Assembly (NCBI RefSeq): GCF_013314975.1
Contig: NZ_JABTYH010000015.1
Location: 1-64,000 of the forward strand
From: Pseudarthrobacter oxydans
GTDB lineage: Bacteria; Actinomycetota; Actinomycetes; Actinomycetales; Micrococcaceae
Direction of reading: 5' to 3'
Length of the DNA stretch: 64,000 bases
This document shows, piece after piece, positions 1-64,000 of this stretch (positions are counted from its first letter, which is position 1; each line of letters opens with the position of its first letter). The notes under the pieces are model-generated. The model did no database searches. It saw only the letters and a list, made by a program, of their open reading frames with translations, and had not been told where the DNA came from. Position numbers and translations under genes: made by a program.

Positions 1-1
1 T

Positions 2-136
2 GCCGGCGCCCTGGCCAGCGACCTCGGCCAACAACTCTCCCTCGCCCTGGACTCCACCAGCACCGACGGCCTGGACCTCACCTCCAAAGAAGCCGGCAGC
101 ACCACCGCACCCAAACTCGTCCTCACCCTGAGCTAG
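2..136 (+). CDS. C-terminal end of a secreted DNRLRE/CBM96-like domain protein (partial)
   Basis: An open frame enters from the left edge and stops at TAG 134-136; about 44 residues are visible. The last residues read DLTSKEAGSTTAPKLVLTLS. The pattern '(S/K)EAG...APKLVLT' followed by an immediate stop is typical of the end of DNRLRE (CBM96-like) beta-sandwich domains, which sit at the C-terminus of secreted carbohydrate-active or surface proteins. A surface role would fit the exopolysaccharide cluster that follows, but the catalytic part lies outside the window. The domain call rests on this short tail only. Confidence 0.5.
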   Translation, partial: AGALASDLGQQLSLALDSTSTDGLDLTSKEAGSTTAPKLVLTLS

Positions 137-403
137 GCCAGGGTGAGGCGGCCCGGCTGCAGGTAACCGCAATTTCCACATTCTTACCCCCGGGCAGCCA
201 CAAGCCCCCTGTTTTATCGGACCGCGGCATCCTGCCCCGTACTAGCTTTGCAACACGCCAGAGCGGCACAGAGACACAGGAAACCCGCCGGAAAAGGGGC
301 AATCATGGCAGAAGAAAAGGTCTTTCGAATCGACCCGGCCGCACCAGGCCCTTCCGTCGCACCTGCCCATTCAGCACGTCAACCTGCAGGAGGGATCGGA
401 TCC

Positions 404-1975
404 TTGAGTAATCAGGATATTAGCGGCAGCGACGTACCAGCCGCCGGGATGGGACTGAGGGACTACGCCCGCGTCGCGAGGACGTACTGGAAGCACATTG
501 CGGTCGTGACCCTGATCGTCACCCTGCTGGCCACGGCGTGGAGCACGTTCCGCCCCCGCATCTATGCCGCCGAAGCCAGCGCAGTTGTTATTGCGGTGGG
601 AACCGACAACGTCAGCAGCCTGCTGGCCGGCGACACCCTGGCCAAAGCAAGGGCAAAGAACTACAAGTCATTGGCTGAATCCCGGCTCGTGGCGGACAAC
701 GTACGCCTGTCCACCGGGCTAAGCATGTCCAGTGATGCCCTGCTGGGCGCCATCTCCGTGTCCGTGCCCCGCGACACTGCTGAAATCCGGATCACGGCAG
801 AGTCGCCGGATCCCACCATTGCCCAGAAGGTTGCGGACGCCTGGATCGTCGAGCTGAGCAAGCAGGTCCAGGAAAGGGAGAAAGCCGCCACTGCCGCTTC
901 GGGCGAGGCCCTCGAGGCAGTCACGCCGCCGCTCTCCCTTGTACCGCTGGATCCAGCAGCCCTGCCAACCACACCCGTCTCGCCCGGCGTCGCTATGACA
1001 GCTGTGTACGGGGCAGCATTGGGCCTCCTCCTGGCCTACGCTTCCGCACTCCTTCGCGACCGCCTGGACCGCCGCCTGCATTCCGCGGCTGAAGTGGAAC
1101 ATCTCTTCTCCGTACCGGTCATCGGCGCCCTCCCGGTCGACCTCCGGCTGACGGGCGAGAACAAGGTCCTGGGAGGCGTCCCAGCCGCTCCCACGCCCGG
1201 TTCACGGGCACAGAGCCCTGCCTTCGCCGAGGCGCTCCGCGAACTCCGCACCAACCTGACGTTCCTTGACGTCGACAACCCGCCCCGGATCATCGTCGTC
1301 ACGAGCTCGGTGAGCGGGGAAGGCAAATCAACTATTGCAGCCAACCTGGCCTCCGCGATGTCGGCCGGAGGGGAACAGGTCATCGTTGTCGACGGCGACC
1401 TGCGGCACCCCAGCATGGCCAAGATCTTCGACGTAATTCCAGGAATTGGCATTACCGACGTCCTCACCGGAAAAGCAGAGGTAGATGACGTGCTCCAGCA
1501 ACGGAGCGATCTGCCCAACCTGTCGATTTTGGGCTCCGGCCGGATCCCGCCCAATCCCACAGAGCTCCTCGGCTCGCATGCCATGAAGCAGCTGATCGAA
1601 TCCCTGTCCGAAAAGGGCATCGTGATCATTGACGCCCCGCCGCTGCTGCCAGTGACTGATGCCGTGCTCCTTGCCAGGATCGCGGACGGCGCCATTGTGG
1701 TTGTCAGGGCTGGCCGGACAACCAAGGACCAGCTGACAAAGTCGCTGGGGAACATCCGGAAGGTGCATGGAGCCGTTCTTGGAACCCTTCTGAACTGCGT
1801 GCCGGCAAAGGAGTTTGACGGCTACTCGTACTACTCCTCGGATCCTGAATCTGCGGACAGCGATCCGTCCGGGGACGACGCGGACGACTCACCCGTAGTG
1901 ATTGAGCCCGAAAGCCCCCCTGCATTCCGTGGTTCCAGCAGGGAACAGACTTCGCGGAGCGTCACTTCCTACTAG
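404..1975 (+). CDS. Wzz-type chain-length determinant fused to CpsD/BY-kinase-like ATPase
   Basis: This protein controls polymerisation and export of exopolysaccharide at the membrane. An N-terminal Wzz-like domain is bracketed by two membrane segments (about residues 30-48 and 196-216 from the TTG start). The cytoplasmic ATPase follows, with Walker A SGEGKST near 305, Walker A' VVDGDLR near 328 and Walker B VIIDAPPLL around Asp410. A short tyrosine cluster (GYSYYSS, about 473-479) precedes an acidic tail and could be the autophosphorylation site of a bacterial tyrosine kinase. I chose TTG at 404 because AGGAGG lies nine bases upstream. The stretch from ATG 305 to 403 has low GC at third positions, unlike the rest of the gene. 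ATG 305 (556 aa) and 248 are alternative starts. It is the first complete gene of the cluster. Confidence 0.88.
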   Translation: MSNQDISGSDVPAAGMGLRDYARVARTYWKHIAVVTLIVTLLATAWSTFRPRIYAAEASAVVIAVGTDNVSSLLAGDTLAKARAKNYKSLAESRLVADNVRLSTGLSMSSDALLGAISVSVPRDTAEIRITAESPDPTIAQKVADAWIVELSKQVQEREKAATAASGEALEAVTPPLSLVPLDPAALPTTPVSPGVAMTAVYGAALGLLLAYASALLRDRLDRRLHSAAEVEHLFSVPVIGALPVDLRLTGENKVLGGVPAAPTPGSRAQSPAFAEALRELRTNLTFLDVDNPPRIIVVTSSVSGEGKSTIAANLASAMSAGGEQVIVVDGDLRHPSMAKIFDVIPGIGITDVLTGKAEVDDVLQQRSDLPNLSILGSGRIPPNPTELLGSHAMKQLIESLSEKGIVIIDAPPLLPVTDAVLLARIADGAIVVVRAGRTTKDQLTKSLGNIRKVHGAVLGTLLNCVPAKEFDGYSYYSSDPESADSDPSGDDADDSPVVIEPESPPAFRGSSREQTSRSVTSY

Positions 1976-2067
1976 GCACCATCCACCGCCTGCAGCTGCC
2001 ACGTGCGCCCTATCCGAGCCAACCCGGTCACGCGCGCACGGGCCGACACACTCATCTAGGAGAACCC

Positions 2068-3201
2068 ATGTCCAAGTCTGTCGTCGTCATCGGGACACGC
2101 GGCTACCCAAGTTACTATGGCGGCTTTGAGACTGCAGTCCGGCGCCTGGCACCATTCCTCGCCGATGCCGGCTGGGACGTCAACGTCTACTGCCGGGCAG
2201 GCCAAACCAAGGACGACGACGAGGCACGCGACCCCCGCATCCGAACCACCAGGACAGTGGGGCTTGAGAGCAAGTCGCTGAGCACCCTCTCCTTCGGGCT
2301 GTCTTCGGTCCTCCACGCCCTGTGGCACAAGCCCCAGGTGGCACTCGTCATGAACGTTGCCAACGGCTTTTTCCTGCCGCTGCTGAAGCTTCGCGGGATA
2401 CCAACCGTGGTGAACGTGGACGGAATCGAGTGGGAACGCGCCAAGTGGAACCGCTTCGCCAAGTTCGTCTTCCGGCTGGGCGCCCGGCTGACGGCCCGTT
2501 ACGGCACCATCCTGATCAGCGACTCCCTGGAGATCCAGCGCCGCTGGAAGCGGGACTTCGGGCGCAAGAGCGTCTTCATTCCTTACGGCGCCAACCTCGC
2601 CAGCCCCAGCGAGGTTGTTCCTGGCCTCGAACCGGAATCCTATGTGCTCATGGTGGCCCGGTTTGTTCCCGAGAACACGGTGTCTGAGTTTTTCCAGGCA
2701 GCTGAACGCCTGGCGGAGCAACATCCTGTGGTGATCGTGGGATCCAGCGGATATGGCGGGCCGCTGGATGAGGCCGCCCAGCGGCTGGGTGAACATCCCA
2801 ACGTCCAGTGGCTCGGCCACGTCAGTGATGACAAGAAGCTCCTCTCACTCTGGCATCATGCCGGAGCGTATTTCCACGGCCACAGCGTAGGCGGGACCAA
2901 TCCAGCCCTGGTCCAGGCGATGGCCTGCGGAGCACCGGTCGTTGCCCGGCAGACGCCATACAACGCCGAGGTCCTGCGGGCGGATGAGCACCTGGTGGCA
3001 CCGGATCCGCTTGCCATCGAGAGCGCATTGCGGCGCATGCTGACTGACCACGATCTGCGGGCGAAGGCCCGGGCAGCAAACCAGGCCCGCGCAGCCACCC
3101 ATTATGACTGGGACGATGTGTGCCGGAGATATGAACTGACACTCCAGGAAGCGGTCCTGGGGGAGAAGGCGGCCAAGATCGGCAGCGAGGTGCGTCAATG
3201 A
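2068..3201 (+). CDS. GT4 glycosyltransferase of the DUF1972 type
   Basis: A 377-residue cytoplasmic glycosyltransferase that probably adds a sugar to the lipid-linked repeat unit. The N-terminus carries the DUF1972 hallmark GTRGYPSYYGGFE (residues 9-21). The C-terminal GT-B domain has HSVGGTNPALVQAMACGAPVV, the usual nucleotide-sugar binding region. Some DUF1972 members are rhamnosyltransferases (for example pneumococcal Cps2T), but the substrate here cannot be read from sequence. The start has a clear TAGGAGAA ribosome site. The stop overlaps the next gene by four bases (ATGA), which indicates translational coupling. Confidence 0.85.
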   Translation: MSKSVVVIGTRGYPSYYGGFETAVRRLAPFLADAGWDVNVYCRAGQTKDDDEARDPRIRTTRTVGLESKSLSTLSFGLSSVLHALWHKPQVALVMNVANGFFLPLLKLRGIPTVVNVDGIEWERAKWNRFAKFVFRLGARLTARYGTILISDSLEIQRRWKRDFGRKSVFIPYGANLASPSEVVPGLEPESYVLMVARFVPENTVSEFFQAAERLAEQHPVVIVGSSGYGGPLDEAAQRLGEHPNVQWLGHVSDDKKLLSLWHHAGAYFHGHSVGGTNPALVQAMACGAPVVARQTPYNAEVLRADEHLVAPDPLAIESALRRMLTDHDLRAKARAANQARAATHYDWDDVCRRYELTLQEAVLGEKAAKIGSEVRQ

Positions 3202-4289
3202 CCTTTGGATTACGCCCGAGCGCACCTGAATCAGCCGGACAAATATGCAGCGGAACCCCCCGAATACTGGTCTTGAATCCCCTGGGAGTGGCCTTAAGCC
3301 ATTACACCGAGGCACTTTTGCATCAATTAGCCGATGCCGGAATAGAAACAGAATTGTTTTCCATTACCGAACCTTCCCAGTCCGGTAAAAGCCGTTTTCA
3401 GTGGCTCGGCGCATATACCGCAATGCTTTATGCTGCGGGACGGCGGACACGAAAAAGGAATTCACCTGAAAGGGTGCTCCTCACGTGGCCGGTTCTGGGG
3501 TTCCTGGACCTCCTGATGATGAAAGTCCTTTGCGGCGACTCAGGGGTTGTTATTTACCACGATCCACAACCGCTCGTCCGGTCCGTGGGCAGCAGCCCCC
3601 TGGTGGCGGGCCTCGTTCGACGGGTGAAGAAGCGGCCCGGAACGGTGGTACACAGCGATGAAGCTGCCCAGGCCATGGACGCCGTCGGACTCACCGGGGG
3701 CCTGGCGCAGGTGCCCCATCCAATGCTTCCCCCGGCCGGAGCAGCCAAGGACGCCGCCTTTGGCGGGCAGTCCGGGAAAAGGCCACGGGTTCGCGTGCTG
3801 GGCCAGTACAAGGCCGACCGGGACATTGACCTCCTGAAATCACTGGCCGGCAGGCTTGGCCCGAAATGCGACCTCGACATAGTGGGCCGTGGCTGGCCTC
3901 CCGTCGAGGGTTGGCATGTCGATGCCCGCTTCGTCCCGGAGGACGAGCTGGAGGAACTGATCGTCTCCAGCGACACCATAGTCATCCCGTATAAACGCTT
4001 CTACCAAAGCGGCATAGCCATGCGCGCTCTTGAACACGGCGTTCCGATTGTCGGTCGCGTCGGGACGAGCCTTGAGAAACTGTACGGACCGCAATCACGG
4101 CTCCTGGTCGCGGCGGACCACGTGGTGCCCGGCCAGGAGGTCGAGGCGTGGGCAGCCGCCATCGAGTATGCAATGGGCCAAGGAAGAACCGAAACGGTCC
4201 TCGCGGCCAAACTCTTTCATGAGGAGGCGTCCGAGAGCTGGCGCGCCTTCGGCCGCCGCATGCTGGCCGAAGGATTTGCCAGGGGCTGA
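3198..4289 (+). CDS. Glycosyltransferase, exopolysaccharide cluster
   Basis: A 363-residue protein with two Rossmann-like halves. The front half (MTFGLRPSAP..., then RILVLNPLGVALSHYTEALLHQL) looks like the acceptor domain of a GT-B enzyme. The rear half (VRVLGQYKADRDIDLLKSL, IVIPYKRFYQSGIAMRALEHG) looks like the donor domain. The segment IPYKRFYQSGIAMRALEHGVPIV corresponds to the E/S-rich donor-sugar motif of GT4 enzymes. Its ATG overlaps the upstream gene by four bases, so the two are co-translated. Roughly 3230-3560 is noticeably richer in A/T than the rest, which suggests an independently acquired or weakly expressed 5' part. The family is reasonably sure; the substrate is unknown. Confidence 0.75.
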   Translation: MTFGLRPSAPESAGQICSGTPRILVLNPLGVALSHYTEALLHQLADAGIETELFSITEPSQSGKSRFQWLGAYTAMLYAAGRRTRKRNSPERVLLTWPVLGFLDLLMMKVLCGDSGVVIYHDPQPLVRSVGSSPLVAGLVRRVKKRPGTVVHSDEAAQAMDAVGLTGGLAQVPHPMLPPAGAAKDAAFGGQSGKRPRVRVLGQYKADRDIDLLKSLAGRLGPKCDLDIVGRGWPPVEGWHVDARFVPEDELEELIVSSDTIVIPYKRFYQSGIAMRALEHGVPIVGRVGTSLEKLYGPQSRLLVAADHVVPGQEVEAWAAAIEYAMGQGRTETVLAAKLFHEEASESWRAFGRRMLAEGFARG

Positions 4290-4317
4290 CCCGGCCTTCC
4301 TGCAGGAGAATACCCGC

Positions 4318-4659
4318 ATGACGAAGTTCCTGATCTCGTTCCCCAGTGACGCCATGGTGGTCCCCGCCGAGGACTTCGAGGCGGTGGTCGAAGCCGCGCA
4401 CGCCGTCATCGGCGAGGCCAAGGCGGCGGGCGTGTACGTCTTCGGCGGCGGGATCGATGAGAACGTGGCACCCATGCGCGTGGCCGGTGACGGCACCGTC
4501 ACAGAGGGCACGTACCCAGGCCATGCAGTACCCGACGGCGGCTACACGGTCCTCGAGCTGCCCTCCAGGGAAGTGGCCTTTGAATGGGCTGCCAAGATCG
4601 CCGTCGCCTGCCGCTGCCCCCAGGAGGTCCGGCATTTCCAGTACGACCCCGAGAGCTGA
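4318..4659 (+). CDS. YCII-related (DGPF-type) small protein
   Basis: A 113-residue soluble protein, MTKFLISFPSDAMVV..., with a ferredoxin-like alpha/beta pattern. It contains GGGIDENVAPMRV and ends in the characteristic VLELPSREVAFEWAAKIA...VRHFQYDPES. YCII/DGPF-domain proteins are of uncertain biochemical function; some sit beside sigma factors as putative regulators or enzymes. GCAGGAG lies nine bases before ATG 4318. It follows the glycosyltransferase by 28 bases on the same strand, so it may be co-transcribed, but nothing in it suggests a polysaccharide role. It may simply be a passenger. Confidence 0.75.
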   Translation: MTKFLISFPSDAMVVPAEDFEAVVEAAHAVIGEAKAAGVYVFGGGIDENVAPMRVAGDGTVTEGTYPGHAVPDGGYTVLELPSREVAFEWAAKIAVACRCPQEVRHFQYDPES

Positions 4660-4729
4660 CGGAGGCTCCCCTGCACTGCGGGGCCGCCGACGCTGGTGCA
4701 GCGGTATGCCGCGCTCCAGCCTCGGAGCC

Positions 4730-6148
4730 TTACCGCCGCGACGTCGACCGCTGCCGGGACACGAAGCGCGGACCCATGACCGCAGGCACGGACCTCACTT
4801 GCGGCCTCAGGGGTACCGTCATGGCCACCACCGATCCCACGGTCAACCAGAGGACGGGGGTGGATGCCATGGAGGAGGCGGACTCCGAAGAAGCGACAGT
4901 AAGCAGGAAGCCCACGGCCAGCCACACAGGCAGGCTCTGCGTCCGCGGAACCCGGCGGAGGAGCTTTCCGAGGTGGATCAGAAGCAGGAGGGCGGCAGCA
5001 ATCATGGGCCAGCCGATCCACGCGAAATACAGCCCCAGCAGGCTCTCACTGCCCACACCAGTGGATGCGCCTTCAAGCGCGGCCTGGTAGCCGGTTGTGC
5101 CGAAGCCCAGGCCTGCCGGCGACTGCAGGCCAAGCATGAAACCGGACAACAGGCCATCCGAATGGCTGGCGGTGTTGCCCTGTTCAATGAAGGTGCTGAA
5201 CAAGTACCCCCCAAGGCCGAGGCCTACAAGAATGCCCGCGTACTTCCCCACCTTGGTCCAGATGAAGTAGATCACGGTGACCACAAGGAAAATCAATATG
5301 CCTGCCCGGGCATATGCAAAGAACAGGGTGGCGCCGATGGCAGCAAGCATTGCAAGCCGCGCGAAACTCCTGAGCCTTGCGACGGCAGCAAAGGCACCGA
5401 GCCCAAGCAGGAAGCCCATGACGGGAGGGTTCATGAAGGGACCGCCAGGACGGAAGGTGAGGTCACCGTTGGACACTCCGTCCGCGAAGTAAGCCGGCGG
5501 CAAACCCATGCGCATACTGCGGGGGTTCCCGCCCACAACGTTGACGTGGTACCAGGACGGGTCAAGGAGGGGCGCCTGCATGACTTCCTCAGCCAGGGCC
5601 CAAGCCACGGTCAACCCGGCTAACAGCAGCAGGTAGGCGCTGATCTTCCGCCATTTGATGTCGTCCCGGTAGACGAAACCGGCGAACACCAGGCCAAGCG
5701 GCATGAGTACCTGTCGCGCCTGGGCAATGCCGATGTCCGCATCCGGTGATCGGATGAATCCGATACCCACCAGGATGACCAGCAGCAGCATCATCCCAAG
5801 CGCCTTGTGCAGGCGCTTGTCCTGGGAGCTGAAGGCCCTGATAACGGCGGCTGCAACAAGAACCGCCGCAGGCACGTCATCCAGGTACTGGAAGGCATCA
5901 GACCTGGTGAGGGTGATGAGCGGCGCCTGCGACCAGCCGGCCGCAATGACCAGCAGGATCAGTACATGGTAGGAGCGCCCAAGGATCAGTACCAGACTGA
6001 TCACGGCGGAAGCGGTAACAACGAAAGGCAGTAGCACGAGTTGGTCGTCCCTCTCGAGATTGCTGCAACGCCTCCAGAATCGCTGCAATGCAGGGTCAAG
6101 CCCCGGAATCATCCGGACAGGTTTCAATACCCGCAGTATCGCAAGCAT
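4730..6148 (-). CDS. Wzy/O-antigen ligase-like polysaccharide polymerase
   Basis: A 472-residue integral membrane protein with about twelve hydrophobic segments. A larger polar loop in the middle (about residues 195-235) contains LDPSWYHVNVVGGNPRSMRMG. This architecture, with one big periplasmic loop carrying scattered Arg residues, is typical of Wzy polymerases and O-antigen ligases. It is expected to join undecaprenyl-linked repeat units outside the membrane. No strong ribosome site is visible before ATG 6148. It is transcribed in the same direction as the glycosyltransferase upstream (6248-7384) with a gap of about 100 bases. A second Wzy-like gene lies at 9445-10920; which one is the main polymerase cannot be told from sequence. 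Confidence 0.78.
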   Translation of the reverse strand: MLAILRVLKPVRMIPGLDPALQRFWRRCSNLERDDQLVLLPFVVTASAVISLVLILGRSYHVLILLVIAAGWSQAPLITLTRSDAFQYLDDVPAAVLVAAAVIRAFSSQDKRLHKALGMMLLLVILVGIGFIRSPDADIGIAQARQVLMPLGLVFAGFVYRDDIKWRKISAYLLLLAGLTVAWALAEEVMQAPLLDPSWYHVNVVGGNPRSMRMGLPPAYFADGVSNGDLTFRPGGPFMNPPVMGFLLGLGAFAAVARLRSFARLAMLAAIGATLFFAYARAGILIFLVVTVIYFIWTKVGKYAGILVGLGLGGYLFSTFIEQGNTASHSDGLLSGFMLGLQSPAGLGFGTTGYQAALEGASTGVGSESLLGLYFAWIGWPMIAAALLLLIHLGKLLRRVPRTQSLPVWLAVGFLLTVASSESASSMASTPVLWLTVGSVVAMTVPLRPQVRSVPAVMGPRFVSRQRSTSRR

Positions 6149-6247
6149 CGCGTGTGACGGAATCCGTCGTTCCTCACGCTAGGCCGACCAGCATCTCCCA
6201 ACAAGTGCCAGGCCGCGAGTATGTGGATACCCACAACCGGCTGTGCG

Positions 6248-7384
6248 TCATGAACCTCCCCCGATGACCGCCTCTCTCCAGCAGGCCAGGTACGGCGCGG
6301 CAGCCAACGCGACAGTCCGCCCGGTCTGCAGCGCCGTTATCTGGCGGTCGAGGCGTTCCAGCTCGGTCGAATCGGTGATGGTCCTGTGGGCAGCCTCTGC
6401 CAGTTCCCGGACGGAGGCGGGAACCACGATCAGCCCGCCGGCCTTGGATGCTTCCCCCAGCGTTCCGGAGTCGAATCCGATCACGGGGGTGCGGTAGGCG
6501 AAGGCCCTTGAGGCCACTCCGGAGGCAGGCAGGATATTGCCGTAAAAGCGGCTCGTCTTGTCATAGGGCAGGAGGATGGCCCTCACGGATTCAAAGAAGG
6601 CGTCCTCCTGCCGCCCCTCGACCGCTCCCAGGATGGTGACTCCGGGGATCGGTGGCAGCTGTTCGGTTCCCCTGCCGGCCACGCGGATTTCGACGTCCGG
6701 CGGGAGTTCGCGACGAAGCTCGACCAGCCTGTCGAAGCCTTTGCCTTTGGAGGCGTGGCCGTAGAGTCCTACCGCCAGAGGACGCTGGGAAGCAGGCTTC
6801 AGGGCAGGCCTGGGCGGCACGAAGTGCCAGGTGCTGAGCACCCGGCAAGCGGGAAAAGTTTGCCGAAGCGCTGCCGCGCCGGCTTCACTGAGCGCAAACA
6901 GGGTGGTGTCCCGCAACAGCCACCGTTCCAGCCGGGCACTGACAGGGCGCAGCGGGAGATGGATGCCGTGGTGCAGCAGCTTGCTCCGGGCCACCCACTT
7001 GAAGCGGAAAGGCCACCACGCGGCCAGCGGGGGGTCATGCACGGTGGCCGTTGTGGCGACGTCCCGCGAGCGGCCTGCCAGAAGCCAAAAGGGACCCAGC
7101 GACGCCGCTGACAACTCGAAGTGAACCACCACCCGGCCGGCGGCGAGTGATTCCTTCACGGCCACGGAGAGCCTGCGCCGGTCACGGAACACGTCAAGGA
7201 GCCGTACGTTGCCCGGTCCCGCAGTCCTGATTTCGCGGAATGCCGAAAAGTTGGGCACAGCCGCGGCGATGAACTCTTCCGCATAGTCGCCGACTCCACC
7301 CGAACTTATACGGGGTGCCACCAGAATGAGTGTGGCGGGAATTGGAGAAGCATTAGATACAGGCACTGCGTCTGAATTAGCCAC
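6248..7384 (-). CDS. Glycosyltransferase (GT4-like), exopolysaccharide cluster
   Basis: About 378 residues with a GT-B layout. The N-terminus has ATLILVAPRISSGGVGDYAEEF, the glycine-rich acceptor-domain loop. The C-terminal half reads LAVGLYGHASKGKGFDRLVEL and continues to AILLPYDKTSRFYGNILPASGVASRAFAYRTPVIG, the region that binds the nucleotide sugar. The open frame extends to a TTG at 7405. I prefer GTG 7384 because GGAG lies just upstream of it and the extra residues (VQKRSN) look unlike a domain start. It is divergent from the flippase gene, with a 300-base A/T-rich region between them. The specific sugar is unknown. Confidence 0.75.
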   Translation of the reverse strand: MANSDAVPVSNASPIPATLILVAPRISSGGVGDYAEEFIAAAVPNFSAFREIRTAGPGNVRLLDVFRDRRRLSVAVKESLAAGRVVVHFELSAASLGPFWLLAGRSRDVATTATVHDPPLAAWWPFRFKWVARSKLLHHGIHLPLRPVSARLERWLLRDTTLFALSEAGAAALRQTFPACRVLSTWHFVPPRPALKPASQRPLAVGLYGHASKGKGFDRLVELRRELPPDVEIRVAGRGTEQLPPIPGVTILGAVEGRQEDAFFESVRAILLPYDKTSRFYGNILPASGVASRAFAYRTPVIGFDSGTLGEASKAGGLIVVPASVRELAEAAHRTITDSTELERLDRQITALQTGRTVALAAAPYLACWREAVIGGGS

Positions 7385-7682
7385 GTTACTCCGCTTTTGC
7401 ACCAAAGGGACGAAAAACTATTCGGCATGGACCTTGGAAATTATCACTAAGGATGCGTCCGGCCTTCACTACAGTATGCACCAGCACCCAGGGGACAAAC
7501 CGGAAAATTGAGCAAACAATTCGTTTTCCCCCTTCCGTCCACCCGGATCGCCGGAAGACCGGTCTCCCGATGCCCGGAAACAATATTTAGCTCAATAACT
7601 GCTCAATTACGGTGAATTCCTCCCACCGGTCCGCACCCAGACAGTAAACTTCTGCAAAGAGGCCACAGGAAGGCTCCAACCC
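7385..7682. promoter_or_regulatory. Divergent A/T-rich intergenic region with GCTCAAT repeats
   Basis: This gap between the minus-strand glycosyltransferase and the plus-strand flippase is clearly richer in A/T than its surroundings. It holds the heptamer GCTCAAT at 7590-7596 and again at 7601-7607, spaced one helical turn (11 bp), and inverted as ATTGAGC at 7507-7513. The inverted copy is part of TTGAGCAAACA (7508-7518), which differs by one base from TTGAGCAAATA at 14226-14236 upstream of the LAL regulator. This looks like a shared regulator site or promoter element, but no protein can be assigned. No gene is visible here. Confidence 0.4.
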
Positions 7683-9152
7683 ATGACGAACGTTGCTGGT
7701 GGACTTGCCCGTGTCGGTTTCCGGGGCGCGGTGTGGCAGGGGCTTGCCCTGGTGGGCGGGAAGGCGATCGTCCTCATAACGACGATCGTGCTGGCACGCC
7801 TCCTGTCGCCTGAACAGTATGGCCTCGTGGCCGCGGCACTGGTCCTCATGGCCTACGTCGAGACCGTTGCCGATGCCGGCGTCGCTCAGGCCCTGGTCTA
7901 TCTGCCTGCCTCCGGCGTCGCGGCCCGCTCGGCGCTGCTGGTTTCAGTGGTTCTTGGTTCATCCCTGGCCCTCCTGACGTTCTTCTCGGCGCCATGGATC
8001 GCCGGGCTTTTCCAGCTGCCGGACGTGGGCCCCCTGGTACAGGTGCTGTCCATCGCAGTCCTGGCAACGTCGCTGGGTGCGGTTCCAGAAGCCCTGCTGC
8101 GACGCGACCTTCTGTTCAGGCGGCTGGCGGTTGCCCCGATTGTCCGGGCGCTCGTCACGGGAGTACTGAGCCTGGTCCTCGCCTTCGCAGGGTACGGTGC
8201 CTTCTCGCTCGCGGCGGGCACCGCGGCAGGGGCGGTTGCGTACGCAGCCACGTGCTGGTGGCTTGTCCGCAAGGGCGCTCCCTGGCAGATCTGGCGCGTG
8301 GCCAAAGACGCCCTCCGGGCAAACCTCAAATTCGGCGTTCCCGTGGCAGGCAGCAATCTCCTGGCACGGCTGATCTTCGACATCGACTATGTGATCATCG
8401 GCGTGATCCTTGGCGCCCAGGCCCTTGGTTATTACACGCTGGCCTTCAGGCTGCCCGAAGCCCTGATCATCAACGTCTTCTTTGTGCTCTCCACGGTCCT
8501 GTTCCCGCTTTACACCCAGGTGCAGCACCAGCCGGAACGGCTGCGGGACGGCTACCTGAAGGGTGTCCGTGTGCAGTCCCTGTACGGCATGACGGCGGGG
8601 GTGGGCCTGGCGGTACTGGCGCCGATTCTCGTCCCCCTGGTCTTTGGCGGCCAATGGTCCGAGTCGGTCATTCCGCTTGTCTTCCTGGCCCTGTATGCGG
8701 CAGCACGCTCCCTGGGAGCGGGCGCGAACGACGTCTACAAGGCCATCGGCCGGCCCGGCATTTCGATCACGTTCTCACTCATTCGGTTGGCAGTGCTGGT
8801 GCCGGTCCTGCTGGTGGCTGCCCAATGGGGGATCATCGCCGTTGCGTGCGCCCAGATGGCTACAGCACTTCTTTTCGCCATCGGAATGCAGACGGTGGCT
8901 GCCAAAGTGATCCACATCGGACCAAAAGCAATGCTGCGCGCTGTTTTGCCGGCCTTCGCCTGCAGCATTGCCGTGGCGGCGGCCGGAACCATCATGTTCC
9001 TGCAACCCTACTTGGGGGCTCCACTGACAGCGGCTCTGGTATTTGTGACTGCCATAGCCGCCGTGTACGGCGTCCTCCGGTGGGGATTCCCAACCCTGCA
9101 CCATGAGCTGCTGCACCTCGTTCGCCGCCGGCAGGACGCCCCGGCTGAATAG
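7683..9152 (+). CDS. Wzx-type flippase (polysaccharide transporter, MVF superfamily)
   Basis: A 489-residue protein with about 14 hydrophobic segments. The N-terminal motif (RVGFRGAVWQGLALVGGKAIVLITTIVLARLLSPEQYGLVA) is the signature of Polysacc_synt/oligosaccharide flippases. It should flip the undecaprenyl-diphosphate-linked repeat unit across the membrane. AGGAAGG lies about ten bases before ATG 7683. The mid-protein stretch FGVPVAGSNLLARLIFDIDYVIIG, in which a charged residue sits in a membrane helix, is also usual for the family. It is convergent with the second Wzy-like gene. Confidence 0.88.
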   Translation: MTNVAGGLARVGFRGAVWQGLALVGGKAIVLITTIVLARLLSPEQYGLVAAALVLMAYVETVADAGVAQALVYLPASGVAARSALLVSVVLGSSLALLTFFSAPWIAGLFQLPDVGPLVQVLSIAVLATSLGAVPEALLRRDLLFRRLAVAPIVRALVTGVLSLVLAFAGYGAFSLAAGTAAGAVAYAATCWWLVRKGAPWQIWRVAKDALRANLKFGVPVAGSNLLARLIFDIDYVIIGVILGAQALGYYTLAFRLPEALIINVFFVLSTVLFPLYTQVQHQPERLRDGYLKGVRVQSLYGMTAGVGLAVLAPILVPLVFGGQWSESVIPLVFLALYAAARSLGAGANDVYKAIGRPGISITFSLIRLAVLVPVLLVAAQWGIIAVACAQMATALLFAIGMQTVAAKVIHIGPKAMLRAVLPAFACSIAVAAAGTIMFLQPYLGAPLTAALVFVTAIAAVYGVLRWGFPTLHHELLHLVRRRQDAPAE

Positions 9153-9167
9153 GAGGGCTCGGGCAAT

Positions 9168-9474
9168 CGTCCCCGCGCAGGCGGGGATGCGGCCCGGGCC
9201 GGCGTGTCCGGGCAGGCCGGTGTCGACGATCACCTGCCGCCGGCATCACCACGGCGGAGACGGCGGCAGGCGGGCAGGTACCTAGAGCCGGGGCGTCAGA
9301 TGTCGCTGCCGGTGTCGACGAGCGGCAAAGCGCGACGGCGGGTCCCGGCCAGGAAGGCAGCCTGACCCGCCAGGTCCTGCTTGGACCGGAGGTGCCCTTC
9401 CGACCCACGTCCCTTACAAAGCAGGTCCCTTACAAAGCAGGTCCCTACAAGGGGGATGCCTCCCTTGTAGGGAC
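9168..9474. repeat. Intergenic repeat cluster and hairpin at a convergent gene junction
   Basis: Between the flippase and the second polymerase three structures are visible. (1) Near 9168-9190 there is a CCCCGC-GCAG-GCGGGG hairpin that resembles a single type I-E CRISPR repeat, with no second copy. (2) The 16-mer GTCCCTTACAAAGCAG occurs twice in tandem at 9409-9424 and 9425-9440, followed by a partial third copy from 9441. (3) A perfect 13-bp inverted repeat GTCCCTACAAGGG (9441-9453) pairs with 9462-9474 across an eight-base loop and overlaps the end of the polymerase gene. The hairpin has no following T-tract, so it is not a classical terminator. It may still separate the converging transcripts. 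Confidence 0.55.
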
Positions 9475-10920
9475 AGCAGGCACGGCGTCCGGCTCCTGTT
9501 GCGCCGCAAGGTCCGAGCCGATGACCAGGCCGAGAATGATGAAGTAGGGTGCCGCAGAGTTGGGACTGAGCGCTACTTCATTAAAGGCGGCATTCAAGAG
9601 GAACCCGCCCAGGAGGCCTGCCGCCAACGTCCTATCGCGGAGGTCTTTGATTCGTAGGACGTGTTTGGACAGCTGGACAAAAAACACCAGGTACACGGCA
9701 AGTCCGACTATTCCGAGTTGACCGATGACCATGCCCAGTCCGCTCTCCGTCACAGCAGACGTGGACTCGGACCCTTCCGAAAAAAGACCAGCGAGGACTC
9801 CGGAACTGCCCAGTCCACGCCCGAGTGGATGATGCGGGAACTCCACAAAGGCAGCGGTGAACCCGTCAATGTGTGCCGCAGTACTGCCCGTTGAACTGGA
9901 AACAGTAAACAAATAGAAGTTGTAGGCCCCGGCAGCCAGCAGCAACAGCGCAATGATGTGGCTGGTTCTGGATGCGTAGAAGCGGGTCCAGAATGCCAGG
10001 AACACGATCAGGCCAAGGAGTGCACCCTTGCTGACGGCCAAAACCATCGCCGCCACCGTTGCGATCTGGCAGAGCAGCCCGCGGAGATACCAAGCCGCCA
10101 TGAACACGGCGAAGAGGAAGGTTCCGAAATTAACCGGGTCCGCGAAGGGGCCCGCCATGCGCCTGAGGAACTCGCCCGGAACCACCTGCTCCGAAGCAAA
10201 GAAGTTCTTGGGCAGGCCGGAGTCCTGCTGGACAGAAATTCCCTTCTTCTCCCACAGGTCCCGGAGGTTGAGTGTCTGCCAGAAATCAGGGGTGTTCGCT
10301 TCAATGAAGCCGAAGACAATCGCCACGAAGCCCAGCATCACCAGGTAGCGGAGGTATACGGCATGCTTGGCCCAGGCGCTGGCATGCAGGCCGATAAGGA
10401 GGAACAGGAAAGGAGCCACGATGTTCCTTGAGGAGGCGGCTGCTGCTGCCAGGTCATGTTGGAACAACACAACGGTTGCAGCACCGTAGAGAACAAGGAT
10501 GGCCAGGCAGGTTGTCACTGCCTTGATCAGCTTCCGAAGGGCCTTCCCTTCCGGAGCCGGCTTTTTTGCCGAGATCAAAACCAGATACAGGGCAACCGAG
10601 AAGAGGAAATTCAGGATGATGGCAAACTGGAGCCGTCCGCTGTCCATGGCATCGGCGACAGTGGTCAGATAGACGTTCTGCGTCGCTGACATGATCGTCG
10701 GGATGATGAGGAAGAACGAAATTTCGGCCTTTCGCTCAGCCAGCCGGTGAATCAATTGCGCGGTGACAGAAAAAAAGACCACTGCCGCCACTGCGGCAAG
10801 AATGGCGATGGAGCCGAGGCTGGCGGCGACGGTGATGAGTACCAGCCCGCCGCCGAACAGCAGGAAGGGGACGATGTCGACCCTGGGCGAGAACTCGGAG
10901 GCCGTTTTCTTGGTGTACAT
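9445..10920 (-). CDS. Second Wzy-like polysaccharide polymerase (membrane protein)
   Basis: A 491-residue protein with about twelve hydrophobic segments and a polar external loop in the middle. The loop contains LNLRDLWEKKGISVQQDSGLPKNFF and a following Pro/Arg-containing segment. Later comes HHPLGRGLGSSGVLAGLF, the type of Gly-rich loop seen near the Wzy_C region. It probably polymerises or transfers polysaccharide on the outer face of the membrane. GGGGAGAAG lies directly before ATG 10920. The last codons fall inside a 13-bp inverted repeat (9441-9474). It follows the APH-like gene in the same direction by 48 bases and is probably co-transcribed with it and the fusion gene upstream. Confidence 0.7.
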   Translation of the reverse strand: MYTKKTASEFSPRVDIVPFLLFGGGLVLITVAASLGSIAILAAVAAVVFFSVTAQLIHRLAERKAEISFFLIIPTIMSATQNVYLTTVADAMDSGRLQFAIILNFLFSVALYLVLISAKKPAPEGKALRKLIKAVTTCLAILVLYGAATVVLFQHDLAAAAASSRNIVAPFLFLLIGLHASAWAKHAVYLRYLVMLGFVAIVFGFIEANTPDFWQTLNLRDLWEKKGISVQQDSGLPKNFFASEQVVPGEFLRRMAGPFADPVNFGTFLFAVFMAAWYLRGLLCQIATVAAMVLAVSKGALLGLIVFLAFWTRFYASRTSHIIALLLLAAGAYNFYLFTVSSSTGSTAAHIDGFTAAFVEFPHHPLGRGLGSSGVLAGLFSEGSESTSAVTESGLGMVIGQLGIVGLAVYLVFFVQLSKHVLRIKDLRDRTLAAGLLGGFLLNAAFNEVALSPNSAAPYFIILGLVIGSDLAAQQEPDAVPAVPTREASPL

Positions 10921-10968
10921 CTTCTCCCCATACTGTCGAGCGTGCAGCCAATCAGCGGCTGATCGTAC

Positions 10969-11994
10969 CTAGGCAGGAACCGCTGCCCAGTCGGTGACCG
11001 CATGGCGCCAGAGCCAGAAGTCGCGGTCAGCTGTCACTGCGGCCTGGACATGGCCGGTATCCCCTTCATGTACGGCCTGGCCTGCCAGGCGGTAAGTCAT
11101 GGTGGCTGCTGAACGAGCCCATGTTGCGATGACCAGGTAGGGAAGCAGTTCCGGTTCCACACTTCGCAGCCGCAGGTGTTGCGCCAGGGGTTTCAAGGCC
11201 CATCCACCGGGACTGAAGGCATTCTCGAAGGCCCGGAGCTGGAGCCGGCGGGAGGACAACGCATCTTCCTGGGACTGGCCGATGTACTGCAGGTAGAAAA
11301 TCAGGTCATGGGCGGGCAGGCCATCAAGGCGCGAGCGTTCCCAGTCCACCACCTGGAGCCGGCCGTTGGGCTGCAGGAAGAGATTCTGGTAGCTGAGGTC
11401 TCCGTGTTCCACAACTGCCGGAAGCTGCTCCGCGCGCATTGGCGCCAGCACCTCGTGGGTGCGCTCGATCAGCCGGGCCACTTCCGTGTCAGCCGGCAGC
11501 AAGGATGCGAGTTCGTCCAAGGGGCCGGCGATGGTCCGCTGGTACCAGTCGGCGTTTTCCCGTACCGGCCTGGTGCAGGGCAGCGCAGCGACGAAGTTCA
11601 GGCCTGCGTCCAAGGCTCGGGGAAAGTCCTGCACAACGAGGTGGGGCTCCAGCAGGCTGCCCACCACGGCAGTCTCAATGAGCACCGTCTGCCCCCCGAC
11701 GTCCAGTACTCCCACAACCTCCGGCGCACCCTCTTCGGAGCCGACTCCCAACGACTTGAGCTGGAGCAGGACATCGGCTTCCTTGCGCACGCTTTCGTTG
11801 TCTCCGGGCTGGCGGGGGATCTTGACCACGAGCCGGGGAACCTGGGCGTCTGTGGAAAAAATGAGGGCCACCACGTGCCGCGACGTGACAAACTGCGGCG
11901 TCAGCAGAAGTGTGTCCCATTGGCCGGTGAGTCCGAACTTCCTAAGCTCGAGCGTCCGGTAGTTATCGCGGAGGATCTGGTCAATGTATTTCAC
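10969..11994 (-). CDS. APH-like phosphotransferase (protein-kinase fold), EPS cluster
   Basis: A 341-residue cytoplasmic protein of the aminoglycoside phosphotransferase/choline kinase superfamily. The catalytic loop is VVEHGDLSYQNLFL (Brenner-type HGDxxxxN) and the metal-binding segment is VVDWERSRLDGLPAHD. Lys in RLVVKIPR is the probable ATP-binding lysine. Superfamily members phosphorylate hydroxyls of small molecules, sugars or lipids. Inside a polysaccharide cluster a sugar or lipid-carrier substrate is likelier than an antibiotic, but that is inference. It starts with GTG overlapping the stop of the upstream fusion gene by four bases (GTGA), so the two are translationally coupled and may act on the same molecule. 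Confidence 0.75.
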   Translation of the reverse strand: MKYIDQILRDNYRTLELRKFGLTGQWDTLLLTPQFVTSRHVVALIFSTDAQVPRLVVKIPRQPGDNESVRKEADVLLQLKSLGVGSEEGAPEVVGVLDVGGQTVLIETAVVGSLLEPHLVVQDFPRALDAGLNFVAALPCTRPVRENADWYQRTIAGPLDELASLLPADTEVARLIERTHEVLAPMRAEQLPAVVEHGDLSYQNLFLQPNGRLQVVDWERSRLDGLPAHDLIFYLQYIGQSQEDALSSRRLQLRAFENAFSPGGWALKPLAQHLRLRSVEPELLPYLVIATWARSAATMTYRLAGQAVHEGDTGHVQAAVTADRDFWLWRHAVTDWAAVPA

Positions 11995-13928
11995 GGCAAC
12001 TCCTGCCGCCCGGGCTCCGGCGCCCGTCGGCCCACCACGGTTCCTTCTGCGGCGGCCACGTTGAACAGGCCCAGGTTCAACGCAAGCCTCCCGATCGCAG
12101 CCTTGGCTTTTCCAAAGCGTACGCCCGAATAATGCGCGAGGGTATCCTGGACCGCGGTCCTCGATGCCGTGGGGACAAAGCGTGCCGGCCGTTCGAGTGT
12201 CGGCACATGCCAGTAGACCGCCACGTCATCGAAGCCTGACCTCTCCAGCGCCCGCTTCCAGCCTGCGAGGGTGTGCGGGCCCGGACGGGTACCCAATGAG
12301 CGCCTGACCTGCAGGCAGATCCAGCCGCCCGGCCGGAGTGACGCGGCAGCGCTGGCAAACAGGGGCGCGTCCGGTTCGGAGAGCAGGGCGACGTCGAAGT
12401 CGTTCGCCGGGGCGGGCGCGGGAGATGCCTGGATACGGCGGGCGGACGGGTCCAGCAGGCTGATCGCCGCCACCGCGTCGTTGCTCAGCCCGCCCCCATA
12501 GCCGAGCTTCTCCGGTTGGCTTACGGGAAGCAGGAAGCGCCAATCAAGCAGCGTCCACAGATGCAGGGGTAGCGATTCCGTGCCGGCGTGCCCGTCCACT
12601 CCTTTGGGCGCCGCGACCTTCCACAAGAGCCCGCTGGCCTTTGCGCGGACCTGGGACTCTGACTGGCTGGCGTCCAGGACGTGCGCTGAGGGAATTTCCT
12701 CGGCCAGCTCCAGATAGGCCTTTCGCCATTCCTCCAGTTTCTGGGGAGTATGTTCACCCTTCCTGGCAAACATGACCTCGCCGGGGACGTCAAGGACCAG
12801 GACGAGGTCAGGGTGTGGCTGGAACCGGAGGGCCAGCGCGTCCGTCAACGCAGCCAGGCGGCTGTCCGCCTTCGAGCCGGGGAGCAGGACATCGAAGGCG
12901 AGGCGGTCCATCAGCACCACCCTGCCCCGGAGGGAGTAGTACCGGGCGGCAAGTCCGGCGCGCAAGATGCGGAATACCTTCCTGACCAGGAACCCGCCGC
13001 GGATCTTTTGGAGCCACCTGTCCACGGGACTGCTGGACCACAGTCCCATGTAGACGTAGGCAGAAGGCAGGGGACAGCTGGAACGGAGGCCGTGGAGCAG
13101 GGTGGTCTTGCCTGCCCCGTCGGGGGCCAGCACTCCTGCCACGGGCCCGCGGCCCTTGAGCCTGGGGCCCACCCGCCGCAGCGCCCTGTTGCCAGAGCTC
13201 GTAAGCCACGGCGGAACCCTGGTGCCGGTCCATCGGCTTTTCAGGCCAGCCGCGGCGGCAGGGACGTCCTCGAAATTTTCGGACCGCAGCAGGTTGAGCA
13301 GCTTTCCCGCTGTTCCGGTCCCGAATTTCCGGTCCAGGAACAGGGCGATGGGGTTTTCGACAGTCGCCACGGCAGCTGCGGACCGGGCCGCCGGGGCTTT
13401 GGCGGGAGTAATTTCACCCTTGTCGAGCACCAAATGCAGGATGTGGAGCCAGGCCTGGTCCTGGATTTCCGGCAGCCACAACGGCCCCAGGGCCACGCGC
13501 CGCCGAAGGCAGCCAGCGGCCAGGGCGGTCCCGAGCTCCTGGAACTTCCCAAAACTGATGTCCGAGACCACGTCCAGTTTGATCCAGAGATCCTCTTCGG
13601 CGAGGTAGCGGAAGTAGAAGCGGTGGCTCCCGTGGCCCAGCGCTGCCACGCGCCGGAACCCTGCACTGGCAAGATGGCGGTCCAGGCCGGGCACCAGCTC
13701 AGCGGAAACAAGCAGGTCAACATCGCCCGCCGGCCGCACCAGGTCGTCCTCGCCCCTCAGCAGAGCCCATGGCAGCCCGGAGTTGTCGAGTTCCCGGAAC
13801 ACCGTAATCAGCGCCGAATTAACCTTTAGAATGACGCCTGCATTATTGCCGTGTGGATATTTGCTGGCAAATTCCGACTCAGAATAGGAAACCGGAAGTT
13901 GGGGGGAATTCGACAATTCGCTCACCAC
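11991..13928 (-). CDS. Three-domain fusion: nucleotidyltransferase-like / thymidylate-kinase-like / methyltransferase-like
   Basis: A 645-residue protein with three recognisable parts. Residues 50-165 form a nucleotidyltransferase-like fold with WALLRGEDDL and GDVDLLV (68-74), where the spaced Asp residues would bind metal. Residues 262-435 are a P-loop kinase of thymidylate-kinase type: GVLAPDGAGKTT (265-276), LMDRLAFD (339-346) and a lid-like LDVPGEVMFARKGEHTP. Residues about 505-610 resemble the C-terminal half of a SAM methyltransferase (DVALLSEPD, LRPGGWICLQV, SGFDDVAVYWHVP) without the usual glycine-rich SAM loop. The start is GTG 13928 or 13925. It is coupled to the APH-like gene by a four-base overlap. 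The function is unknown; phosphorylation or nucleotidyl modification of a polysaccharide precursor is a guess from context. Confidence 0.7.
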   Translation of the reverse strand: MVSELSNSPQLPVSYSESEFASKYPHGNNAGVILKVNSALITVFRELDNSGLPWALLRGEDDLVRPAGDVDLLVSAELVPGLDRHLASAGFRRVAALGHGSHRFYFRYLAEEDLWIKLDVVSDISFGKFQELGTALAAGCLRRRVALGPLWLPEIQDQAWLHILHLVLDKGEITPAKAPAARSAAAVATVENPIALFLDRKFGTGTAGKLLNLLRSENFEDVPAAAAGLKSRWTGTRVPPWLTSSGNRALRRVGPRLKGRGPVAGVLAPDGAGKTTLLHGLRSSCPLPSAYVYMGLWSSSPVDRWLQKIRGGFLVRKVFRILRAGLAARYYSLRGRVVLMDRLAFDVLLPGSKADSRLAALTDALALRFQPHPDLVLVLDVPGEVMFARKGEHTPQKLEEWRKAYLELAEEIPSAHVLDASQSESQVRAKASGLLWKVAAPKGVDGHAGTESLPLHLWTLLDWRFLLPVSQPEKLGYGGGLSNDAVAAISLLDPSARRIQASPAPAPANDFDVALLSEPDAPLFASAAASLRPGGWICLQVRRSLGTRPGPHTLAGWKRALERSGFDDVAVYWHVPTLERPARFVPTASRTAVQDTLAHYSGVRFGKAKAAIGRLALNLGLFNVAAAEGTVVGRRAPEPGRQELP

Positions 13929-14426
13929 TTCTTGATAGTTTGGAATCTAGGTGCCCCGCCCCCTGCACGCCGGCAGGGCACCGCTGATCCGATGGCAGTC
14001 CCGAGAGCCTACCCCCTACCTAATGGGGTGGCACGAGTAGTGGGTACTCACATTTTTGGGCCCGTGCCCCCTGAACTACGTAGGTAAAGGGCATGTTGCT
14101 GCCGCCTGCAGCGGGAATAGGTAGCAGGCCCGCTGTCGTCGACATTAGGTAGGGGAGGTAGTGGACTGCGGGCCATTAGGTAGGTAGGGCATCCGCTCCC
14201 CTCTTGAGGAAAAGGAGGGGTGATCTTGAGCAAATACTAAGTGAACGATATATGGCGCTTTGCACAAATTCAGGGCTATATTCGCTTAACGGCTGGGAAC
14301 CGTGCTGGAGGTGCAAACCGACAGCCTGCCTACCAATGGTTATATCCATAACCGGATGGCGGCATGCAGTATCCGAACAACTACTAACGAAAGAATGTGG
14401 TCTCCTTCTTCGAGGATTGGGGACCC
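13929..14426. promoter_or_regulatory. Divergent regulatory region with TAGGTAGG-type repeat array
   Basis: About 500 gene-free bases lie between the minus-strand fusion gene and the plus-strand LAL regulator. ATTAGGTAGG occurs at 14144-14153 and 14175-14184 (31 bp apart, about three helical turns) and inverted as CCTACCTAAT at 14015-14024. Partial copies are CCTACC at 14008-14013, GTAGGTA at 14080-14086 and ATAGGTAG at 14117-14124. This looks like an array of binding sites for a regulator of the divergent genes, possibly the LAL protein itself. A perfect ribosome-binding sequence AAAGGAGGGG (14211-14220) stands before a four-codon TTG mini-frame (14226-14240) rather than before the regulator's own start. 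Confidence 0.5.
14226..14254 (+). promoter_or_regulatory. Possible promoter of the LAL regulator gene
   Basis: TTGAGC (14226-14231) and TATATG (14249-14254) are separated by 17 bases, a plausible sigma-A-type -35/-10 pair. It lies about 170 bases before ATG 14427 and just downstream of the TAGGTAGG repeats, so a regulator bound there would lie upstream of the promoter. The match to consensus is only partial, and the same TTG could instead be the start of a four-codon leader frame. Confidence 0.35.
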
Positions 14427-17117
14427 ATGTCATTGTTAGGGCGAAACAAGGAGTTGGACAGGCTTCTTTCGGTGATCCGCGGCCCCAAGGACACGGCCCT
14501 GGCGGTGATCGGCGGCCACGGGGTTGGAAAGTCGGCCTTGCTTTCGGAGATCCCCACGCTTTCGGACTACAAGACCGTCTTCCTCGGAGCAAGCGCGTTC
14601 GAATCCGACTGGCCTTTGTCCGGTGTCACGGCCCTCCTCAACGCCATGGATGATCCCGTACTCAACAGAATCGCTGATGAGCTCCTGCGCGATACTGCCG
14701 GATCCCTAGACGTGCCGGCCATTTCCTCAATGCTCCTCAACGGCCTGCACCAGCGTGCATCCTCCCGGACCGTCATCGTCATCGACGACGCAGACCAGCT
14801 GGATCCCGGCAGCCAGGCTGTTATTGGCTTCCTGGCCCGCCGCTTGTCCGGCACGGACATTGCCATGTTCGTCTGCCTGCGCGACGAAGCACCTGACAGC
14901 CCTTTCAGCGGGCTGGCCGTGCTGCACCTCCAGGCGCTGAGCTACAGCGATACCGTGAGGATGCTTGAAGCAATCCCCGCACGGCACACCACGACGGCGG
15001 CCGCCCACGCGGTTGCCGCAGCAACCCGCGGAAACCCCCTTGCCGCCGTCGAACTTTATGCCCGGTTGCTGGAACGGCATGCGGAGGGAAAGTTCGCCCT
15101 CCCGGTTCCCCTGCCCGGCAACGGCAGTTTCGAGGCTGAATTCGCCCTGGTGGTGGGCGGACTGACCGCGCCCGCACGGAACGTACTGGATCTCCTGTCC
15201 CTCTCGTGCCGAAGCGACATCACCACGCTGGAAAAGATCAGCAAGGACGTGTGGACCGGCGTGGACGAACTGCTGGCCTGCGGAATCGTGCACCGCACCG
15301 GCCCGCACCTTGCAATCCGGGACCAGCTGCTTCGCGGGTACGTCTTTGGCGCCATGACGCCGGCGGTCCGCACGGCCAACCACCGGGCATTGGCGGACGC
15401 GTGCCAGGACACTGACCCGTACGCCCGCAGGTGGCATCTGAGCTTCACGGCGCTGGAACGGCAGACCCCGTTCGGTTTGCTCCGCCACGCCGTCGACCTG
15501 ATCCGGGGCGGGGAGCTGTCCTTCGCCGTGGAGTATGTTGAGCGCGCCCTGACCATCAACCCCTGGGAGGCGGAAACGGCGGCACGCCTGGCGGCGATCG
15601 CTGAACTCCTCTTCAACCGGGGTGAGTTCGTTTACGCCCGGCGCTACCTGGAGTGGGCACAGCGGGTGACCCGGAATCCGGCCCTGATCCTGCGGCTTAC
15701 AGGGCTCTCCTTCGAAATCGACTTCATCCAGGGGGGAGCAGTCCGGTCCAGCATGGTGCTGCGCCTGGTGAAGGAATTCGGCCAGCACGATCCTGCCTTT
15801 GCCGCCAATCTCCTCGCCGTCGCCGCTGTGTACTACGCGGAACGCTGGGAATTCCAGGACGCGTGCGAGCTTCTCCAGTACGCCGGAAATTTCCAGGAAG
15901 CCGCATCAGCCGAATGCCTTGAACTCACGGAACGTGCCAGGCTGCTGACCGAGTCCACCGGCGGCGACGGAGTCCAGCCCGGACGCAAGTACACCCTTGA
16001 GGGCTGCTCCGTGGCAGGCCTGCTGATCCAGGGCCGCGCCTTCAGCTACGCGGAGCGCTATGACCAGGCGCAGGAGCTCTTTGCCATGGTGCGGACCTCT
16101 ACACGGGACGCCCACGTGAACTGGCGGGAAACGGCCTTGTTCCTGGCTGTGGACAACGAGATCAGGGCAGGAAACGTCCGGACGGCGAGCAAGCTGATGG
16201 ACGACCTTGAACTTTTTGAACCTGAGTTCAAGTACCACCGCGGCCTCCGGCACGTTTTCCGGGTCTGGCGCGCCCACGCACTGGGGGATGAGACCCTCGC
16301 CCAAAGTTACGCGGCTGAGGCGCAACGGTTCGCCGGCGCCGAAAGCCACCCGGCCATCACCGCCCAGCTTGCCGCGTGGCAGGGCCACTTCGCACTGCTT
16401 CGGGGTGACCTGGCGGAATCCCTCGCCCAGCTCTCACGCGCGGCCGAGATTGGCACGGGCTTCACCAATCCCACTTTGCTCCGGTGCGATGCGGACCTCG
16501 TGGAGGTACTGGTCCGGCTGGGACGCCACCGGGAAGCCACCCAGGCACTCCTCAGCCTGGAGAGCCGTTCCGTCGGGCTGCGCTCACCGTGGCTGATGAT
16601 GGCGGTTGCCCGGAGCCGGGCCATCCTTGCGGACGGCGAGCAGTCGTTGCAGCTGTTCGGCCAGGCCCTGGACAGCAGGAACTCGCGGGATTCGCTGCTT
16701 GAACGGGCACGGACCATGCTGTGTTATGCAGAACGGCTGAAGGCGCTCGGCCGCTTGCGGGATGCCCGCGACGGCCTTCTGCGGGCCAAGGTCATGTTCG
16801 ACGAGGTTGGCGCCAACGCGTGGATCCAGCACGTGGATGCGCTCCTGCTGGACGAACGGGTGGAAGCACCAGGCCCCCAGGGAAACCCGGCCATGCTGCT
16901 GCTCGCCGACCACGAACGCGTGCTGGCAAGAATGGTCGCCCGGGGCATGCGCAACAAGGAGATCGCCTCCACCCTCTTCGTTTCCGTGAGGACCGTCGAG
17001 GTGAGGCTGACCGCCATCTACCGCAAACTCGGGGTTGAGTCACGCGCCCAGCTGACGGCCCTGGCTGCCAGCAAGGAAAAGGCAGCTCCGGAGCCGTACA
17101 TCCTGCCGGTCCTCTAG
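14427..17117 (+). CDS. LAL-type LuxR transcriptional regulator with AAA ATPase domain
   Basis: About 896 residues. The N-terminal ATPase begins MSLLGRNKELDRLL, with Walker A GGHGVGKSALL (about residues 33-43) and Walker B VIVIDDADQLDP. A long alpha-helical tetratricopeptide-like middle follows. The C-terminus is a LuxR helix-turn-helix (LARMVARGMRNKEIASTLFVSVRTVEVRLTAIYRKL). Large ATP-binding LuxR (LAL/MalT-like) proteins are ATP- and ligand-dependent activators. Its position in the middle of the polysaccharide genes, beside a repeat array, suggests that it controls this cluster. The frame opens at GTG 14397; ATG 14427 matches the usual start of the ATPase domain better, and neither start has a strong ribosome site. 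Confidence 0.88.
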   Translation: MSLLGRNKELDRLLSVIRGPKDTALAVIGGHGVGKSALLSEIPTLSDYKTVFLGASAFESDWPLSGVTALLNAMDDPVLNRIADELLRDTAGSLDVPAISSMLLNGLHQRASSRTVIVIDDADQLDPGSQAVIGFLARRLSGTDIAMFVCLRDEAPDSPFSGLAVLHLQALSYSDTVRMLEAIPARHTTTAAAHAVAAATRGNPLAAVELYARLLERHAEGKFALPVPLPGNGSFEAEFALVVGGLTAPARNVLDLLSLSCRSDITTLEKISKDVWTGVDELLACGIVHRTGPHLAIRDQLLRGYVFGAMTPAVRTANHRALADACQDTDPYARRWHLSFTALERQTPFGLLRHAVDLIRGGELSFAVEYVERALTINPWEAETAARLAAIAELLFNRGEFVYARRYLEWAQRVTRNPALILRLTGLSFEIDFIQGGAVRSSMVLRLVKEFGQHDPAFAANLLAVAAVYYAERWEFQDACELLQYAGNFQEAASAECLELTERARLLTESTGGDGVQPGRKYTLEGCSVAGLLIQGRAFSYAERYDQAQELFAMVRTSTRDAHVNWRETALFLAVDNEIRAGNVRTASKLMDDLELFEPEFKYHRGLRHVFRVWRAHALGDETLAQSYAAEAQRFAGAESHPAITAQLAAWQGHFALLRGDLAESLAQLSRAAEIGTGFTNPTLLRCDADLVEVLVRLGRHREATQALLSLESRSVGLRSPWLMMAVARSRAILADGEQSLQLFGQALDSRNSRDSLLERARTMLCYAERLKALGRLRDARDGLLRAKVMFDEVGANAWIQHVDALLLDERVEAPGPQGNPAMLLLADHERVLARMVARGMRNKEIASTLFVSVRTVEVRLTAIYRKLGVESRAQLTALAASKEKAAPEPYILPVL

Positions 17118-17269
17118 TGCCGGCTGCAGCTGCTGCAGCTACCCGCATTATCCACAATATTCCTTCGCGGGACCCACAAAGGGCCCGCGCAAACCCTCCG
17201 CACATGGCTTTCCGTGACTAATTTTGCTTCACGGCAAGAGCACAAGCGGACAAACCGGAAGGGGTCACC

Positions 17270-18868
17270 ATGGCAGAAGCACCCGTCACCGGACAGCGGC
17301 GTCCCACGTTTTACGGGTCCAAACGCTCAGCGCTCACCGGCAGCCTGGCAGGCGAGCGGCCTGCCATGGCGGGCGACGGTCCTGCCCAGGGAGTATCCCC
17401 CGGCTACCGCCCGGCAGTCAGCTTCGTCCCCCGTGAGCTGGGCCGTAAGGCGTCCTCCGCGGACTGGATCTCAGTCCACATCAACCTGTTGCGTGTCACG
17501 GACTCGCTGCTGATCGCCGGGGCAGTCGCTCTCGGCTACCACCTTGCCAGTCCCGGGCTTTTGAGCAGGACATCAACGGCGGCCGGAATCGCGGCCAGCG
17601 TTGCGCTGGCACTGATCTGGATTGCTGCACTGGAGATTTACAGGACACGCGATCCCAAAGTCCTGGGCGTGGGTGCAGACGAGTACAAACGGGTCATATC
17701 TGCCACCTTCCGGCTCTTTGGATTAATTGCCATCGCTTCCGTCGTCTTCTCGATCCAGAGCGGTGCCACCATGTTCGCCGTTGCCCTGCCGGTGGGCACC
17801 GTGTCCCTGACGGCGAACCGCTGGCTTTTCCGGCGCCGGCTGGCGACTGAGAAAGCCAAGGGACGGCACCTGTCACGGGCCATCGTTGTCGGCGAACCCG
17901 AGGACGTCCGCTACGTGGTCCAGCAGATCGAGAAGAAGTCCGGCCCCGTCTACAAGATCCTCGGTGTGTGCCTTCCTGGTTCGCGCCGGGGGGCCAGGCT
18001 GCGCGTGGGCGAGCAGCTGGTGCCCGTCCTTTCTTCCACGGATGACATTTCCCGGACGGCACGCCTCGCGCAGGCCGATGCCGTGATTGTTGCCGGGCCC
18101 CTCCCGGGCGGAAACAAGTTCATCCGGGAACTGGGGTGGAGGCTGGAGGAGTGCTCTGCCGAGATGGTGCTGGCAGCGACCCTCACGAACGTCGCGGGGC
18201 CCCGTATCCACTGGCGCCCCGTGGAGGGGCTTCCACTGATGCACGTGGACATTCCCCAGTATTCCGGCGGCAAGCACGTCCTCAAGCGGGTCATGGACGT
18301 TGTCCTTGCCGGTGCCGCCATCACCGCACTTTCGCCGCTGTTGTTGCTGCTTGCCGTCATCGTCCGGCTGGACAGCCCGGGCCCCGTCCTGTTCCGCCAG
18401 GACCGCATCGGCAAGGGCGGCCAAACCTTCGGCATGTACAAGTTCCGGTCCATGGTGGTGGATGCCGAGGAGCGCCAGGCCGTGCTGCACGAGACCAACG
18501 AAGGCGCCGGGGTCCTGTTCAAGATGCGCAATGACCCCCGGGTGACGCGGTGCGGGCGGTGGATGCGCAAGTACTCCCTGGACGAACTCCCGCAGCTTTG
18601 GAACGTCGTCCTGGGCGACATGAGCATGGTGGGCCCGCGCCCTCCCCTTGCACGCGAAGTCAGCGGATACGAGCAGCACACCCACCGGCGCCTCCTCATC
18701 AAGCCCGGCCTCACCGGTCTCTGGCAGATCAACGGGCGCTCGGACCTGTCCTGGGACGAGGCCGTGCGCCTGGACCTCTACTACGTCGAAAACTGGTCAA
18801 TCCCGGGTGACCTGCTGATCTTGTGGCGGACTTTCCGTGCCGTCATCCAGCCTTCCGGCGCCTACTGA
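17270..18868 (+). CDS. Polyprenyl-phosphate sugar-1-phosphate transferase (initiating glycosyltransferase)
   Basis: A 532-residue membrane enzyme of the exopolysaccharide polyprenyl glycosylphosphotransferase family. The N-terminal half has about four membrane segments and a CoA-binding-like cytoplasmic region. The C-terminal bacterial sugar transferase domain (from KRVMDVVLAG, about residue 343) contains DSPGPVLFRQDRIGKGG, FRSMVVDA, a KYSLDELPQLWNV stretch, SMVGPRPP and KPGLTGLWQINGRS. It should transfer a sugar phosphate to undecaprenyl phosphate, the first step of repeat-unit synthesis. GGAAGGGG precedes ATG 17270. Its final codons are part of a triplicated 13-bp repeat that contains the stop codon. 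Confidence 0.92.
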   Translation: MAEAPVTGQRRPTFYGSKRSALTGSLAGERPAMAGDGPAQGVSPGYRPAVSFVPRELGRKASSADWISVHINLLRVTDSLLIAGAVALGYHLASPGLLSRTSTAAGIAASVALALIWIAALEIYRTRDPKVLGVGADEYKRVISATFRLFGLIAIASVVFSIQSGATMFAVALPVGTVSLTANRWLFRRRLATEKAKGRHLSRAIVVGEPEDVRYVVQQIEKKSGPVYKILGVCLPGSRRGARLRVGEQLVPVLSSTDDISRTARLAQADAVIVAGPLPGGNKFIRELGWRLEECSAEMVLAATLTNVAGPRIHWRPVEGLPLMHVDIPQYSGGKHVLKRVMDVVLAGAAITALSPLLLLLAVIVRLDSPGPVLFRQDRIGKGGQTFGMYKFRSMVVDAEERQAVLHETNEGAGVLFKMRNDPRVTRCGRWMRKYSLDELPQLWNVVLGDMSMVGPRPPLAREVSGYEQHTHRRLLIKPGLTGLWQINGRSDLSWDEAVRLDLYYVENWSIPGDLLILWRTFRAVIQPSGAY

Positions 18869-18895
18869 CGGCGCCTACTGACGGCGCCTACTGAC
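18857..18895 (+). repeat. Three perfect tandem 13-bp repeats containing the stop codon
   Basis: GGCGCCTACTGAC occurs at 18857-18869, 18870-18882 and 18883-18895 without mismatch. The first copy holds the last codons and TGA of the sugar transferase gene. The others extend to just before the ribosome site (AGAGG, 18898-18902) of the next gene. The array therefore sets the spacing between the two genes and is a likely site of slippage. Confidence 0.9.
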
Positions 18896-18908
18896 AAAGA
18901 GGATGAGA

Positions 18909-20054
18909 ATGGAAGCTTTCGCTAAGGACTTCAGCCACGGCAGGGACCGCGTGAACGCAGACAGGCTGCGTATCGCGGTGGTGGGCGCAGGTTCCCGGGG
19001 AGCGGGCATGGCCGAAACCCTCCAGGCCAGCCCGGACTGGGACCTGGCAGCCATCTGCGACGTGGACTCCCGCCGGGCCGGCACAGTCTCCGAAAAGCTT
19101 GGCGGCGCGCCCTGGTTTGAAGCCATCGATGAACTGCTGGACAGTGTGGAAGTGGATGCGGTGGCAATCGCCACCCCCCTCCGCGCCCTGTTCGGTACCG
19201 GAATGACCGCGCTGCGGGCAGGCAAGCACGTCCTGGTGGAACAGCCCTTGGCGGACAGCCTGGAGCGCGGGCAGGAGATGGCTGCCGAGGCGGACGCCAG
19301 GGGCGTTGTGCTGATGGCAAACAAGGCCCAGTGTTTCGAACCCGCCGTGCAAAAGATGCAGAAGCTGGTGGGCAGTGGATCCCTGGGCGATATCCTCTTC
19401 GTCGAAGCAGTGCGGACCGAAAGCAACCTGGCCCGGACTGACCGGGACGTCTTCTGGGACCTGGCCCCGGACAGCCTTGCCCTCCTTGACTATGTGTTCG
19501 CCGGGCGGCTCAACCCGCAGGGAGTTTCGGCACTTGGGGGTGATCCGCTGGGAACCGGCCGCGACTGTGTTGGACACGTGATTTTCCGGCTTCCAAACGA
19601 CGCCACGGTGCACCTGCACGTCAACAACCTGAGCCGCGTGAAAAGCCATCAGCTGGTCATTGCAGGTTCCCAGCTTGTCCTGGTGTGGGATACCACCCTT
19701 CCGCAGGAGCAACTGGCCATCTTCGACTCCGATTCATCCACGCAGCAGCGGCGCCGCTCCCCGTATTGGACGGAGCCGGGCGCACTTCAGGTGCCGGGCG
19801 AAGATGGACAGGTGCCCGCCTTCGGGCAGGAGGCGCGGGACCGCGTGGCTGCCGAGTTTGCGCGTCGGGTCCGCGGCCACCAGAGGGCCCCCTCCACCAA
19901 TACGTCCGGCCTGCGGGTTCTCGGCATGCTGGAGGCGGTTAGCCGCAGCAGGGGCCTCGAAGGTCAGGCGTCAAGTATCCACGTGCCAGGGCCTGAAGAT
20001 TACCAGCAGCAGGCTGCCGGCTCCTGGCTTGAAAGTGTCCTGTGGTCAAGGTGA
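18909..20054 (+). CDS. Gfo/Idh/MocA-like oxidoreductase with altered catalytic residues
   Basis: About 381 residues. The Rossmann start LRIAVVGAGSRGAGMAETL binds NAD(P), and AICDVDSRRAG and AIATPLRALFGTGM follow. The conserved EKP lysine position reads EQP here (HVLVEQPLADS, Gln112). The usual WDLAPHD histidine segment reads WDLAPDSLALL (Asp188), so both residues normally used for hydride-transfer chemistry are changed. Family enzymes oxidise or reduce (nucleotide) sugars; this one may be a non-redox enzyme, a scaffold or a divergent oxidoreductase. ATG 18909 sits six bases after AGAGG, while ATG 18903 abuts it, so 18909 is preferred. It lies between the initiating sugar transferase and a DegT-like gene. 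Confidence 0.8.
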   Translation: MEAFAKDFSHGRDRVNADRLRIAVVGAGSRGAGMAETLQASPDWDLAAICDVDSRRAGTVSEKLGGAPWFEAIDELLDSVEVDAVAIATPLRALFGTGMTALRAGKHVLVEQPLADSLERGQEMAAEADARGVVLMANKAQCFEPAVQKMQKLVGSGSLGDILFVEAVRTESNLARTDRDVFWDLAPDSLALLDYVFAGRLNPQGVSALGGDPLGTGRDCVGHVIFRLPNDATVHLHVNNLSRVKSHQLVIAGSQLVLVWDTTLPQEQLAIFDSDSSTQQRRRSPYWTEPGALQVPGEDGQVPAFGQEARDRVAAEFARRVRGHQRAPSTNTSGLRVLGMLEAVSRSRGLEGQASSIHVPGPEDYQQQAAGSWLESVLWSR

Positions 20055-20103
20055 CACGAGCTGCCGTTCTTCATTCCGCTCCTCCTAGGAAAGATGGTGC
20101 CTC

Positions 20104-21270
20104 GTGGCCACCGAATCAGCTGTTGCACGCATCGAAGTAATGAAGCCCTGGCTGGGGCAGGAGGAAGCCCATGCACTTGCGGAGGTGGTCTTCTCCGGAT
20201 GCGTCACGCAGGGCCCGAAAGTCAAGGAGTTCGAGGTCGACTTCGCAGCCGCACAGGGTGCCCGGTTCGCAGTAGCCACGTCGAGTTGCACCACCGCCCT
20301 GCATCTGGCCCTCGTGGTGGCGGGAATCGGACCAGGGGACGACGTCGTTGTGCCGTCACTGTCCTATATAGCCACGGCCAACGCCGTGACCTACGTCGGC
20401 GCACGCCCCGTCTTCTGCGATGTGGATCCTGCCACCGGCAACGTGACCGCGGAGACCATCCATGCCGCGCTGACCCTGGATACCCGGGCGGTGATCGTGG
20501 TGGACCAGGGCGGAGTGCCCGTGGACGTGGACCCCATCCGCGAGCTCTGCGACCGCCACGAAATCACGGTCATCGAAGACGCTGCCTGCGCGGTGGGCTC
20601 GCAGTACAAAGGAAAGCCGGTGGGAGCCGGCGCCCACATCACCGTCTGGTCCTTCCATCCCAACCACATCCTCACCACCGGGGAAGGTGGCATGCTCACC
20701 ACCCGGCGGGCGGACTGGGCGGCCCGCGCCCGGGCCCTGCGCGAACATTCAAGCAGCCTGGCGGCCCTCAACCGGGAAGAACTGTTCCTGTCGCCCCGCG
20801 AGATCTGCCTCGAAGTCGGTTTCGACTACCGCATGACCGACCTTCAGGCCGCCGTCGGAATCATCCAATTGCGGCGGCTTCCGGAAATGGTGGAACGGCG
20901 CCGGAAGATCGCAGGCACGTACGTCGACGCCCTCAAAAGCCTCAAAGGCCTCAGGATCGTGTCCGATCCTCCATACGGCACCACGAACTATCAATCCCTG
21001 TGGCTGGAAGTCCTCCCTGGATTCCCCATGACCCGCGAGGCCCTGCTGGAAAGGCTGGCCGACGCCGGCATCACCGCACGGCGCGGGGCGTACGCCGCAC
21101 ACCGCCAGCCGGCATACCGCTGGCGCGACAACGGCAACGCCAGGCTGCAGTCCACGGAGCGGCTGAGCGACCGCACCCTGGTCCTCCCTGTGTTCCACGA
21201 GATCGACTCATCAAGCATCAACCGCGTCATCAACGCCATCCGGAACGCAGCGCACCCGGTGGGCACGTGA
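20104..21270 (+). CDS. DegT/DnrJ/EryC1-family PLP enzyme with His in place of the catalytic Lys
   Basis: A 388-residue fold-type I PLP protein. Visible family motifs are TSSCTTALHLAL (phosphate loop), VVPSLSYIATANAV, VIEDAACAVGSQYKG (pyridine Asp) and FDYRMTDLQAAVGIIQL. The Schiff-base segment normally reads SFHP-x-K-x-(I/L)TTGEGG. Here it is SFHPNHILTTGEGG, with His188 (CAC 20665-20667) in the lysine position. His at this place is known in the dehydratases ColD and E1/RfbH, which deoxygenate C3 of 4-keto-sugars, so this protein may be a 3-dehydratase rather than an aminotransferase. The start is GTG. It overlaps the following NeuD-like gene by four bases. Confidence 0.85.
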   Translation: MATESAVARIEVMKPWLGQEEAHALAEVVFSGCVTQGPKVKEFEVDFAAAQGARFAVATSSCTTALHLALVVAGIGPGDDVVVPSLSYIATANAVTYVGARPVFCDVDPATGNVTAETIHAALTLDTRAVIVVDQGGVPVDVDPIRELCDRHEITVIEDAACAVGSQYKGKPVGAGAHITVWSFHPNHILTTGEGGMLTTRRADWAARARALREHSSSLAALNREELFLSPREICLEVGFDYRMTDLQAAVGIIQLRRLPEMVERRRKIAGTYVDALKSLKGLRIVSDPPYGTTNYQSLWLEVLPGFPMTREALLERLADAGITARRGAYAAHRQPAYRWRDNGNARLQSTERLSDRTLVLPVFHEIDSSSINRVINAIRNAAHPVGT

Positions 21271-21932
21271 GTGAGCTGATCCTCATTTCAGTGAGCGGCC
21301 TTGCCCGCGAAGTGCTGGCGATGGTGCGCAGCAGTGGCCAGTACGACGTCGTTGGCCTGCTGGACGATGACAAGGAGATGGCCGGTGTCACCGTGGACGG
21401 GGCGCCTGTCCTGGGGAGCATCGATGATGCCGCCAACTACACCCATGCGTTCCTGCTGGTGTGCCTGGCATCCGGGAAGGCACGGGAAGCCGTGGTGGAC
21501 CGCCTCACGTCCCTGGGAATCCATGAATCGCGGTATGCAACTGCGGTGGATCCCTCAGTCCAGTACCCCGAAGGCTGCCGGATTGGGCGGGGAAGCATCC
21601 TGTTGCGCAATGTCACCCTGACAGCCGCCGTCACCCTGGGCTCACACGTGGTGGCAATGCCCTCGGTAACCTTCACCCACGACGACGACGTGGCGGACTT
21701 TGCGACGTTCGGCGCGGGCGTGTCATTGGGCGGCGGAGTCCGGGTAGGGAAGGCTGCCTACCTCGGCATGAATTCCAGCGTCCGCGACAGGACGTCGGTG
21801 GGCGACTATGCCACGGTGGGCATGGGCGCCGCCGTGCTCAGTAACGTCCCGGCCGGAGAAACGTGGGTTGGAGTCCCCGCCCACGAAATCGACCAGCACC
21901 TGTTCACTTTCGGGAAGGAACCGTCCCGCTAG
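21267..21932 (+). CDS. NeuD-like sugar O/N-acetyltransferase (left-handed beta helix)
   Basis: A 221-residue protein in two parts. An N-terminal PglD/NeuD-type Rossmann-like domain reads ELILISVSGLAREVLAMV, then VVGLLDDD and GAPVLGSIDDA. A hexapeptide-repeat acyltransferase domain reads GCRIGRGSILLRNVTLTAAVTLGSHV, FATFGAGVSLGGGVRVGKAAYLGMNSSVRDRTSVGDYATVGMGAAV. It probably acetylates the sugar processed by the two preceding genes, using acetyl-CoA. GTG 21267 overlaps the DegT-like stop (GTGA), so it is translationally coupled. The end overlaps the convergent aminopeptidase gene by four bases. A longer open frame through the DegT region is a shadow; only this part is the gene. Confidence 0.82.
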   Translation: MSELILISVSGLAREVLAMVRSSGQYDVVGLLDDDKEMAGVTVDGAPVLGSIDDAANYTHAFLLVCLASGKAREAVVDRLTSLGIHESRYATAVDPSVQYPEGCRIGRGSILLRNVTLTAAVTLGSHVVAMPSVTFTHDDDVADFATFGAGVSLGGGVRVGKAAYLGMNSSVRDRTSVGDYATVGMGAAVLSNVPAGETWVGVPAHEIDQHLFTFGKEPSR

Positions 21933-23230
21933 ACCGCCGTCCGGAAGAACTGCGCGGTCACCGCGGCCAGGCGCCAGGGATCCTTTACGCCGCACAGCTC
22001 CCGCGCGGAATGCATGGACAGCAGGGGAACGCCCACGTCCACCGTCCGGATTCCCAGGCGGGTGGCGGTCAACGGACCGATGGTGGAACCGCACGGAATC
22101 GCGTTGTTGGACACGAACTCCTGGTAGGGCACACCGGCATCGGCGCACAGCCGGGCCCACAGCGCTGCACCGGAGGCGTCGGTGGCGTAGCGCTGGTTTG
22201 CATTGATTTTCAGGAGCGGTCCGCCGTTCAGCACCGGATGGTTGGCGGGGTCGTGCCGTTCCGCGTAGTTGGGGTGCACAGCGTGGCCGGCGTCCGCGGA
22301 CACACAGAAGGACGCCGCCAGAGCCTGCCGCCGCTGGCTCACCGTGGCGCCCAGGCCGTCGGAGATCCGAACCAGGACATCCTCGAGGATAGGCCCGCAG
22401 GCGCCCGAGCGGGAGTTGGAGCCGATCTCCTCATGGTCGAACGCCGCCAGGACGGCGATCGGGCTGCCGGTACCGGGCGCCGACGCGTGCGCGGTCAGCG
22501 CCGCCAGCCCCGCATGGGTTGAGGAGAGGTTGTCGAGGCGCCCGGAGGCGAAGAACTCACTGTTGCCCCCGAAAACCGATGGGGCCTGCGTGTCCGCCAT
22601 GACGACGTCGTACCCGCCAATGTGGGCGGGGTCCACGGAAGCGCCGGAAACGTGGGAAGCCAGCACGGCCAGCAGGTCGGCATCCGCGGGATTGCCGAGC
22701 CCCCACACCGGATTCATGTGCCGCTGCTTGTCCAGGGTGAGGCCGTCGTTGACAGTACGGTCCAGATGGATAGCCAACTGCGGGAACCGGAGCATCGGCC
22801 CGGTGGCAGTCAGGTGCTCGGTGCCGTCCAGCATGACCAGGCGGCCGGCCAGCTGCAGTTCCCGGTCAAGCCAGGAGTTCAACAGCGGTCCGCCGTACAC
22901 CTCCACGCCAGCCTGCAGCCAGCCGTGGGCACCCGTGGTCGGCTTTGGCTTGAGCTTGAAGGTGGGCGAATCCGTATGTGCGCCCAGGATGTTGAAGCCG
23001 GTGGCGGGCCCTGCCCCTTCGGGAACAACCCAGGCGATCAGCGCGCCGTCCCGGATGATGAAGTACTGTCCGGGCCCGCCCTCCCAGGGCTGCAGTTCGT
23101 CCAGGCGCACAAAGCCCGCTTCCTCCAGACGCCGCCCCGCTTCGTGCACGGCGTGGAAGCTCGACGGCGACGCGCTGACATAGGCGCCAAGGTCCTGGAT
23201 ATGGTCTGCGGCGGAGGCAAGGGAAGGCAT
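21929..23230 (-). CDS. apeB: M18-family aminopeptidase
   Basis: A 433-residue cytosolic metallo-aminopeptidase that removes N-terminal, often acidic, residues. Characteristic zinc-ligand and catalytic segments are ILGAHTDSPTFKLKP, SWLDRELQLAGRLV, AFDHEEIGSNSRSGACGPILEDVL and VDVGVPLLSMHSARELCG. The length is normal for M18. The product begins MPSLASAADHIQDLGAYVSASPS, as usual for actinobacterial members. It lies downstream of the response regulator on the same strand after 34 bases but has no obvious functional link to it. Confidence 0.93.
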   Translation of the reverse strand: MPSLASAADHIQDLGAYVSASPSSFHAVHEAGRRLEEAGFVRLDELQPWEGGPGQYFIIRDGALIAWVVPEGAGPATGFNILGAHTDSPTFKLKPKPTTGAHGWLQAGVEVYGGPLLNSWLDRELQLAGRLVMLDGTEHLTATGPMLRFPQLAIHLDRTVNDGLTLDKQRHMNPVWGLGNPADADLLAVLASHVSGASVDPAHIGGYDVVMADTQAPSVFGGNSEFFASGRLDNLSSTHAGLAALTAHASAPGTGSPIAVLAAFDHEEIGSNSRSGACGPILEDVLVRISDGLGATVSQRRQALAASFCVSADAGHAVHPNYAERHDPANHPVLNGGPLLKINANQRYATDASGAALWARLCADAGVPYQEFVSNNAIPCGSTIGPLTATRLGIRTVDVGVPLLSMHSARELCGVKDPWRLAAVTAQFFRTAV

Positions 23231-23264
23231 GGTCTCGAGTCTAGACGGCGTTGCGCCGCGGGTC

Positions 23265-23957
23265 TCAGTAGTCCGGGTTGCTCGGCACCACGAGGCCGGT
23301 TTCGTAGGCGTAAACCACGGCCTGGACTCGGTCGCGCAGGTGGAGCTTGGTGAGGATGCGGCGGACGTGGGTTTTCACCGTCGCTTCCGAGAGGTAGTAC
23401 CGGTGGGCGATTTCGGCGTTGGACAGGCCCTCGGCCATCGCCTCCAGCATCTCCGTTTCCCGCGGGGTCAGGTCCGCCAGCAGGGGATCCGGTGCAGGAG
23501 CGGCGGGGGCCGGGCGGGCGGCACCCCGGACGTATGTTTCCAGCAGCCGCTGCGTAACGCGCGGCGCCACCACGGCGTCCCCGCTGGCCACCACCCTGAC
23601 GGCACTGACCAACTCCGACGGCGCCACGTCCTTGAGGAGGAAGGCCGAGGCTCCAGCCTGGAGGCCGGCAAAGGCATACTCGTCCACGTCGAAAGTGGTC
23701 AGGATGATGATCCGGGCGCACGAACCGGAGGCGGTGATGGCGCGCGTGGCCTCGATGCCGTCCAGCACGGGCATGCGGACGTCCATCAGCACCACGTCCG
23801 GGCGCAGCTCCCGGGCCTGCCGTACGGCGTCGGCCCCGTCAGAGGCTTCCCCAACAATCCTCAGATCCTCTTCGCCCTCCAGGATCAGGCGGAATCCCAT
23901 CCGCAGCAGCGGCTGGTCATCAGCCAGCAGGACGTTGATGGGGGTGTTTCCGGTCAT
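23265..23957 (-). CDS. NarL/FixJ-type response regulator
   Basis: A 230-residue DNA-binding response regulator. The receiver domain begins INVLLADDQPLLRMGFRLIL, with the phosphoacceptor Asp in VVLMDVRMPVLDGIEA and the conserved Lys in AFLLKDVAPSELV. The C-terminal LuxR-type HTH reads LTPRETEMLEAMAEGLSNAEIAHRYYLSEATVKTHVRRILTKL. It overlaps the histidine kinase gene by four bases, so the pair is co-translated. With the ABC exporter genes upstream it forms a four-gene operon, an arrangement common for systems that sense and export membrane-active compounds. Confidence 0.93.
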   Translation of the reverse strand: MTGNTPINVLLADDQPLLRMGFRLILEGEEDLRIVGEASDGADAVRQARELRPDVVLMDVRMPVLDGIEATRAITASGSCARIIILTTFDVDEYAFAGLQAGASAFLLKDVAPSELVSAVRVVASGDAVVAPRVTQRLLETYVRGAARPAPAAPAPDPLLADLTPRETEMLEAMAEGLSNAEIAHRYYLSEATVKTHVRRILTKLHLRDRVQAVVYAYETGLVVPSNPDY

Positions 23958-25306
23958 GGGTTGCCTTGCAGTTCGTAGGGGCGGATGGAGCCTGCGGAAT
24001 CGTCTCCGGGCCAGGACAGTACGGCGTGGACGCGCCAGCCCCGGCCGCTGGGCCCCGCTTCCACGGAGCCGGAATAGATCCTGGAGCGTTCAGCCATCCC
24101 GGCCAGCCCCTGTCCGGATCCATGGGAACCGGCAGCACCGGACGGGGAAGTACCTCCATCCTGGGCGGGGTGCCCGGTGGCTCCGGCGCCGTCGTCGAGC
24201 ACGTCAATGGTCACCGTGGAGCCCGAGCGGACAATGGTGACGTCCACCCGGGTCAGGGCGCGGCCGTAGCGGAGCACGTTGGTGAGCGATTCCTGCACGA
24301 TCCGGTACACCGTGAGCTGGAACGCAGCATCGCCGGGCAGGGCAGGCCCGGTGTGGGAGTAGTGCAGCGGCAGGCCGGCGGTGCGGAAGCCTTCGAGCAG
24401 GCTGGCCAGGCTGTCGCCGGCGGTCAGCGGCAGCCGGGGCGCGGCGGTGCCGGTGTCATCACGCAGGACACCCAGGACCCGGCGCATGTCTGCGAGGGCG
24501 GTGCGTCCCGTCCGGGACAGTTCGCCGAGCACCTCCCCGGCGCGCTCCGGGTTTTTCTGGACGACGACGGCGGCACCGTCGGACAGGCTGATCATCACCG
24601 TCAGCGAGTGGGCCACCACGTCGTGCATCTCGCGTGCAATCCGGTTCCGCTCGTTGACGGAGGCAAGGCTGGCGGTCCGGGCGGCCCAGGCGGCGACCTC
24701 CTGCTCGTGCTCACGGCGTTGCCGGACGCTGATGCCGAGGCCGGTGGCCAGGATGTTGGACAGGGCAATGGTGGCGCCGGTGGCGATGCTGGTCAGGAGG
24801 TGGAAGTCGCCCGGGTTGACGCCCGGATCGTGGACGAAGGAGTTTTCCATGGGTCCCACGGCCGCCAGCAGATAAAGGAGTGCCAGCGGGGCCGTGGCCG
24901 CGGCCATGGTGATGAGCGCGAAGCGGCGGGTGTGGGCAACCGCTACGGCATAGAGCGAGAACCACAGTCCCGCGGAGACGTTGGAGCCCCAGGGGTGGAG
25001 CAGGGTGACCGCTACCTCCACCACGGCGACGAAGGCCGCCAGGCCCACAGGATAGAAGCGCCGCAGGAAGAGGGATCCGGCCACCAGCACCAGCAGGGCG
25101 GCTGCAAGCCAGTTGCCGGATGTGGCCGCGTCCGCCACGGTGGGTGCCACCAGGAGGCTGTAGCTGGCGGCCACGACGGCGTCCATCACCAGGGGGTGCC
25201 GCTGGAGGTACCTGCGGAACCGCCCTGTGCGCCTCGCCGTGAGCTCGGCGAAGGACGCGTCGGCCTGCCCGGCCGGCGCGTCCTTCGTAAATGCCGTGTG
25301 GTTCAT
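23954..25306 (-). CDS. Sensor histidine kinase (HisKA_3 type)
   Basis: A 450-residue membrane kinase. About five or six hydrophobic segments occupy the first 210 residues, followed by a coiled linker (RQRREHEQEVAAWAARTASLASVNERNRIAREMHDVVAHSL). His in REMHDVVAHSL is the phosphorylated residue. The ATPase part includes VDVTIVRSGSTVTIDVLDDGAGATG and GSHGSGQGLAGMAERSRIYSG. It has no large extracellular sensor domain, so it probably senses within the membrane. It starts 27 bases after the ABC permease and overlaps the response regulator by four bases. Confidence 0.92.
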   Translation of the reverse strand: MNHTAFTKDAPAGQADASFAELTARRTGRFRRYLQRHPLVMDAVVAASYSLLVAPTVADAATSGNWLAAALLVLVAGSLFLRRFYPVGLAAFVAVVEVAVTLLHPWGSNVSAGLWFSLYAVAVAHTRRFALITMAAATAPLALLYLLAAVGPMENSFVHDPGVNPGDFHLLTSIATGATIALSNILATGLGISVRQRREHEQEVAAWAARTASLASVNERNRIAREMHDVVAHSLTVMISLSDGAAVVVQKNPERAGEVLGELSRTGRTALADMRRVLGVLRDDTGTAAPRLPLTAGDSLASLLEGFRTAGLPLHYSHTGPALPGDAAFQLTVYRIVQESLTNVLRYGRALTRVDVTIVRSGSTVTIDVLDDGAGATGHPAQDGGTSPSGAAGSHGSGQGLAGMAERSRIYSGSVEAGPSGRGWRVHAVLSWPGDDSAGSIRPYELQGNP

Positions 25307-25333
25307 ATATCGGGGCTGCCCGTTCCGCGGGTT

Positions 25334-26182
25334 CTAGACGTCGCGCTTCTTCAAGATGATCATGGCAGCAGCCACCGGAACAGCCACCCAAACGCCAAGC
25401 CAGGTCCAGGCCTGCCAGACCTCGAGGGCGCCTTCCGCCGGTGCGGCCGTCACGATCCGCTCAAAGAGGCTGTCCGGCAGGTACTTGCGGGCTTCTGCGA
25501 AGAACTCGCCGGGGATGAGCTGGAAGGCGATGGGGACCACGAAGAACAGCCCCACCAGGGACATGATGCCACCCGCTGAATTCCGAAGGAGGGTTCCCAG
25601 GGACATTCCGATTGCCGCGACAGCTGCCACGTACACGCCGCTGACCAGCAGGAGGCGCCGGGAATGGTCCGAACCAAGGTCGATATCAAACCCGTAGTGG
25701 TCCAGGATGGGGCTGGCAGCCGCGTACGCGAGCAGGGACGACGCCACAGTCACCACGAAGGCGCACGCCGTCACCACCAGCAGCTTCGCGACGAAGGCCG
25801 GGGTGCGTTTTGGGACCGCCGAGAAGGTGGACCTTGCCATGCCGGTGGTGAATTCCGAGCTCATGAGCAGAACCGCCAGGGATCCGATGATGAGCTGCGC
25901 GAACGCGATGCCGGACGTGGGGATTCCCGCCGTAAGGTCAGCGCCCTGGGCCGCGAAGGCCGCACCTGCCTGGGGGTCGTTCCGGGACGCCTCGGAAAAC
26001 TGTCCGATGCCCCACGCGTTCAGGGCGGCAAAGCCCACCATCACCAGCACGGTCGATCCCACCAGGACCAGGGTGGAGAGGAGCGTCCGGAACTTGATGA
26101 ACTCCGAGTTGAGGACACGCAGGAAACTGGGACCGGGGCCCGTGCCCTGCGGCCGGCTGGATTGAAGTGCTGCCGTGCTCAT
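25334..26182 (-). CDS. ABC-2-type transporter permease
   Basis: A 282-residue protein with about six membrane segments: FRTLLSTLVLVGSTVLVMVGFAALNAW, then IAFAQLIIGSLAVLLMSSEFTTGMARSTFSAVPKRTPAFVAKLLVV, and further helices to the C-terminal KKRDV. The charged EFTTGM(A/I)R...P.R segment is the usual coupling element of ABC-2 exporters. It overlaps the ATPase gene by four bases and precedes the histidine kinase. The exported substrate is unknown; drug or peptide efflux controlled by the linked two-component system is the common case. Confidence 0.85.
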   Translation of the reverse strand: MSTAALQSSRPQGTGPGPSFLRVLNSEFIKFRTLLSTLVLVGSTVLVMVGFAALNAWGIGQFSEASRNDPQAGAAFAAQGADLTAGIPTSGIAFAQLIIGSLAVLLMSSEFTTGMARSTFSAVPKRTPAFVAKLLVVTACAFVVTVASSLLAYAAASPILDHYGFDIDLGSDHSRRLLLVSGVYVAAVAAIGMSLGTLLRNSAGGIMSLVGLFFVVPIAFQLIPGEFFAEARKYLPDSLFERIVTAAPAEGALEVWQAWTWLGVWVAVPVAAAMIILKKRDV

Positions 26183-27126
26183 TGCTGTCCTCCGGTCTGG
26201 GTGGGCGCCGCAGCTCCCGTGGTGATGAGGGAGTGGTACTCCACCTCGTCCTTGGTCAGTTCCATGTAGGCCTCTTCGAGGCTTGCCTGCAGGGGAGTGA
26301 GCTCGTAGACCATGATCCGGTTGTCCAGTGCTGTCCGGGCGATGTCCCTGGGGGGCAGGCCCGTGACCTGGAGGAGTTCGTGGTCCTGGACCTCAACGGA
26401 AACGCCGTCGTCCGCGAGCAGGCGCATGAGCTGCTCCGGCTGGTCAGTCCGGACGCGGGCGCGGGACTGGCCCTTGCCCGTGATGATTTCGCCGATAGGG
26501 GCATCGGCAATGATACGGCCCCGGCCAATGACAATCAGGTGGTCGGCGGTCATGGCCATCTCGCTCATCAGGTGGCTGGACAGGAACACTGTCCGTCCTT
26601 CCGATGCCAGGTACTTCACCAGGTTCCGCACCCAGACCACGCCCTCCGGGTCCAGGCCGTTGACTGGCTCGTCAAGAATGATGGTCTGGGGATCTCCCAG
26701 CAGTGCGGCGGCAATGCCGAGCCGTTGCCCCATTCCCAGGGAGAACCCTTTTACCTTCTTTTTGGCCACCTCCGCCAGGCCGGTCATCTCGATGACCTCC
26801 TGGACCCGTTTCCTTGGAATACTGTGGGTCGCGGCCATGGCCAGGAGATGGTTGTAGGCGGTGCGGCCGGTGTGGACGGCCTTGGCGTCAAGGAGCGAGC
26901 CCACCTCGCGCAGCGGTGCGGCATGCTGCGCAAACGGCACCCCGTTCACGGTGACGGAACCCGACGTCGGCCGGTCCAGTCCCATGATCATCCTCATGGT
27001 GGTGGACTTTCCTGCGCCGTTGGGTCCCAGGAAACCGGTAACGCGGCCTGCCTGGACGGTGAAGCTGACGCCGTCCACGGCGGTTTTATCGCCGTAGACC
27101 TTGGTCAGCCCTGTTGCCTCAATCAT
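26179..27126 (-). CDS. ABC transporter ATP-binding protein
   Basis: About 315 residues, from ATG 27126 (MIEATGLTKVYGDKTAVDGVSF). The open frame extends further to 27201, but those extra residues precede the conserved start and a GAAGGAAC ribosome site lies before 27126. Walker A is GPNGAGKSTTMRMIMGL. The signature is LGMGQRLGIAAALL, a variant of LSGGQ typical of bacitracin/DrrA-like exporters. Walker B is TIILDEPVNGLDPEG and the switch histidine lies in VFLSSHLMSEMA. It energises the permease encoded next and is the first gene of the ABC-HK-RR operon. Confidence 0.92.
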   Translation of the reverse strand: MIEATGLTKVYGDKTAVDGVSFTVQAGRVTGFLGPNGAGKSTTMRMIMGLDRPTSGSVTVNGVPFAQHAAPLREVGSLLDAKAVHTGRTAYNHLLAMAATHSIPRKRVQEVIEMTGLAEVAKKKVKGFSLGMGQRLGIAAALLGDPQTIILDEPVNGLDPEGVVWVRNLVKYLASEGRTVFLSSHLMSEMAMTADHLIVIGRGRIIADAPIGEIITGKGQSRARVRTDQPEQLMRLLADDGVSVEVQDHELLQVTGLPPRDIARTALDNRIMVYELTPLQASLEEAYMELTKDEVEYHSLITTGAAAPTQTGGQQ

Positions 27127-27276
27127 GGAATGTTCCTTCGAACGGCAGCTTGTGGACTGCGGGATGCGTTGCGGAAGTCTGGTACACACCACGCTACCCA
27201 CGGCCGGGAGGTATTTCGCCGGTCTCAGGGATGATTCAGGGACGGGTCAGGGTAGTCCCCGTGGATGACCGGGTGA

Positions 27277-28779
27277 TCACCGTTGCTGTGGCGAGTAGTA
27301 GGCAAAGGCCCGGCGGCGCACCGTGTACTCCACGCTGCGCACACCGGCCAGCGCCTCACCGTCAACCGCCAGAGCCATCGGCGACCCGCCGGCGTCGATG
27401 CGCACCCGTGTGGCCTCTGAGAGATGGGTGATGCGCGAGGTTGCCACCGTACCCGTCAGCACCGACCACAGCAGACGCAGCCGGGCGAACGACTCGTCGG
27501 CCGTGATCATGCGGACGTCGAGGACGCCGTCGTCCATCACGGGCCGGAACAGGGGTGCGTGGTCACGCGGGTAGTACCGGCCCCGTCCCACATAGGCGAT
27601 CCACACCTTGTGCCGCCTGCCATCGATAGTGAGGGTGCTGGGGGTTCCGGCCGCGAAGGTACGGAACATCGCCACCACCCCGGCCAGCGGTTTTCCCAGC
27701 GCAGGCTGCAGCTGTTCCCGGCGGCGAACGAAGTTCGGGTACAGGCCAACGCTTGAGGTGTTCAGCATGGTCAGCTGCGCCCTTTCCGGACTGCCGGCCA
27801 AGCCGCGCTCCACCGTGACGATTCCTACGTCTGCCAGCGCCGCGTCTCCTTTGGACGCGGCGGCTACAGCCTCCTTGAGGCTCCCGGTTCCGGCGTCCCT
27901 GGCAAAGTGGTTCAGGGTACCGCCGGGGAGGACCAGCAGGGGGAGGGAATGCTCGACGGCGGCAGCTGCCGCGGCGCCGACGGTTCCGTCGCCGCCCCAC
28001 ACCCCGAGGGCACGGGTGCCGGGATGTTCGGCTGCATGCCGGATCTCGCGGAGAAGGTCCTGGTCCGGATGGTGGACGGAATTAATATGCGCGTCAGGGA
28101 ATACTCCCTGCAGGGCGGTGGCCGTCTCCTCCGTGAAGGATCCCCCGAGGGTGTTAACCACGATGCTGAGCCCCCGGCCGCCAGGTAGCTCCGGCGCCGT
28201 GGTCCATGTCCTCGCCACGTCGGGAAAGGGCGGCCGCACCGGCCACCACGTGCGCGTCAGGAGGGCAGCGCAGGCGCCCAGGGCGGAACCAAAGAAGACA
28301 TCCGAAGGCCAGTGGGCTCCGGTGTGGACGCGTGAATAGGCTACGCCTGCCGCCACCGGAGCCAGTGCGGCCCCGATGACGGGCTGGACAAGTCCTGCAC
28401 CCACGGCAAAGGCGACCGCCGACGCAGAGTGGCCGGATGGCATGGAGGAACTTGTCGGCTGGGGGTGGACGAACCGGAACACCGGAAGATGCTCCGGCAG
28501 CGGCCGTGCCCGGGGAAGCAGGGTTTTGAAGACAACGTTCGTGACGGCGGAAGCCACTGCCTGGGCGATGAGGCCGTGCAGTGCCGCACGCCGAGGCCGT
28601 CCCGGAAAGGCGGCCATTGCTGCAGCAGCGGCGATCCACAGTTTTCCGTGGTTGGCGGAGGCCGAAAGGCGCCGAAAGAACGCATCATGGTTTCCTCCCG
28701 GAAGATCCGAGACATGCCGCACCAGGTATCTGTCCAGGCGGCTGATCCAACGATGGCTTCCGCGCCATGTGCTCTGCAT
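27277..28779 (-). CDS. PAP2 phosphatase fused to diacylglycerol/lipid kinase domain
   Basis: A 500-residue fusion. The N-terminal half is a membrane PAP2 phosphatase with all three motifs: KTLLPRARP, SSSMPSGHSASAVAF and YSRVHTGAHWPSD. The C-terminal half is a diacylglycerol-kinase catalytic domain with ALGVWGGDGTVGAAA and LLVLPGGTLNHFARD, then a second lobe (STLTIDGRRHKVWIAYVGRGRYYPRD...). One protein could therefore both phosphorylate and dephosphorylate lipid-type substrates, for instance phosphatidate/diacylglycerol or undecaprenyl species. Similar fusions occur in actinobacteria. It stands alone on the minus strand between the ABC operon and the MFS gene. Confidence 0.88.
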   Translation of the reverse strand: MQSTWRGSHRWISRLDRYLVRHVSDLPGGNHDAFFRRLSASANHGKLWIAAAAAMAAFPGRPRRAALHGLIAQAVASAVTNVVFKTLLPRARPLPEHLPVFRFVHPQPTSSSMPSGHSASAVAFAVGAGLVQPVIGAALAPVAAGVAYSRVHTGAHWPSDVFFGSALGACAALLTRTWWPVRPPFPDVARTWTTAPELPGGRGLSIVVNTLGGSFTEETATALQGVFPDAHINSVHHPDQDLLREIRHAAEHPGTRALGVWGGDGTVGAAAAAAVEHSLPLLVLPGGTLNHFARDAGTGSLKEAVAAASKGDAALADVGIVTVERGLAGSPERAQLTMLNTSSVGLYPNFVRRREQLQPALGKPLAGVVAMFRTFAAGTPSTLTIDGRRHKVWIAYVGRGRYYPRDHAPLFRPVMDDGVLDVRMITADESFARLRLLWSVLTGTVATSRITHLSEATRVRIDAGGSPMALAVDGEALAGVRSVEYTVRRRAFAYYSPQQR

Positions 28780-28844
28780 TCCATCACCCTACCGGTCGGT
28801 GAATGGAGGTCCTCCAGCCGCGAGGAAAATCCGGTCTGCCGTCT

Positions 28845-30038
28845 TTATCCGGCCCTCAGGGGTTTCGCCGCCCCAGCCAGCAGCAGGGCCAGGAGGATCG
28901 GCGCGAGGATGGCCAGCAGCGCCACGTGTATGCCGGTCAGGTCGCCGAGGTACCCCAGGAGGGGAGGTCCGGCGAGGAAGGAGATATACCCCAGCGTGGA
29001 TACGACGGACACCCTGGCAGCGGCATGCCTGGGGTCGTCCGCAGCCGCAGACATGCCCATGGGGAAGGCGAGTGCTGCTCCAACGCCCCACAGCGCAGCC
29101 CCAACGGCAGCCAGCCACACGTTTCCGGCGAGCACAAAGAGGCACAGCCCGGCCGCCGCGGCTGCCATGCTCGCCCGGAGGACCGCAACCCGACCGTACT
29201 TGTCGATGACGCGGCCGCCCAGGAACCGCATCGCCGTCATGGCCAGCACGAAGAGGGCGAACATCAGCGCGCCGGTGGATTCAGAGGTGCCCAGCCCGTC
29301 TACGGATGCTTTGGCGATCCAGTCATTGCCCGCACCCTCCGTCAGGGTGGCCCCGAGGACCACGACGCCTATGAGCAGGGTGCGGCTGTCACGCCAGGCT
29401 GACGGTCCTTTGGCTGCCTTTGCTTCTCCGTCCGGTGTGGCGGTGGAGATATGCGAGAGGAAGTAGCGCGGGGCAGTCAGCATCACCACAACAACCACAC
29501 CGGCGATGACCAGTAGGTGCAGGGGCAGGCCGACGCCAAGGTTGGAGAGCCCGGCACCGATCAGTGCGCCGACGAAGGCACCGCCGCTGAACGCTGCATG
29601 GAACTGCGGCATGATGGTGCGCCGCAGCTTATGCTCCACGTCGGCACCCTCAATGTTCTGGGCTACATCCCAGAGTCCGATGGCGATACCGAAGAAGAAG
29701 AGGGCAACGGCCGTCCCTGGAATCGAGGCGACAGAGAGCGAAGCGGCGATTCCGACGCCAGCGAGGGCCGCAAGGACGCCTCCGAAGCGTGCCGTGTTCG
29801 CGGTCCCGATCCTGCCCACCACCAGTCCGGCGGTAGGGAGCGCCAGGAGCGAACCCACGGCGGTGCACAGCAGGAGGGTGCCCATCTGCCCGGAGGTGAT
29901 TTCCAGTGTCTCGGTGACGGCGGGGATCCTCGCGGCCCAGCTGGCAAAGACGAGGCCGTTGATGCCAAAAACCACAAAGGTGGCTGTGGCGGCTGCGTTC
30001 AGTCCTGTCTGCTGCCCGGTACCGGTGTTGATGCTCAT
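28845..30038 (-). CDS. MFS transporter (YbjJ-like)
   Basis: A 397-residue protein with twelve hydrophobic segments. It opens with VVFGINGLVFASWAARIPAVTETLEI, a start seen in YbjJ/fucose-permease-like MFS proteins. GLVVGRIGTANTARFGG is the loop 2-3 motif and GGRVIDKYGRVAVLR the equivalent loop in the second half. The substrate is unknown. The gene starts inside the last four bases of the DeoR-type regulator gene upstream, so the regulator probably controls this exporter/importer and itself. Confidence 0.85.
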   Translation of the reverse strand: MSINTGTGQQTGLNAAATATFVVFGINGLVFASWAARIPAVTETLEITSGQMGTLLLCTAVGSLLALPTAGLVVGRIGTANTARFGGVLAALAGVGIAASLSVASIPGTAVALFFFGIAIGLWDVAQNIEGADVEHKLRRTIMPQFHAAFSGGAFVGALIGAGLSNLGVGLPLHLLVIAGVVVVVMLTAPRYFLSHISTATPDGEAKAAKGPSAWRDSRTLLIGVVVLGATLTEGAGNDWIAKASVDGLGTSESTGALMFALFVLAMTAMRFLGGRVIDKYGRVAVLRASMAAAAAGLCLFVLAGNVWLAAVGAALWGVGAALAFPMGMSAAADDPRHAAARVSVVSTLGYISFLAGPPLLGYLGDLTGIHVALLAILAPILLALLLAGAAKPLRAG

Positions 30039-30808
30039 ACAGTCACTACTTCCAGGGAGTATTCGTCGAGTTGTGCGCGTTCATCGGCGCTGAAATTTTT
30101 GTCCGTCACCAGGATGTCCACCCGTTCCAGGCCGGCGACCAATGCCCGGGCCTGTGCATCCCATTTGGCGGCGGAGGCAGCCACCACCACCCGTGCGGCG
30201 GATTCCACACCGGCGCGCTTCACCGCGGCGTCCTCGATGTCATGGGCCAGGAGGCCGGCCTTGAGGTCCACGGCGCAGGGCGTCACAACAGCGGTGTCGA
30301 AGCGCAGGGAGCGGATGTTGGATTCGGCCAGCGGGCCGCGGAAGCTCAGCTCTCCGGGTACAAGGCTGCCGCCGGGCAGCAGCAGGGCGGGGCGGGTACC
30401 TGCGGTGGATTCGCCGCCCGCGAGGACGTTCAGCGCCCTCAGTGACATCGGCATGAGGGTCAGTTCCTTCGCTTGCACAGCGCGGGCCACCTCCGTGGCA
30501 GTGCTGCCGCTGTCCAGCCACACGTGCTCGCGGTCCCCCAGCAACCCTGCGACGGCAGCCGCAATGCGCCTCTTTCCGTCCTGGTCCTCCAGCTCGCGCT
30601 GGCCGTAGCCTGGATTTTCGCCGCGGCCGATGAGGCTCCGTGCCCCGCCGTGAATCCTGCGGAGGACGCCATTAGCTGCCAAGGCCTCGAGGTCCCGCCG
30701 GATGGTTGCCCCCGACGCGTCGCAGGCCACCATCAGCTCCTCCACTGTCACCTCATGGCGCTGGCGGAGCAGCCCGGCAATGGTGAGGTGCCGCTCATCA
30801 GTCTTCAT
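30035..30808 (-). CDS. DeoR/GlpR-family transcriptional regulator
   Basis: About 257 residues from ATG 30808 (MKTDERHLTIAGLLRQRHEVTVEELMVACDASGATIRRDLEALAANG), the typical DeoR winged helix-turn-helix. A C-terminal sugar-phosphate-sensing domain follows, with LDSGSTATEVARAV and FDTAVVTPCAVDLKAGLLAHDIEDAAVKRAGVESAARVVVAASAAKW. The effector is likely a sugar phosphate. No ribosome site is visible and the start overlaps palindromic TGATCA sequences, so the gene may be autoregulated and possibly leaderless. It overlaps the MFS gene by four bases. Confidence 0.87.
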   Translation of the reverse strand: MKTDERHLTIAGLLRQRHEVTVEELMVACDASGATIRRDLEALAANGVLRRIHGGARSLIGRGENPGYGQRELEDQDGKRRIAAAVAGLLGDREHVWLDSGSTATEVARAVQAKELTLMPMSLRALNVLAGGESTAGTRPALLLPGGSLVPGELSFRGPLAESNIRSLRFDTAVVTPCAVDLKAGLLAHDIEDAAVKRAGVESAARVVVAASAAKWDAQARALVAGLERVDILVTDKNFSADERAQLDEYSLEVVTV

Positions 30809-30842
30809 GATCAAATGCTAACAAATTTTGATCAATTGATCA
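30808..30842 (-). promoter_or_regulatory. Probable DeoR-type operator overlapping the regulator start
   Basis: TGATCAAA (30808-30815) is mirrored by TTTTGATCA (30826-30834). The second half continues into the perfect palindrome TGATCAATTGATCA (30829-30842). Three TGATCA half-sites thus cover the start codon and the bases just upstream of the DeoR-type gene, where a repressor would block its own transcription and that of the coupled MFS gene. The link is inferred from position; nothing else in the window carries this array. Confidence 0.55.
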
Positions 30843-30845
30843 CCG

Positions 30846-30935
30846 ACGCTCTCTCACTTAATGCCGGAAATCACCGATCCCTCTCTCATCGGTGAGAGAG
30901 GGATCGCCAAAAAGCTGCAGGGAGTGAGAGAGCGT
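30846..30935. repeat. Nested inverted repeat (GTGAGAGAG arms)
   Basis: An outer perfect 13-bp arm ACGCTCTCTCACT (30846-30858) pairs with 30923-30935. Inside it a perfect 14-bp arm CGATCCCTCTCTCA (30875-30888) pairs with 30893-30906 across a four-base loop. All four arms share the core GTGAGAGAG or TGAGAGAG. The element fills the gap between the ABC-F stop (30940) and the DeoR operator. It could form a long cruciform or act as a bidirectional stop. There is no T-tract, so a simple intrinsic terminator is unlikely. Confidence 0.75.
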
Positions 30936-30939
30936 TGGA

Positions 30940-32631
30940 TCAGCGGACGCGCTCCACGCGCTTTTCGTCCCACACCGGCTCTGCGGATTCGTATACCTTG
31001 CCGTCGGATCCGAACACCAGGAAGCGGTCGAACGTGCGCGCGAACCAGCGGTCGTGGGTGACGGCGAGGACGGTTCCTTCGAAATGGTCGATGGCCTTCT
31101 CAAGTGCCTCGGCTGAGTGCAGGTCCAGGTTGTCCGTGGGCTCGTCGAGGAGCAGCAAGGTGGCGCCACTGAGCTGCAGCAGCAGGATCTGGAACCGTGC
31201 CTGCTGCCCGCCCGAGAGGGACTCGTACTTCTGCTCCGACTGCCCGGCCAGCCCGTAGCCGTCCAGCGCCCCGGCCGCGGCCTCCCGGCCGAGACCTGAA
31301 CGGTGCTCATCGCCACGGTGCAGGATCTCCAGCAGCGTCTTGCCCAGGAGGTCGGGCCGGACGTGGGTCTGGGCAAAGAAACCGGGGCGGATCCTGGCGC
31401 CAAGTTTCACGGTGCCCTCGTGCGGCACTTCGGCGATCTCGACGTCGGACACGGGCAGGTGTTCCCGCTCCGGATCGGTTCCGCCGGTAGCCAGCAGCCG
31501 GAGGAAGTGCGACTTGCCCGAGCCGTTGGAACCCAGCACACCAACGCGGTCCCCGAACCACACTTCCGTGGAAAAGGGCTTCATGAGCCCGGTGAGTTCC
31601 AGCTTCTCCGCCACGATGGCCCGCTTGGCGGTCCGCCCGCCCTTGAGGCGCATCTGCACGTTCTGCTCGATGGGCAGCGCTTCCGGCGGCCCGATCTCCA
31701 GGAACTTGGCCAGCCGGGTCTGGGCGGCGTGGTACCGGTTGGCCATGTCGGAGCGGAAGGCGGCCTTGTTCTTGTACATGTTGACGAGTTCCTTGAGCTT
31801 CACGTGCTCCTCGTCCCAGCGCTTCCGCAGTTCCTCGAAACGGGCATTGCGGTCTGCCCGGGCCTCCACGTACGAGCCAAATCCGCCGCCGTGGATCCAC
31901 GCGCCGGCACCGTTGATGCCGGGTTCCAGCGTCACGATGCGCCCTGCGGCATTGTTCAGCAGCTCGCGGTCGTGGCTGATGAAGAAGACCGTTTTCCTGG
32001 ACTCGTTCAGCTTGTCCTCAAGCCACCGCTTGCCCGGGACGTCAAGGTAGTTGTCCGGTTCGTCGAGCAGCAGGAGGTCGTCCGGCCCGGCAAAGAGCGC
32101 TTCGAGCACCAGGCGCTTCTGCTCGCCTCCGGAAAGGCTCGACGCCGGGCGGTGCTGCGCGCGGTCAAAGGGAAGTCCCAGCGCGGCCATGCACACCTCG
32201 TCCCAGACGGTCTCGACGTCGTAGCCGCCCGCATCTCCCCAATCAACGATCGCCTGGGCGTACCGCATCTGGCTTGGCTCGTCGTCGTACTCCACCATGG
32301 CAAGCTCGGCATCGTCCACCTCGCGGGCCGCAGCCGCCAGGGCAGGCGGGGCGGCGGACACCAGGAGGTCACGCACCGTGGAGCCGTCCCGGACCTGGCC
32401 TACGAACTGGCGCATGATGCCCATGTTCCCGGACCGCCCGATCACGCCTTCATCCGGCACCAGGTCCCCGGCGATGATGCGGAACAGGGTGGTCTTCCCG
32501 GTGCCGTTGGGGCCGATCAATGCGGTCTTGGTGCCGTCCGGGACCTTGAAGGTCACTCCGTTAAGCAGCTGGGTGCCGTCGGAGAGGAAATAGTCAATGC
32601 CGGAAACGTCAATATGGGCCACGTGTTCCAT
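30940..32631 (-). CDS. ABC-F family ATPase (duplicated ATP-binding protein)
   Basis: A 563-residue soluble protein with two ABC cassettes and no membrane part. The first has GPNGTGKTTLFRI, LSGGEQKRLVLEALFAGPDDLLLLDEPDNYLDV. The second has GSNGSGKSHFLRLL, LSGGQQARFQILLLQL and LLLLDEPTDNLDLHSAEALEKAI. The charged linker between them (about residues 255-310) is the ABC-F ribosome-contact arm. ABC-F proteins act on the ribosome as translation factors or antibiotic-protection proteins; the subtype cannot be set here. The minus-strand transcript would end in or near the nested inverted repeat at 30846-30935. Confidence 0.9.
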   Translation of the reverse strand: MEHVAHIDVSGIDYFLSDGTQLLNGVTFKVPDGTKTALIGPNGTGKTTLFRIIAGDLVPDEGVIGRSGNMGIMRQFVGQVRDGSTVRDLLVSAAPPALAAAAREVDDAELAMVEYDDEPSQMRYAQAIVDWGDAGGYDVETVWDEVCMAALGLPFDRAQHRPASSLSGGEQKRLVLEALFAGPDDLLLLDEPDNYLDVPGKRWLEDKLNESRKTVFFISHDRELLNNAAGRIVTLEPGINGAGAWIHGGGFGSYVEARADRNARFEELRKRWDEEHVKLKELVNMYKNKAAFRSDMANRYHAAQTRLAKFLEIGPPEALPIEQNVQMRLKGGRTAKRAIVAEKLELTGLMKPFSTEVWFGDRVGVLGSNGSGKSHFLRLLATGGTDPEREHLPVSDVEIAEVPHEGTVKLGARIRPGFFAQTHVRPDLLGKTLLEILHRGDEHRSGLGREAAAGALDGYGLAGQSEQKYESLSGGQQARFQILLLQLSGATLLLLDEPTDNLDLHSAEALEKAIDHFEGTVLAVTHDRWFARTFDRFLVFGSDGKVYESAEPVWDEKRVERVR

Positions 32632-32712
32632 CTTCCCACGGCCATGGCAGAGAGTTTTTGTCCAGGCATGCAGGGTTGACCGGCCCGGAATTCTGCATAC
32701 CCGGACACAAAA

Positions 32713-34701
32713 CTAGCCGGCTGCGGTGAGGAACTCCTTCAGCAGCGGCCCGGACGTCGTTGCTCCCAGACCGCCGTCCTCCACGAACACGGCCACGGCC
32801 AGGTCCCCGTGGACAGCCACGATCCAGGCGTGCGTCTTCGGGGGAGTCTCCTTGCCGAATTCTGCCGTCCCGGTCTTCGCCCCCACGGGTGCACCGGGAA
32901 CGCCGGCCAGGAAGCCTGCATGCCCGGAGGTGACCACGGCGCGCATCATGTCACCGAGCGAAGCGGCCTCGGCAGCAGTGATCGGCTCGCCCGACGCCGT
33001 CGACGGTGCTTCTGCCGTCGCGGTGGCGGAAGGCTGCGCCGCCGGTGCCGTGGAACCGCTCGTCGTGCCGGCAGCGGCAGCACCGCCGTCGGGATTCAGG
33101 ACCAGTTGGGGCGACACGGGCGCGCCCTTGGCCACGGAGCCCGCCATCATGGCTGCCGCCAGGGGAGAAAGCAGCACCTTGCCCTGTCCGATCATGGAGG
33201 CGGCATGCTCCGTCCCTGCCGCCTCGCCGGGCACGGATCCGAGGAACGCGTCTGCGCCCAGCGACGGCGCTTCGACGGCGATCCCCATGGCCAGGGCGGC
33301 CGCCTCAAGCTGTCCTTGTGACACGGTATCCCGGGCAGCGATGAACGCCGTGTTGCAGGAATGCGCAAAGGCGTCACGCAGGGTGACCGAGCCCAGGGAG
33401 CTTTCGGGATAACCGTCGGCGTTCTTGAAAGTGCGCCCGTCCACCGTCAGCGTCGGCGTGCACTCAACCTTGGAATCAGGGGTCAACCCGTTGCGGAACA
33501 TGGCCAGCGAGTCCACCATCTTGAAGATCGACCCCGGCGCGTACTGGCCCAGCATGGCCGTGTTGTAGCCGTTACTGCCGGGCCCCGATGCCACGGCCAG
33601 GACGGCACCGCTGGAGGGGCGGAGCGCCACGATCGCCGACGCCGGACCTACGTCCTCCAGGGTGGTCTCCGCGAGTGCCTGCAGCGTGGGGTCGATGGTT
33701 GTCTTCAGCGGTGTCCCGGGCTCAGGCGCCACTTCAAAGAGCACGCGCCGGGGGTCAGTTGCTGCGGACTGGATCTGTTCGCGGGTCAGGTCGGCGCGCT
33801 GCGCGCGGATTACGACGGCGTCCGTCCCCCTGAGCTGTTCGTCGTACTGCTGCTGCAACCCGCCGATGCCGGTGACATCACCCGCTGATAGCACGCCTTC
33901 CGAGGCTTCGATCTGCTCAGCAGTGGCTTCCCCGACGGTGCCGAGCACGGCGCGGGCGAAGGTCCGGCTGGGTGCCAGCGGCACCGAGGCGGGAATGGCA
34001 CGGGCGCCGGGGATGGCTGCGATCTGCTCGTTGGTGATGGTGCGGCCCTCTTCCCGCAGGGTAATCGCGGACACAAAGGCTTCCGCGCCGGAGGCCTTTA
34101 CCTGCTGGACGTAGCCGGCTGGGTCAACCCCAACCAGGGCAGCGAGCCTGGTGGCAGCGTCGGTGGGGTCGGCAGTGCCGAGCTGGGGCTTGTCGATGCC
34201 GACGTTCACCACGGGACGGTAGGTGACCAGGGGGACGTCCCCCGCCCCGAGGATATCCGCGCGCTGCGGGGACTGGGCGCCCTTGGTGAGGATCTCGCTG
34301 TCCGCGAGGCCGGGTGCCAGGGTTGCCGGGTCCCAGACCGTAAGCCATTTGTCCCCGGACTTCTTGAAGTTCGCCTGTACGGTGTATTTCCACTCTGCGT
34401 CGCCGAATTTCCAGGTGTAGTTCAAGGGCGCCGAGGCATTGTCACCGTCCAGGGTGATGTCGCCTGCTTCGACCGCGGGCTTCTGCGGGTCCAATGCCTT
34501 GAAGACGCCGCGCAGCTGGTCGTTGGCGGCAGCGGCGTCCTTGCCGTCGAAGGCCACCCCGGCCACATCGAGTCCTGAAACGGCTGTGGCAAATTGCTGT
34601 GCTGCGGTTTCTGCCCCGCTCCGGCCGTCGTCGCAGGCCACCAGCGAGGTTCCCAGTATGAACGCAGCTACGGCAACAGAAAGTTTTGTTGATTTCCCCA
34701 T
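32713..34701 (-). CDS. Lipoprotein-type class B penicillin-binding protein
   Basis: A 662-residue transpeptidase that cross-links peptidoglycan outside the membrane. The signal peptide ends in a lipobox (LVAC, Cys23), so it is probably lipid-anchored. A MecA_N/NTF2-like domain (about 30-150) and a dimerisation domain follow. The transpeptidase domain has SxxK in PGSIFKMVDS, SxN in HSCNTAF and KTG in AKTGTAEFG. This architecture matches mycobacterial PBP-lipo (Rv2864c type). An Ala/Thr-rich insert (AAAAGTTSGSTAPAAQPS...) sits just before the KTG region. The gene is monocistronic on the minus strand by spacing. Confidence 0.92.
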   Translation of the reverse strand: MGKSTKLSVAVAAFILGTSLVACDDGRSGAETAAQQFATAVSGLDVAGVAFDGKDAAAANDQLRGVFKALDPQKPAVEAGDITLDGDNASAPLNYTWKFGDAEWKYTVQANFKKSGDKWLTVWDPATLAPGLADSEILTKGAQSPQRADILGAGDVPLVTYRPVVNVGIDKPQLGTADPTDAATRLAALVGVDPAGYVQQVKASGAEAFVSAITLREEGRTITNEQIAAIPGARAIPASVPLAPSRTFARAVLGTVGEATAEQIEASEGVLSAGDVTGIGGLQQQYDEQLRGTDAVVIRAQRADLTREQIQSAATDPRRVLFEVAPEPGTPLKTTIDPTLQALAETTLEDVGPASAIVALRPSSGAVLAVASGPGSNGYNTAMLGQYAPGSIFKMVDSLAMFRNGLTPDSKVECTPTLTVDGRTFKNADGYPESSLGSVTLRDAFAHSCNTAFIAARDTVSQGQLEAAALAMGIAVEAPSLGADAFLGSVPGEAAGTEHAASMIGQGKVLLSPLAAAMMAGSVAKGAPVSPQLVLNPDGGAAAAGTTSGSTAPAAQPSATATAEAPSTASGEPITAAEAASLGDMMRAVVTSGHAGFLAGVPGAPVGAKTGTAEFGKETPPKTHAWIVAVHGDLAVAVFVEDGGLGATTSGPLLKEFLTAAG

Positions 34702-34770
34702 TCGGCCATTATGCCCCGCGAAATGCAGTGCGTCGGGCCATTCCTTGCGGTTTAAGGGCGCTGCCGGCTG

Positions 34771-36219
34771 CTATGCGCCGCCCAGGCCCAGCGACGGTAC
34801 GGGCAGGTGGAATATGTCCTTGAGCGCATGGGTTGCCGCGTGCAGGCCGGGCATGCCGGTGACCCCGGGGCCGGGCGGCGTGGACGAGGAACAAAGGTAG
34901 ACGCCGCGCAGGGGAGTGCGCCATGGGTGCCGGGATACGACGGGCCGCTGGACCAGGCCGCGGAGGTCCATGGTGCCGGCGCTGAAGTCCCCGCCGATGT
35001 AGTTCCGGTTGTACTCTGCCAGCTGCGCCGCCGTCACCACGTTGGTGTCCACCACGAGGTCCCTGAAACCGGGGGCAAACCTCTCCAGCTGCGCGGTGAT
35101 GGCTTCCGACATGTCCTTGGTTGAACCGGCCGGCACGTGGCAGTAGGTCCACAGGGTGTGGCGGCCCGCGGGTGCGCGCCGTGGGTCGAACCGGGAAGGC
35201 TGGGCTACCAGTACGTAGGGCCGTTCGGGGTGCCGGCCGGCACTGACCTCGTTTTCCGCGTGTGCCAGTTCCTCCCTGGTTCCGCCTACGTGGACGGTTC
35301 CGGCGTCAGCCAGTTCGGCCGCCTGCCACGGAACGGGGCCGGACAGGATGAAGTCCACCTTGCAGGAGCCGTTCCCGTAGCGGAAGGACTCCAGGGCTGT
35401 GCGGTAGCGGCCGGGAAGGGAGTCACCGGCCATGTCCACCAGTCCGCGCGGCGCGACATCAAGGAGCGTGGCCCGCGCCGCTGGAAGGTCCGTTAACCGG
35501 TTGATGGGGGCGTTTGTGTGGAGGATGCCGCCATGCGACTCGATGTCCGTTGCCAGGGCGGCGGCGATGGCAGCAGAACCGCCCAGGGGAATGGGCCATC
35601 CTTCAGCGTGGCCCAGCGCCCCGAGCATCAGCCCTGCTCCGGACGCGGCCAGGGACGGAAGGCGGGACACGGCATGGGCCGCAACGCCGCTGAGGAGCGC
35701 AGGAGCTGCCTCCTCGCGGAACCTGGCATTCCAGAAGCCCGAACCTTGTTCCAGGGTCCGCAGGCCAAAAATGCCCGCGGCCACCGGGTTGCGGGGAAGG
35801 CGGAAGAGCTGGTTCTGCGTAAAGTCCATAACGTCGTCGATGTTCCGCACGATGGGGCCCATCAGCCGCCGGTACGCAGCGCCGTCCCGGCCGAGTCCCG
35901 CTGCGGTCCGGTCAAGCGACCGGTAGGCGAGGGCGGACCATCCGCCGTCCAGCGGTGATCCGAAGGAGAGCTCAGGCGTGACAAGCTCCATCCGCCGGGA
36001 AAGCTCGAAGGCCCGGAAGAAAGGCGAGGCCAGGGCCATTGGATGGACGGCCGAGCAGACGTCGTGGAAGTGGCCCGGCTGCATGAGTTCTGCCGTACGG
36101 GTTCCGCCGCCGATCACGGGCGCGGCTTCGAAGACCTCCACGGCAAGCCCTGCCCGCGCCATGACGGCCGCGGCAGCCAGCCCGTTGGGTCCGGCTCCAA
36201 CCACCGTAACGTCAGGCAT
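34771..36219 (-). CDS. FAD-dependent oxidoreductase (phytoene desaturase-like)
   Basis: About 482 residues from ATG 36219 (MPDVTVVGAGPNGLAAAAVMARAGLAVEVFEA), the dinucleotide-binding fold for FAD. The C-terminal YLCSSSTPPGPGVTGMPGLHAA is the second FAD-contact motif of the carotenoid/phytoene desaturase group (COG1233). The substrate may be an isoprenoid or other lipid, but no carotenoid genes are adjacent. It overlaps the preceding GT87-like gene by eight bases, so the two are co-expressed. The open frame continues upstream to 36249, but those residues lie before the conserved start. Confidence 0.85.
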   Translation of the reverse strand: MPDVTVVGAGPNGLAAAAVMARAGLAVEVFEAAPVIGGGTRTAELMQPGHFHDVCSAVHPMALASPFFRAFELSRRMELVTPELSFGSPLDGGWSALAYRSLDRTAAGLGRDGAAYRRLMGPIVRNIDDVMDFTQNQLFRLPRNPVAAGIFGLRTLEQGSGFWNARFREEAAPALLSGVAAHAVSRLPSLAASGAGLMLGALGHAEGWPIPLGGSAAIAAALATDIESHGGILHTNAPINRLTDLPAARATLLDVAPRGLVDMAGDSLPGRYRTALESFRYGNGSCKVDFILSGPVPWQAAELADAGTVHVGGTREELAHAENEVSAGRHPERPYVLVAQPSRFDPRRAPAGRHTLWTYCHVPAGSTKDMSEAITAQLERFAPGFRDLVVDTNVVTAAQLAEYNRNYIGGDFSAGTMDLRGLVQRPVVSRHPWRTPLRGVYLCSSSTPPGPGVTGMPGLHAATHALKDIFHLPVPSLGLGGA

Positions 36220-37678
36220 CGGAGGCCGCCTTCTGCTGGAGCGCAGCAATGGTCCGGCGGCGCAGGTTCAGCCGGAACCTGTCCGGTGCCCCGTTGAACG
36301 GGCCGCCGTGGGGATCGTCCAGGTGGTGCCTGCGGATGGGATCGTACGTGGGGTCGTAGATGTCCCAGGTCACCCGCGCCATCAGGTAGGTGACGGCCAG
36401 CATGTGCGCAGCCACGGCCAGGACGTAGTAGGGCATATCCAGGTTGTGCTGGGAGGAGCCGGCGCTGGTCACCTGTCCAAGGTACATCCACACCGCAGCC
36501 CAGTGGAGGCCCTCGATGCCCTGCCAGACCAGGAAGTCGCGCCACCGCGGCCTGGCCAGCGCGAGGAGCGGGATCAGCCATACAACAAACTGCGGTGAGT
36601 ACACCTTGTTGGTCAGGATGAAGGCCGCCACAACCAGGAAGGCAAGCTGGGCAAGGCGGGGGCGGCGCGGTGCGGTCAGGGCAACAAGGGCAATGAGGGC
36701 GCAGCCCAGCACAAATAAACCGAGGGACAGCAGGTCCACGGCTGCACCGCTCAGTTCCTGTCCCCTCAATCTGCCCAGGACCAGGTTGTAGGCGAACCAG
36801 GGTGAGCTGTAGCCGGCGCCGCGGTCTGCCGAGAACTGGAAGAAGTAGGCCCAGCCCGGGAAATTGGCAATAGCGAAGGGGACGTTGATAACAGCCCACG
36901 AGGCGGCCGCGGCCCCCGCAGTCTTGAGGAACGGCTGGAACCGTCCGGTCCGGAGGGCGAGCAGGAGGATGGCACCCAGAATGAGCAGCGGATACAGCTT
37001 GGCGGCCGTGGCAAGCCCGATAAAGATCCCCGCCAGCACCAGCCGCTCCCGGGAGAAGAAGTACATACCCACGGCAAGCAGCGCCACCGCCCAGAGATCC
37101 CAGTTGATGGTACCGGCCAGGATGATGCCCGGCGCCAAAGCCACCATGGCTGCATCCCAGGGCCGGCGGGCGCTCATCCGGGCGGTGGCCAGGACCGTGA
37201 CCACCGCGGCCGCGGCCAGAAGCGCGGCATTGATGTCGAAGTAGGCCAGGATCCGGGCATCCGGGGCTCCAGAGCCGGGGACCAGCCAGGCCGTTATCCC
37301 GGCAATAAGGCCGGTCAGGACAGGGTATTCAAACTGGCTCCCCGTGCCCAGGATGGGAAAGTTGCCGTCTGCCAGTCCGCGGTTCCGGAACAGTTCGGGG
37401 AAGTCGGAATAGCAGGTGGCGTAGAACTGGGTGGGGGATTCCCATCCGTTGGCACGGCAGTATCCCTTCAGCAGGATGCCCGCCAGTGCCGCCAGCACGG
37501 TCAGCAGGATCAGTACCCGCTCCACCGTGAAGACACCAGGGGAAACAATGCCCGGAGCGGACCGGGATCCAAGGGGGCCGCCCACTAATTCCGTGAAGTT
37601 CCTCAGCAGGATATCGCTGCGGCTTGGAACAACGAGGCGCACCCTTCCTCGATGCTCGGGCGGCTGGGTGTCCTCCAT
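36212..37678 (-). CDS. GT87/DUF2029-like integral membrane glycosyltransferase
   Basis: About 488 residues from ATG 37678 (MEDTQPPEHRGRVRLVVPSRSD). It is a polytopic protein with about ten hydrophobic segments and an early periplasmic loop (CRANGWESPTQFYATCYSDFPELFRNRGL) carrying the acidic residues expected of a GT-C enzyme. GT87 proteins use polyprenyl-phosphate mannose and act on lipoglycans or arabinan-type polymers in actinobacteria; the acceptor here is unknown. The open frame reaches 37762, but those residues look random. It is coupled to the FAD oxidoreductase gene by an eight-base overlap. Confidence 0.82.
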   Translation of the reverse strand: MEDTQPPEHRGRVRLVVPSRSDILLRNFTELVGGPLGSRSAPGIVSPGVFTVERVLILLTVLAALAGILLKGYCRANGWESPTQFYATCYSDFPELFRNRGLADGNFPILGTGSQFEYPVLTGLIAGITAWLVPGSGAPDARILAYFDINAALLAAAAVVTVLATARMSARRPWDAAMVALAPGIILAGTINWDLWAVALLAVGMYFFSRERLVLAGIFIGLATAAKLYPLLILGAILLLALRTGRFQPFLKTAGAAAASWAVINVPFAIANFPGWAYFFQFSADRGAGYSSPWFAYNLVLGRLRGQELSGAAVDLLSLGLFVLGCALIALVALTAPRRPRLAQLAFLVVAAFILTNKVYSPQFVVWLIPLLALARPRWRDFLVWQGIEGLHWAAVWMYLGQVTSAGSSQHNLDMPYYVLAVAAHMLAVTYLMARVTWDIYDPTYDPIRRHHLDDPHGGPFNGAPDRFRLNLRRRTIAALQQKAASDA

Positions 37679-37842
37679 GGCTTCGAGCTTACCGCCGTGC
37701 CCGGAAGCCGGTTGGCGCCACGGGCGGCGGAGCCCACGCGTCGCCGCGTGGGCTCCGGCCACAGGTTCTCTGGTGTTTCACGGTGCCTCCTGGCGAAGGT
37801 GCGTCTTTCGTGGCTGCCCTGGTCACCCGGGCGGCGCCTTCC

Positions 37843-37980
37843 CTAGCGGGTACCGCCGATCTGCTGGTGCATCAGGACAAAGACATCCTCGCGCTGCTTT
37901 TCCAGCAGGTCCTCGTTGAACTTCCTCCGGCTGCTGCGCCGTCCTTGGGCCGGCAGCAGGAGTTCTCGAAACTTTTTCAT
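37843..37980 (-). CDS. Small basic protein of 45 residues with strong ribosome site
   Basis: The frame starts MKKFRELLLPAQGRRSSRRK and ends at 37843. AGGAGG lies at 37989-37994, eight bases before ATG 37980, a near-ideal Shine-Dalgarno arrangement. The peptide has a short amphipathic N-terminus, a basic middle (RRSSRRK) and an acidic-then-polar tail (EDLLEKQRED...HQQIGG). It has no signal peptide, membrane segment or cysteine. I do not recognise a family. It stands 165 bases upstream of the GT87-like gene on the same strand and about 320 bases downstream of another tiny ORF. An upstream GTG (38028) would lengthen it, but the ribosome site argues against that. Confidence 0.45.
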   Translation of the reverse strand: MKKFRELLLPAQGRRSSRRKFNEDLLEKQREDVFVLMHQQIGGTR

Positions 37981-38300
37981 GGCCATCACCTCCTCTCCGT
38001 CCGGAGTTCGGTATGCATAAATGGGCACGGCAATTGAGCCCCTTTATGGTGTGTAAATCAGGGAATACGGCAGGGAATTATGGGCAGCACAAATATAATT
38101 ACGCAGAAATTTGAACCGTTTTACCGCACCCCAGCACTAAAGCTGCATTACGCAGGAAAGAAGGGCAGAAGAATGCGAAAGGGAAAGTCCGTGGTCCCGC
38201 GGGAACGGTTTGGAAATGCTGCACCTGCACCAGGCCGGCGTCCTGCCGGACCGGGGCCCCTGAGGGACGCTGCTGCCTGGGCTCCAGGCGGGAGTAGCGG

Positions 38301-38396
38301 CTAGGAGCCGGCGTAATCCCTAAAGGGGCGCGCAAAAGCATCAGGGGCCGGGGCAGCGATGACGGTCATCTTCCATCCGCTAGTCAAAGTAATCAT
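38301..38396 (-). CDS. Tiny ORF of 31 residues with perfect Shine-Dalgarno
   Basis: ATG 38396 is preceded by AAGGAGGT, the exact anti-16S complement, ending about six bases before the start. The peptide begins MITLTSGWKMTVIAAPAPDA and ends with RDYAGS. It contains one Trp, one Tyr and a Pro/Ala-rich middle. Such a strong ribosome site before a very short frame suggests a real microprotein, a leader peptide or a modified-peptide precursor. No modifying enzyme is adjacent. I do not recognise it. The region around it (38000-38560) is richer in A/T than neighbouring genes. Confidence 0.45.
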   Translation of the reverse strand: MITLTSGWKMTVIAAPAPDAFARPFRDYAGS

Positions 38397-38561
38397 TTTC
38401 CCAACCTCCTTTTCTGCTCTGCCGCCGCACGGGCCTGGACCCGGCAGCGTGCGCCGCGATCCCGGCAGGACGCCCTGGGATCAGAAATAAAATTACACCA
38501 CCGGCTGGACTATTGGCTACTTAATATCCAAAAATTGTCCAACTTATTATGGCGGTCTCTT

Positions 38562-39146
38562 TTAGAGGCCCCATCGGACGATCGCAGGCGTCTTTTTATC
38601 CCACCCGAGAGTGCAGACTTTTGCGGTACCGAGAATGAAATGGCGGCCTTCGGTAGGCGGCAATTCCAGCCAGCGTGCGGTAAGGATCCTTGAGAAATGG
38701 CCGTGGGCCACAATCAGCACATTGTCCATGCCGGACTCGAGCACGCGCCCGATAATCTTGTCTGCCCTGGCCGCCACCTCGTCCAGCGTTTCGCCGTTGG
38801 GAACGCCGTGGGTCCAGATGAGGTAGTCCGGATTGTCCTTGCGGATCAGGTCGGAGCTGATCCCCTCGTAGTCGCCGTAGTTCCACTCAACCGCCAAAGG
38901 CTCGTGCTGGGCGTCGGGGAAGCCGGCAAGCTCGGCCGTACGTCGCGCACGCCTCAACGGCGAGGTGAGCACCAGGTCGAAGTCGACAGGATCCAGCACC
39001 TTCCGGGCCTCCACGGCCTGCTGTTCGCCCTCGACGGTCAGCGGAAGATCAGTGAGCCCGGTGTACTGGCCGCTCTTGGACCATTCCGTCTCGCCATGGC
39101 GAAGGATCCAGAGCTGGGGCCGGGGGGCAAGGGCAGGAATGGTCAC
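38562..39146 (-). CDS. Histidine phosphatase (phosphoglycerate mutase-like)
   Basis: A 194-residue enzyme of the histidine phosphatase superfamily. The catalytic segment is LWILRHGETEWSKSGQYTGLTDLPLT (His in RHG). Later motifs are SPLRRARRTAEL, VEWNYGDYEG and the second histidine in VLIVAHGHFSRIL. It lacks features of a dedicated glycolytic mutase and could dephosphorylate phosphosugars or other small molecules. It overlaps the CCA-adding enzyme gene by four bases and is translated with it. Confidence 0.88.
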   Translation of the reverse strand: MTIPALAPRPQLWILRHGETEWSKSGQYTGLTDLPLTVEGEQQAVEARKVLDPVDFDLVLTSPLRRARRTAELAGFPDAQHEPLAVEWNYGDYEGISSDLIRKDNPDYLIWTHGVPNGETLDEVAARADKIIGRVLESGMDNVLIVAHGHFSRILTARWLELPPTEGRHFILGTAKVCTLGWDKKTPAIVRWGL

Positions 39147-40666
39147 TTGGACTCCTCAGAAGGGGACGGCTCGACGACGGCGGGCGGCATTCCAGCGTCG
39201 GGCGCCGAGGGTGCGGAAACGGCAGGTGCTGATTCCGGTTGCCCTGCCCACCAGCGGAGCAGCCGTGCTTCCGCTTCCTCCGCAGGCAGGGGACCGTTCT
39301 CCATCCGCTCATTGAGCAGGAATTTGTAGGCGCGCCCCACCACCGGACCGGGTTTGATGCCCAGCAGGGCCATGATCCGGGCACCGTCAAGGTCAGGCCG
39401 CACGGCATCCAGCGATTCCTGCTCGCGGAGCGCGGCGATGCGGGCTTCGAGGTCATCGTAGGCGAAGGCCAGGCGTTCGGCTTTCCGCTGGTTGCGGGTG
39501 GTGACATCCGAGCGGGTGAGCCGGTGCAGCCGTTCCAGCAGCGGCCCGGCATCGGTCACGTAGCGGCGCACTGCGGAGTCGCTCCAGCCGGCGTCCCCGT
39601 AGCCGTAGAAGCGCATATGGAGCTCCACGAGGCGGGCCACGGCCTTGGTGGTGTCGTTGTCGAAACGGAGCGCCTTCATCCGTTTCGAGGTGAGTTTAGC
39701 CCCCACCATGTCGTGGTGCCGGAAGCTCACCGCGCCGCCCGGTTCAAAGCGGCGCGTTGCCGGCTTCCCGACGTCGTGCATTAATGCTGCGAAGCGCAGC
39801 ACAAAGTCCGGCCCTGGCACCGCGCCCTCACTGTCCGTCTCCAGCTCCGCTGCCTGTTCCAAGACCTGGAGGGAGTGCTGGTAGACGTCCTTGTGCCGGT
39901 GGTGCTCGTCCGATTCCAGCCGCAGCGCCGAAACCTCGGGCAGCACGAACTCGGCGAGCCCCGTGTCCACCAGCAGGTCCACGCCGACGCGCGGGCGGGC
40001 GCCGCAGATGAGCTTGACCAGTTCGTCCCGCACCCGTTCGGCGGAAATGATGGTGATCCGTTCGGCCATCTGCGTCATGGCCTGCCGGACGTCCTCGTGG
40101 ACGGAAACCCCAAGCTGGGCGGCGAAGCGTGCCGCGCGCATCATCCGCAGCGGATCATCCGAGAAGGACGCTTCCGGCGCCCCGGGAGTGGCCAGCACGG
40201 ACGCATGGAGGTCGCGTACGCCGCCGAAAGGATCCACCAGTTCCAGGGAGGGCAGCTTCAGGGCCATGGCGTTTATGGTGAAGTCCCGCCGGAGCAGGTC
40301 ATCAGTCAGGGACGACCCGAAGGCCACTACTGGCTTGCGGGAATCGGGATCGTACGCCTCCGCCCGGTAGGTGGTGATTTCGATCTGGAAGCCTGCCTTG
40401 CGCATGCCGATGGTTCCGAAGGCGCGGCCGATCTCCCAGTAGTTGTCCGCCCACTTCTTGATGAGGGCAACCGTCTGGTCCGGGGTGGCATCCGTGGTGA
40501 AGTCCAGGTCCGGGGAGCTCCGGCCCAGGAAAAGGTCACGCACCGGTCCGCCCACCAGTGACAGCTCGTGGCCGGCGTCCACGAAGCGCCGGCCGAGCTC
40601 CAGGACCACCGGGTCCACCTGGAAATCGACGGTCTGGGAATCAGTCTTGTGATGTGCGTGAGCCAT
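39143..40666 (-). CDS. cca: CCA-adding tRNA nucleotidyltransferase
   Basis: A 507-residue enzyme that builds or repairs the 3' CCA end of tRNA. The polymerase head has LVGGPVRDLFLGRSSPDLDFTTDA, with metal-binding DLD, and RRDFTINAMAL. A tRNA-binding neck and an HD domain follow (HKDVYQHSLQVLEQAAELE, FAALMHDVGKPATRRF). This two-part layout is usual for actinobacterial PcnA/Cca. The C-terminus has a Pro/Ala/Ser-rich tail. It is divergent from the NUDIX/MurJ genes, an arrangement often seen beside murJ in actinobacteria. Confidence 0.93.
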   Translation of the reverse strand: MAHAHHKTDSQTVDFQVDPVVLELGRRFVDAGHELSLVGGPVRDLFLGRSSPDLDFTTDATPDQTVALIKKWADNYWEIGRAFGTIGMRKAGFQIEITTYRAEAYDPDSRKPVVAFGSSLTDDLLRRDFTINAMALKLPSLELVDPFGGVRDLHASVLATPGAPEASFSDDPLRMMRAARFAAQLGVSVHEDVRQAMTQMAERITIISAERVRDELVKLICGARPRVGVDLLVDTGLAEFVLPEVSALRLESDEHHRHKDVYQHSLQVLEQAAELETDSEGAVPGPDFVLRFAALMHDVGKPATRRFEPGGAVSFRHHDMVGAKLTSKRMKALRFDNDTTKAVARLVELHMRFYGYGDAGWSDSAVRRYVTDAGPLLERLHRLTRSDVTTRNQRKAERLAFAYDDLEARIAALREQESLDAVRPDLDGARIMALLGIKPGPVVGRAYKFLLNERMENGPLPAEEAEARLLRWWAGQPESAPAVSAPSAPDAGMPPAVVEPSPSEESK

Positions 40667-40825
40667 AGTTACTTAAGCTTGTCAGAAACCAGCGCGTCGG
40701 CAGGCCAAAATACGGTCAAGATCGTGCGGAATCACTCCGCCGCCGGCAAAGTGCGTCATATGCAGTCCATGTTGGTGTCATGTTCCGGTCATCACGAACG
40801 GGCAACAGTCGTTAGAGTGGACTCC

Positions 40826-41374
40826 ATGGCCCATCCAGTACCGAGCGCTCCAGGCAGGAGGACAAACGCACCATTGCCGTCGGCAATCGGTGCGCACGTT
40901 GCCCCTGCCCAGCATGCGGCACCGGCATCGCTGCCCACGGTTGAGGAAGTCTCTGCCGGCGGCGTTGTAGTGGACACGTCCGACGCCGAGTTGAGGGTTG
41001 CGATCATCGCCCGCCTTAACCGCGGCGGACGTTTGGAGTGGTGCCTTCCCAAGGGCCATCCGGAAGGCAAGGAAAACAACGAGCAGGCAGCCGTCCGGGA
41101 AATTGCCGAGGAAACCGGCATCGAGGGGGACATCCTCGCGCCACTCGGGAGCATCGACTACTGGTTTACGGTCAGCGGCCACCGGGTCCACAAGACGGTC
41201 CACCATTACCTCCTGCGGGCAACGGGCGGCGAACTGACCATCGAGAACGATCCGGACCAGGAAGCCGTGGACGTGGCATGGGTTCCCATCCAGGAGTTGG
41301 CCCGGAAGCTGTCCTTCCCCAATGAACGCCGGATTGCCGACCTCGCCCGCGAGGTCCTGCCGGAGCACCTCTAG
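40826..41374 (+). CDS. NUDIX hydrolase
   Basis: About 182 residues from ATG 40826 (MAHPVPSAPGRRTN). The Nudix box GHPEGKENNEQAAVREIAEETGIEG fits the GX5EX7REUXEEXGU signature with every key residue. It is preceded by VEEVSAGGVVVDTSDAELRVAIIARL. It hydrolyses a nucleoside diphosphate-linked substrate; which one is open. The frame reaches back to 40568 across the promoter region of cca, but that part has no coding character. The gene precedes murJ by 62 bases, matching the cca-NUDIX-murJ order known in actinobacteria. Confidence 0.88.
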   Translation: MAHPVPSAPGRRTNAPLPSAIGAHVAPAQHAAPASLPTVEEVSAGGVVVDTSDAELRVAIIARLNRGGRLEWCLPKGHPEGKENNEQAAVREIAEETGIEGDILAPLGSIDYWFTVSGHRVHKTVHHYLLRATGGELTIENDPDQEAVDVAWVPIQELARKLSFPNERRIADLAREVLPEHL

Positions 41375-41436
41375 GACTCTGGATTCCCGGGCGCAGGGCG
41401 CCTGCGTTGCGGCTTTAACTGCCTTCGGGTGAGACG

Positions 41437-43635
41437 ATGAAGTCGATGTCAGCTACCAACTTTCCTTCCGATAAAGCCGGCCGGCCCGGCGATGCCGTCC
41501 CGGACGGCGTTCCCCCCGAGCCGGCGGGCCCGGACACCACCCCTGGCGCCGTGGCTGCCAGTGAAACCCGGTCCAGTGCCATCATGGCCGCCGGGACGCT
41601 CGTGTCCCGGTTCCTGGGCTTTGGCAAGACCTGGATGCTGGGCACGGCCCTTGGCCTGGGCTCCACCGTCAACGACACCTTCATCAACGCGAACAACCTG
41701 CCCAACCTGATCTTCCTGCTCGTGGCGGGTGGGGTGTTCAATGCTGTCCTCGTTCCGCAGATCATCAAGGCAAGCAAGGCTCCGGACAGGGGAGCGGACT
41801 ACATCAGCCGGCTGCTGACGCTGGCTGTGCTGCTCCTGCTGGGCCTGACGGCGCTGGTGACGCTGGCGGCACCCTGGGTCATTGAGCTCACGACGCAGGG
41901 ATATACCCCGCAGCAGAAAGCGCTGGCCGTGGCCTTTGCTTTCTGGTGCCTGCCGCAGATCTTCTTCTACGGCCTCTACGCCCTCCTGACGCAGGTCCTG
42001 AACGCCAACGGAGCCTTTGGGCCCGCCATGTGGGCACCCATCCTTAACAACCTGGTGGCCATTGCCGGCCTGGGGATGTTCATCTGGATTTTCGGCGCCA
42101 ACGAGGTGAATCCGCACACCCTGGACAACTGGGGCGACACGCAAACCCTCCTGGTGGCCGGGTTCTCCACCATCGGCGTGGTCTCCCAAACAGCCATCCT
42201 GATGATCCCCGTGATGCGACTCAAGCTGGGGATCCGGCCGCGTTTCGGATGGCGGGGGGTGGGACTGGGCCAGGCAGCCAGGCTGAGCGTCTGGACCCTG
42301 CTGACCGCCGCCGTCGGCCAGCTCGCCTTCCTGTATGTCATGCGCATTGCCACCATTCCCGGCGCCGAACGCATCCGGCTGCAGCAGGCGGGGGACCCCG
42401 CTGCCTATATGCTGCCAGGAAACGCCGTGCTGGAGGTGGCCAGCCAGCTGTACCTGCTGCCGCACTCCATCATTGCCCTGTCCTTGGCCACGGTGCTGTT
42501 CAACCGGATGACGCGGGCCTCCCAGGACGGCAACCGCGACGAGCTGCGCGATGCCCTCTCGCACGGCCTGCGGACCATGGCGGTGGCAACCGTGTTCGGT
42601 GCTCTGGCGCTGTTTGCCCTGGCAGGTCCCTTGGGCATGTTCTTCTCGGGCGGGCTCCGCCAGGACGGCGTGATGCTGGCCCAGACGCTCACCATCCTGG
42701 CGCTGAGCACGCCGTTCATGAGCGCCAACTTCATGATGTCCCGGGTGTTTTACGCAAACGAGGACGCCAGGACACCCTTCTACGTCCAGCTGCTCCTGGC
42801 CGTTGTCTACGTGGCCGGGGCGTTCGCCATCCAATTCCTGCCCGTCACGCAGATCATCTACGCCATCGCGGTCCTCTACATGGTGGGCAACATCCTCTCC
42901 GTGGTCATCAGCGCCTGGTTCCTGCGGCGCCTCCTGGGTCACCTGGACGGGCCACGAATCGCCAACTCCTACATCCGCATGGGGTACGCAGCGCTTGGTT
43001 CGGCCATCGCCGGAGCCGGTGCCCTGTGGCTCCTGGGAAGCTACAGTCCGGACGGCTTTGCCTGGCGCGACAGGCTGACAGCCCTGATCACCGTCGTCGT
43101 GGTGGGTCCCATCATGCTGGTGGCCTACTTCTTCCTCCTCAAGTTGTTCCGGGTTTCCGAACTGCGCGACCTGCTCCGTCCCCTCCTCGGCCGGCTGGGG
43201 CGCGGCGGACCTGCCGCACCTCCGGCTGGAGGCGGGACCCCGCCGTCGGACTCTTCCCCCGGTTCCGGCCCAGATTCGCCGTCTGGTTCACCGTCCGGTT
43301 CGCCCTCCGGTGGACGCCAGCACCCGGAACGTGCCACCACATCCGTGGACACAGGCCTCATCCCAAGGATTTCCGGTGAGTTCGACGCCGTCTCCTTCAG
43401 GGCCGGGCCGGCCCCGGAACAGGAGGCGCCCGGGCGGGGGGGGCGGGGGAAGGAACCGCTCGACGGCGATGGCCCTCCAACGTCCGACGGCGACTACCTC
43501 CCCGGGGAGGACCAACCCAGCACGGCACGGGGTGGCTTCCTGCGGGAGCAGATCCCCCTTCCAGGGCGCCGCACCTTCCAGGGGAAGCCCGGCGAGAACC
43601 CCCATTTCAAGCCGAGGAAACCCCGGAAAAAGTGA
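41437..43635 (+). CDS. murJ: Lipid II flippase MurJ (MviN) with disordered C-terminal tail
   Basis: A 732-residue protein. About 14 membrane segments span residues 50-560: SAIMAAGTLVSRFLGFGKTWMLGTALGLG, then VNDTFINANNLPNLIFLLVAGGVFNAVLVPQI, the MurJ signature. It flips lipid-linked peptidoglycan precursor. The last 150 residues are Pro/Gly/Ser-rich (SPSGSPSGSPSGG...) and basic at the end (KPRKPRKK). Mycobacterial MviN carries a pseudokinase domain fused at this place. Here a separate gene with an N-lobe-like pseudokinase follows after 165 bases, so the function appears split. Confidence 0.93.
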   Translation: MKSMSATNFPSDKAGRPGDAVPDGVPPEPAGPDTTPGAVAASETRSSAIMAAGTLVSRFLGFGKTWMLGTALGLGSTVNDTFINANNLPNLIFLLVAGGVFNAVLVPQIIKASKAPDRGADYISRLLTLAVLLLLGLTALVTLAAPWVIELTTQGYTPQQKALAVAFAFWCLPQIFFYGLYALLTQVLNANGAFGPAMWAPILNNLVAIAGLGMFIWIFGANEVNPHTLDNWGDTQTLLVAGFSTIGVVSQTAILMIPVMRLKLGIRPRFGWRGVGLGQAARLSVWTLLTAAVGQLAFLYVMRIATIPGAERIRLQQAGDPAAYMLPGNAVLEVASQLYLLPHSIIALSLATVLFNRMTRASQDGNRDELRDALSHGLRTMAVATVFGALALFALAGPLGMFFSGGLRQDGVMLAQTLTILALSTPFMSANFMMSRVFYANEDARTPFYVQLLLAVVYVAGAFAIQFLPVTQIIYAIAVLYMVGNILSVVISAWFLRRLLGHLDGPRIANSYIRMGYAALGSAIAGAGALWLLGSYSPDGFAWRDRLTALITVVVVGPIMLVAYFFLLKLFRVSELRDLLRPLLGRLGRGGPAAPPAGGGTPPSDSSPGSGPDSPSGSPSGSPSGGRQHPERATTSVDTGLIPRISGEFDAVSFRAGPAPEQEAPGRGGRGKEPLDGDGPPTSDGDYLPGEDQPSTARGGFLREQIPLPGRRTFQGKPGENPHFKPRKPRKK

Positions 43636-43800
43636 CGTTCCCGCGGTTTCCGGCTGCCGTCGTCCAAGGTGGAAGGGACGCAATCGGCTAGGATCGGAAG
43701 GGTACAGGGGTAGTTGCATCCAGGGGTCAGGCGCCCGCCGGCTCCTGGACGGTGGTTGCATCATTCAAGCCGGCAATCCCGGACAGTCTAGGAGGAACAC

Positions 43801-45378
43801 GTGTCCAACCCGATCGATGTCGGATCAGTACTGGGCGGCCGCTATAAGGTCACTGCCACGGTATTGGCCTCGCACGACCACGATCTGGTGCTGGACGGTG
43901 TGGATCAGGTCCTGAACCGTCCCGTCAGCATACTGGTGGCCGGACCCGGCAACACCGAACAGGTTGCCCAGAGTGCCCGCGAAGTAGCCACCGGGGAACG
44001 TCCCGGCACCGTCCAGGTCCTGGACCTTGGCATGAGCGAGGCAGCCACCTACCTCATCACCAACCACACCTCCGCGGCGGATCTGCTGGACCTGGTGGTG
44101 GCCTCCAACCCTCCCTACGTGGAACCGTTTTTCACAGACACCCTGGGAAGCGAAATCTTTGGCCAGCCACGGTCGAACGAGCCGGAACCCTACGACGATG
44201 AAGACCATGTGGAAGCCGGCTACATCAACTACGGGGACAACCACCCCAGCCAGGTGGATCCCTACCGGGCAGCACCGGCCGTTCCGCCGAAGCCGCCGGT
44301 CCGTCCTGCTGCCGCGCCTTCCGCTGGACGCCCGTCCAACGGGGCCTCCGCTGGTGGCGGGGCAACAGCATCCGGTGGAGCCCTTGCTGCGGGAGGAGCC
44401 GCAGCTGCGGCCGCTGCCGCCGGCTCCGGAACCGACCGTTCTGCACGCCCGGAGGAGGAGCACCAGACCGCCTACACGCCGGCAGCAGGCCACACCCAAG
44501 GATCTCCCGGCTCACCTGCGGGTAAGCCCAAGGTTTCCCTGTGGTCCGATGACGATTACGCGCACGCTGAAGAGCATGCCCCGGTGGAATCGCCGGTCGA
44601 CGACGAACCAGAGGCCAAGAAGAAAAAATCCTCCGTTTTCGCACGGTCGGCCGCGCCCGCAGCTGCCGCCGGCGCAGCCGTCCCCGATCAGGGCGGTTAT
44701 GACGACGACGACCGTGACGAACCTGCCCGCGAGCCCCGCTCCATGCGCTGGCTGGTGGGTGGACTGCTGGCCGTGGTGCTCATTGCCGGCCTGGTATTTG
44801 CCGTCACCAACCTGGGCAGCCTGTTCTCCTCACAGCCCCAGGCAGTGCCCACGGCACCCGGGACAAACGGCAACGCTCCCGAAGCCACCTCGGCTCCGAC
44901 GCAGGAACCCACAACGGCACCGCCGGCAGCGCCACCGGCCATCGAGAGCATCACCAGGCAGGGCAACTTCGACTTTGCCGCCACCTTTGATGGCGACCTC
45001 GTCAGGGCGTACGACGGCAACGCCGCGAGCTTCTGGTCAGACATGGAGTTCGCTACCGAGAACTGGGGCGGATTGGCACCCCAGGGCGTGCCCCTGGTAG
45101 TGAAGCTCGAAAACCCGGCCCGGGTCTCCTCCATTACGCTTTCGCAGCTTGGTGGCTCCGGTGGCAACATCACCGTCTACACCAACGACCGTCCTTCACT
45201 GGATGGGGCTAAAGCGGTAGGGACCAACAGCTTCACCTCAACCGACCTGACCATGCCATTGGCGGAGCCGGTGGAGGCCGAGTATGTGATCGTCTCCATA
45301 AACTCCCTGCCGCGGCTGGCTGCTCCCAAAACCCGCTACGGATTCGGCATCCGGCTCGCGGAGATCAAGGTCCAGTAA
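43801..45378 (+). CDS. Membrane protein with truncated pseudokinase N-lobe and discoidin-like C-terminus
   Basis: A 525-residue protein with an excellent ribosome site (TAGGAGGA) before GTG 43801. Residues 1-105 resemble a Ser/Thr-kinase N-lobe (VGSVLGGRYKVTATVLASHDHDLVLDGV, VSILVAG, an alpha-C-like helix and YLITNHTSAADLLDLVV). It lacks the VAIK lysine, the catalytic loop and DFG. A long Ala/Pro/acidic linker, one membrane segment (LVGGLLAVVLIAGLVFAVTNLG, about 315-336) and an extracellular F5/8-type C (discoidin-like) domain follow (YDGNAASFWSD, VPLVVKLENPARVSSITLSQL). This equals the C-terminal half of mycobacterial MviN (Rv3910 type) as a separate gene. It probably regulates MurJ and binds cell-wall carbohydrate. 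Confidence 0.72.
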   Translation: MSNPIDVGSVLGGRYKVTATVLASHDHDLVLDGVDQVLNRPVSILVAGPGNTEQVAQSAREVATGERPGTVQVLDLGMSEAATYLITNHTSAADLLDLVVASNPPYVEPFFTDTLGSEIFGQPRSNEPEPYDDEDHVEAGYINYGDNHPSQVDPYRAAPAVPPKPPVRPAAAPSAGRPSNGASAGGGATASGGALAAGGAAAAAAAAGSGTDRSARPEEEHQTAYTPAAGHTQGSPGSPAGKPKVSLWSDDDYAHAEEHAPVESPVDDEPEAKKKKSSVFARSAAPAAAAGAAVPDQGGYDDDDRDEPAREPRSMRWLVGGLLAVVLIAGLVFAVTNLGSLFSSQPQAVPTAPGTNGNAPEATSAPTQEPTTAPPAAPPAIESITRQGNFDFAATFDGDLVRAYDGNAASFWSDMEFATENWGGLAPQGVPLVVKLENPARVSSITLSQLGGSGGNITVYTNDRPSLDGAKAVGTNSFTSTDLTMPLAEPVEAEYVIVSINSLPRLAAPKTRYGFGIRLAEIKVQ

Positions 45379-45633
45379 ACAGGCTCCTCCGGGCTGCAGC
45401 TTTCGTACCGGCTCTGGCCGTCATCAGCGCGGAAATCTGGACAAACCCTGCAGCAGGCGGCGTGCCCCTGCCGGGACGGTAACCTTGAAAGAGCGCCTAT
45501 GGTGACGGCGGCCTGCCGTGTACCGGTGGTCTACCATGTCCTGGCGCCGGAATAATCAGCAACACGCAGCAGTTGTGCCATGTGGCCGGCCTCCACGAGG
45601 GGCGCGTCAACCAAGGAAGAGGTTCACCGTTCA

Positions 45634-46590
45634 GTGACCATCGCAGAAAACACCGCGTCCGATGTACGTGATGTCATCATTGTCGGTTCAGGCCCGGCCG
45701 GTTACACGGCAGCTGTCTACACAGCACGTGCCAACCTGAAGCCGCTGATGCTTGCCGGCTCCGTCACTGCCGGCGGCGAACTCATGAACACCACAGACGT
45801 TGAGAACTATCCGGGCTTTCCGGAAGGGATCATGGGTCCAGACCTGATGGAGAACTTCGAGAAGCAGGCTGTCCGTTTTGGCACGGAGATCCAGTTCGAG
45901 GACGTTACAAGCCTTGAGCTTGAAGGGCCGGTAAAGACGGTCACCATCGCGACCGGTGAGAGCTTCAAGGCGAAGGCCGTCATCCTTTCCACCGGATCTG
46001 CCTACCGCGAATTGGGCCTGCCGAACGAAAAGCGTCTCTCCGGACACGGCGTTAGCTGGTGTGCAACCTGCGATGGTTTCTTTTTCAAAGATCAGGACAT
46101 TGCCGTGATCGGCGGTGGCGACTCCGCCATGGAGGAGGCCCTGTTCCTCACCAAGTTTGCCAGGACGGTCACGGTTGTGCACCGCCGGGACTCCCTCAAG
46201 GCTTCCAAGATCATGGCTGACCGTGCCCTGGCCCACGAGAAGATCAGCTTTGTCTGGAACAGCACTGTGGACGACGTCATCGGCGAGGACAAGGTCACCG
46301 GGCTGAAGATCAAGAACCTACTCGACGGCAGTGTTTCGGATCTCGCAGTAACAGGCGTGTTCGTTGCGATCGGCAACGACCCGAGGACCGAATTGGTCAA
46401 GGACATCCTGGACCTCACCCCTGAGGGCACCATCGCCGTCGAAGGACGCAGCTCGAGAACCAGCATTCCCGGAGTGTTTGCAGCCGGAGACGTGGTGGAC
46501 CCCACCTACCGCCAGGCGATCACCGCTTCCGGCTCCGGCTGTGTAGCGGCAATTGATGTTGAGCACTACCTCGCAGACTTGCCCGCGTAA
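45634..46590 (+). CDS. trxB: Thioredoxin reductase
   Basis: A 318-residue FAD/NADPH enzyme that reduces thioredoxin. FAD-binding [22 protein letters not shown], the redox-active WCATCDG, NADPH-binding [19 protein letters not shown] and C-terminal [27 protein letters not shown] are all present. The frame extends upstream to 45580. GTG 45634 ([13 protein letters not shown]) is the likely start because AAGGAAGAGG lies about 11 bases before it. It precedes trxA by 35 bases, so the two form an operon. Confidence 0.96.
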
Positions 46591-46625
46591 TTACCGCCAC
46601 GATACCCGAAGAGAGAGATCAGGTT

Positions 46626-46952
46626 ATGAGCAACGCAAAAGACGTAACAGACGCAAGCTTCAGCACGGACGTATTGTCCTCCGACAAGCCGGTAATCGTT
46701 GATTTCTGGGCTGAATGGTGCGGCCCCTGCCGCAAGCTCGGTCCCATCCTGGATGAGATCTCGGTCGAGTACAGCGAAAAGGTGGATGTCGTGAAGGTGA
46801 ACGTGGACGATAACCCCGCCATCGCCGCAGAATACGGCATTACGTCGATCCCGGCCGTGTACCTCTTCCAGGGTGGAGAAGTGAAGAACACGGTCATCGG
46901 TGCCAAGCCGAAGCAGTTCTTCGAAAAAGAGTTTGCGGACGTCCTGTCCTGA
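46626..46952 (+). CDS. trxA: Thioredoxin
   Basis: A 108-residue thioredoxin with the active site WAEWCGPCRKLGPILDEI and the cis-proline region YGITSIPAVYLFQGGEV. It reduces disulfides in cytosolic proteins using electrons from TrxB, encoded immediately upstream. The length is normal. A strong intrinsic terminator follows at 46984-47019 and marks the end of coding sequence before a 4.2-kb gene-free region. Confidence 0.97.
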   Translation: MSNAKDVTDASFSTDVLSSDKPVIVDFWAEWCGPCRKLGPILDEISVEYSEKVDVVKVNVDDNPAIAAEYGITSIPAVYLFQGGEVKNTVIGAKPKQFFEKEFADVLS

Positions 46953-46983
46953 GCGTGCACCGGCTCGGATGAGTCGAGCTTGG

Positions 46984-47019
46984 AAAAGTGGCCACTGCAT
47001 ATGCGGTGGCCACTTTTTT
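46984..47019 (+). terminator. Intrinsic terminator after trxA
   Basis: GTGGCCAC (46988-46995) pairs with its complement at 47006-47013. The stem is extended by four A-T pairs, has a ten-base loop and is followed by six T residues. It is a classical Rho-independent terminator of the trxB-trxA operon, and read the other way (A-tract before the stem) it could also limit minus-strand transcription. Confidence 0.9.
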
Positions 47020-47118
47020 GTGTACGCGCGGCCTGGAAATCAATTTCTGCTCGTACTGTCCGTTTATCGTTGAGCAAAGATACCCACCTGTAGACCGGGC
47101 GGCTGGAGTAGTAGGCTC

Positions 47119-47132
47119 GTTTCACGTGAAAC
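47119..47132. promoter_or_regulatory. parS: parS site 1
   Basis: Perfect GTTTCACGTGAAAC palindrome, the ParB-binding centromere site. It lies about 100 bases after the trxA terminator and is the first of the array. Confidence 0.95.
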
Positions 47133-47538
47133 GCTTGCCTGCCCGGAGTTGCCTCCGTACCGCCAAAAGGCATGGGAGTCGAAAATACCTGGCCGAGGGC
47201 GTCCAATAGGGGCTCCAAAGTGCCACTATCTAGCTAGCCGGGACCGAAGACGTGCATCAGAAGCTATTTCAGCCAGGCGGCGTCTGCACGCTATCGTTTG
47301 CGTGCTCCAATCAATGAACAAGGACGCTCCACCGACCGTTTCAGCAATCTTAATGCTCCTAGATCTGAGGCAGAGTGCCAAACTAGCGCCAGGGGGAAGC
47401 GCCGCGGCGGGTGGAACTCTCAGAACGCGTGTCCCTACAGGGCACGTTGGAGGACGGTTCGAACATTCTGATGCAGACGCCTCAGGGGTTGACGGTGTAC
47501 CGGGCGGGGGGGTGCAGTGCCGGCATAGTGACCGAACC

Positions 47539-47552
47539 GTTTCACGTGAAAC
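47539..47552. promoter_or_regulatory. parS: parS site 2
   Basis: Perfect 14-base parS palindrome. Site 3 is only 61 bases further on; this is the closest pair in the array. Confidence 0.95.
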
Positions 47553-47599
47553 ACACGAGGATCACTGAGTTTTACGCGTACACGCTCCCACGTGGGGCG

Positions 47600-47613
47600 G
47601 TTTCACGTGAAAC
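47600..47613. promoter_or_regulatory. parS: parS site 3
   Basis: Perfect 14-base parS palindrome. A different palindrome around CACGTG (CCCACGTGGG) lies nearby at 47587-47596 and is not a parS site. Confidence 0.95.
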
Positions 47614-48331
47614 ATGGAGCGACGTTTCCCCCGGCATCAGCAGCCCCTAAGTTTTCCGCTCCAAAGGCTACCTTCACCCAAATTTCGTACTGAGTGGACT
47701 TTTCGCTGCAGGTCTCGCCCCTGAGCCGCCGTCGATAATGGCGCCCTGGCACAACATCCGTCCGGCCGCGCTCAGGTCTCCACGATACGGCCCGGCGCAG
47801 TCTGGGCCGGCCCAGCGTAGAAAACAAAATTCCCGACTTGTCGCAATCAAGCTCGGGTCCAGCAACAGCCTCACGCGGAGCGCCCTAGAAGGCGGCGGTC
47901 ATTCAGGACACTCGCACCAGTGGCGGAAACCAAGCAGGCCAACTGTAGCAATGTCTTGATTTCCCACTACGAACACACTCCCGGTGTAGGTGCAGCAGTG
48001 AGCACGGACCAGGATTCATCTAGTCATTGAATCCAAGCCCCGCCGATCGTTGTGCCCGAGGGATATCGTGCCCACCCCGATTTTCCGGGCTGTCCTGCTT
48101 CGGAAGGTCGGTGCACCCGAAGACCTATGAGAACGGCATACCTGCGTTCGCAGGCAACGCAAACTATCCAAGCGGCCAATCGTCAGAACATACTGATCAC
48201 ACGTTTGCGGAAGCGGGCGGTGACGCCTATGAGCCGACGACCAGGCTTGATGGCACCCTAATCTTGACCACGAGCCCTCCGTCGACAACACAATCCAAAG
48301 CTGGTCGCAAATGATGAGTACCCGGGACGCC

Positions 48332-48345
48332 GTTTCACGTGAAAC
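48332..48345. promoter_or_regulatory. parS: parS site 4
   Basis: Perfect 14-base parS palindrome, 732 bases after site 3 and about 70 bases before the DnaA-box-like ATATCCACA at 48411. Confidence 0.95.
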
Positions 48346-48410
48346 ATGCGCGGTTGCGTGGGCCATGCGGTTGTTAGGGCCTTATGTTGTACCGAAAACA
48401 AGAGGTGGAG

Positions 48411-48937
48411 ATATCCACACTGTTGTCCAGACAATAAAGCGGCCAATCGCGCATTGAACTGGGGGATACCCTAGCACTCGAGACATAGCGTGGACTGTAG
48501 CGCGGTACTCACGCACGCTTATGCCCACAGACCCTTCCTGCCGGTTCCTCTGCACCCAGTCCAGCTTTGAACACAGAGCATCAGGTACGGAATTGGTGGA
48601 GCTGACTCGTTCGCCTTCCACCGACAACGGCCCCCTGAACGAACTCATTGGCGGCAGACCTATGGCAGAACGATTGATATCCTCTAGCTACTTGCTCCAC
48701 GGCGGAAAGTACAAGAGCTGATCCATGGTTCGGCTGATGTCCGACGTCGTGATACGAGCTGACCGCTTCATGGATCAACAGGGCGGGGCTGTGGCTACAT
48801 AGTCCAAGGACCCAGAATGCTCAGAGCAAAGGGGAAGAAATAGGTATCCAGGAGAGGTCGTAAGGGCGTAGATCGGTGCTGGATATCCACAATCTTTTCC
48901 ACAGCCAGAGACCTCAATATTCACAGTGATATCCACA
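48411..48937 (+). promoter_or_regulatory. DnaA-box-like cluster A inside the parS field
   Basis: ATATCCACA occurs at 48411-48419, 48883-48891 and 48929-48937; TTTTCCACA at 48895-48903; ATATTCACA at 48917-48925. Each differs by one or two bases from the DnaA box TTATCCACA, and all point the same way. The last four start 12, 22 and 12 bases apart, close to one or two helical turns, as in DnaA-binding arrays. Confidence 0.55.
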
Positions 48938-49144
48938 GGCCTGGTTGCGCCACGTCAGCTCTGTCTCGGGTTGGCTGCTCGCGACCCACTCTCGATGCTG
49001 CGCATAACCTCATGCCTTAGCGTCCGACCACCTCGGTGATGGCTCATTGAAACGTCTCCAAAGGCCCGCCCGATCTGCACGAAAGTGCACTACTTAAGCT
49101 GATTTCCACTCAGTGTGATGTGCGGCTCCTTGCGGCGCCATCGT

Positions 49145-49158
49145 GTTTCACGTGAAAC
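49145..49158. promoter_or_regulatory. parS: parS site 5
   Basis: Perfect parS. It is the only copy that also matches the extended 16-base consensus TGTTTCACGTGAAACA (49144-49159), and it is followed about 110 bases later by the second DnaA-box-like cluster. Confidence 0.96.
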
Positions 49159-49265
49159 ACAGGGGCGCGCCGGCCTGCCGTACCTCAACAGGTGCCCAAA
49201 GGAAGAACGTACCGACTCCTCGGATCGTCGTTCTGCGTGCGCGAGGAGCCGGTCCTCCCGTCCGA

Positions 49266-49298
49266 TCATCCACAAAGTTATCCACAGCGTTTTCCACG
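49266..49298 (+). promoter_or_regulatory. DnaA-box-like cluster B (three boxes, 12-bp phase)
   Basis: TCATCCACA (49266-49274), the perfect DnaA box TTATCCACA (49278-49286) and TTTTCCACG (49290-49298) follow each other at exactly 12-base intervals in the same orientation. This is far from the oriC around dnaA (about 8 kb), so it may be a DnaA-titration or secondary binding locus. Confidence 0.6.
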
Positions 49299-49946
49299 GC
49301 CCATCGCTGCCCGGCCTGAGCCGCCTCACTCATAGCTCGTCACGCCCATTCGACCACGAGTGTCGACATTTGGCCCTACCCGACAGCACGTACAAACATT
49401 GACCGTCAAGGGGCGGCGCACGACGCCGATATGGAGGCAATCATTTTGCGACCAGGGCCATGAGCCGCAGACCACGGGGGAGTACGTCGACGGTATGCGC
49501 GTGAACCAAGCGCTTACCATCGACTGCCAGACTCCACGTGGGTCGTGGCGTTATACCTGCCGATGGACAGGCTTTAGACAATTCTCCCTAATCAGTTCGT
49601 TCGGCATATGTGCACCTCCGACGCTCTGATCGCCGGCACACGCCACATCCGCGGACATGAGATCGTGGAGATTAGCGGTGAGGGTCGTTCAGGTTCGGGT
49701 AACATTCAAGGCTGATCATCGACATGGAGGTCGTAAGATATATGACCTGTCGTTCTGCGGGTGAAGATGCCGGCGCGCTCATGCCCAGGGGAAAACGTCG
49801 GCCCATGTCTGTGTCATTATGACTGCTCAGTCGCAGCTGGACGTCTCTGGCGGTCGGCGGTCGTATTTTTGGTCCCAGTCGCAGGAGCCGGCCCGGAATA
49901 CGCCGCATTTTCAGTCCTTCGGCCCCAGCACTAGGTGGCGCTCACT

Positions 49947-49960
49947 GTTTCACGTGAAAC
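49947..49960. promoter_or_regulatory. parS: parS site 6
   Basis: Perfect 14-base parS palindrome, 802 bases after site 5, in sequence with no coding character. Confidence 0.95.
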
Positions 49961-50442
49961 GCATGGAACGGGATTCAAAGGCCCATGCTCGCATTTGATT
50001 GTTCTTCTGCATGCAACGGCCCGTGTTGGCAGGCCGTTGTGGTTCTGGGTATCGGCTTGTACGGGCCTTTCATGCAGAGGGGTAGCTGGCTCTGCGGCCC
50101 TACATCAGGACAACAGGGACCTTCTCTGGGGCCCTGGAGCCGAGGGAGACGGATCAGCCCTCGATCACGCGCTTATCTACAACATTGACGTCCGGACGGG
50201 CCGCCTGCAGCTCCTGCCAGTGCTGACGGAGCTGCTCCCAAGCCCCTCAAGTCCGAGGCATTACACAAAGTGCCTGAATGATGTGAAGGGCTCCTTCTCT
50301 CCTAGGTCAGACTTGGCACCGGTGATGCCAAATGCGGCGGTAGCGGAAATGACGACGAACACGGACATGCAAAGAAGAGCGTGCAGAAATTGAGAGCACC
50401 GAACTGATCAGCAGGCCGCTGAGCTGCAGCGCTGACATACCT

Positions 50443-50456
50443 GTTTCACGTGAAAC
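50443..50456. promoter_or_regulatory. parS: parS site 7
   Basis: Perfect 14-base parS palindrome, 496 bases after site 6. Confidence 0.95.
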
Positions 50457-50738
50457 GTAAAGGACATACGGCCTTCCTTGAATCTCGTATAGGTGTGGGG
50501 TTCGAGTACCTCTCATTGCCCAGGCTCAGAGCCCTGTTTCTAAGGGTTTCTTGGGGCGCAATTCGGGCCGCATCGGCTGCTGAACCTACTAGATGGAAAT
50601 TTAGACTGCGTCGCTCTACTTCCAGTGGGACTTACATCGAGGATAAGGAGGCGACATCAGGGAATAGCCACATATCCTCTTTGTGAATAGACTCAACGAA
50701 GTACGGCCGACTTGAACAGTACCAATCCTCGGGGCTGC

Positions 50739-50752
50739 GTTTCACGTGAAAC
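50739..50752. promoter_or_regulatory. parS: parS site 8
   Basis: Perfect 14-base parS palindrome, the last in the gene-free stretch, 400 bases before the 3' end of parB. Confidence 0.95.
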
Positions 50753-51151
50753 GTTACTGTCCTGTGCGTGGAACTTCAGCTTGAGAAGAGGACCTCCATG
50801 GGTGGGCGTTCCGAGGATTGGTTCCCCTAACCTGAACTGGCCGTTCAGTCTAAATCGGCGAACCAATCACGCCACCTCTCTGAAACCCTAGAATGGTACC
50901 CCAGCCGCGAGTCTCTCAGCCGTAGAACCTAGTGGCGGGACGGAGGCACAACCAAATCCTCGCAAGGCCGTGACACCGTATCAGCAGCTCTGTACAACTT
51001 CCCGTGCCCCTCGACCGATCCACAAGACTCGATGATGGGTCATAAGTTTGGGATGTGACGATCTTCCACCCTTATCGGCTCTCACGGGGAGGGCCCCGGA
51101 TACACGTAGGGCCCGATTCGGAGTGAACCCGGCCCTACTGAAATCGTCCTG

Positions 51152-52474
51152 CTAGCCGGACTGGCCCGGAGCCAGGACTTCCATAATGCGATTGAGGTCT
51201 TCGACGCTCGCAAATTCAATGCTTACTTTGCCCTTACGGACGCCAAGGGAGATCTTGACATTCGTATCAAGCCGGTCGGAAAGCGACGACGCCAAGTAGT
51301 CGAGCCGCTCATGTCGGGCCCCTGGACGGGGGATGTTGTTCTTCGCAGGCTTTGCCGGATCCTGGTACAGCGTCACGGCTTCTTCGGTGGCACGAACCGA
51401 CATACCCTCCGCAACAATCTTCTGGGCCAGTCGCTCCATCGCCGCGGCGTCAGGAAGAGCCAGGAGGGCGCGGGCGTGGCCAGCTGAAAGGACGCCGGCT
51501 GCCACCCGGCGCTGCACCAGCGGGGGCAGCTTGAGGAGACGCAGGGTGTTCGAGACCTGGGGGCGGGATCTTCCGATGCGGTCAGCCAGTTGCTCATGGG
51601 TAGTTCCAAAGTCCTCCAGGAGCTGCTGGTAGGCGGCAGCTTCTTCCAGGGGGTTTAGCTGGCTGCGGTGCAGGTTTTCGAGCAGTGCATCCCGAAGCAG
51701 ATCGTCATCAGTGGTGTCACGGACGATAGCGGGGATAGTTTCGAGGCCAGCGGCCTGTACTGCCCTCCACCGGCGTTCACCCATAACAAGCTCAAACGGT
51801 TCGCTACCATTTTCGGTTGATTTCCGAACCACAATTGGCTGGAGGACGCCGATTTCGCGTACCGAGTGGACGAGCTCCGCCATGTCGTCTTCATCGAAGA
51901 CAGAGCGGGGCTGTTTGCGGTTGGGGTGGATGTCGCCGACCGGAATCTCGGCAAACCGAACTCCCGGTACCTCGACCAGGCCCACGCCGTCATCATCCCA
52001 CCCAGGGGTTTCCGATCGACCGCCAAGTACAGCCGCGGAGGCCGCGGCTTCAGGCACACCGGTCGTGGGCTCATAGCCGGTGTCAGCGGCATCGTCTGTT
52101 GTGACGGCCGAGGTGGCCACGGCCTCCGTTTTTGCCTTCGCTGAAGTGCTGGGCCCGGCTGCCGGGGTTCCAGCAGCTGTTCCCTTACCTGCAGCGGACT
52201 TCCCTGCAGCGGACTTCGCCGGCGTGGATTTAGCCGGGGAGGATGTGGATGAAGAGGACCGGGAGGACTTAGCCGCCGCAGGCTTGTCCGCTGCGGGCTT
52301 CGACGACGGGGCCTCAACCGCCTCCTCTGAAGGTTCCGTCTTCTTGCGTCCCTCAGGGAAGAAGAGATCTACCGGACGCGAGACGGTTGTGGCGGTACCC
52401 GACCCGTTGGCGGCGGCGGAACTTGGAATCAGCGCACCCAGACCGCGGCCCAGGCCGCGTCGTTTCTCGCTCAT
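51152..52474 (-). CDS. parB: Chromosome partitioning protein ParB
   Basis: A 440-residue CTP-dependent DNA clamp that loads at parS. The N-terminal ParA-stimulating motif is [13 protein letters not shown] (residues 5-17). A long Ala/Lys/Ser/Pro-rich linker follows (about 40-150), longer than in model ParB proteins. The conserved core includes [35 protein letters not shown] and [21 protein letters not shown]. The parS-reading helix-turn-helix is [21 protein letters not shown]. It lies 63 bases downstream of parA in one operon and faces a field of eight parS sites. Confidence 0.97.
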
Positions 52475-52537
52475 TGGTAATCCCTCCAGTGGTAGAGCCA
52501 GGCGTTGCCAGGCTCCAGTCGTTGCAGTTTGAAGATT

Positions 52538-53605
52538 TTAGCGCTCTGCTATTTCAGCAGCGGCTTCCAGGTAAGACAGGGCTCCACTGGAGGAAGGGTC
52601 GTAGGTCATGACCGTCTGCTGGTAGCTCGGTGCTTCCGAGATGCGCACCGATCGTGGAACCACAGCAGAGAGGACCTGATCCGGGAAGTGCTGGCGTACC
52701 TCGGCCGCAACCTGGGCTGCGAGGTTGGTACGGCCGTCGTACATGGTCAAAAGGATCGTCGACACCACCAGGTCAGCATTCAGGTGCTTCTGGATCATCT
52801 CGATGTTCTTGAGCAGCTGGCTCAGTCCCTCGAGTGCGTAGTACTCGCACTGGATCGGGATGAGTACTTCGTTGGCTGCGCAGAAAGCGTTGACGGTCAG
52901 CAGCCCAAGGCTCGGCGGGCAATCAATGAAGATGTAGTCGAGCCGCTGCTCGCCGTTCTTTTCACGGGTCTTGGCATAGACGTCAATGGCGCGGCGGAGC
53001 CGCTGTTCACGTGCCACGAGGGAGACCAGCTCAATCTCCGCGCCTGCCAGGTGGATAGTTGCGGGCGCGCAAATCAGGTTCCCGATGTCAGGGCACGGTG
53101 CCACCACGTCCGCGAGGGGTACGTCGTTGATCAGGACGTCGTAGATGCTGTCCACGTCCGCGTGATGTTCGATTCCCAGGGCGGTGGAAGCGTTGCCTTG
53201 AGGGTCAATGTCGATGACCAGGACATTGAGTCCAGCCGCCGCCAGTGCCGCGGCAATGTTCACCGTGGTGGTGGTCTTTCCCACCCCACCCTTTTGGTTG
53301 GAAACCGTAAAGACGCGTGTGTTCTCGGGCCGCGGCAGCTGGCGGCCTACCAGGCGTTCACGGCGCTTGGTTTCATGCGCCAGCTCTCGGGCAATGGGGC
53401 TGGAATCATCGATTGCATCAATAACGTTGGATCTACCGCCAGTAGTTGTTTCACGTGAAACGGCTGCTGATTTCGCGGCGTTCGAAACCCGTTCCGGGTG
53501 GATTCCGCCCCTGCCCGGCGTCGCGACAGGACCAGCGACAGAACGTGCTGACCCCAAAGACACAAACGGGGGGATCCGTTGTGTGGAGGCTTCACTACTG
53601 GTCAC
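52538..53605 (-). CDS. parA: Chromosome partitioning ATPase ParA (Soj) with long N-terminal extension
   Basis: A 355-residue Walker ATPase that moves ParB-bound origins. Deviant Walker A is SNQKGGVGKTTTTVNIA (about 102-118), Walker A' VLVIDIDPQGNAST, and Walker B YIFIDCPPSLGLLTVNAF. About 95 residues precede the ATPase core; minimal ParA proteins start almost at Walker A. The extension looks disordered and its codons 49-53 (VSRET) are formed by a perfect parS site at 53448-53461. It is coupled to parB downstream. Confidence 0.96.
   Translation of the reverse strand: MTSSEASTQRIPPFVSLGSARSVAGPVATPGRGGIHPERVSNAAKSAAVSRETTTGGRSNVIDAIDDSSPIARELAHETKRRERLVGRQLPRPENTRVFTVSNQKGGVGKTTTTVNIAAALAAAGLNVLVIDIDPQGNASTALGIEHHADVDSIYDVLINDVPLADVVAPCPDIGNLICAPATIHLAGAEIELVSLVAREQRLRRAIDVYAKTREKNGEQRLDYIFIDCPPSLGLLTVNAFCAANEVLIPIQCEYYALEGLSQLLKNIEMIQKHLNADLVVSTILLTMYDGRTNLAAQVAAEVRQHFPDQVLSAVVPRSVRISEAPSYQQTVMTYDPSSSGALSYLEAAAEIAER
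53448..53461. promoter_or_regulatory. parS: parS site 9, inside the parA coding sequence
   Basis: Perfect parS within the N-terminal extension of parA, read as Val-Ser-Arg-Glu-Thr. ParB bound here could repress or otherwise tune its own operon, since the site lies about 150 bases inside the first gene. Confidence 0.93.
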
Positions 53606-53651
53606 TGGGGCACACTCACTCTCGTTCAGCCAAATTTGCTGCCGTTGTCTA

Positions 53652-53681
53652 GCCTAACTGCTGGACCCGCCAGAGTTAGGC
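53652..53681 (-). other. Inverted repeat after rsmG
   Basis: GCCTAACT (53652-53659) pairs with AGTTAGGC (53674-53681) across 14 bases, between the end of rsmG and the start of parA, both on the minus strand. There is no T-tract. It may be a weak terminator or lie in the parA leader. Confidence 0.35.
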
Positions 53682-53694
53682 CACCGGGCCCGAA

Positions 53695-54363
53695 CTAGGC
53701 CTTCTTTTGGGACTTGTTTACAACGATGCGAACCACGGTGGTGGGTTCCTCCAGGAGGTTCTCACCAACCGTGAGAACGGACGTTTCGACGCCCCCCAAC
53801 TTACGGATCGTCTTCGCGGCTTTTTCGATCTCCTCGGCGGCGCTGCGGCCCTTGATGGCCACCACTTCGCCCTTACCCGCAAGAAGCGGGATGGTCAGGC
53901 CAGCAAGGTTGCTGAGGGCCGAAACAGCCCTGGCCGTCACCACATCCGCCTCGACGTGCCCCACGGCCAATTCGGCCCGGGTCCGCATCACGGTGACGTT
54001 GTCCAGGCCCAGGTCGTCAACAACTTCCTGGAGCCAAATCACCCTGCGTTCCAGCGGCTCGATGAGGGTCAGCTCCAGGTCCGGCCGGGCAATTGCCAGG
54101 CACAACCCGGGCAGGCCTGCACCGCTGCCGACGTCAGCAACGTGGCTCCCCTCGGGGATCTCGCTCTCAATGACGGCGCAGTTAAGGACGTGCCGGCTCC
54201 AGAGGCGGGGGATCTCCCGCGGCCCGATGAGGCCGCGCTCCGTGCCGGAGGTCGCCAGGTGTTCAACATAGCGTTTAGCCAGGTCCAACCGGTCGCCGAA
54301 GATCTTCTCCGCGGCCGAAAGCTCAGCTGGCGTAATGTCAACCATGGTTAGCGGATCAGCCAT
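53695..54363 (-). CDS. rsmG: 16S rRNA m7G methyltransferase RsmG (GidB)
   Basis: A 222-residue SAM-dependent enzyme that methylates N7 of G527 (E. coli numbering) in 16S rRNA; loss gives low-level streptomycin resistance in many bacteria. The SAM loop is VADVGSGAGLPGLCLAIARPDLELTLIEP, followed by VTARAVSALSNLAGLTIPLL and GEVVAIKGRSAAEE. ATG 54363 or ATG 54345 may be the start. It sits three bases after jag in the conserved origin-proximal operon. Confidence 0.96.
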   Translation of the reverse strand: MADPLTMVDITPAELSAAEKIFGDRLDLAKRYVEHLATSGTERGLIGPREIPRLWSRHVLNCAVIESEIPEGSHVADVGSGAGLPGLCLAIARPDLELTLIEPLERRVIWLQEVVDDLGLDNVTVMRTRAELAVGHVEADVVTARAVSALSNLAGLTIPLLAGKGEVVAIKGRSAAEEIEKAAKTIRKLGGVETSVLTVGENLLEEPTTVVRIVVNKSQKKA

Positions 54364-54366
54364 TCT

Positions 54367-54933
54367 CTACTCGGCGGATACAACGATGTGGCGTCCGGCG
54401 CCTTCGCCCTCGGACTCACTGACCAGTCCCAGGTCGGCAACGGCATCGTGGACGATTTTCCGCTCGTAGGCGCTCATCGGTTCCAGCGCCACCGGCTGGC
54501 CGCTTTCCTTCACTGAAGCTGCGGCGTCCTCGGCAACCTTCTGCAGGTGGCCGGTACGCTCCTGCCGGTAACCGTTGATATCCAGTACCAGCCGTGAGCG
54601 GTTCTCCGTCGCGGACAGCACAGAAAGCCGCGTCAGTTCCTGAAGGGCTTCAAGGACTTCGCCGTCCTCACCCACCAGGCTGTCCAGGGCGTCAGACTCT
54701 TCCTCGGTCACGATGGAAATGTAGGTGCGTCCGTTGCGGACCTCGATGTCGATGTCACCATCGATGTCGGCAATGTCCAGCAGCTCCTCGAGGTAGTCCG
54801 CAGCCACGTCCCCCTCTTCCTCCAGGCGGCTGGCTGAGGAGGCCTTGGGCAGGGAAGCTTCCCCGTTCTCGGAGACGTCCTGATCGTCGATGATCTCCTC
54901 GGACAGGGCGTGTTCGGTGCTCTCGGCAGACAT
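54367..54933 (-). CDS. jag: Jag/KhpB-type RNA-binding protein (KH-R3H)
   Basis: A 188-residue protein. The acidic N-terminus (EHALSEEIIDDQDVSENGEAS) is followed by a Jag-N/KH-like region (YLEELLDIADIDGDIDIEVRNGRTYISIVTEEESDALDSLVGEDGEVLEAL). The C-terminal R3H domain reads PMSAYERKIVHDAVADLGLVSESEGEGAGRHIVV. It binds RNA and is linked to cell-envelope growth in other Gram-positives. Its start overlaps the yidC stop by one base (TAATG), so it is co-translated. Confidence 0.93.
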   Translation of the reverse strand: MSAESTEHALSEEIIDDQDVSENGEASLPKASSASRLEEEGDVAADYLEELLDIADIDGDIDIEVRNGRTYISIVTEEESDALDSLVGEDGEVLEALQELTRLSVLSATENRSRLVLDINGYRQERTGHLQKVAEDAAASVKESGQPVALEPMSAYERKIVHDAVADLGLVSESEGEGAGRHIVVSAE

Positions 54934-55913
54934 TACTTCTTCTTCCTGTTCTTGCGTTGTGGCTGGATACGCTGGCCCTTTGCCTGGGCCACGGCCGCGG
55001 CGGCAGCAGCGGCGTCCGCTGCCTCATCCTTCTTGCCGCCCAGGATGGGGAGGGCCGGAAGGCCCTTGGCAGCCCGGCGCTCGGCGAGGGCCTTTGCAGC
55101 GGGGGATCCCGGCGTCGGCATGCGGCGGATCACGAAGAACTGCTGTCCCATGGTCCACAGGTTGGTGGTGGTCCAGTAGATGAGGACACCGATCGGGAAG
55201 TTGATGCCGCCAACACCGAAGACAATCGGCAGGATGTAAAGCATCATCTTCTGCTGGCGCATGAACGGGCTGGCCATGGCTTCTTCGGACATGTTCTTGG
55301 CCATGATCTGCTTCTGCGTAATGAACTGCGAGGCAGTCATGGCGAGGATCATCAGGATGGAAAGAATCCAGACCGCCACCACATTGCCCCCGGGAGGCGT
55401 CCCGTGAAGCAGGGTTGCAGACAGGGGGGCCCCGAAGATGGTCGACTGATCGAACTGCACCACCTGCTCGTGGCTCATGGCGCCGATGCCCTCGCCCTCG
55501 CGGCTCGCCGTCGAAATGCCGGACAGCACGGTGAACAGTGCGAAGAAGAACGGCATCTGGATCAGCATGGGAAGGCAGGCCGAGAAGGGGTTGGTCCCGT
55601 GCTTCTTGTACATGGCCATCTGTTCCTGAGCCATTGCCTGGCGGGACAGCTGGTCGGTCTTGCCCTTGTACTTGTCCTGGAGTTTCTTGAGGTCGGGCTG
55701 CAGCAGCTGCATGCCGCGCTGGGCCTTGATCTGCTTGACGAACACGGGAATCAGGGCGGCACGGATCACCAGCACCAGGCCGATGATGGACAGCGTCCAC
55801 GTCCAGCCGGAAGCTTCCGGCAGCCCAATGGCAGTCAGTCCCTCATGGAATCCCACCATGATGATGGACACAAGCCATTTGAACGGAAACATGATTGTTT
55901 CAAAGAAGTCCAT
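54933..55913 (-). CDS. yidC: Membrane protein insertase YidC
   Basis: A 326-residue YidC/Oxa1 insertase. The first helix MFPFKWLVSIIMVGF is followed by a conserved core: GWTWTLSIIGLVLVIRAALIPVF, QIKAQRGMQLLQPDLKKLQDKYKGK, and helices through FSACLPMLIQMPFFFALFTVL. The Arg in the groove (VIRAALIP) is present. The C-terminal tail is Lys/Arg-rich (RIQPQRKNRKKK), which helps ribosome contact. The large periplasmic domain of proteobacterial YidC is absent, as expected. It stands in the order rnpA-yidD-yidC-jag. Confidence 0.96.
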   Translation of the reverse strand: MDFFETIMFPFKWLVSIIMVGFHEGLTAIGLPEASGWTWTLSIIGLVLVIRAALIPVFVKQIKAQRGMQLLQPDLKKLQDKYKGKTDQLSRQAMAQEQMAMYKKHGTNPFSACLPMLIQMPFFFALFTVLSGISTASREGEGIGAMSHEQVVQFDQSTIFGAPLSATLLHGTPPGGNVVAVWILSILMILAMTASQFITQKQIMAKNMSEEAMASPFMRQQKMMLYILPIVFGVGGINFPIGVLIYWTTTNLWTMGQQFFVIRRMPTPGSPAAKALAERRAAKGLPALPILGGKKDEAADAAAAAAAVAQAKGQRIQPQRKNRKKK

Positions 55914-55928
55914 ACTTATCCCTATTCG

Positions 55929-56324
55929 TCAGGCCGCACTGCGGCCTTCTCCATCAGTCCGAGCAGCCAGGTACTTGTCCGGGTTGTTCAGCACAACAAT
56001 TGTGGGGGTCTGGTGCTCAGGCCATTCCCGATGGCCGGCGGGGACGTGGTCCACACCGCCGGCGTTCCATGGATGGCAGCGGCCAAGGCGCCGGACAGCG
56101 AGCCAGCTTCCCTTGACGGCGCCATGGACAGTGACAGCTTCGAGCGCATAGGCCGAGCAGGAGGGAAAGAACCGGCACACCTGGCCGTACAAGGGGGAAA
56201 TCACCTTGCGGTAGGCCTTGAGAAGAAGAATGAGAATATTCCGGGGCAGGTTCCACAGGAACAGCCCCACGGCTGCAGCACCACGTTGGAGGGAAGTAAC
56301 GACGACGGCGGTGGCGTTACGCAC
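55929..56324 (-). CDS. yidD: Membrane protein insertion efficiency factor YidD
   Basis: A 131-residue small protein from GTG 56324 ([15 protein letters not shown]), with AGGAGGGG upstream. Its hallmark is [54 protein letters not shown]. It assists YidC/SecYEG in inserting membrane proteins. The C-terminus is longer than the roughly 80-residue minimum. The frame extends upstream to 56420 through rnpA, but GTG 56324 with its ribosome site is preferred; it overlaps the rnpA stop by eight bases. Confidence 0.93.
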
Positions 56325-56727
56325 GCGGTGTCCCCTCCTGTGTTGTACCGGCCGAATCCTTGGCAGCAGCCCTTGCAGGGCGGCCGGCCAGCCGGACCAT
56401 CGTCGATTCCAATGCGGCATTGTAATCCGACAGCAGCTGGTCCCAGCTGGCAGTTGCGGACGCAGGAAGCGCCCGGACCACTATGGCAAACCCGGTACCG
56501 TGCTCGCGCAGCGAGGCAGCACCTGCTTCTCTCAGTCTCCTCTTAACGAGGTTCCTGACCACAGCGTTCCCTACACTCTTGGAAACGATGAACCCGATCC
56601 GGCTGGGTTCGTCAGCAGCAATGGCTGCCGTATATAACACTACGTTCCGGCGTCCATTGCGGACACCGGAACGTACAGTTGTTGAAAAATCGGATGCAGT
56701 CCTCAAACGGTTACGGGTGGCCAGCAC
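56317..56727 (-). CDS. rnpA: Ribonuclease P protein component
   Basis: A 136-residue basic protein, [32 protein letters not shown], with the RNR-type motif [26 protein letters not shown]. It binds RNase P RNA in 5' tRNA processing. It lies 39 bases after rpmH, in the universal rpmH-rnpA pair, and overlaps yidD. Confidence 0.96.
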
Positions 56728-56766
56728 CTTAAACTCGCAAAGAAATGTCTACCGACGAGTCAGTAT

Positions 56767-56904
56767 TTAGGCCGACAGCTCGGTGCGACCCTTGCCACGA
56801 CGGGCTGCCAGGATGGCACGGCCGGCACGGGTACGCATACGAAGGCGGAAGCCGTGCTTCTTGGCTCGACGGCGGTTATTCGGCTGAAAAGTCCGCTTGC
56901 TCAC
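56767..56904 (-). CDS. rpmH: 50S ribosomal protein L34
   Basis: A 45-residue highly basic protein. GTG 56904 starts [18 protein letters not shown] and continues [26 protein letters not shown] to TAA at 56767-56769. This is the standard actinobacterial L34. It begins the minus-strand operon running away from the origin. Its stop is 39 bases before rnpA. Confidence 0.98.
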
Positions 56905-56977
56905 GTTAGTTACTCCAGTGGATCAAAGGTGCGCCCACCCGATCAGTAATGGGGAAGAACTGGCCGACGCTAAGTTT

Positions 56978-57007
56978 TGTATATGCACGCTTCCCCCGGC
57001 TGCCCAA
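56978..57007 (-). promoter_or_regulatory. Probable promoter of the rpmH-rnpA operon
   Basis: On the minus strand TTGGGC (57007-57002) and TATACA (56983-56978) are separated by 18 bases, a reasonable sigma-A promoter about 75 bases before GTG 56904. A short C/G-rich stretch fills the spacer. Confidence 0.45.
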
Positions 57008-57372
57008 GCGCACTGCGCCTGGGAGATTCAGATGGGGCCAAAAAGCGGACACAAAGGACTTCACAACGTTAGGGCAATTTAAGCCCCCGAGTCAAACCGG
57101 AACCCCTTCTGGCCGCTATCCCCAGCTGTGCCTAACCTGCCCCCGGAGCCTGTGGATGAAGTGGCTCACAGCCCCCTTTTCCGAACCACACCGGTGTAAT
57201 TATCCACAAGCTACTTGCCAGCTATCTTCTAGGCTTTTCATCCCCTAGAGTGGCCCAGTAGCCGATTATCCACGGACTGTGCATAACCCTGTGGATGAAG
57301 CTGAATCCATCCTGGTTCATGACTTGCGGCTGCAGGCAATGCAGGCAAAGCAAGTTTTGAGGGAACCGATTG
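57008..57372. other. oriC: oriC part I, between rpmH and dnaA, with DnaA boxes
   Basis: This gene-free stretch holds TGTGGATGA (57151-57159), the perfect TTATCCACA (57200-57208), TTATCCACG (57266-57274) and TGTGGATGA (57290-57298). The boxes lie in both orientations upstream of dnaA, as in bipartite actinobacterial origins, and may also let DnaA repress its own gene. Confidence 0.75.
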
Positions 57373-58797
57373 ATGACAGTAGACGAAGCCAACCACGCCA
57401 ATACTGTCGGAAGTTCCTGGCGGCGCGTTGTCAGCCTGCTGGAGCAGGACCACCGTGTTTCACCACGTCAGCGGGGCTTTGTCATCCTCGCCCAGGCCCA
57501 GGGCCTGATCGGTTCCACCCTCCTGGTGGCCGTCCCCAACGAGCTCACCCGCGAAGTGCTCCAGACCCAGGTCAAGGACGCACTGGATGATGCGCTGCAC
57601 AACGTTTTCTCCGAGGACATCCGGTGCGCCATCGACGTCGATACCGATTTGGTGCCCATCCACACGGAACCTGAACCCGTCGTCGTCGAGCCGTCCTTCT
57701 CTGCGGACCAGCTGATCGAGCAGAAGCCGCAGCCGATGCTGCCCAGCACGTCGCACGAGTTTGGCCGGCTGAACCCGAAATACGTCTTCGATACCTTCGT
57801 CATTGGTTCGTCCAACCGCTTTGCCCATGCTGCCGCCGTCGCAGTGGCTGAAGCACCGGCCAAGGCGTACAACCCGCTGTTCATCTACGGTGACTCGGGT
57901 CTGGGAAAGACCCACCTGCTGCACGCGATCGGACACTACGCCCGCCGGCTCTACAGCGGCATCCGCGTTCGCTACGTGAATTCGGAAGAGTTCACCAACG
58001 ACTTCATCAACTCCATCCGCGACGATGAAGGTGCAAGCTTCAAGACCACCTACCGCAACGTCGACGTGCTGCTCATCGACGACATCCAGTTCCTCGCAGG
58101 CAAGGACCGTACGCTCGAGGAGTTCTTCCACACGTTCAACTCGCTGCACAACAACAACAAGCAGGTAGTGATCACCTCGGACCAGCCGCCCAAGCTGCTG
58201 GCAGGTTTCGAGGACCGCATGAAGTCACGCTTCGAATGGGGCCTCCTCACCGACATCCAGCCGCCGGAACTTGAAACCCGGATTGCGATCCTCCGCAAGA
58301 AGGCGCTCAGCGAAGGCCTGTCCGCGCCGGATGACGCGCTTGAATACATCGCATCAAAAATCTCCAGCAATATCCGTGAGCTCGAAGGCGCACTGATCCG
58401 CGTCACCGCGTTCGCCAGCCTCAACCGCCAGCCCGTTGACGTGGCCCTTGCCGAGATGGTCCTCAAGGACCTCATCACCGACGACGGCGCCCAAGAGATC
58501 ACGTCCAGCCAGATCCTGCAGCAGACCGCCGAGTACTTCAAGCTGAGCATGGAAGAGCTGTGCAGCAAATCGCGCACCCGGACCCTGGTGACTGCACGCC
58601 AGATCGCCATGTACCTCTGCCGCGAACTGACGGACATGTCGCTGCCGAAGATTGGCCAGGAGCTTGGCGGCCGCGACCACACCACCGTGATCCACGCCGA
58701 CAGGAAGATCCGCGAGCTCATGGCAGAGCGCCGTGTGATCTACAACCAGGTGACAGAGCTGACCAACCGGATCAAGCAGCAGCAGCGGGACTCGTAA
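57373..58797 (+). CDS. dnaA: Chromosomal replication initiator DnaA
   Basis: A 474-residue initiator. Domain I/II ([20 protein letters not shown]...) is followed by the AAA+ domain, with Walker [18 protein letters not shown], Walker [13 protein letters not shown], sensor [10 protein letters not shown] and box VIII-type [12 protein letters not shown]. The DNA-binding domain IV has [15 protein letters not shown]. It melts oriC and loads the helicase. GAGGGA precedes ATG 57373; TTG 57370 is a weaker alternative. Flanking DnaA boxes lie in both intergenic regions. Confidence 0.98.
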
Positions 58798-59321
58798 CCG
58801 CCGCCTCTATACCTTATTAACAGGTGCATGTGGATAAGCCTGTGGATACTTAAGGGGACAACCGCGGTTAATGGGCTTAAAACCCTTAAGGCGCCTGTGG
58901 ATTCGAAAAATCGCGAAAAATGTTGTCCCCATCCACACCCTGTTTAAAACGTCCGCCGCCCACAGTCCATGAACAGGGCTTAACCCCCGGATTTCACGGT
59001 GAGGGGGAGTTATCCACAGTTTCCACAGCAGTTATTAACACTACTAATCCCAAAAAATTGAAATCCCTCAAACAACAAGACCGGTCCGCCCTCCCGAACC
59101 TCTCCAGGCCGAGCGGCCCAAAGGGGCCTGGCTGACTGGGGGGATGGGTTAATCCCGGATCTTCCGGCTAAGCTGTCAGCAGCGCTCCCATCCTCGGGTT
59201 TTCGTGTGGTTCCGGCAGCACGGACCATGCAGGAACGCGAGCGGGGCACCAACTCTTCGGAACTCCCGGCGGGACGTTTCAGGTACAACAACGCAGCAGC
59301 AATGAAAGGCGGCACCCTTCC
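58798..59321. other. oriC: oriC part II, between dnaA and dnaN, with DnaA boxes and A/T-rich stretch
   Basis: DnaA-box-like nonamers are TGTGGATAA (58829-58837), TGTGGATAC (58841-58849, 12 bases on), TGTGGATTC (58896-58904), CCATCCACA (58929-58937), the perfect TTATCCACA (59010-59018) and GTTTCCACA (59019-59027). An inverted repeat CTTAAGGG (58849-58856)/CCCTTAAG (58883-58890) lies between them. The A/T-rich run at about 59030-59080 is a candidate unwinding element. Box number and A/T content make this the likelier site of duplex opening. Confidence 0.78.
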
Positions 59322-60446
59322 GTGAAGTTCAGAGTCGATCGGGACGTCCTGGCAGAAGCCGTCACCTGGACAGCCCGCTCGTTGTCTCCGCGGCCGCCTG
59401 TTCCGGTCCTTTCCGGGTTGCTGTTGAAGGCCGAAGCCGGCACCGTCAGCCTCTCGAGCTTTGACTACGAGACCTCTGCCCGCCTGGAAATCGCGGCCGA
59501 CATCAGGGACGAGGGAACTATCCTGGTCTCCGGCCGGCTCCTGGCCGATATCTGCCGCAGCCTGCCATCGGCTCCGGTCGACGTCGAAACCGACGGCAAC
59601 AAAGTCACCCTGACCTGCCGCCGCAGCAGCTTCCACCTGGCAACCATGCCGGAAGCCGAGTACCCGCCCCTTCCGGCGCTTCCGCCCATCAGCGGCACCG
59701 TTCCCGGCGACTCCTTTGCCCAGGCGGTGTCCCAGGTGATCATCGCCGCCAGCAAGGACGACACCCTGCCCATCCTCACCGGCGTGCGGATGGAGATCGA
59801 AGACGACCTCATCACGCTCCTCGCCACCGACCGCTACCGGCTGGCGATGCGCGAGGTGCCGTGGAAGCCGGTCACCCCCGGCATTTCAACCAGCGCGCTG
59901 GTCAAGGCCAAGACCCTGAACGAAGTAGCCAAGACCCTTGGCAACAGCGGCGACATCCACCTCGCCCTCGCCGACGACGAAAGCCGGCTGATTGGCTTCG
60001 AAAGCGGCGGACGCACCACCACCTCGCTGCTGGTGGACGGCGACTACCCCAAGATCCGCTCGCTGTTCCCGGATTCCACCCCCATCCACGCCACCGTGCA
60101 GACCCAGGAACTCGTGGAAGCAGTGCGGCGCGTCTCCCTGGTGGCGGAACGCAACACCCCGGTGCGCCTGGCCTTCACGCAGGGCCAGCTGAACCTGGAC
60201 GCCGGCACAGGAGAGGACGCCCAGGCGTCCGAGGAACTGGAAGCGCAGCTTTCCGGTGAGGACATCACCGTGGCCTTCAACCCCCACTACCTGGTGGAGG
60301 GGCTGAGCGTGATTGAGACCAAGTTTGTCCGGTTCTCCTTCACCACGGCACCCAAGCCCGCCATGATCACAGCCCAGGCAGACGCCGACGGCGAAGACCA
60401 GGATGACTACCGCTACCTGGTGATGCCGGTCCGCCTCCCCAACTAA
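59322..60446 (+). CDS. dnaN: DNA polymerase III beta clamp
   Basis: A 374-residue sliding clamp with the three-fold beta-clamp layout. The product begins KFRVDRDVLAEAVTWTARSLSPRPPVPVLSGLLL. It then has ILVSGRLLADICRSLP, LLATDRYRLAMREVPW, and a C-terminal YLVMPVRLPN that matches the conserved end. The start is GTG 59322 with AAAGGCGG upstream. It is the first gene right of oriC part II, followed by gnd. Confidence 0.97.
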   Translation: MKFRVDRDVLAEAVTWTARSLSPRPPVPVLSGLLLKAEAGTVSLSSFDYETSARLEIAADIRDEGTILVSGRLLADICRSLPSAPVDVETDGNKVTLTCRRSSFHLATMPEAEYPPLPALPPISGTVPGDSFAQAVSQVIIAASKDDTLPILTGVRMEIEDDLITLLATDRYRLAMREVPWKPVTPGISTSALVKAKTLNEVAKTLGNSGDIHLALADDESRLIGFESGGRTTTSLLVDGDYPKIRSLFPDSTPIHATVQTQELVEAVRRVSLVAERNTPVRLAFTQGQLNLDAGTGEDAQASEELEAQLSGEDITVAFNPHYLVEGLSVIETKFVRFSFTTAPKPAMITAQADADGEDQDDYRYLVMPVRLPN

Positions 60447-60566
60447 CTCCACCGCCACCCTCGCCTCGCAAGCTCGGCCAGGGAACCCCGGCGGCCTGGG
60501 CCCAGACAGGTGTTGTCGTCCTGGGCCCCAAAACGACAGCCAACCCCGCGCAGAAAAGAGAGTCAC

Positions 60567-61451
60567 GTGCACATCGGACTGATCGGCCTCGGCAAAATGG
60601 GGTTCAACATGCGCGAACGGCTGCGCAATGGCGGCGTTGAGGTCACCGGATACGACCGCAACCCGGACGTTACGGACGCCGCCTCCATCGATGAGCTCCT
60701 TGCTGCAGTTCCCACGCCGCGGCTCATCTGGGTCATGGTCCCTGCCGGCGACATCACCGACGCCGTCATCAAGGAGCTGGGCGAAAAGCTCGACGAGGGT
60801 GATTTGGTGATCGACGGCGGCAATTCCCGGTTCACCGAGGACCAGAAACACGGCGAACTCCTTGCCGCGAAGGGGATCCACTTCGCGGACTGCGGGGTCT
60901 CCGGCGGAGTCTGGGGACTACAGAACGGCTATGGCCTCATGGCCGGCGGCGACGCCGCCGATATTGAGCGCGCGCTTCCTGTCTTCGACGCCCTGCGTCC
61001 CGAGGGTAACCGGGCGGACAGCTTTGTCCATGTGGGCGGGATCGGCGCGGGCCACTACGCCAAGATGGTCCACAACGGGATCGAATACGGCCTGATGCAG
61101 GCATATGCCGAGGGTTACCAGCTGCTGGCTTCCAAGGACATCATCAGTGACCTGCCCGGAACTTTCCGGGCGTGGCAAAAAGGCACCGTGGTCCGGTCCT
61201 GGCTGCTGGACCTGCTGGTCAAAGCCCTCGATGAGGATCCGGGCCTGCAAAACATCGACGACTACGTTGAGGATTCCGGTGAAGGCAGGTGGACCGTGGA
61301 AGAAGCCATTGCCAATGCGATTCCGGCGCCGGCCATCACTGCCGCGCTGTTCGCCCGGTTCGAGTCCCGCGAGGACAGCTCCCCGGCCATGAAGATGGTG
61401 TCCGCGCTGCGGCACCAGTTCGGCGGCCACGCCACCCGTCCCGCCAAGTAA
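60567..61451 (+). CDS. gnd: 6-phosphogluconate dehydrogenase (decarboxylating), short type
   Basis: A 294-residue pentose-phosphate enzyme that oxidises 6-phosphogluconate to ribulose-5-phosphate. HIGLIGLGKMGFNMRERL is the cofactor site; VIDGGNSRFTEDQKHGELL, CGVSGGVWGLQNGYGLMAGG and HYAKMVHNGIEYGLMQAYAEGYQ form the active site. It is the short (about 300-residue) GndA/YqeC type rather than the 470-residue form. GTG 60567 follows AAAAGAGAG. It stands in the dnaN-gnd-recF order typical of Micrococcaceae and relatives. Confidence 0.94.
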   Translation: MHIGLIGLGKMGFNMRERLRNGGVEVTGYDRNPDVTDAASIDELLAAVPTPRLIWVMVPAGDITDAVIKELGEKLDEGDLVIDGGNSRFTEDQKHGELLAAKGIHFADCGVSGGVWGLQNGYGLMAGGDAADIERALPVFDALRPEGNRADSFVHVGGIGAGHYAKMVHNGIEYGLMQAYAEGYQLLASKDIISDLPGTFRAWQKGTVVRSWLLDLLVKALDEDPGLQNIDDYVEDSGEGRWTVEEAIANAIPAPAITAALFARFESREDSSPAMKMVSALRHQFGGHATRPAK

Positions 61452-61497
61452 TACCCAGCAGGGAACCGCGAGGTTCCCGGAATTGCCGAAAAACCGC

Positions 61498-62709
61498 GTG
61501 TACCTAGAACACCTCTCCCTGACTGACTTCCGCAGTTATGCCCAGGTGGACCTTGCCCTGGGGCCCGGTGTCACTGTCCTTGTGGGATACAACGGCATCG
61601 GCAAAACCAACCTGATGGAGGCCATCGGCTACCTGGCCACGCTCAGCTCACACCGCGTCAGCTCCGACGCGCCCCTGCTCAGGTTCGGCACGGAACGTGC
61701 GCTGGTCCGGGCCCGGCTGGTCCGCGGGGAGCAGATCACCGTGCTGGAACTGGAAATCAATGCGGGGCGGGCAAACCGCGGACGCATCAACCGGAGCAAT
61801 CCGGTGCGGGCACGCGATCTCCTGGGTATCTGCCAGACGGTCCTGTTCGCGCCGGAAGACCTGGCCCTGGTGAAGGGTGATCCTTCCAACCGGCGCCGTT
61901 TCATAGATGAACTGCTCGCCAGCCTCGTTCCGCACCACGCCGCCACCCGCAGCGATTACGACCGTGTCCTCAAACAGCGGAATGCGCTGCTCAAATCAGC
62001 CCGCGCCGGCAAGTTCACGCCCGCCCATGAGGCGACCCTGGACGTGTGGGACCAGCACATGGCGAAAGCCGGGGCCGAACTGCTGCACGCGCGGCTTGAA
62101 CTGGTGGAACGGTTGCGGCCGCACCTGGGCCGTGCCTACGCGGAGCTGACCGATGCCTCCAAACCTGCCGACGCCGTCTACCGCTCCAGCCTCCAGAACC
62201 AGATGGACGACGACGGCGCACCGCTGATGCGTGCAGCCGGCACCATTGCCGGGGGTGCTGCAGCGGATGTGGAGGACCTGCGCCAGCTGTCCGTGGAACA
62301 GCTGGCGGAACGGTACGTCAAGGCCTTCGCGGACTCCCGCCGCAAGGAGATAGAACGGGGCATTTCGCTGGTGGGTCCCCACCGCGACGAACTTGAACTC
62401 ATCCTGGGCCAGGCCCCGGCCAAGGGCTATGCGTCCCATGGCGAAACATGGTCCATGTGCCTGTCCCTTCGGCTCGCCTCCTATTACGTGATGCTGGACG
62501 ACACCCGGACCGGGGGTTCGGCTCCCATCCTGATCCTGGACGATGTTTTTGCCGAGCTGGACGTCCAGCGGCGGCGTAAACTGGCCGCAATAGTCTCCGG
62601 CGCGGAACAGGTCCTGGTGACCGCCGCCGTCGACGCCGACATCCCGGAAGAGCTCTCCGGACGGCGGGTGAAGGTCATCCCGGGAGGTATTGATGAGCAG
62701 GGACAGTGA
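61498..62709 (+). CDS. recF: DNA replication and repair protein RecF
   Basis: About 403 residues from GTG 61498 (VYLEHLSLTDFRSYAQVDLALG). TTG 61483 with GAGG eight bases before is an alternative that adds PKNR-type residues. RecF is an SMC-like ATPase that helps RecA load at gaps. Walker A is VLVGYNGIGKTNLMEAIGYLATL, and a later core region is GISLVGPHRDELELILG. Walker B is PILILDDVFAELDVQRR. The stop overlaps the next gene, so the two are translated together. Confidence 0.95.
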   Translation: MYLEHLSLTDFRSYAQVDLALGPGVTVLVGYNGIGKTNLMEAIGYLATLSSHRVSSDAPLLRFGTERALVRARLVRGEQITVLELEINAGRANRGRINRSNPVRARDLLGICQTVLFAPEDLALVKGDPSNRRRFIDELLASLVPHHAATRSDYDRVLKQRNALLKSARAGKFTPAHEATLDVWDQHMAKAGAELLHARLELVERLRPHLGRAYAELTDASKPADAVYRSSLQNQMDDDGAPLMRAAGTIAGGAAADVEDLRQLSVEQLAERYVKAFADSRRKEIERGISLVGPHRDELELILGQAPAKGYASHGETWSMCLSLRLASYYVMLDDTRTGGSAPILILDDVFAELDVQRRRKLAAIVSGAEQVLVTAAVDADIPEELSGRRVKVIPGGIDEQGQ

Positions 62710-63253
62710 AAAAGGCGGCGGGCTCCAGCCCGGCCGCGACCCCGACAACATCGATGCTCCCCAGGTTGCCCTGAACAGGATGCGGGAGGCCGCCGCGGCC
62801 CGGGGCGAGATCCGCAGGACCGCATCCCGCCCGGGCTCCGCCAAAGCCAAAAAGGGCATCCGGGACACCCGCGGCTTCAGCCAGTTCCACGCCAGCGGCC
62901 GCGATCCCCTCGGCCTGGGAAAGGTGGTGGGACGCCTTGTGGCGGAGCGCGGCTGGACCTCACCGGTGGCGGTCGGATCCGTCATGGCCGAATGGGCCAC
63001 CCTGGTAGGCCCCGAAATTTCGGCCCACTGCACGCCCGAGAGCTTCACCGACACCACCCTCCACGTCCGCTGCGACTCAACGGCCTGGGCCACCCAGCTC
63101 CGGCTCCTCAGCACCAGCCTTCTGGAGAAGTTCCGGGTGGAACTGGGGGACGGAGTGGTCACGAGCATCCAGGTTCTGGGCCCTTCCGCGCCGAGCTGGC
63201 GCAAGGGCGGCCGGTCCGTGAACGGGCGGGGTCCCCGCGACACCTACGGGTAG
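62693..63253 (+). CDS. DUF721 (DciA-like) protein
   Basis: About 186 residues from ATG 62693, with GGAGGT upstream. The basic N-terminal part (RRTASRPGSAKAKKG) is followed by the DUF721 core: GLGKVVGRLVAERGWTSPVAVGSVMAEWATLVGPEISAHCTPESFTDTTLHVRCDSTAWATQLRLLSTSLLEKF. Related DciA proteins load the replicative helicase in bacteria that lack DnaC, which would fit the position between recF and gyrB; this function is known for the family, not shown here. It overlaps recF by 17 bases. Confidence 0.88.
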   Translation: MSRDSEKGGGLQPGRDPDNIDAPQVALNRMREAAAARGEIRRTASRPGSAKAKKGIRDTRGFSQFHASGRDPLGLGKVVGRLVAERGWTSPVAVGSVMAEWATLVGPEISAHCTPESFTDTTLHVRCDSTAWATQLRLLSTSLLEKFRVELGDGVVTSIQVLGPSAPSWRKGGRSVNGRGPRDTYG

Positions 63254-63633
63254 CGCCGGCAGCGGACTCTTGAAAATCGACGTAACGGCGTGTAGAGCCC
63301 TGAAAGGGCCGGAGGGTGTATAGGCACCCGGAGGCCGTCCTGCCAACGCGCCCAAGGCGCGGCCAATGGCCTCCGGGAGGCACACCACCGCCCGTGGAAG
63401 GCCCTGGAATGCGGGGAATTGGGCGCCTGCACGGTAGAATCGTTGTAGATAACTGGGCGCGGGTGAACGTTGACTGGGTCCGTTTTCCGCGCGTTTCAAG
63501 CCCGCGGAGTGCGGGTCCACCGTCAGCCATACATCGGCGCTACAAGTTTGTGCCTGTTGGCGGATGACTTTCCTGCAGTAACCGGGGAGGATTCGGCCGG
63601 CCATCATCGAGAACAGAGGAGTCGACAGCGCCT
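63254..63633 (+). promoter_or_regulatory. Structured leader region of gyrB
   Basis: About 380 gene-free bases hold several short inverted repeats: GGGTG/CACCC (63314-63318/63325-63329), and the 10-bp CCCGGAGGCC (63327-63336)/GGCCTCCGGG (63368-63377). A TAGAAT hexamer at 63435-63440 and a TAGATA at 63446-63451 could be -10 elements, but no matching -35 is clear. No ORF with a ribosome site is present. The repeats could form an RNA fold in the gyrB leader or end the DUF721 transcript. Confidence 0.4.
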
Positions 63634-64000
63634 GTGGCTAACGACAATACAGATATTCTGGCAGCTGAACCCGCAGTCGAGGATGCCCGTACGCCTGACA
63701 CCCCGGCCGCGCCAGGGACGCAGCGCGAATATGGCGCCAGCGACATCACTGTCCTTGAAGGCCTGGAAGCCGTCCGGAAACGTCCGGGCATGTACATCGG
63801 CTCCACAGGGCCGCGCGGGCTCCACCACCTGGTCTATGAAGTTGTTGACAACTCCGTGGACGAGGCACTGGCCGGCTACTGCACGCACATTGAGGTTGTC
63901 CTTCAGGCCGACGGCGGCGTGAAGGTTGTGGACGACGGCCGCGGCATCCCGGTGGACATGCACCCCACGGAACACAAACCCACGGTTGAAGTGGTCATGA
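63634..64000 (+). CDS. gyrB: DNA gyrase subunit B (5' part, runs off the window)
   Basis: The first 122 codons are visible. From GTG 63634 the product reads [20 protein letters not shown], then [51 protein letters not shown] and [25 protein letters not shown]. These are the GyrB ATPase Bergerat-fold motifs, including [17 protein letters not shown] lies about twelve bases before the start. The N-terminal 35 residues before the core are a variable leader. The gene continues beyond the right edge. Confidence 0.96.

Follow-up and report, generated by a model that had tools for sequence, protein, structure and literature searches.

Gene content and parS sites of the trxA-parB interval

The window analysed is a 64,000-nucleotide stretch of the Pseudarthrobacter oxydans genome, in which trxA (thioredoxin; 46626..46952, + strand; Pfam Thioredoxin, E 1.3e-29) and parB (51152..52474, - strand; Pfam ParB_N, HTH_ParB and ParB_C) converge around a gene-free interval of 4.2 kb (46953-51151), referred to here as the desert. 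Beyond parB lies parA (52538..53605, - strand; Pfam AAA_31, E 6e-56, residues 97-279). Transcription of trxA runs towards the desert, which is closed on the left by the trxA terminator hairpin (46984..47017, + strand) with adjoining 17-bp arms and a minimum free energy of -29.8 kcal/mol (z -7.7); its fold was matched by none of 200 shuffles, in line with the strong terminator originally predicted. The hairpin 3' of parB on the right border (51088..51139, - strand; 82.7% identity over 52 bp in locus L001) is weaker (z -2.1), with 7 of 200 shuffles folding as well.

The longest ORF lying wholly within the desert encodes 152 aa, and a high-GC third position was absent from all ORFs inside it. The Rfam search up to an E-value of 1 returned no match in the interval, the tRNA search of the 64-kb window returned none, and a promoter scan using only the sigma-70 consensus found none. 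Hidden genes were ruled out on the basis of the missing third-position GC peak, Rfam match and tRNA, and the preponderance of single-nucleotide events among indels in ten close pairs of loci (406 of 765) also argues against them. The view that the stretch holds no believable gene therefore stands, as does its lower GC content (57.2%, compared with 61.6% in the 21-kb locus).

Perfect copies of the parS sequence GTTTCACGTGAAAC, recorded without strand, were found in the desert at 47119..47132, 47539..47552, 47600..47613, 48332..48345, 49145..49158 (the central parS), 49947..49960, 50443..50456 and 50739..50752, every coordinate agreeing exactly with the original prediction. A ninth perfect site, which had not been noted, lies at 53448..53461 within parA, towards the 5' end of the ORF and before the segment encoding the ATPase domain. 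Scanning of the 64 kb with up to three mismatches gave 10 matches, of which nine were perfect, while 100 shuffles averaged 1.95 and reached at most 6, and the whole assembly (4,689,826 bases) contains exactly these nine perfect sites, eight in the desert and one in parA. Multiple perfect parS sites adjoining parAB near oriC are characteristic of a ParABS centromere.

Conservation of sites and divergence of spacers

Ten hand-picked close pairs, with some members shared between pairs and spacers differing by 4-40%, were compared across the interval. In these, 69 of 81 parS sites were intact in the partner, whereas approximately 8 of 81 would be expected under neutrality (hand calculation from (1-d)^14), as purifying selection on a ParABS centromere would produce. 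In the pair L001-L113, parS and the listed DnaA boxes persist at 30% spacer divergence. The proposal that the sites and not the intervening bases are selected is thus borne out, parS being retained among relatives while the spacers drift until they are unalignable. Uneven parS spacing had been taken as a further sign of unselected intervals, and this holds in part: the spacers themselves are almost unconserved, yet the positions of non-central parS sites coincide within 60 bp in 98 of 274 cases across unalignable spacers compared with 37.7 expected (46 pairs, 19 individually below 0.05), so that the spacing is partly inherited. Hypermutable DNA was rejected as a source of the drift: without correction, spacers diverge 1.3-2.7 times as much as the 4-fold sites of trxA/trxB/parA/parB, with 0.04-0.10 indels per substitution, and a special mutation mechanism seems unnecessary. 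As a predicted ParB landing field the desert is well supported.

A DnaA-box module at the centre of the desert

Two head-to-tail clusters of DnaA boxes flank the central parS on the + strand. Cluster A (48883..48937) comprises ATATCCACA at 48883, TTTTCCACA at 48895 (12-bp pitch) and ATATCCACA at 48929, and cluster B (49266..49298) comprises TCATCCACA at 49266, TTATCCACA at 49278 and TTTTCCACG at 49290 (12-bp pitch), where approximately 30 bp match nine other intervals by blastn. The k-mers enriched in 36 Micrococcaceae deserts (179 kb; hand-chosen loci longer than 1.5 kb, excluding some intervals from Rothia or with genes) are nearly all parS or DnaA boxes. These deserts carry 146 boxes, where 10 simulations averaged 22; 139 lie on one strand and 7 on the other, the single direction expected of a datA-like locus; 7 of the 36 have none. 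Box pairs that conform to one 12-bp-pitch pattern are confined in the present genome to the desert (3), the dnaA-dnaN interval (1) and the region upstream of dnaA (1, with one mismatch). The desert had been described as otherwise random sequence, a description that fails at the conserved array of 48883-49298 near its centre. Likewise, of the claim that the zone is kept only as a ParB landing field, the landing field is retained and the "only" is lost to the module.

Module geometry was measured in 83 deserts longer than 2 kb with at least three parS, of which 71 contain paired clusters; the counts leave out L007, where an integrase-bearing insertion separates cluster A from the central parS, as well as the 11 deserts in which no box pair has the 12-bp pitch. 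In 63 of the 71 loci a perfect parS is enclosed by clusters A and B, compared with 28.3 by circular shift, a comparison whose independence is overstated by the relatedness of the loci. The distance from A to parS is 206 bp (IQR 202-217) and from parS to B 96 bp (IQR 92-107), with coefficients of variation of 0.07-0.10, whereas distances to neighbouring parS give 0.32-0.41, and the central parS sits at 0.52 of the desert length (IQR 0.49-0.56). DnaA boxes are found at parS, as expected of a DnaA-licensed centromere of the Caulobacter type. Three of the eight loci lacking a perfect central parS have a copy with 1-2 mismatches in place and five have none. Sixteen fresh, less similar genomes all have the A-B pair, with median distances of 215 and 97 bp, and 10 of them have the central parS. 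Within the genus, L136 and L151 have no 12-bp-pitch box pair, and no boxes were found in L155, whose stretch has no trxA.

An AT element (49040..49119, + strand) occupies part of the gap separating cluster A and the central parS; its phasing of approximately 10.5 bp was established by pooling. Over 66 pooled loci none of 2000 jitter controls was as strong, whereas in this window alone the phasing is not significant (fraction 0.17). Phasing power was 0.496 at the central parS (55 loci) and 0.0003 at 360 other parS, and the signal stands in each of two locus subsets taken apart; for a nonredundant test eleven close relatives were left out. Where a datA-like locus would have a bend site between box groups, the loci show a helically phased, probably bendable AT segment and a nearly constant distance between the clusters. 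A DnaA-box array beside AT-rich DNA is also a feature of oriC.

Interpretation of the composite element

On these sequence features we lean slightly towards reading the trxA-parB interval as a chromosomal centromere in which a datA-like DnaA site is embedded. Near its middle this would be a composite element in the order cluster A, helically phased and probably bendable AT segment, usually one parS, and cluster B, with nearly all boxes facing the same direction. The deserts without DnaA boxes (7 of 36) and the fresh genomes without a central parS (6 of 16) were counted against it, and the latter favour a rather unlikely second reading, in which a plain parS cluster serving as a ParB/SMC landing field merely shares free space with an independent DnaA-titration or control site. 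Consistent with such independence, the DnaA module is missing from long parS deserts in Glutamicibacter and the A. gandavensis group, and the A-B pair occurs without an inner parS in the Paenarthrobacter clade (parS just after B), in Sinomonas L016 and in three genomes of another genus, g7 (parS just before A). The excess of inner parS at near-fixed distances and the AT phasing in register with the central parS only argue against it.

A further possibility, which we judge improbable, is that the desert is a relic, decaying ex-coding DNA kept by chance after gene loss between parB and trxA, where parS would be easiest to keep. Genes do lie in the interval of outgroups, with a gene resembling D-Ala-D-Ala ligase and one for an aminotransferase in Cellulomonas L058 and an N-acetylmuramoyl-L-alanine amidase gene in A. 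gandavensis L021, and the interval measures only 57 and 93 bp in Psychromicrobium. Lengths of 109-111 bp were measured in three Rothia, 328 bp in Kocuria and 114 bp in Micrococcus (8 of 80 loci were excluded before counting, trxA and parB not both being present). Short intervals in relatives had been named beforehand as evidence against a maintained desert, and such intervals do exist outside the genus; within it, all 78 assemblies containing the interval whole have at least 3.7 kb, and 76 have at least 4.0 kb, despite unalignable spacers. These came from 60 stretches taken from the top-ranked DNA matches of 206 genomes, a biased sample (L115, at a contig end, and L155, with trxA not found, were dropped; 9 equal loci of the 80-locus set), and from 20 lower-ranked stretches added against this bias (4 equal loci of the 80-locus set), most of roughly 50 further genus genomes, absent among the matches listed, being left out. 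The shortest of the first set, L152 (4011), includes 99 N. Since spacers are unalignable and indels common (765 in the ten pairs), neutral shrinkage had time to act, and the short intervals outside the genus make the desert a lineage trait and not a family-wide rule.

That the module is a second or the true replication origin is very improbable. Two box arrays with an AT-rich phased stretch would suit an origin, as would the number of near-consensus boxes (7 in the desert of the window, compared with 3 between dnaA and dnaN and 5 within 600 bp upstream of dnaA). However, non-coding GC skew is -0.045 and -0.041 on either side (SE 0.003) and negative in 60 and 58 of 65 loci on the respective sides (deserts longer than 7 kb left out), without the sign change of an oriC, trxA and parB converge at the desert, and dnaA-dnaN carries at least one box in every measurable Micrococcaceae locus; a main origin at the module was rejected on the unflipped skew and the gene orientation. 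An architectural hub, in which phased AT and boxes organise nucleoid-protein or SMC loading and DnaA is structural and not regulatory, would fit the mid-desert position (0.52) and the phasing in register with one parS, and is the least credible reading, as one-direction boxes at 12-bp pitch suggest a DnaA oligomer site.

Proposed mechanism and relation to known systems

Under the composite-element reading, ParB clamps would load at several parS and then slide on the gene-free, multi-kilobase stretch, while DnaA would assemble on clusters A and B and the predicted bend would join both, as IHF does at E. coli datA. With parS inside the loop, ParB loading might sense or change DnaA assembly; movement by ParABS might be licensed by centromere-bound DnaA, or ParB might act as the switch of a site that stores or inactivates DnaA. 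Only tentatively do we extend this to a centromere-embedded DnaA switch, a new cis element in which phased bent DNA would loop the DnaA oligomers of two clusters around parS and ParB loading would open or lock the complex, so that partition state would set DnaA activity, or the reverse, within approximately 420 bp.

The locus resembles a chromosomal ParABS centromere in its canonical 14-bp parS, adjoining parAB and central parS approximately 8 kb from dnaA, and differs in its dedicated non-coding desert, mostly 4-9 kb long, and central DnaA-box module. In Caulobacter crescentus, an alphaproteobacterium, the parS centromere lies near the origin. That centromere likewise has DnaA boxes, and DnaA is reported to trigger partitioning there, while the fixed A-parS-B geometry, phased AT and multi-kilobase desert do not feature in the account given in the relevant part of PMC6399470. 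The same part describes rctA/parS2 of Vibrio cholerae chromosome II, where an initiator-binding site and parS form one locus near the origin, the initiator being RctB and not, as predicted here, DnaA. E. coli datA, the DnaA-ATP hydrolysis locus, as portrayed in PMC5742627, has essential same-direction DnaA boxes with a bend site between them and optimised spacing, and shares with the present module one-direction boxes held apart at a near-fixed distance; unlike datA, the module has a phased AT segment where the IHF bend site would be, usually a parS in the putative loop, and a position within a centromere. In Bacillus subtilis, according to PMC7614844, the Par system regulates DnaA through ParA (Soj), an effect kept after parS was moved from oriC. 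A search of the open-access literature, with subscription papers mostly outside its scope, found no paper on the Arthrobacter-group parS desert or a like DnaA-box/parS module.

How replication initiation is coupled to origin segregation in bacteria is an open question, and one well-known link, Soj-DnaA, acts via proteins. Here, DnaA sites are joined to parS by a small, near-fixed cis element amid freely drifting DNA, hinting that chromosome copying and separation are linked there in these soil bacteria related to Arthrobacter. As the spacer is unconstrained, mutations in the element would leave every gene intact and the link is directly testable. The desert is also a clear example from nature of non-coding DNA that is maintained because of its length, or because ParB clamps would slide along it, rather than because of its sequence. 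Probing of genomes with a strict form of the module, using a gap range too short to recover even this genome, found it in at least 13 of 295 genomes (2 of 32 genera), and a second strict-form probe gave a lower bound of at least 6 of 197 genomes (1 of 32 genera).

The parS desert and its borders

The original prediction described a ParB landing field of eight perfect parS (14-bp ParB sites) in a 4.2-kb gene desert, and all eight were recovered at exactly the positions it gave (47119, 47539, 47600, 48332, 49145, 49947, 50443 and 50739). A ninth perfect site was identified at 53448-53461, in the 5' portion of the parA ORF, before the region encoding the ATPase domain, and scanning the whole 4.69-Mb assembly yielded none beyond these nine. 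Within the parA ORF the ninth site translates as VSRET. The desert (46953-51151) is bounded by convergent trxA and parB genes and closed by a hairpin at each end; the one next to trxA is a strong terminator, and the one next to parB is weaker. Pfam matches were to thioredoxin, ParB, ParA and DnaA. A third-position GC peak was absent from interval ORFs of at least 100 aa, no tRNA was found across the window and no RNA-family match was obtained in the interval up to E 1. Elsewhere in the window, positions 57886-57987 gave a sub-threshold Rfam match to AsdA, the dnaA antisense RNA (33.5 bits versus a gathering score of 52).

Occurrence across relatives

A total of 80 named ParB loci were fetched, 72 of which carried ParB and TrxA together, with intervals ranging from 57 bp in Psychromicrobium, which is without a desert, to 9.2 kb and containing 0-11 perfect parS. 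The interval looks coding in the Cellulomonas loci of >2 kb and has zero parS; in L058 its genes are an aminotransferase and one resembling D-Ala-D-Ala ligase. Arthrobacter gandavensis (L021) retains a gene for N-acetylmuramoyl-L-alanine amidase adjoining trxA, with a parS desert alongside. The window's neighbour in a FastTree phylogeny of TrxB, ParA and the terminal part of ParB was Pseudarthrobacter polychromogenes (98% identity). From 206 same-genus genomes, 80 stretches were sampled (60 among the best matches and 20 lower-ranked); the full interval, present in 78, measured at least 3.7 kb in all 78 and at least 4.0 kb in 76. At least one perfect parS was present in 119 of 120 family genomes searched. 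Some deserts are lengthened, among them L019, with a DDE transposase match below the cut-off (19577-20200), and L147, with a 2.6-kb stretch missing from L160.

Spacer drift and parS conservation

The spacer was almost unalignable between species. Matches of the window in blastn comprised ~30 bp at DnaA-box cluster B in nine loci, short pieces at the desert's two ends and scattered stretches of 22-43 bp, some with parS. Pairwise coverage among 34 deserts had a median of zero, and mean coverage across 80 deserts was 1.0 at a 4-fold divergence of <0.05 and had dropped to 0.07 at 0.25-0.30. In ten close pairs chosen by hand, the spacers differed by 4-40% and 406 of 765 indels were of 1 nt, whereas parS was intact in the partner in 69 of 81 comparisons, which are not independent because the pairs have members in common, versus ~8 from (1-d)^14. 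Among 46 pairs with unalignable spacers, non-central parS lay within 60 bp of each other in 98 of 274 cases (37.7 expected). The parS layout thus changes slowly and the spacer letters quickly. Across 66 loci the 14-mer was preferentially preceded by T (0.65-0.75) and followed by A (0.54-0.71), making a 16-bp site.

A module of DnaA boxes around the central parS

Motif-free k-mer enrichment in 36 chosen deserts (179 kb) yielded parS and DnaA-box words; only one of the top 45 8-mers, ACTACTTA (7 occurrences), fitted neither. Near-consensus DnaA boxes numbered 146 in these deserts (10 simulations averaged 22), were split 139 versus 7 between strands, and were absent from 7 of the 36. In the window they form cluster A (48883, 48895 and 48929) and cluster B (49266, 49278 and 49290) on either side of the central parS (49145), in a module of ~420 bp (48883-49298). 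Beyond the module the desert has two more isolated DnaA-box-like sites (48411-48419 and 50173-50181).

Geometry was measured in 83 deserts that were longer than 2 kb and had three or more parS. Boxes at 12-bp pitch were present in 72, two clusters 150-500 bp apart in 71, and a perfect parS between the clusters in 63 of these 71 versus 28.3 under circular shifts. The central parS lay 206 bp from cluster A (IQR 202-217, range 192-251) and 96 bp from cluster B (IQR 92-107, range 73-119), with CVs of 0.07-0.10 versus 0.32-0.41 for distances to neighbouring parS, and at 0.52 of the desert's length (IQR 0.49-0.56), close to its midpoint. Across the whole genome of the window, box pairs fitting one 12-bp-pitch pattern with at most one mismatch occurred only in the module, at dnaA-dnaN and upstream of dnaA. 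The A-B pair was found in 49 of 51 first-set same-genus loci counted separately, and a perfect central parS in 45. In a fresh set of 16 lower-ranked same-genus genomes outside pattern discovery, these counts were 16 and 10, with distances of 215 bp (187-239) and 97 bp (95-119), indicating that the spacing recurs and that the central parS is less widespread among genomes of lower similarity.

AT-rich dinucleotides peaked before the central parS at about -94, -82, -71, -60, -50, -39 and -29, a period of ~10.5 bp. Across 55 nonredundant loci the phasing power reached 0.496; none of 2000 jittered controls went beyond 0.264, and 360 other parS gave 0.0003. It likewise exceeded all 1000 controls in 17 named loci (0.488, maximum 0.469) and in 48 unnamed loci (0.458, maximum 0.333). 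Singly, the null fraction was <0.1 in 47 of 66 loci and, among 8 loci lacking a central parS, in 3; the window alone gave 0.17.

Evidence against an origin, and a possible mechanism

The module was rejected as the main origin. Non-coding GC skew in 65 deserts was negative on both its sides (-0.045 and -0.041, SE 0.003), suggesting that forks pass through in a single direction, and its flanking genes trxA and parB are convergent. DnaA boxes are retained at dnaA-dnaN in those Micrococcaceae loci that were measured.

By analogy with the ParABS family, ParB would load at parS and slide across the desert. CTP-ParB clamps are described as spreading over kilobases, with head-on transcription put forward as a possible impediment (PMC8494293), which a gene-free, hairpin-closed stretch would escape. 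DnaA may then, judging from the sites, assemble on clusters A and B. The plan resembles E. coli datA as presented in PMC5742627, where the essential boxes all point in one direction, spacing is optimised and IHF is proposed to loop the DNA and so bring together DnaA molecules bound at distant boxes; in the module a phased AT segment sits at the place of IHF. More speculatively, parS inside such a loop could allow ParB loading and DnaA assembly to affect one another. Binding of DnaA to parS is reported for Caulobacter, where DnaA levels insufficient for replication start reportedly still set off partitioning (PMC6399470).

Exceptions to the module

A parS lay 67-91 bp past the last B box in L009, L013 and L015 (Paenarthrobacter clade) and ~80 bp before cluster A in three genomes of another genus, a pattern which suggests that the A-B pair is the core and parS its movable partner. 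Pairs of boxes at 12-bp pitch were lacking in L136 and L151, and some deserts are without the module. Given these exceptions, the module is favoured, not indispensable. In the same-genus stretch L155, four parS were found and neither trxA nor DnaA boxes, possibly owing to rearrangement. In L007, an integrase-bearing insertion displaces cluster A from the central parS; the integrase-core (rve) ORF lies at 13434-14432 inside the desert, which makes this locus a naturally occurring insertion mutant.
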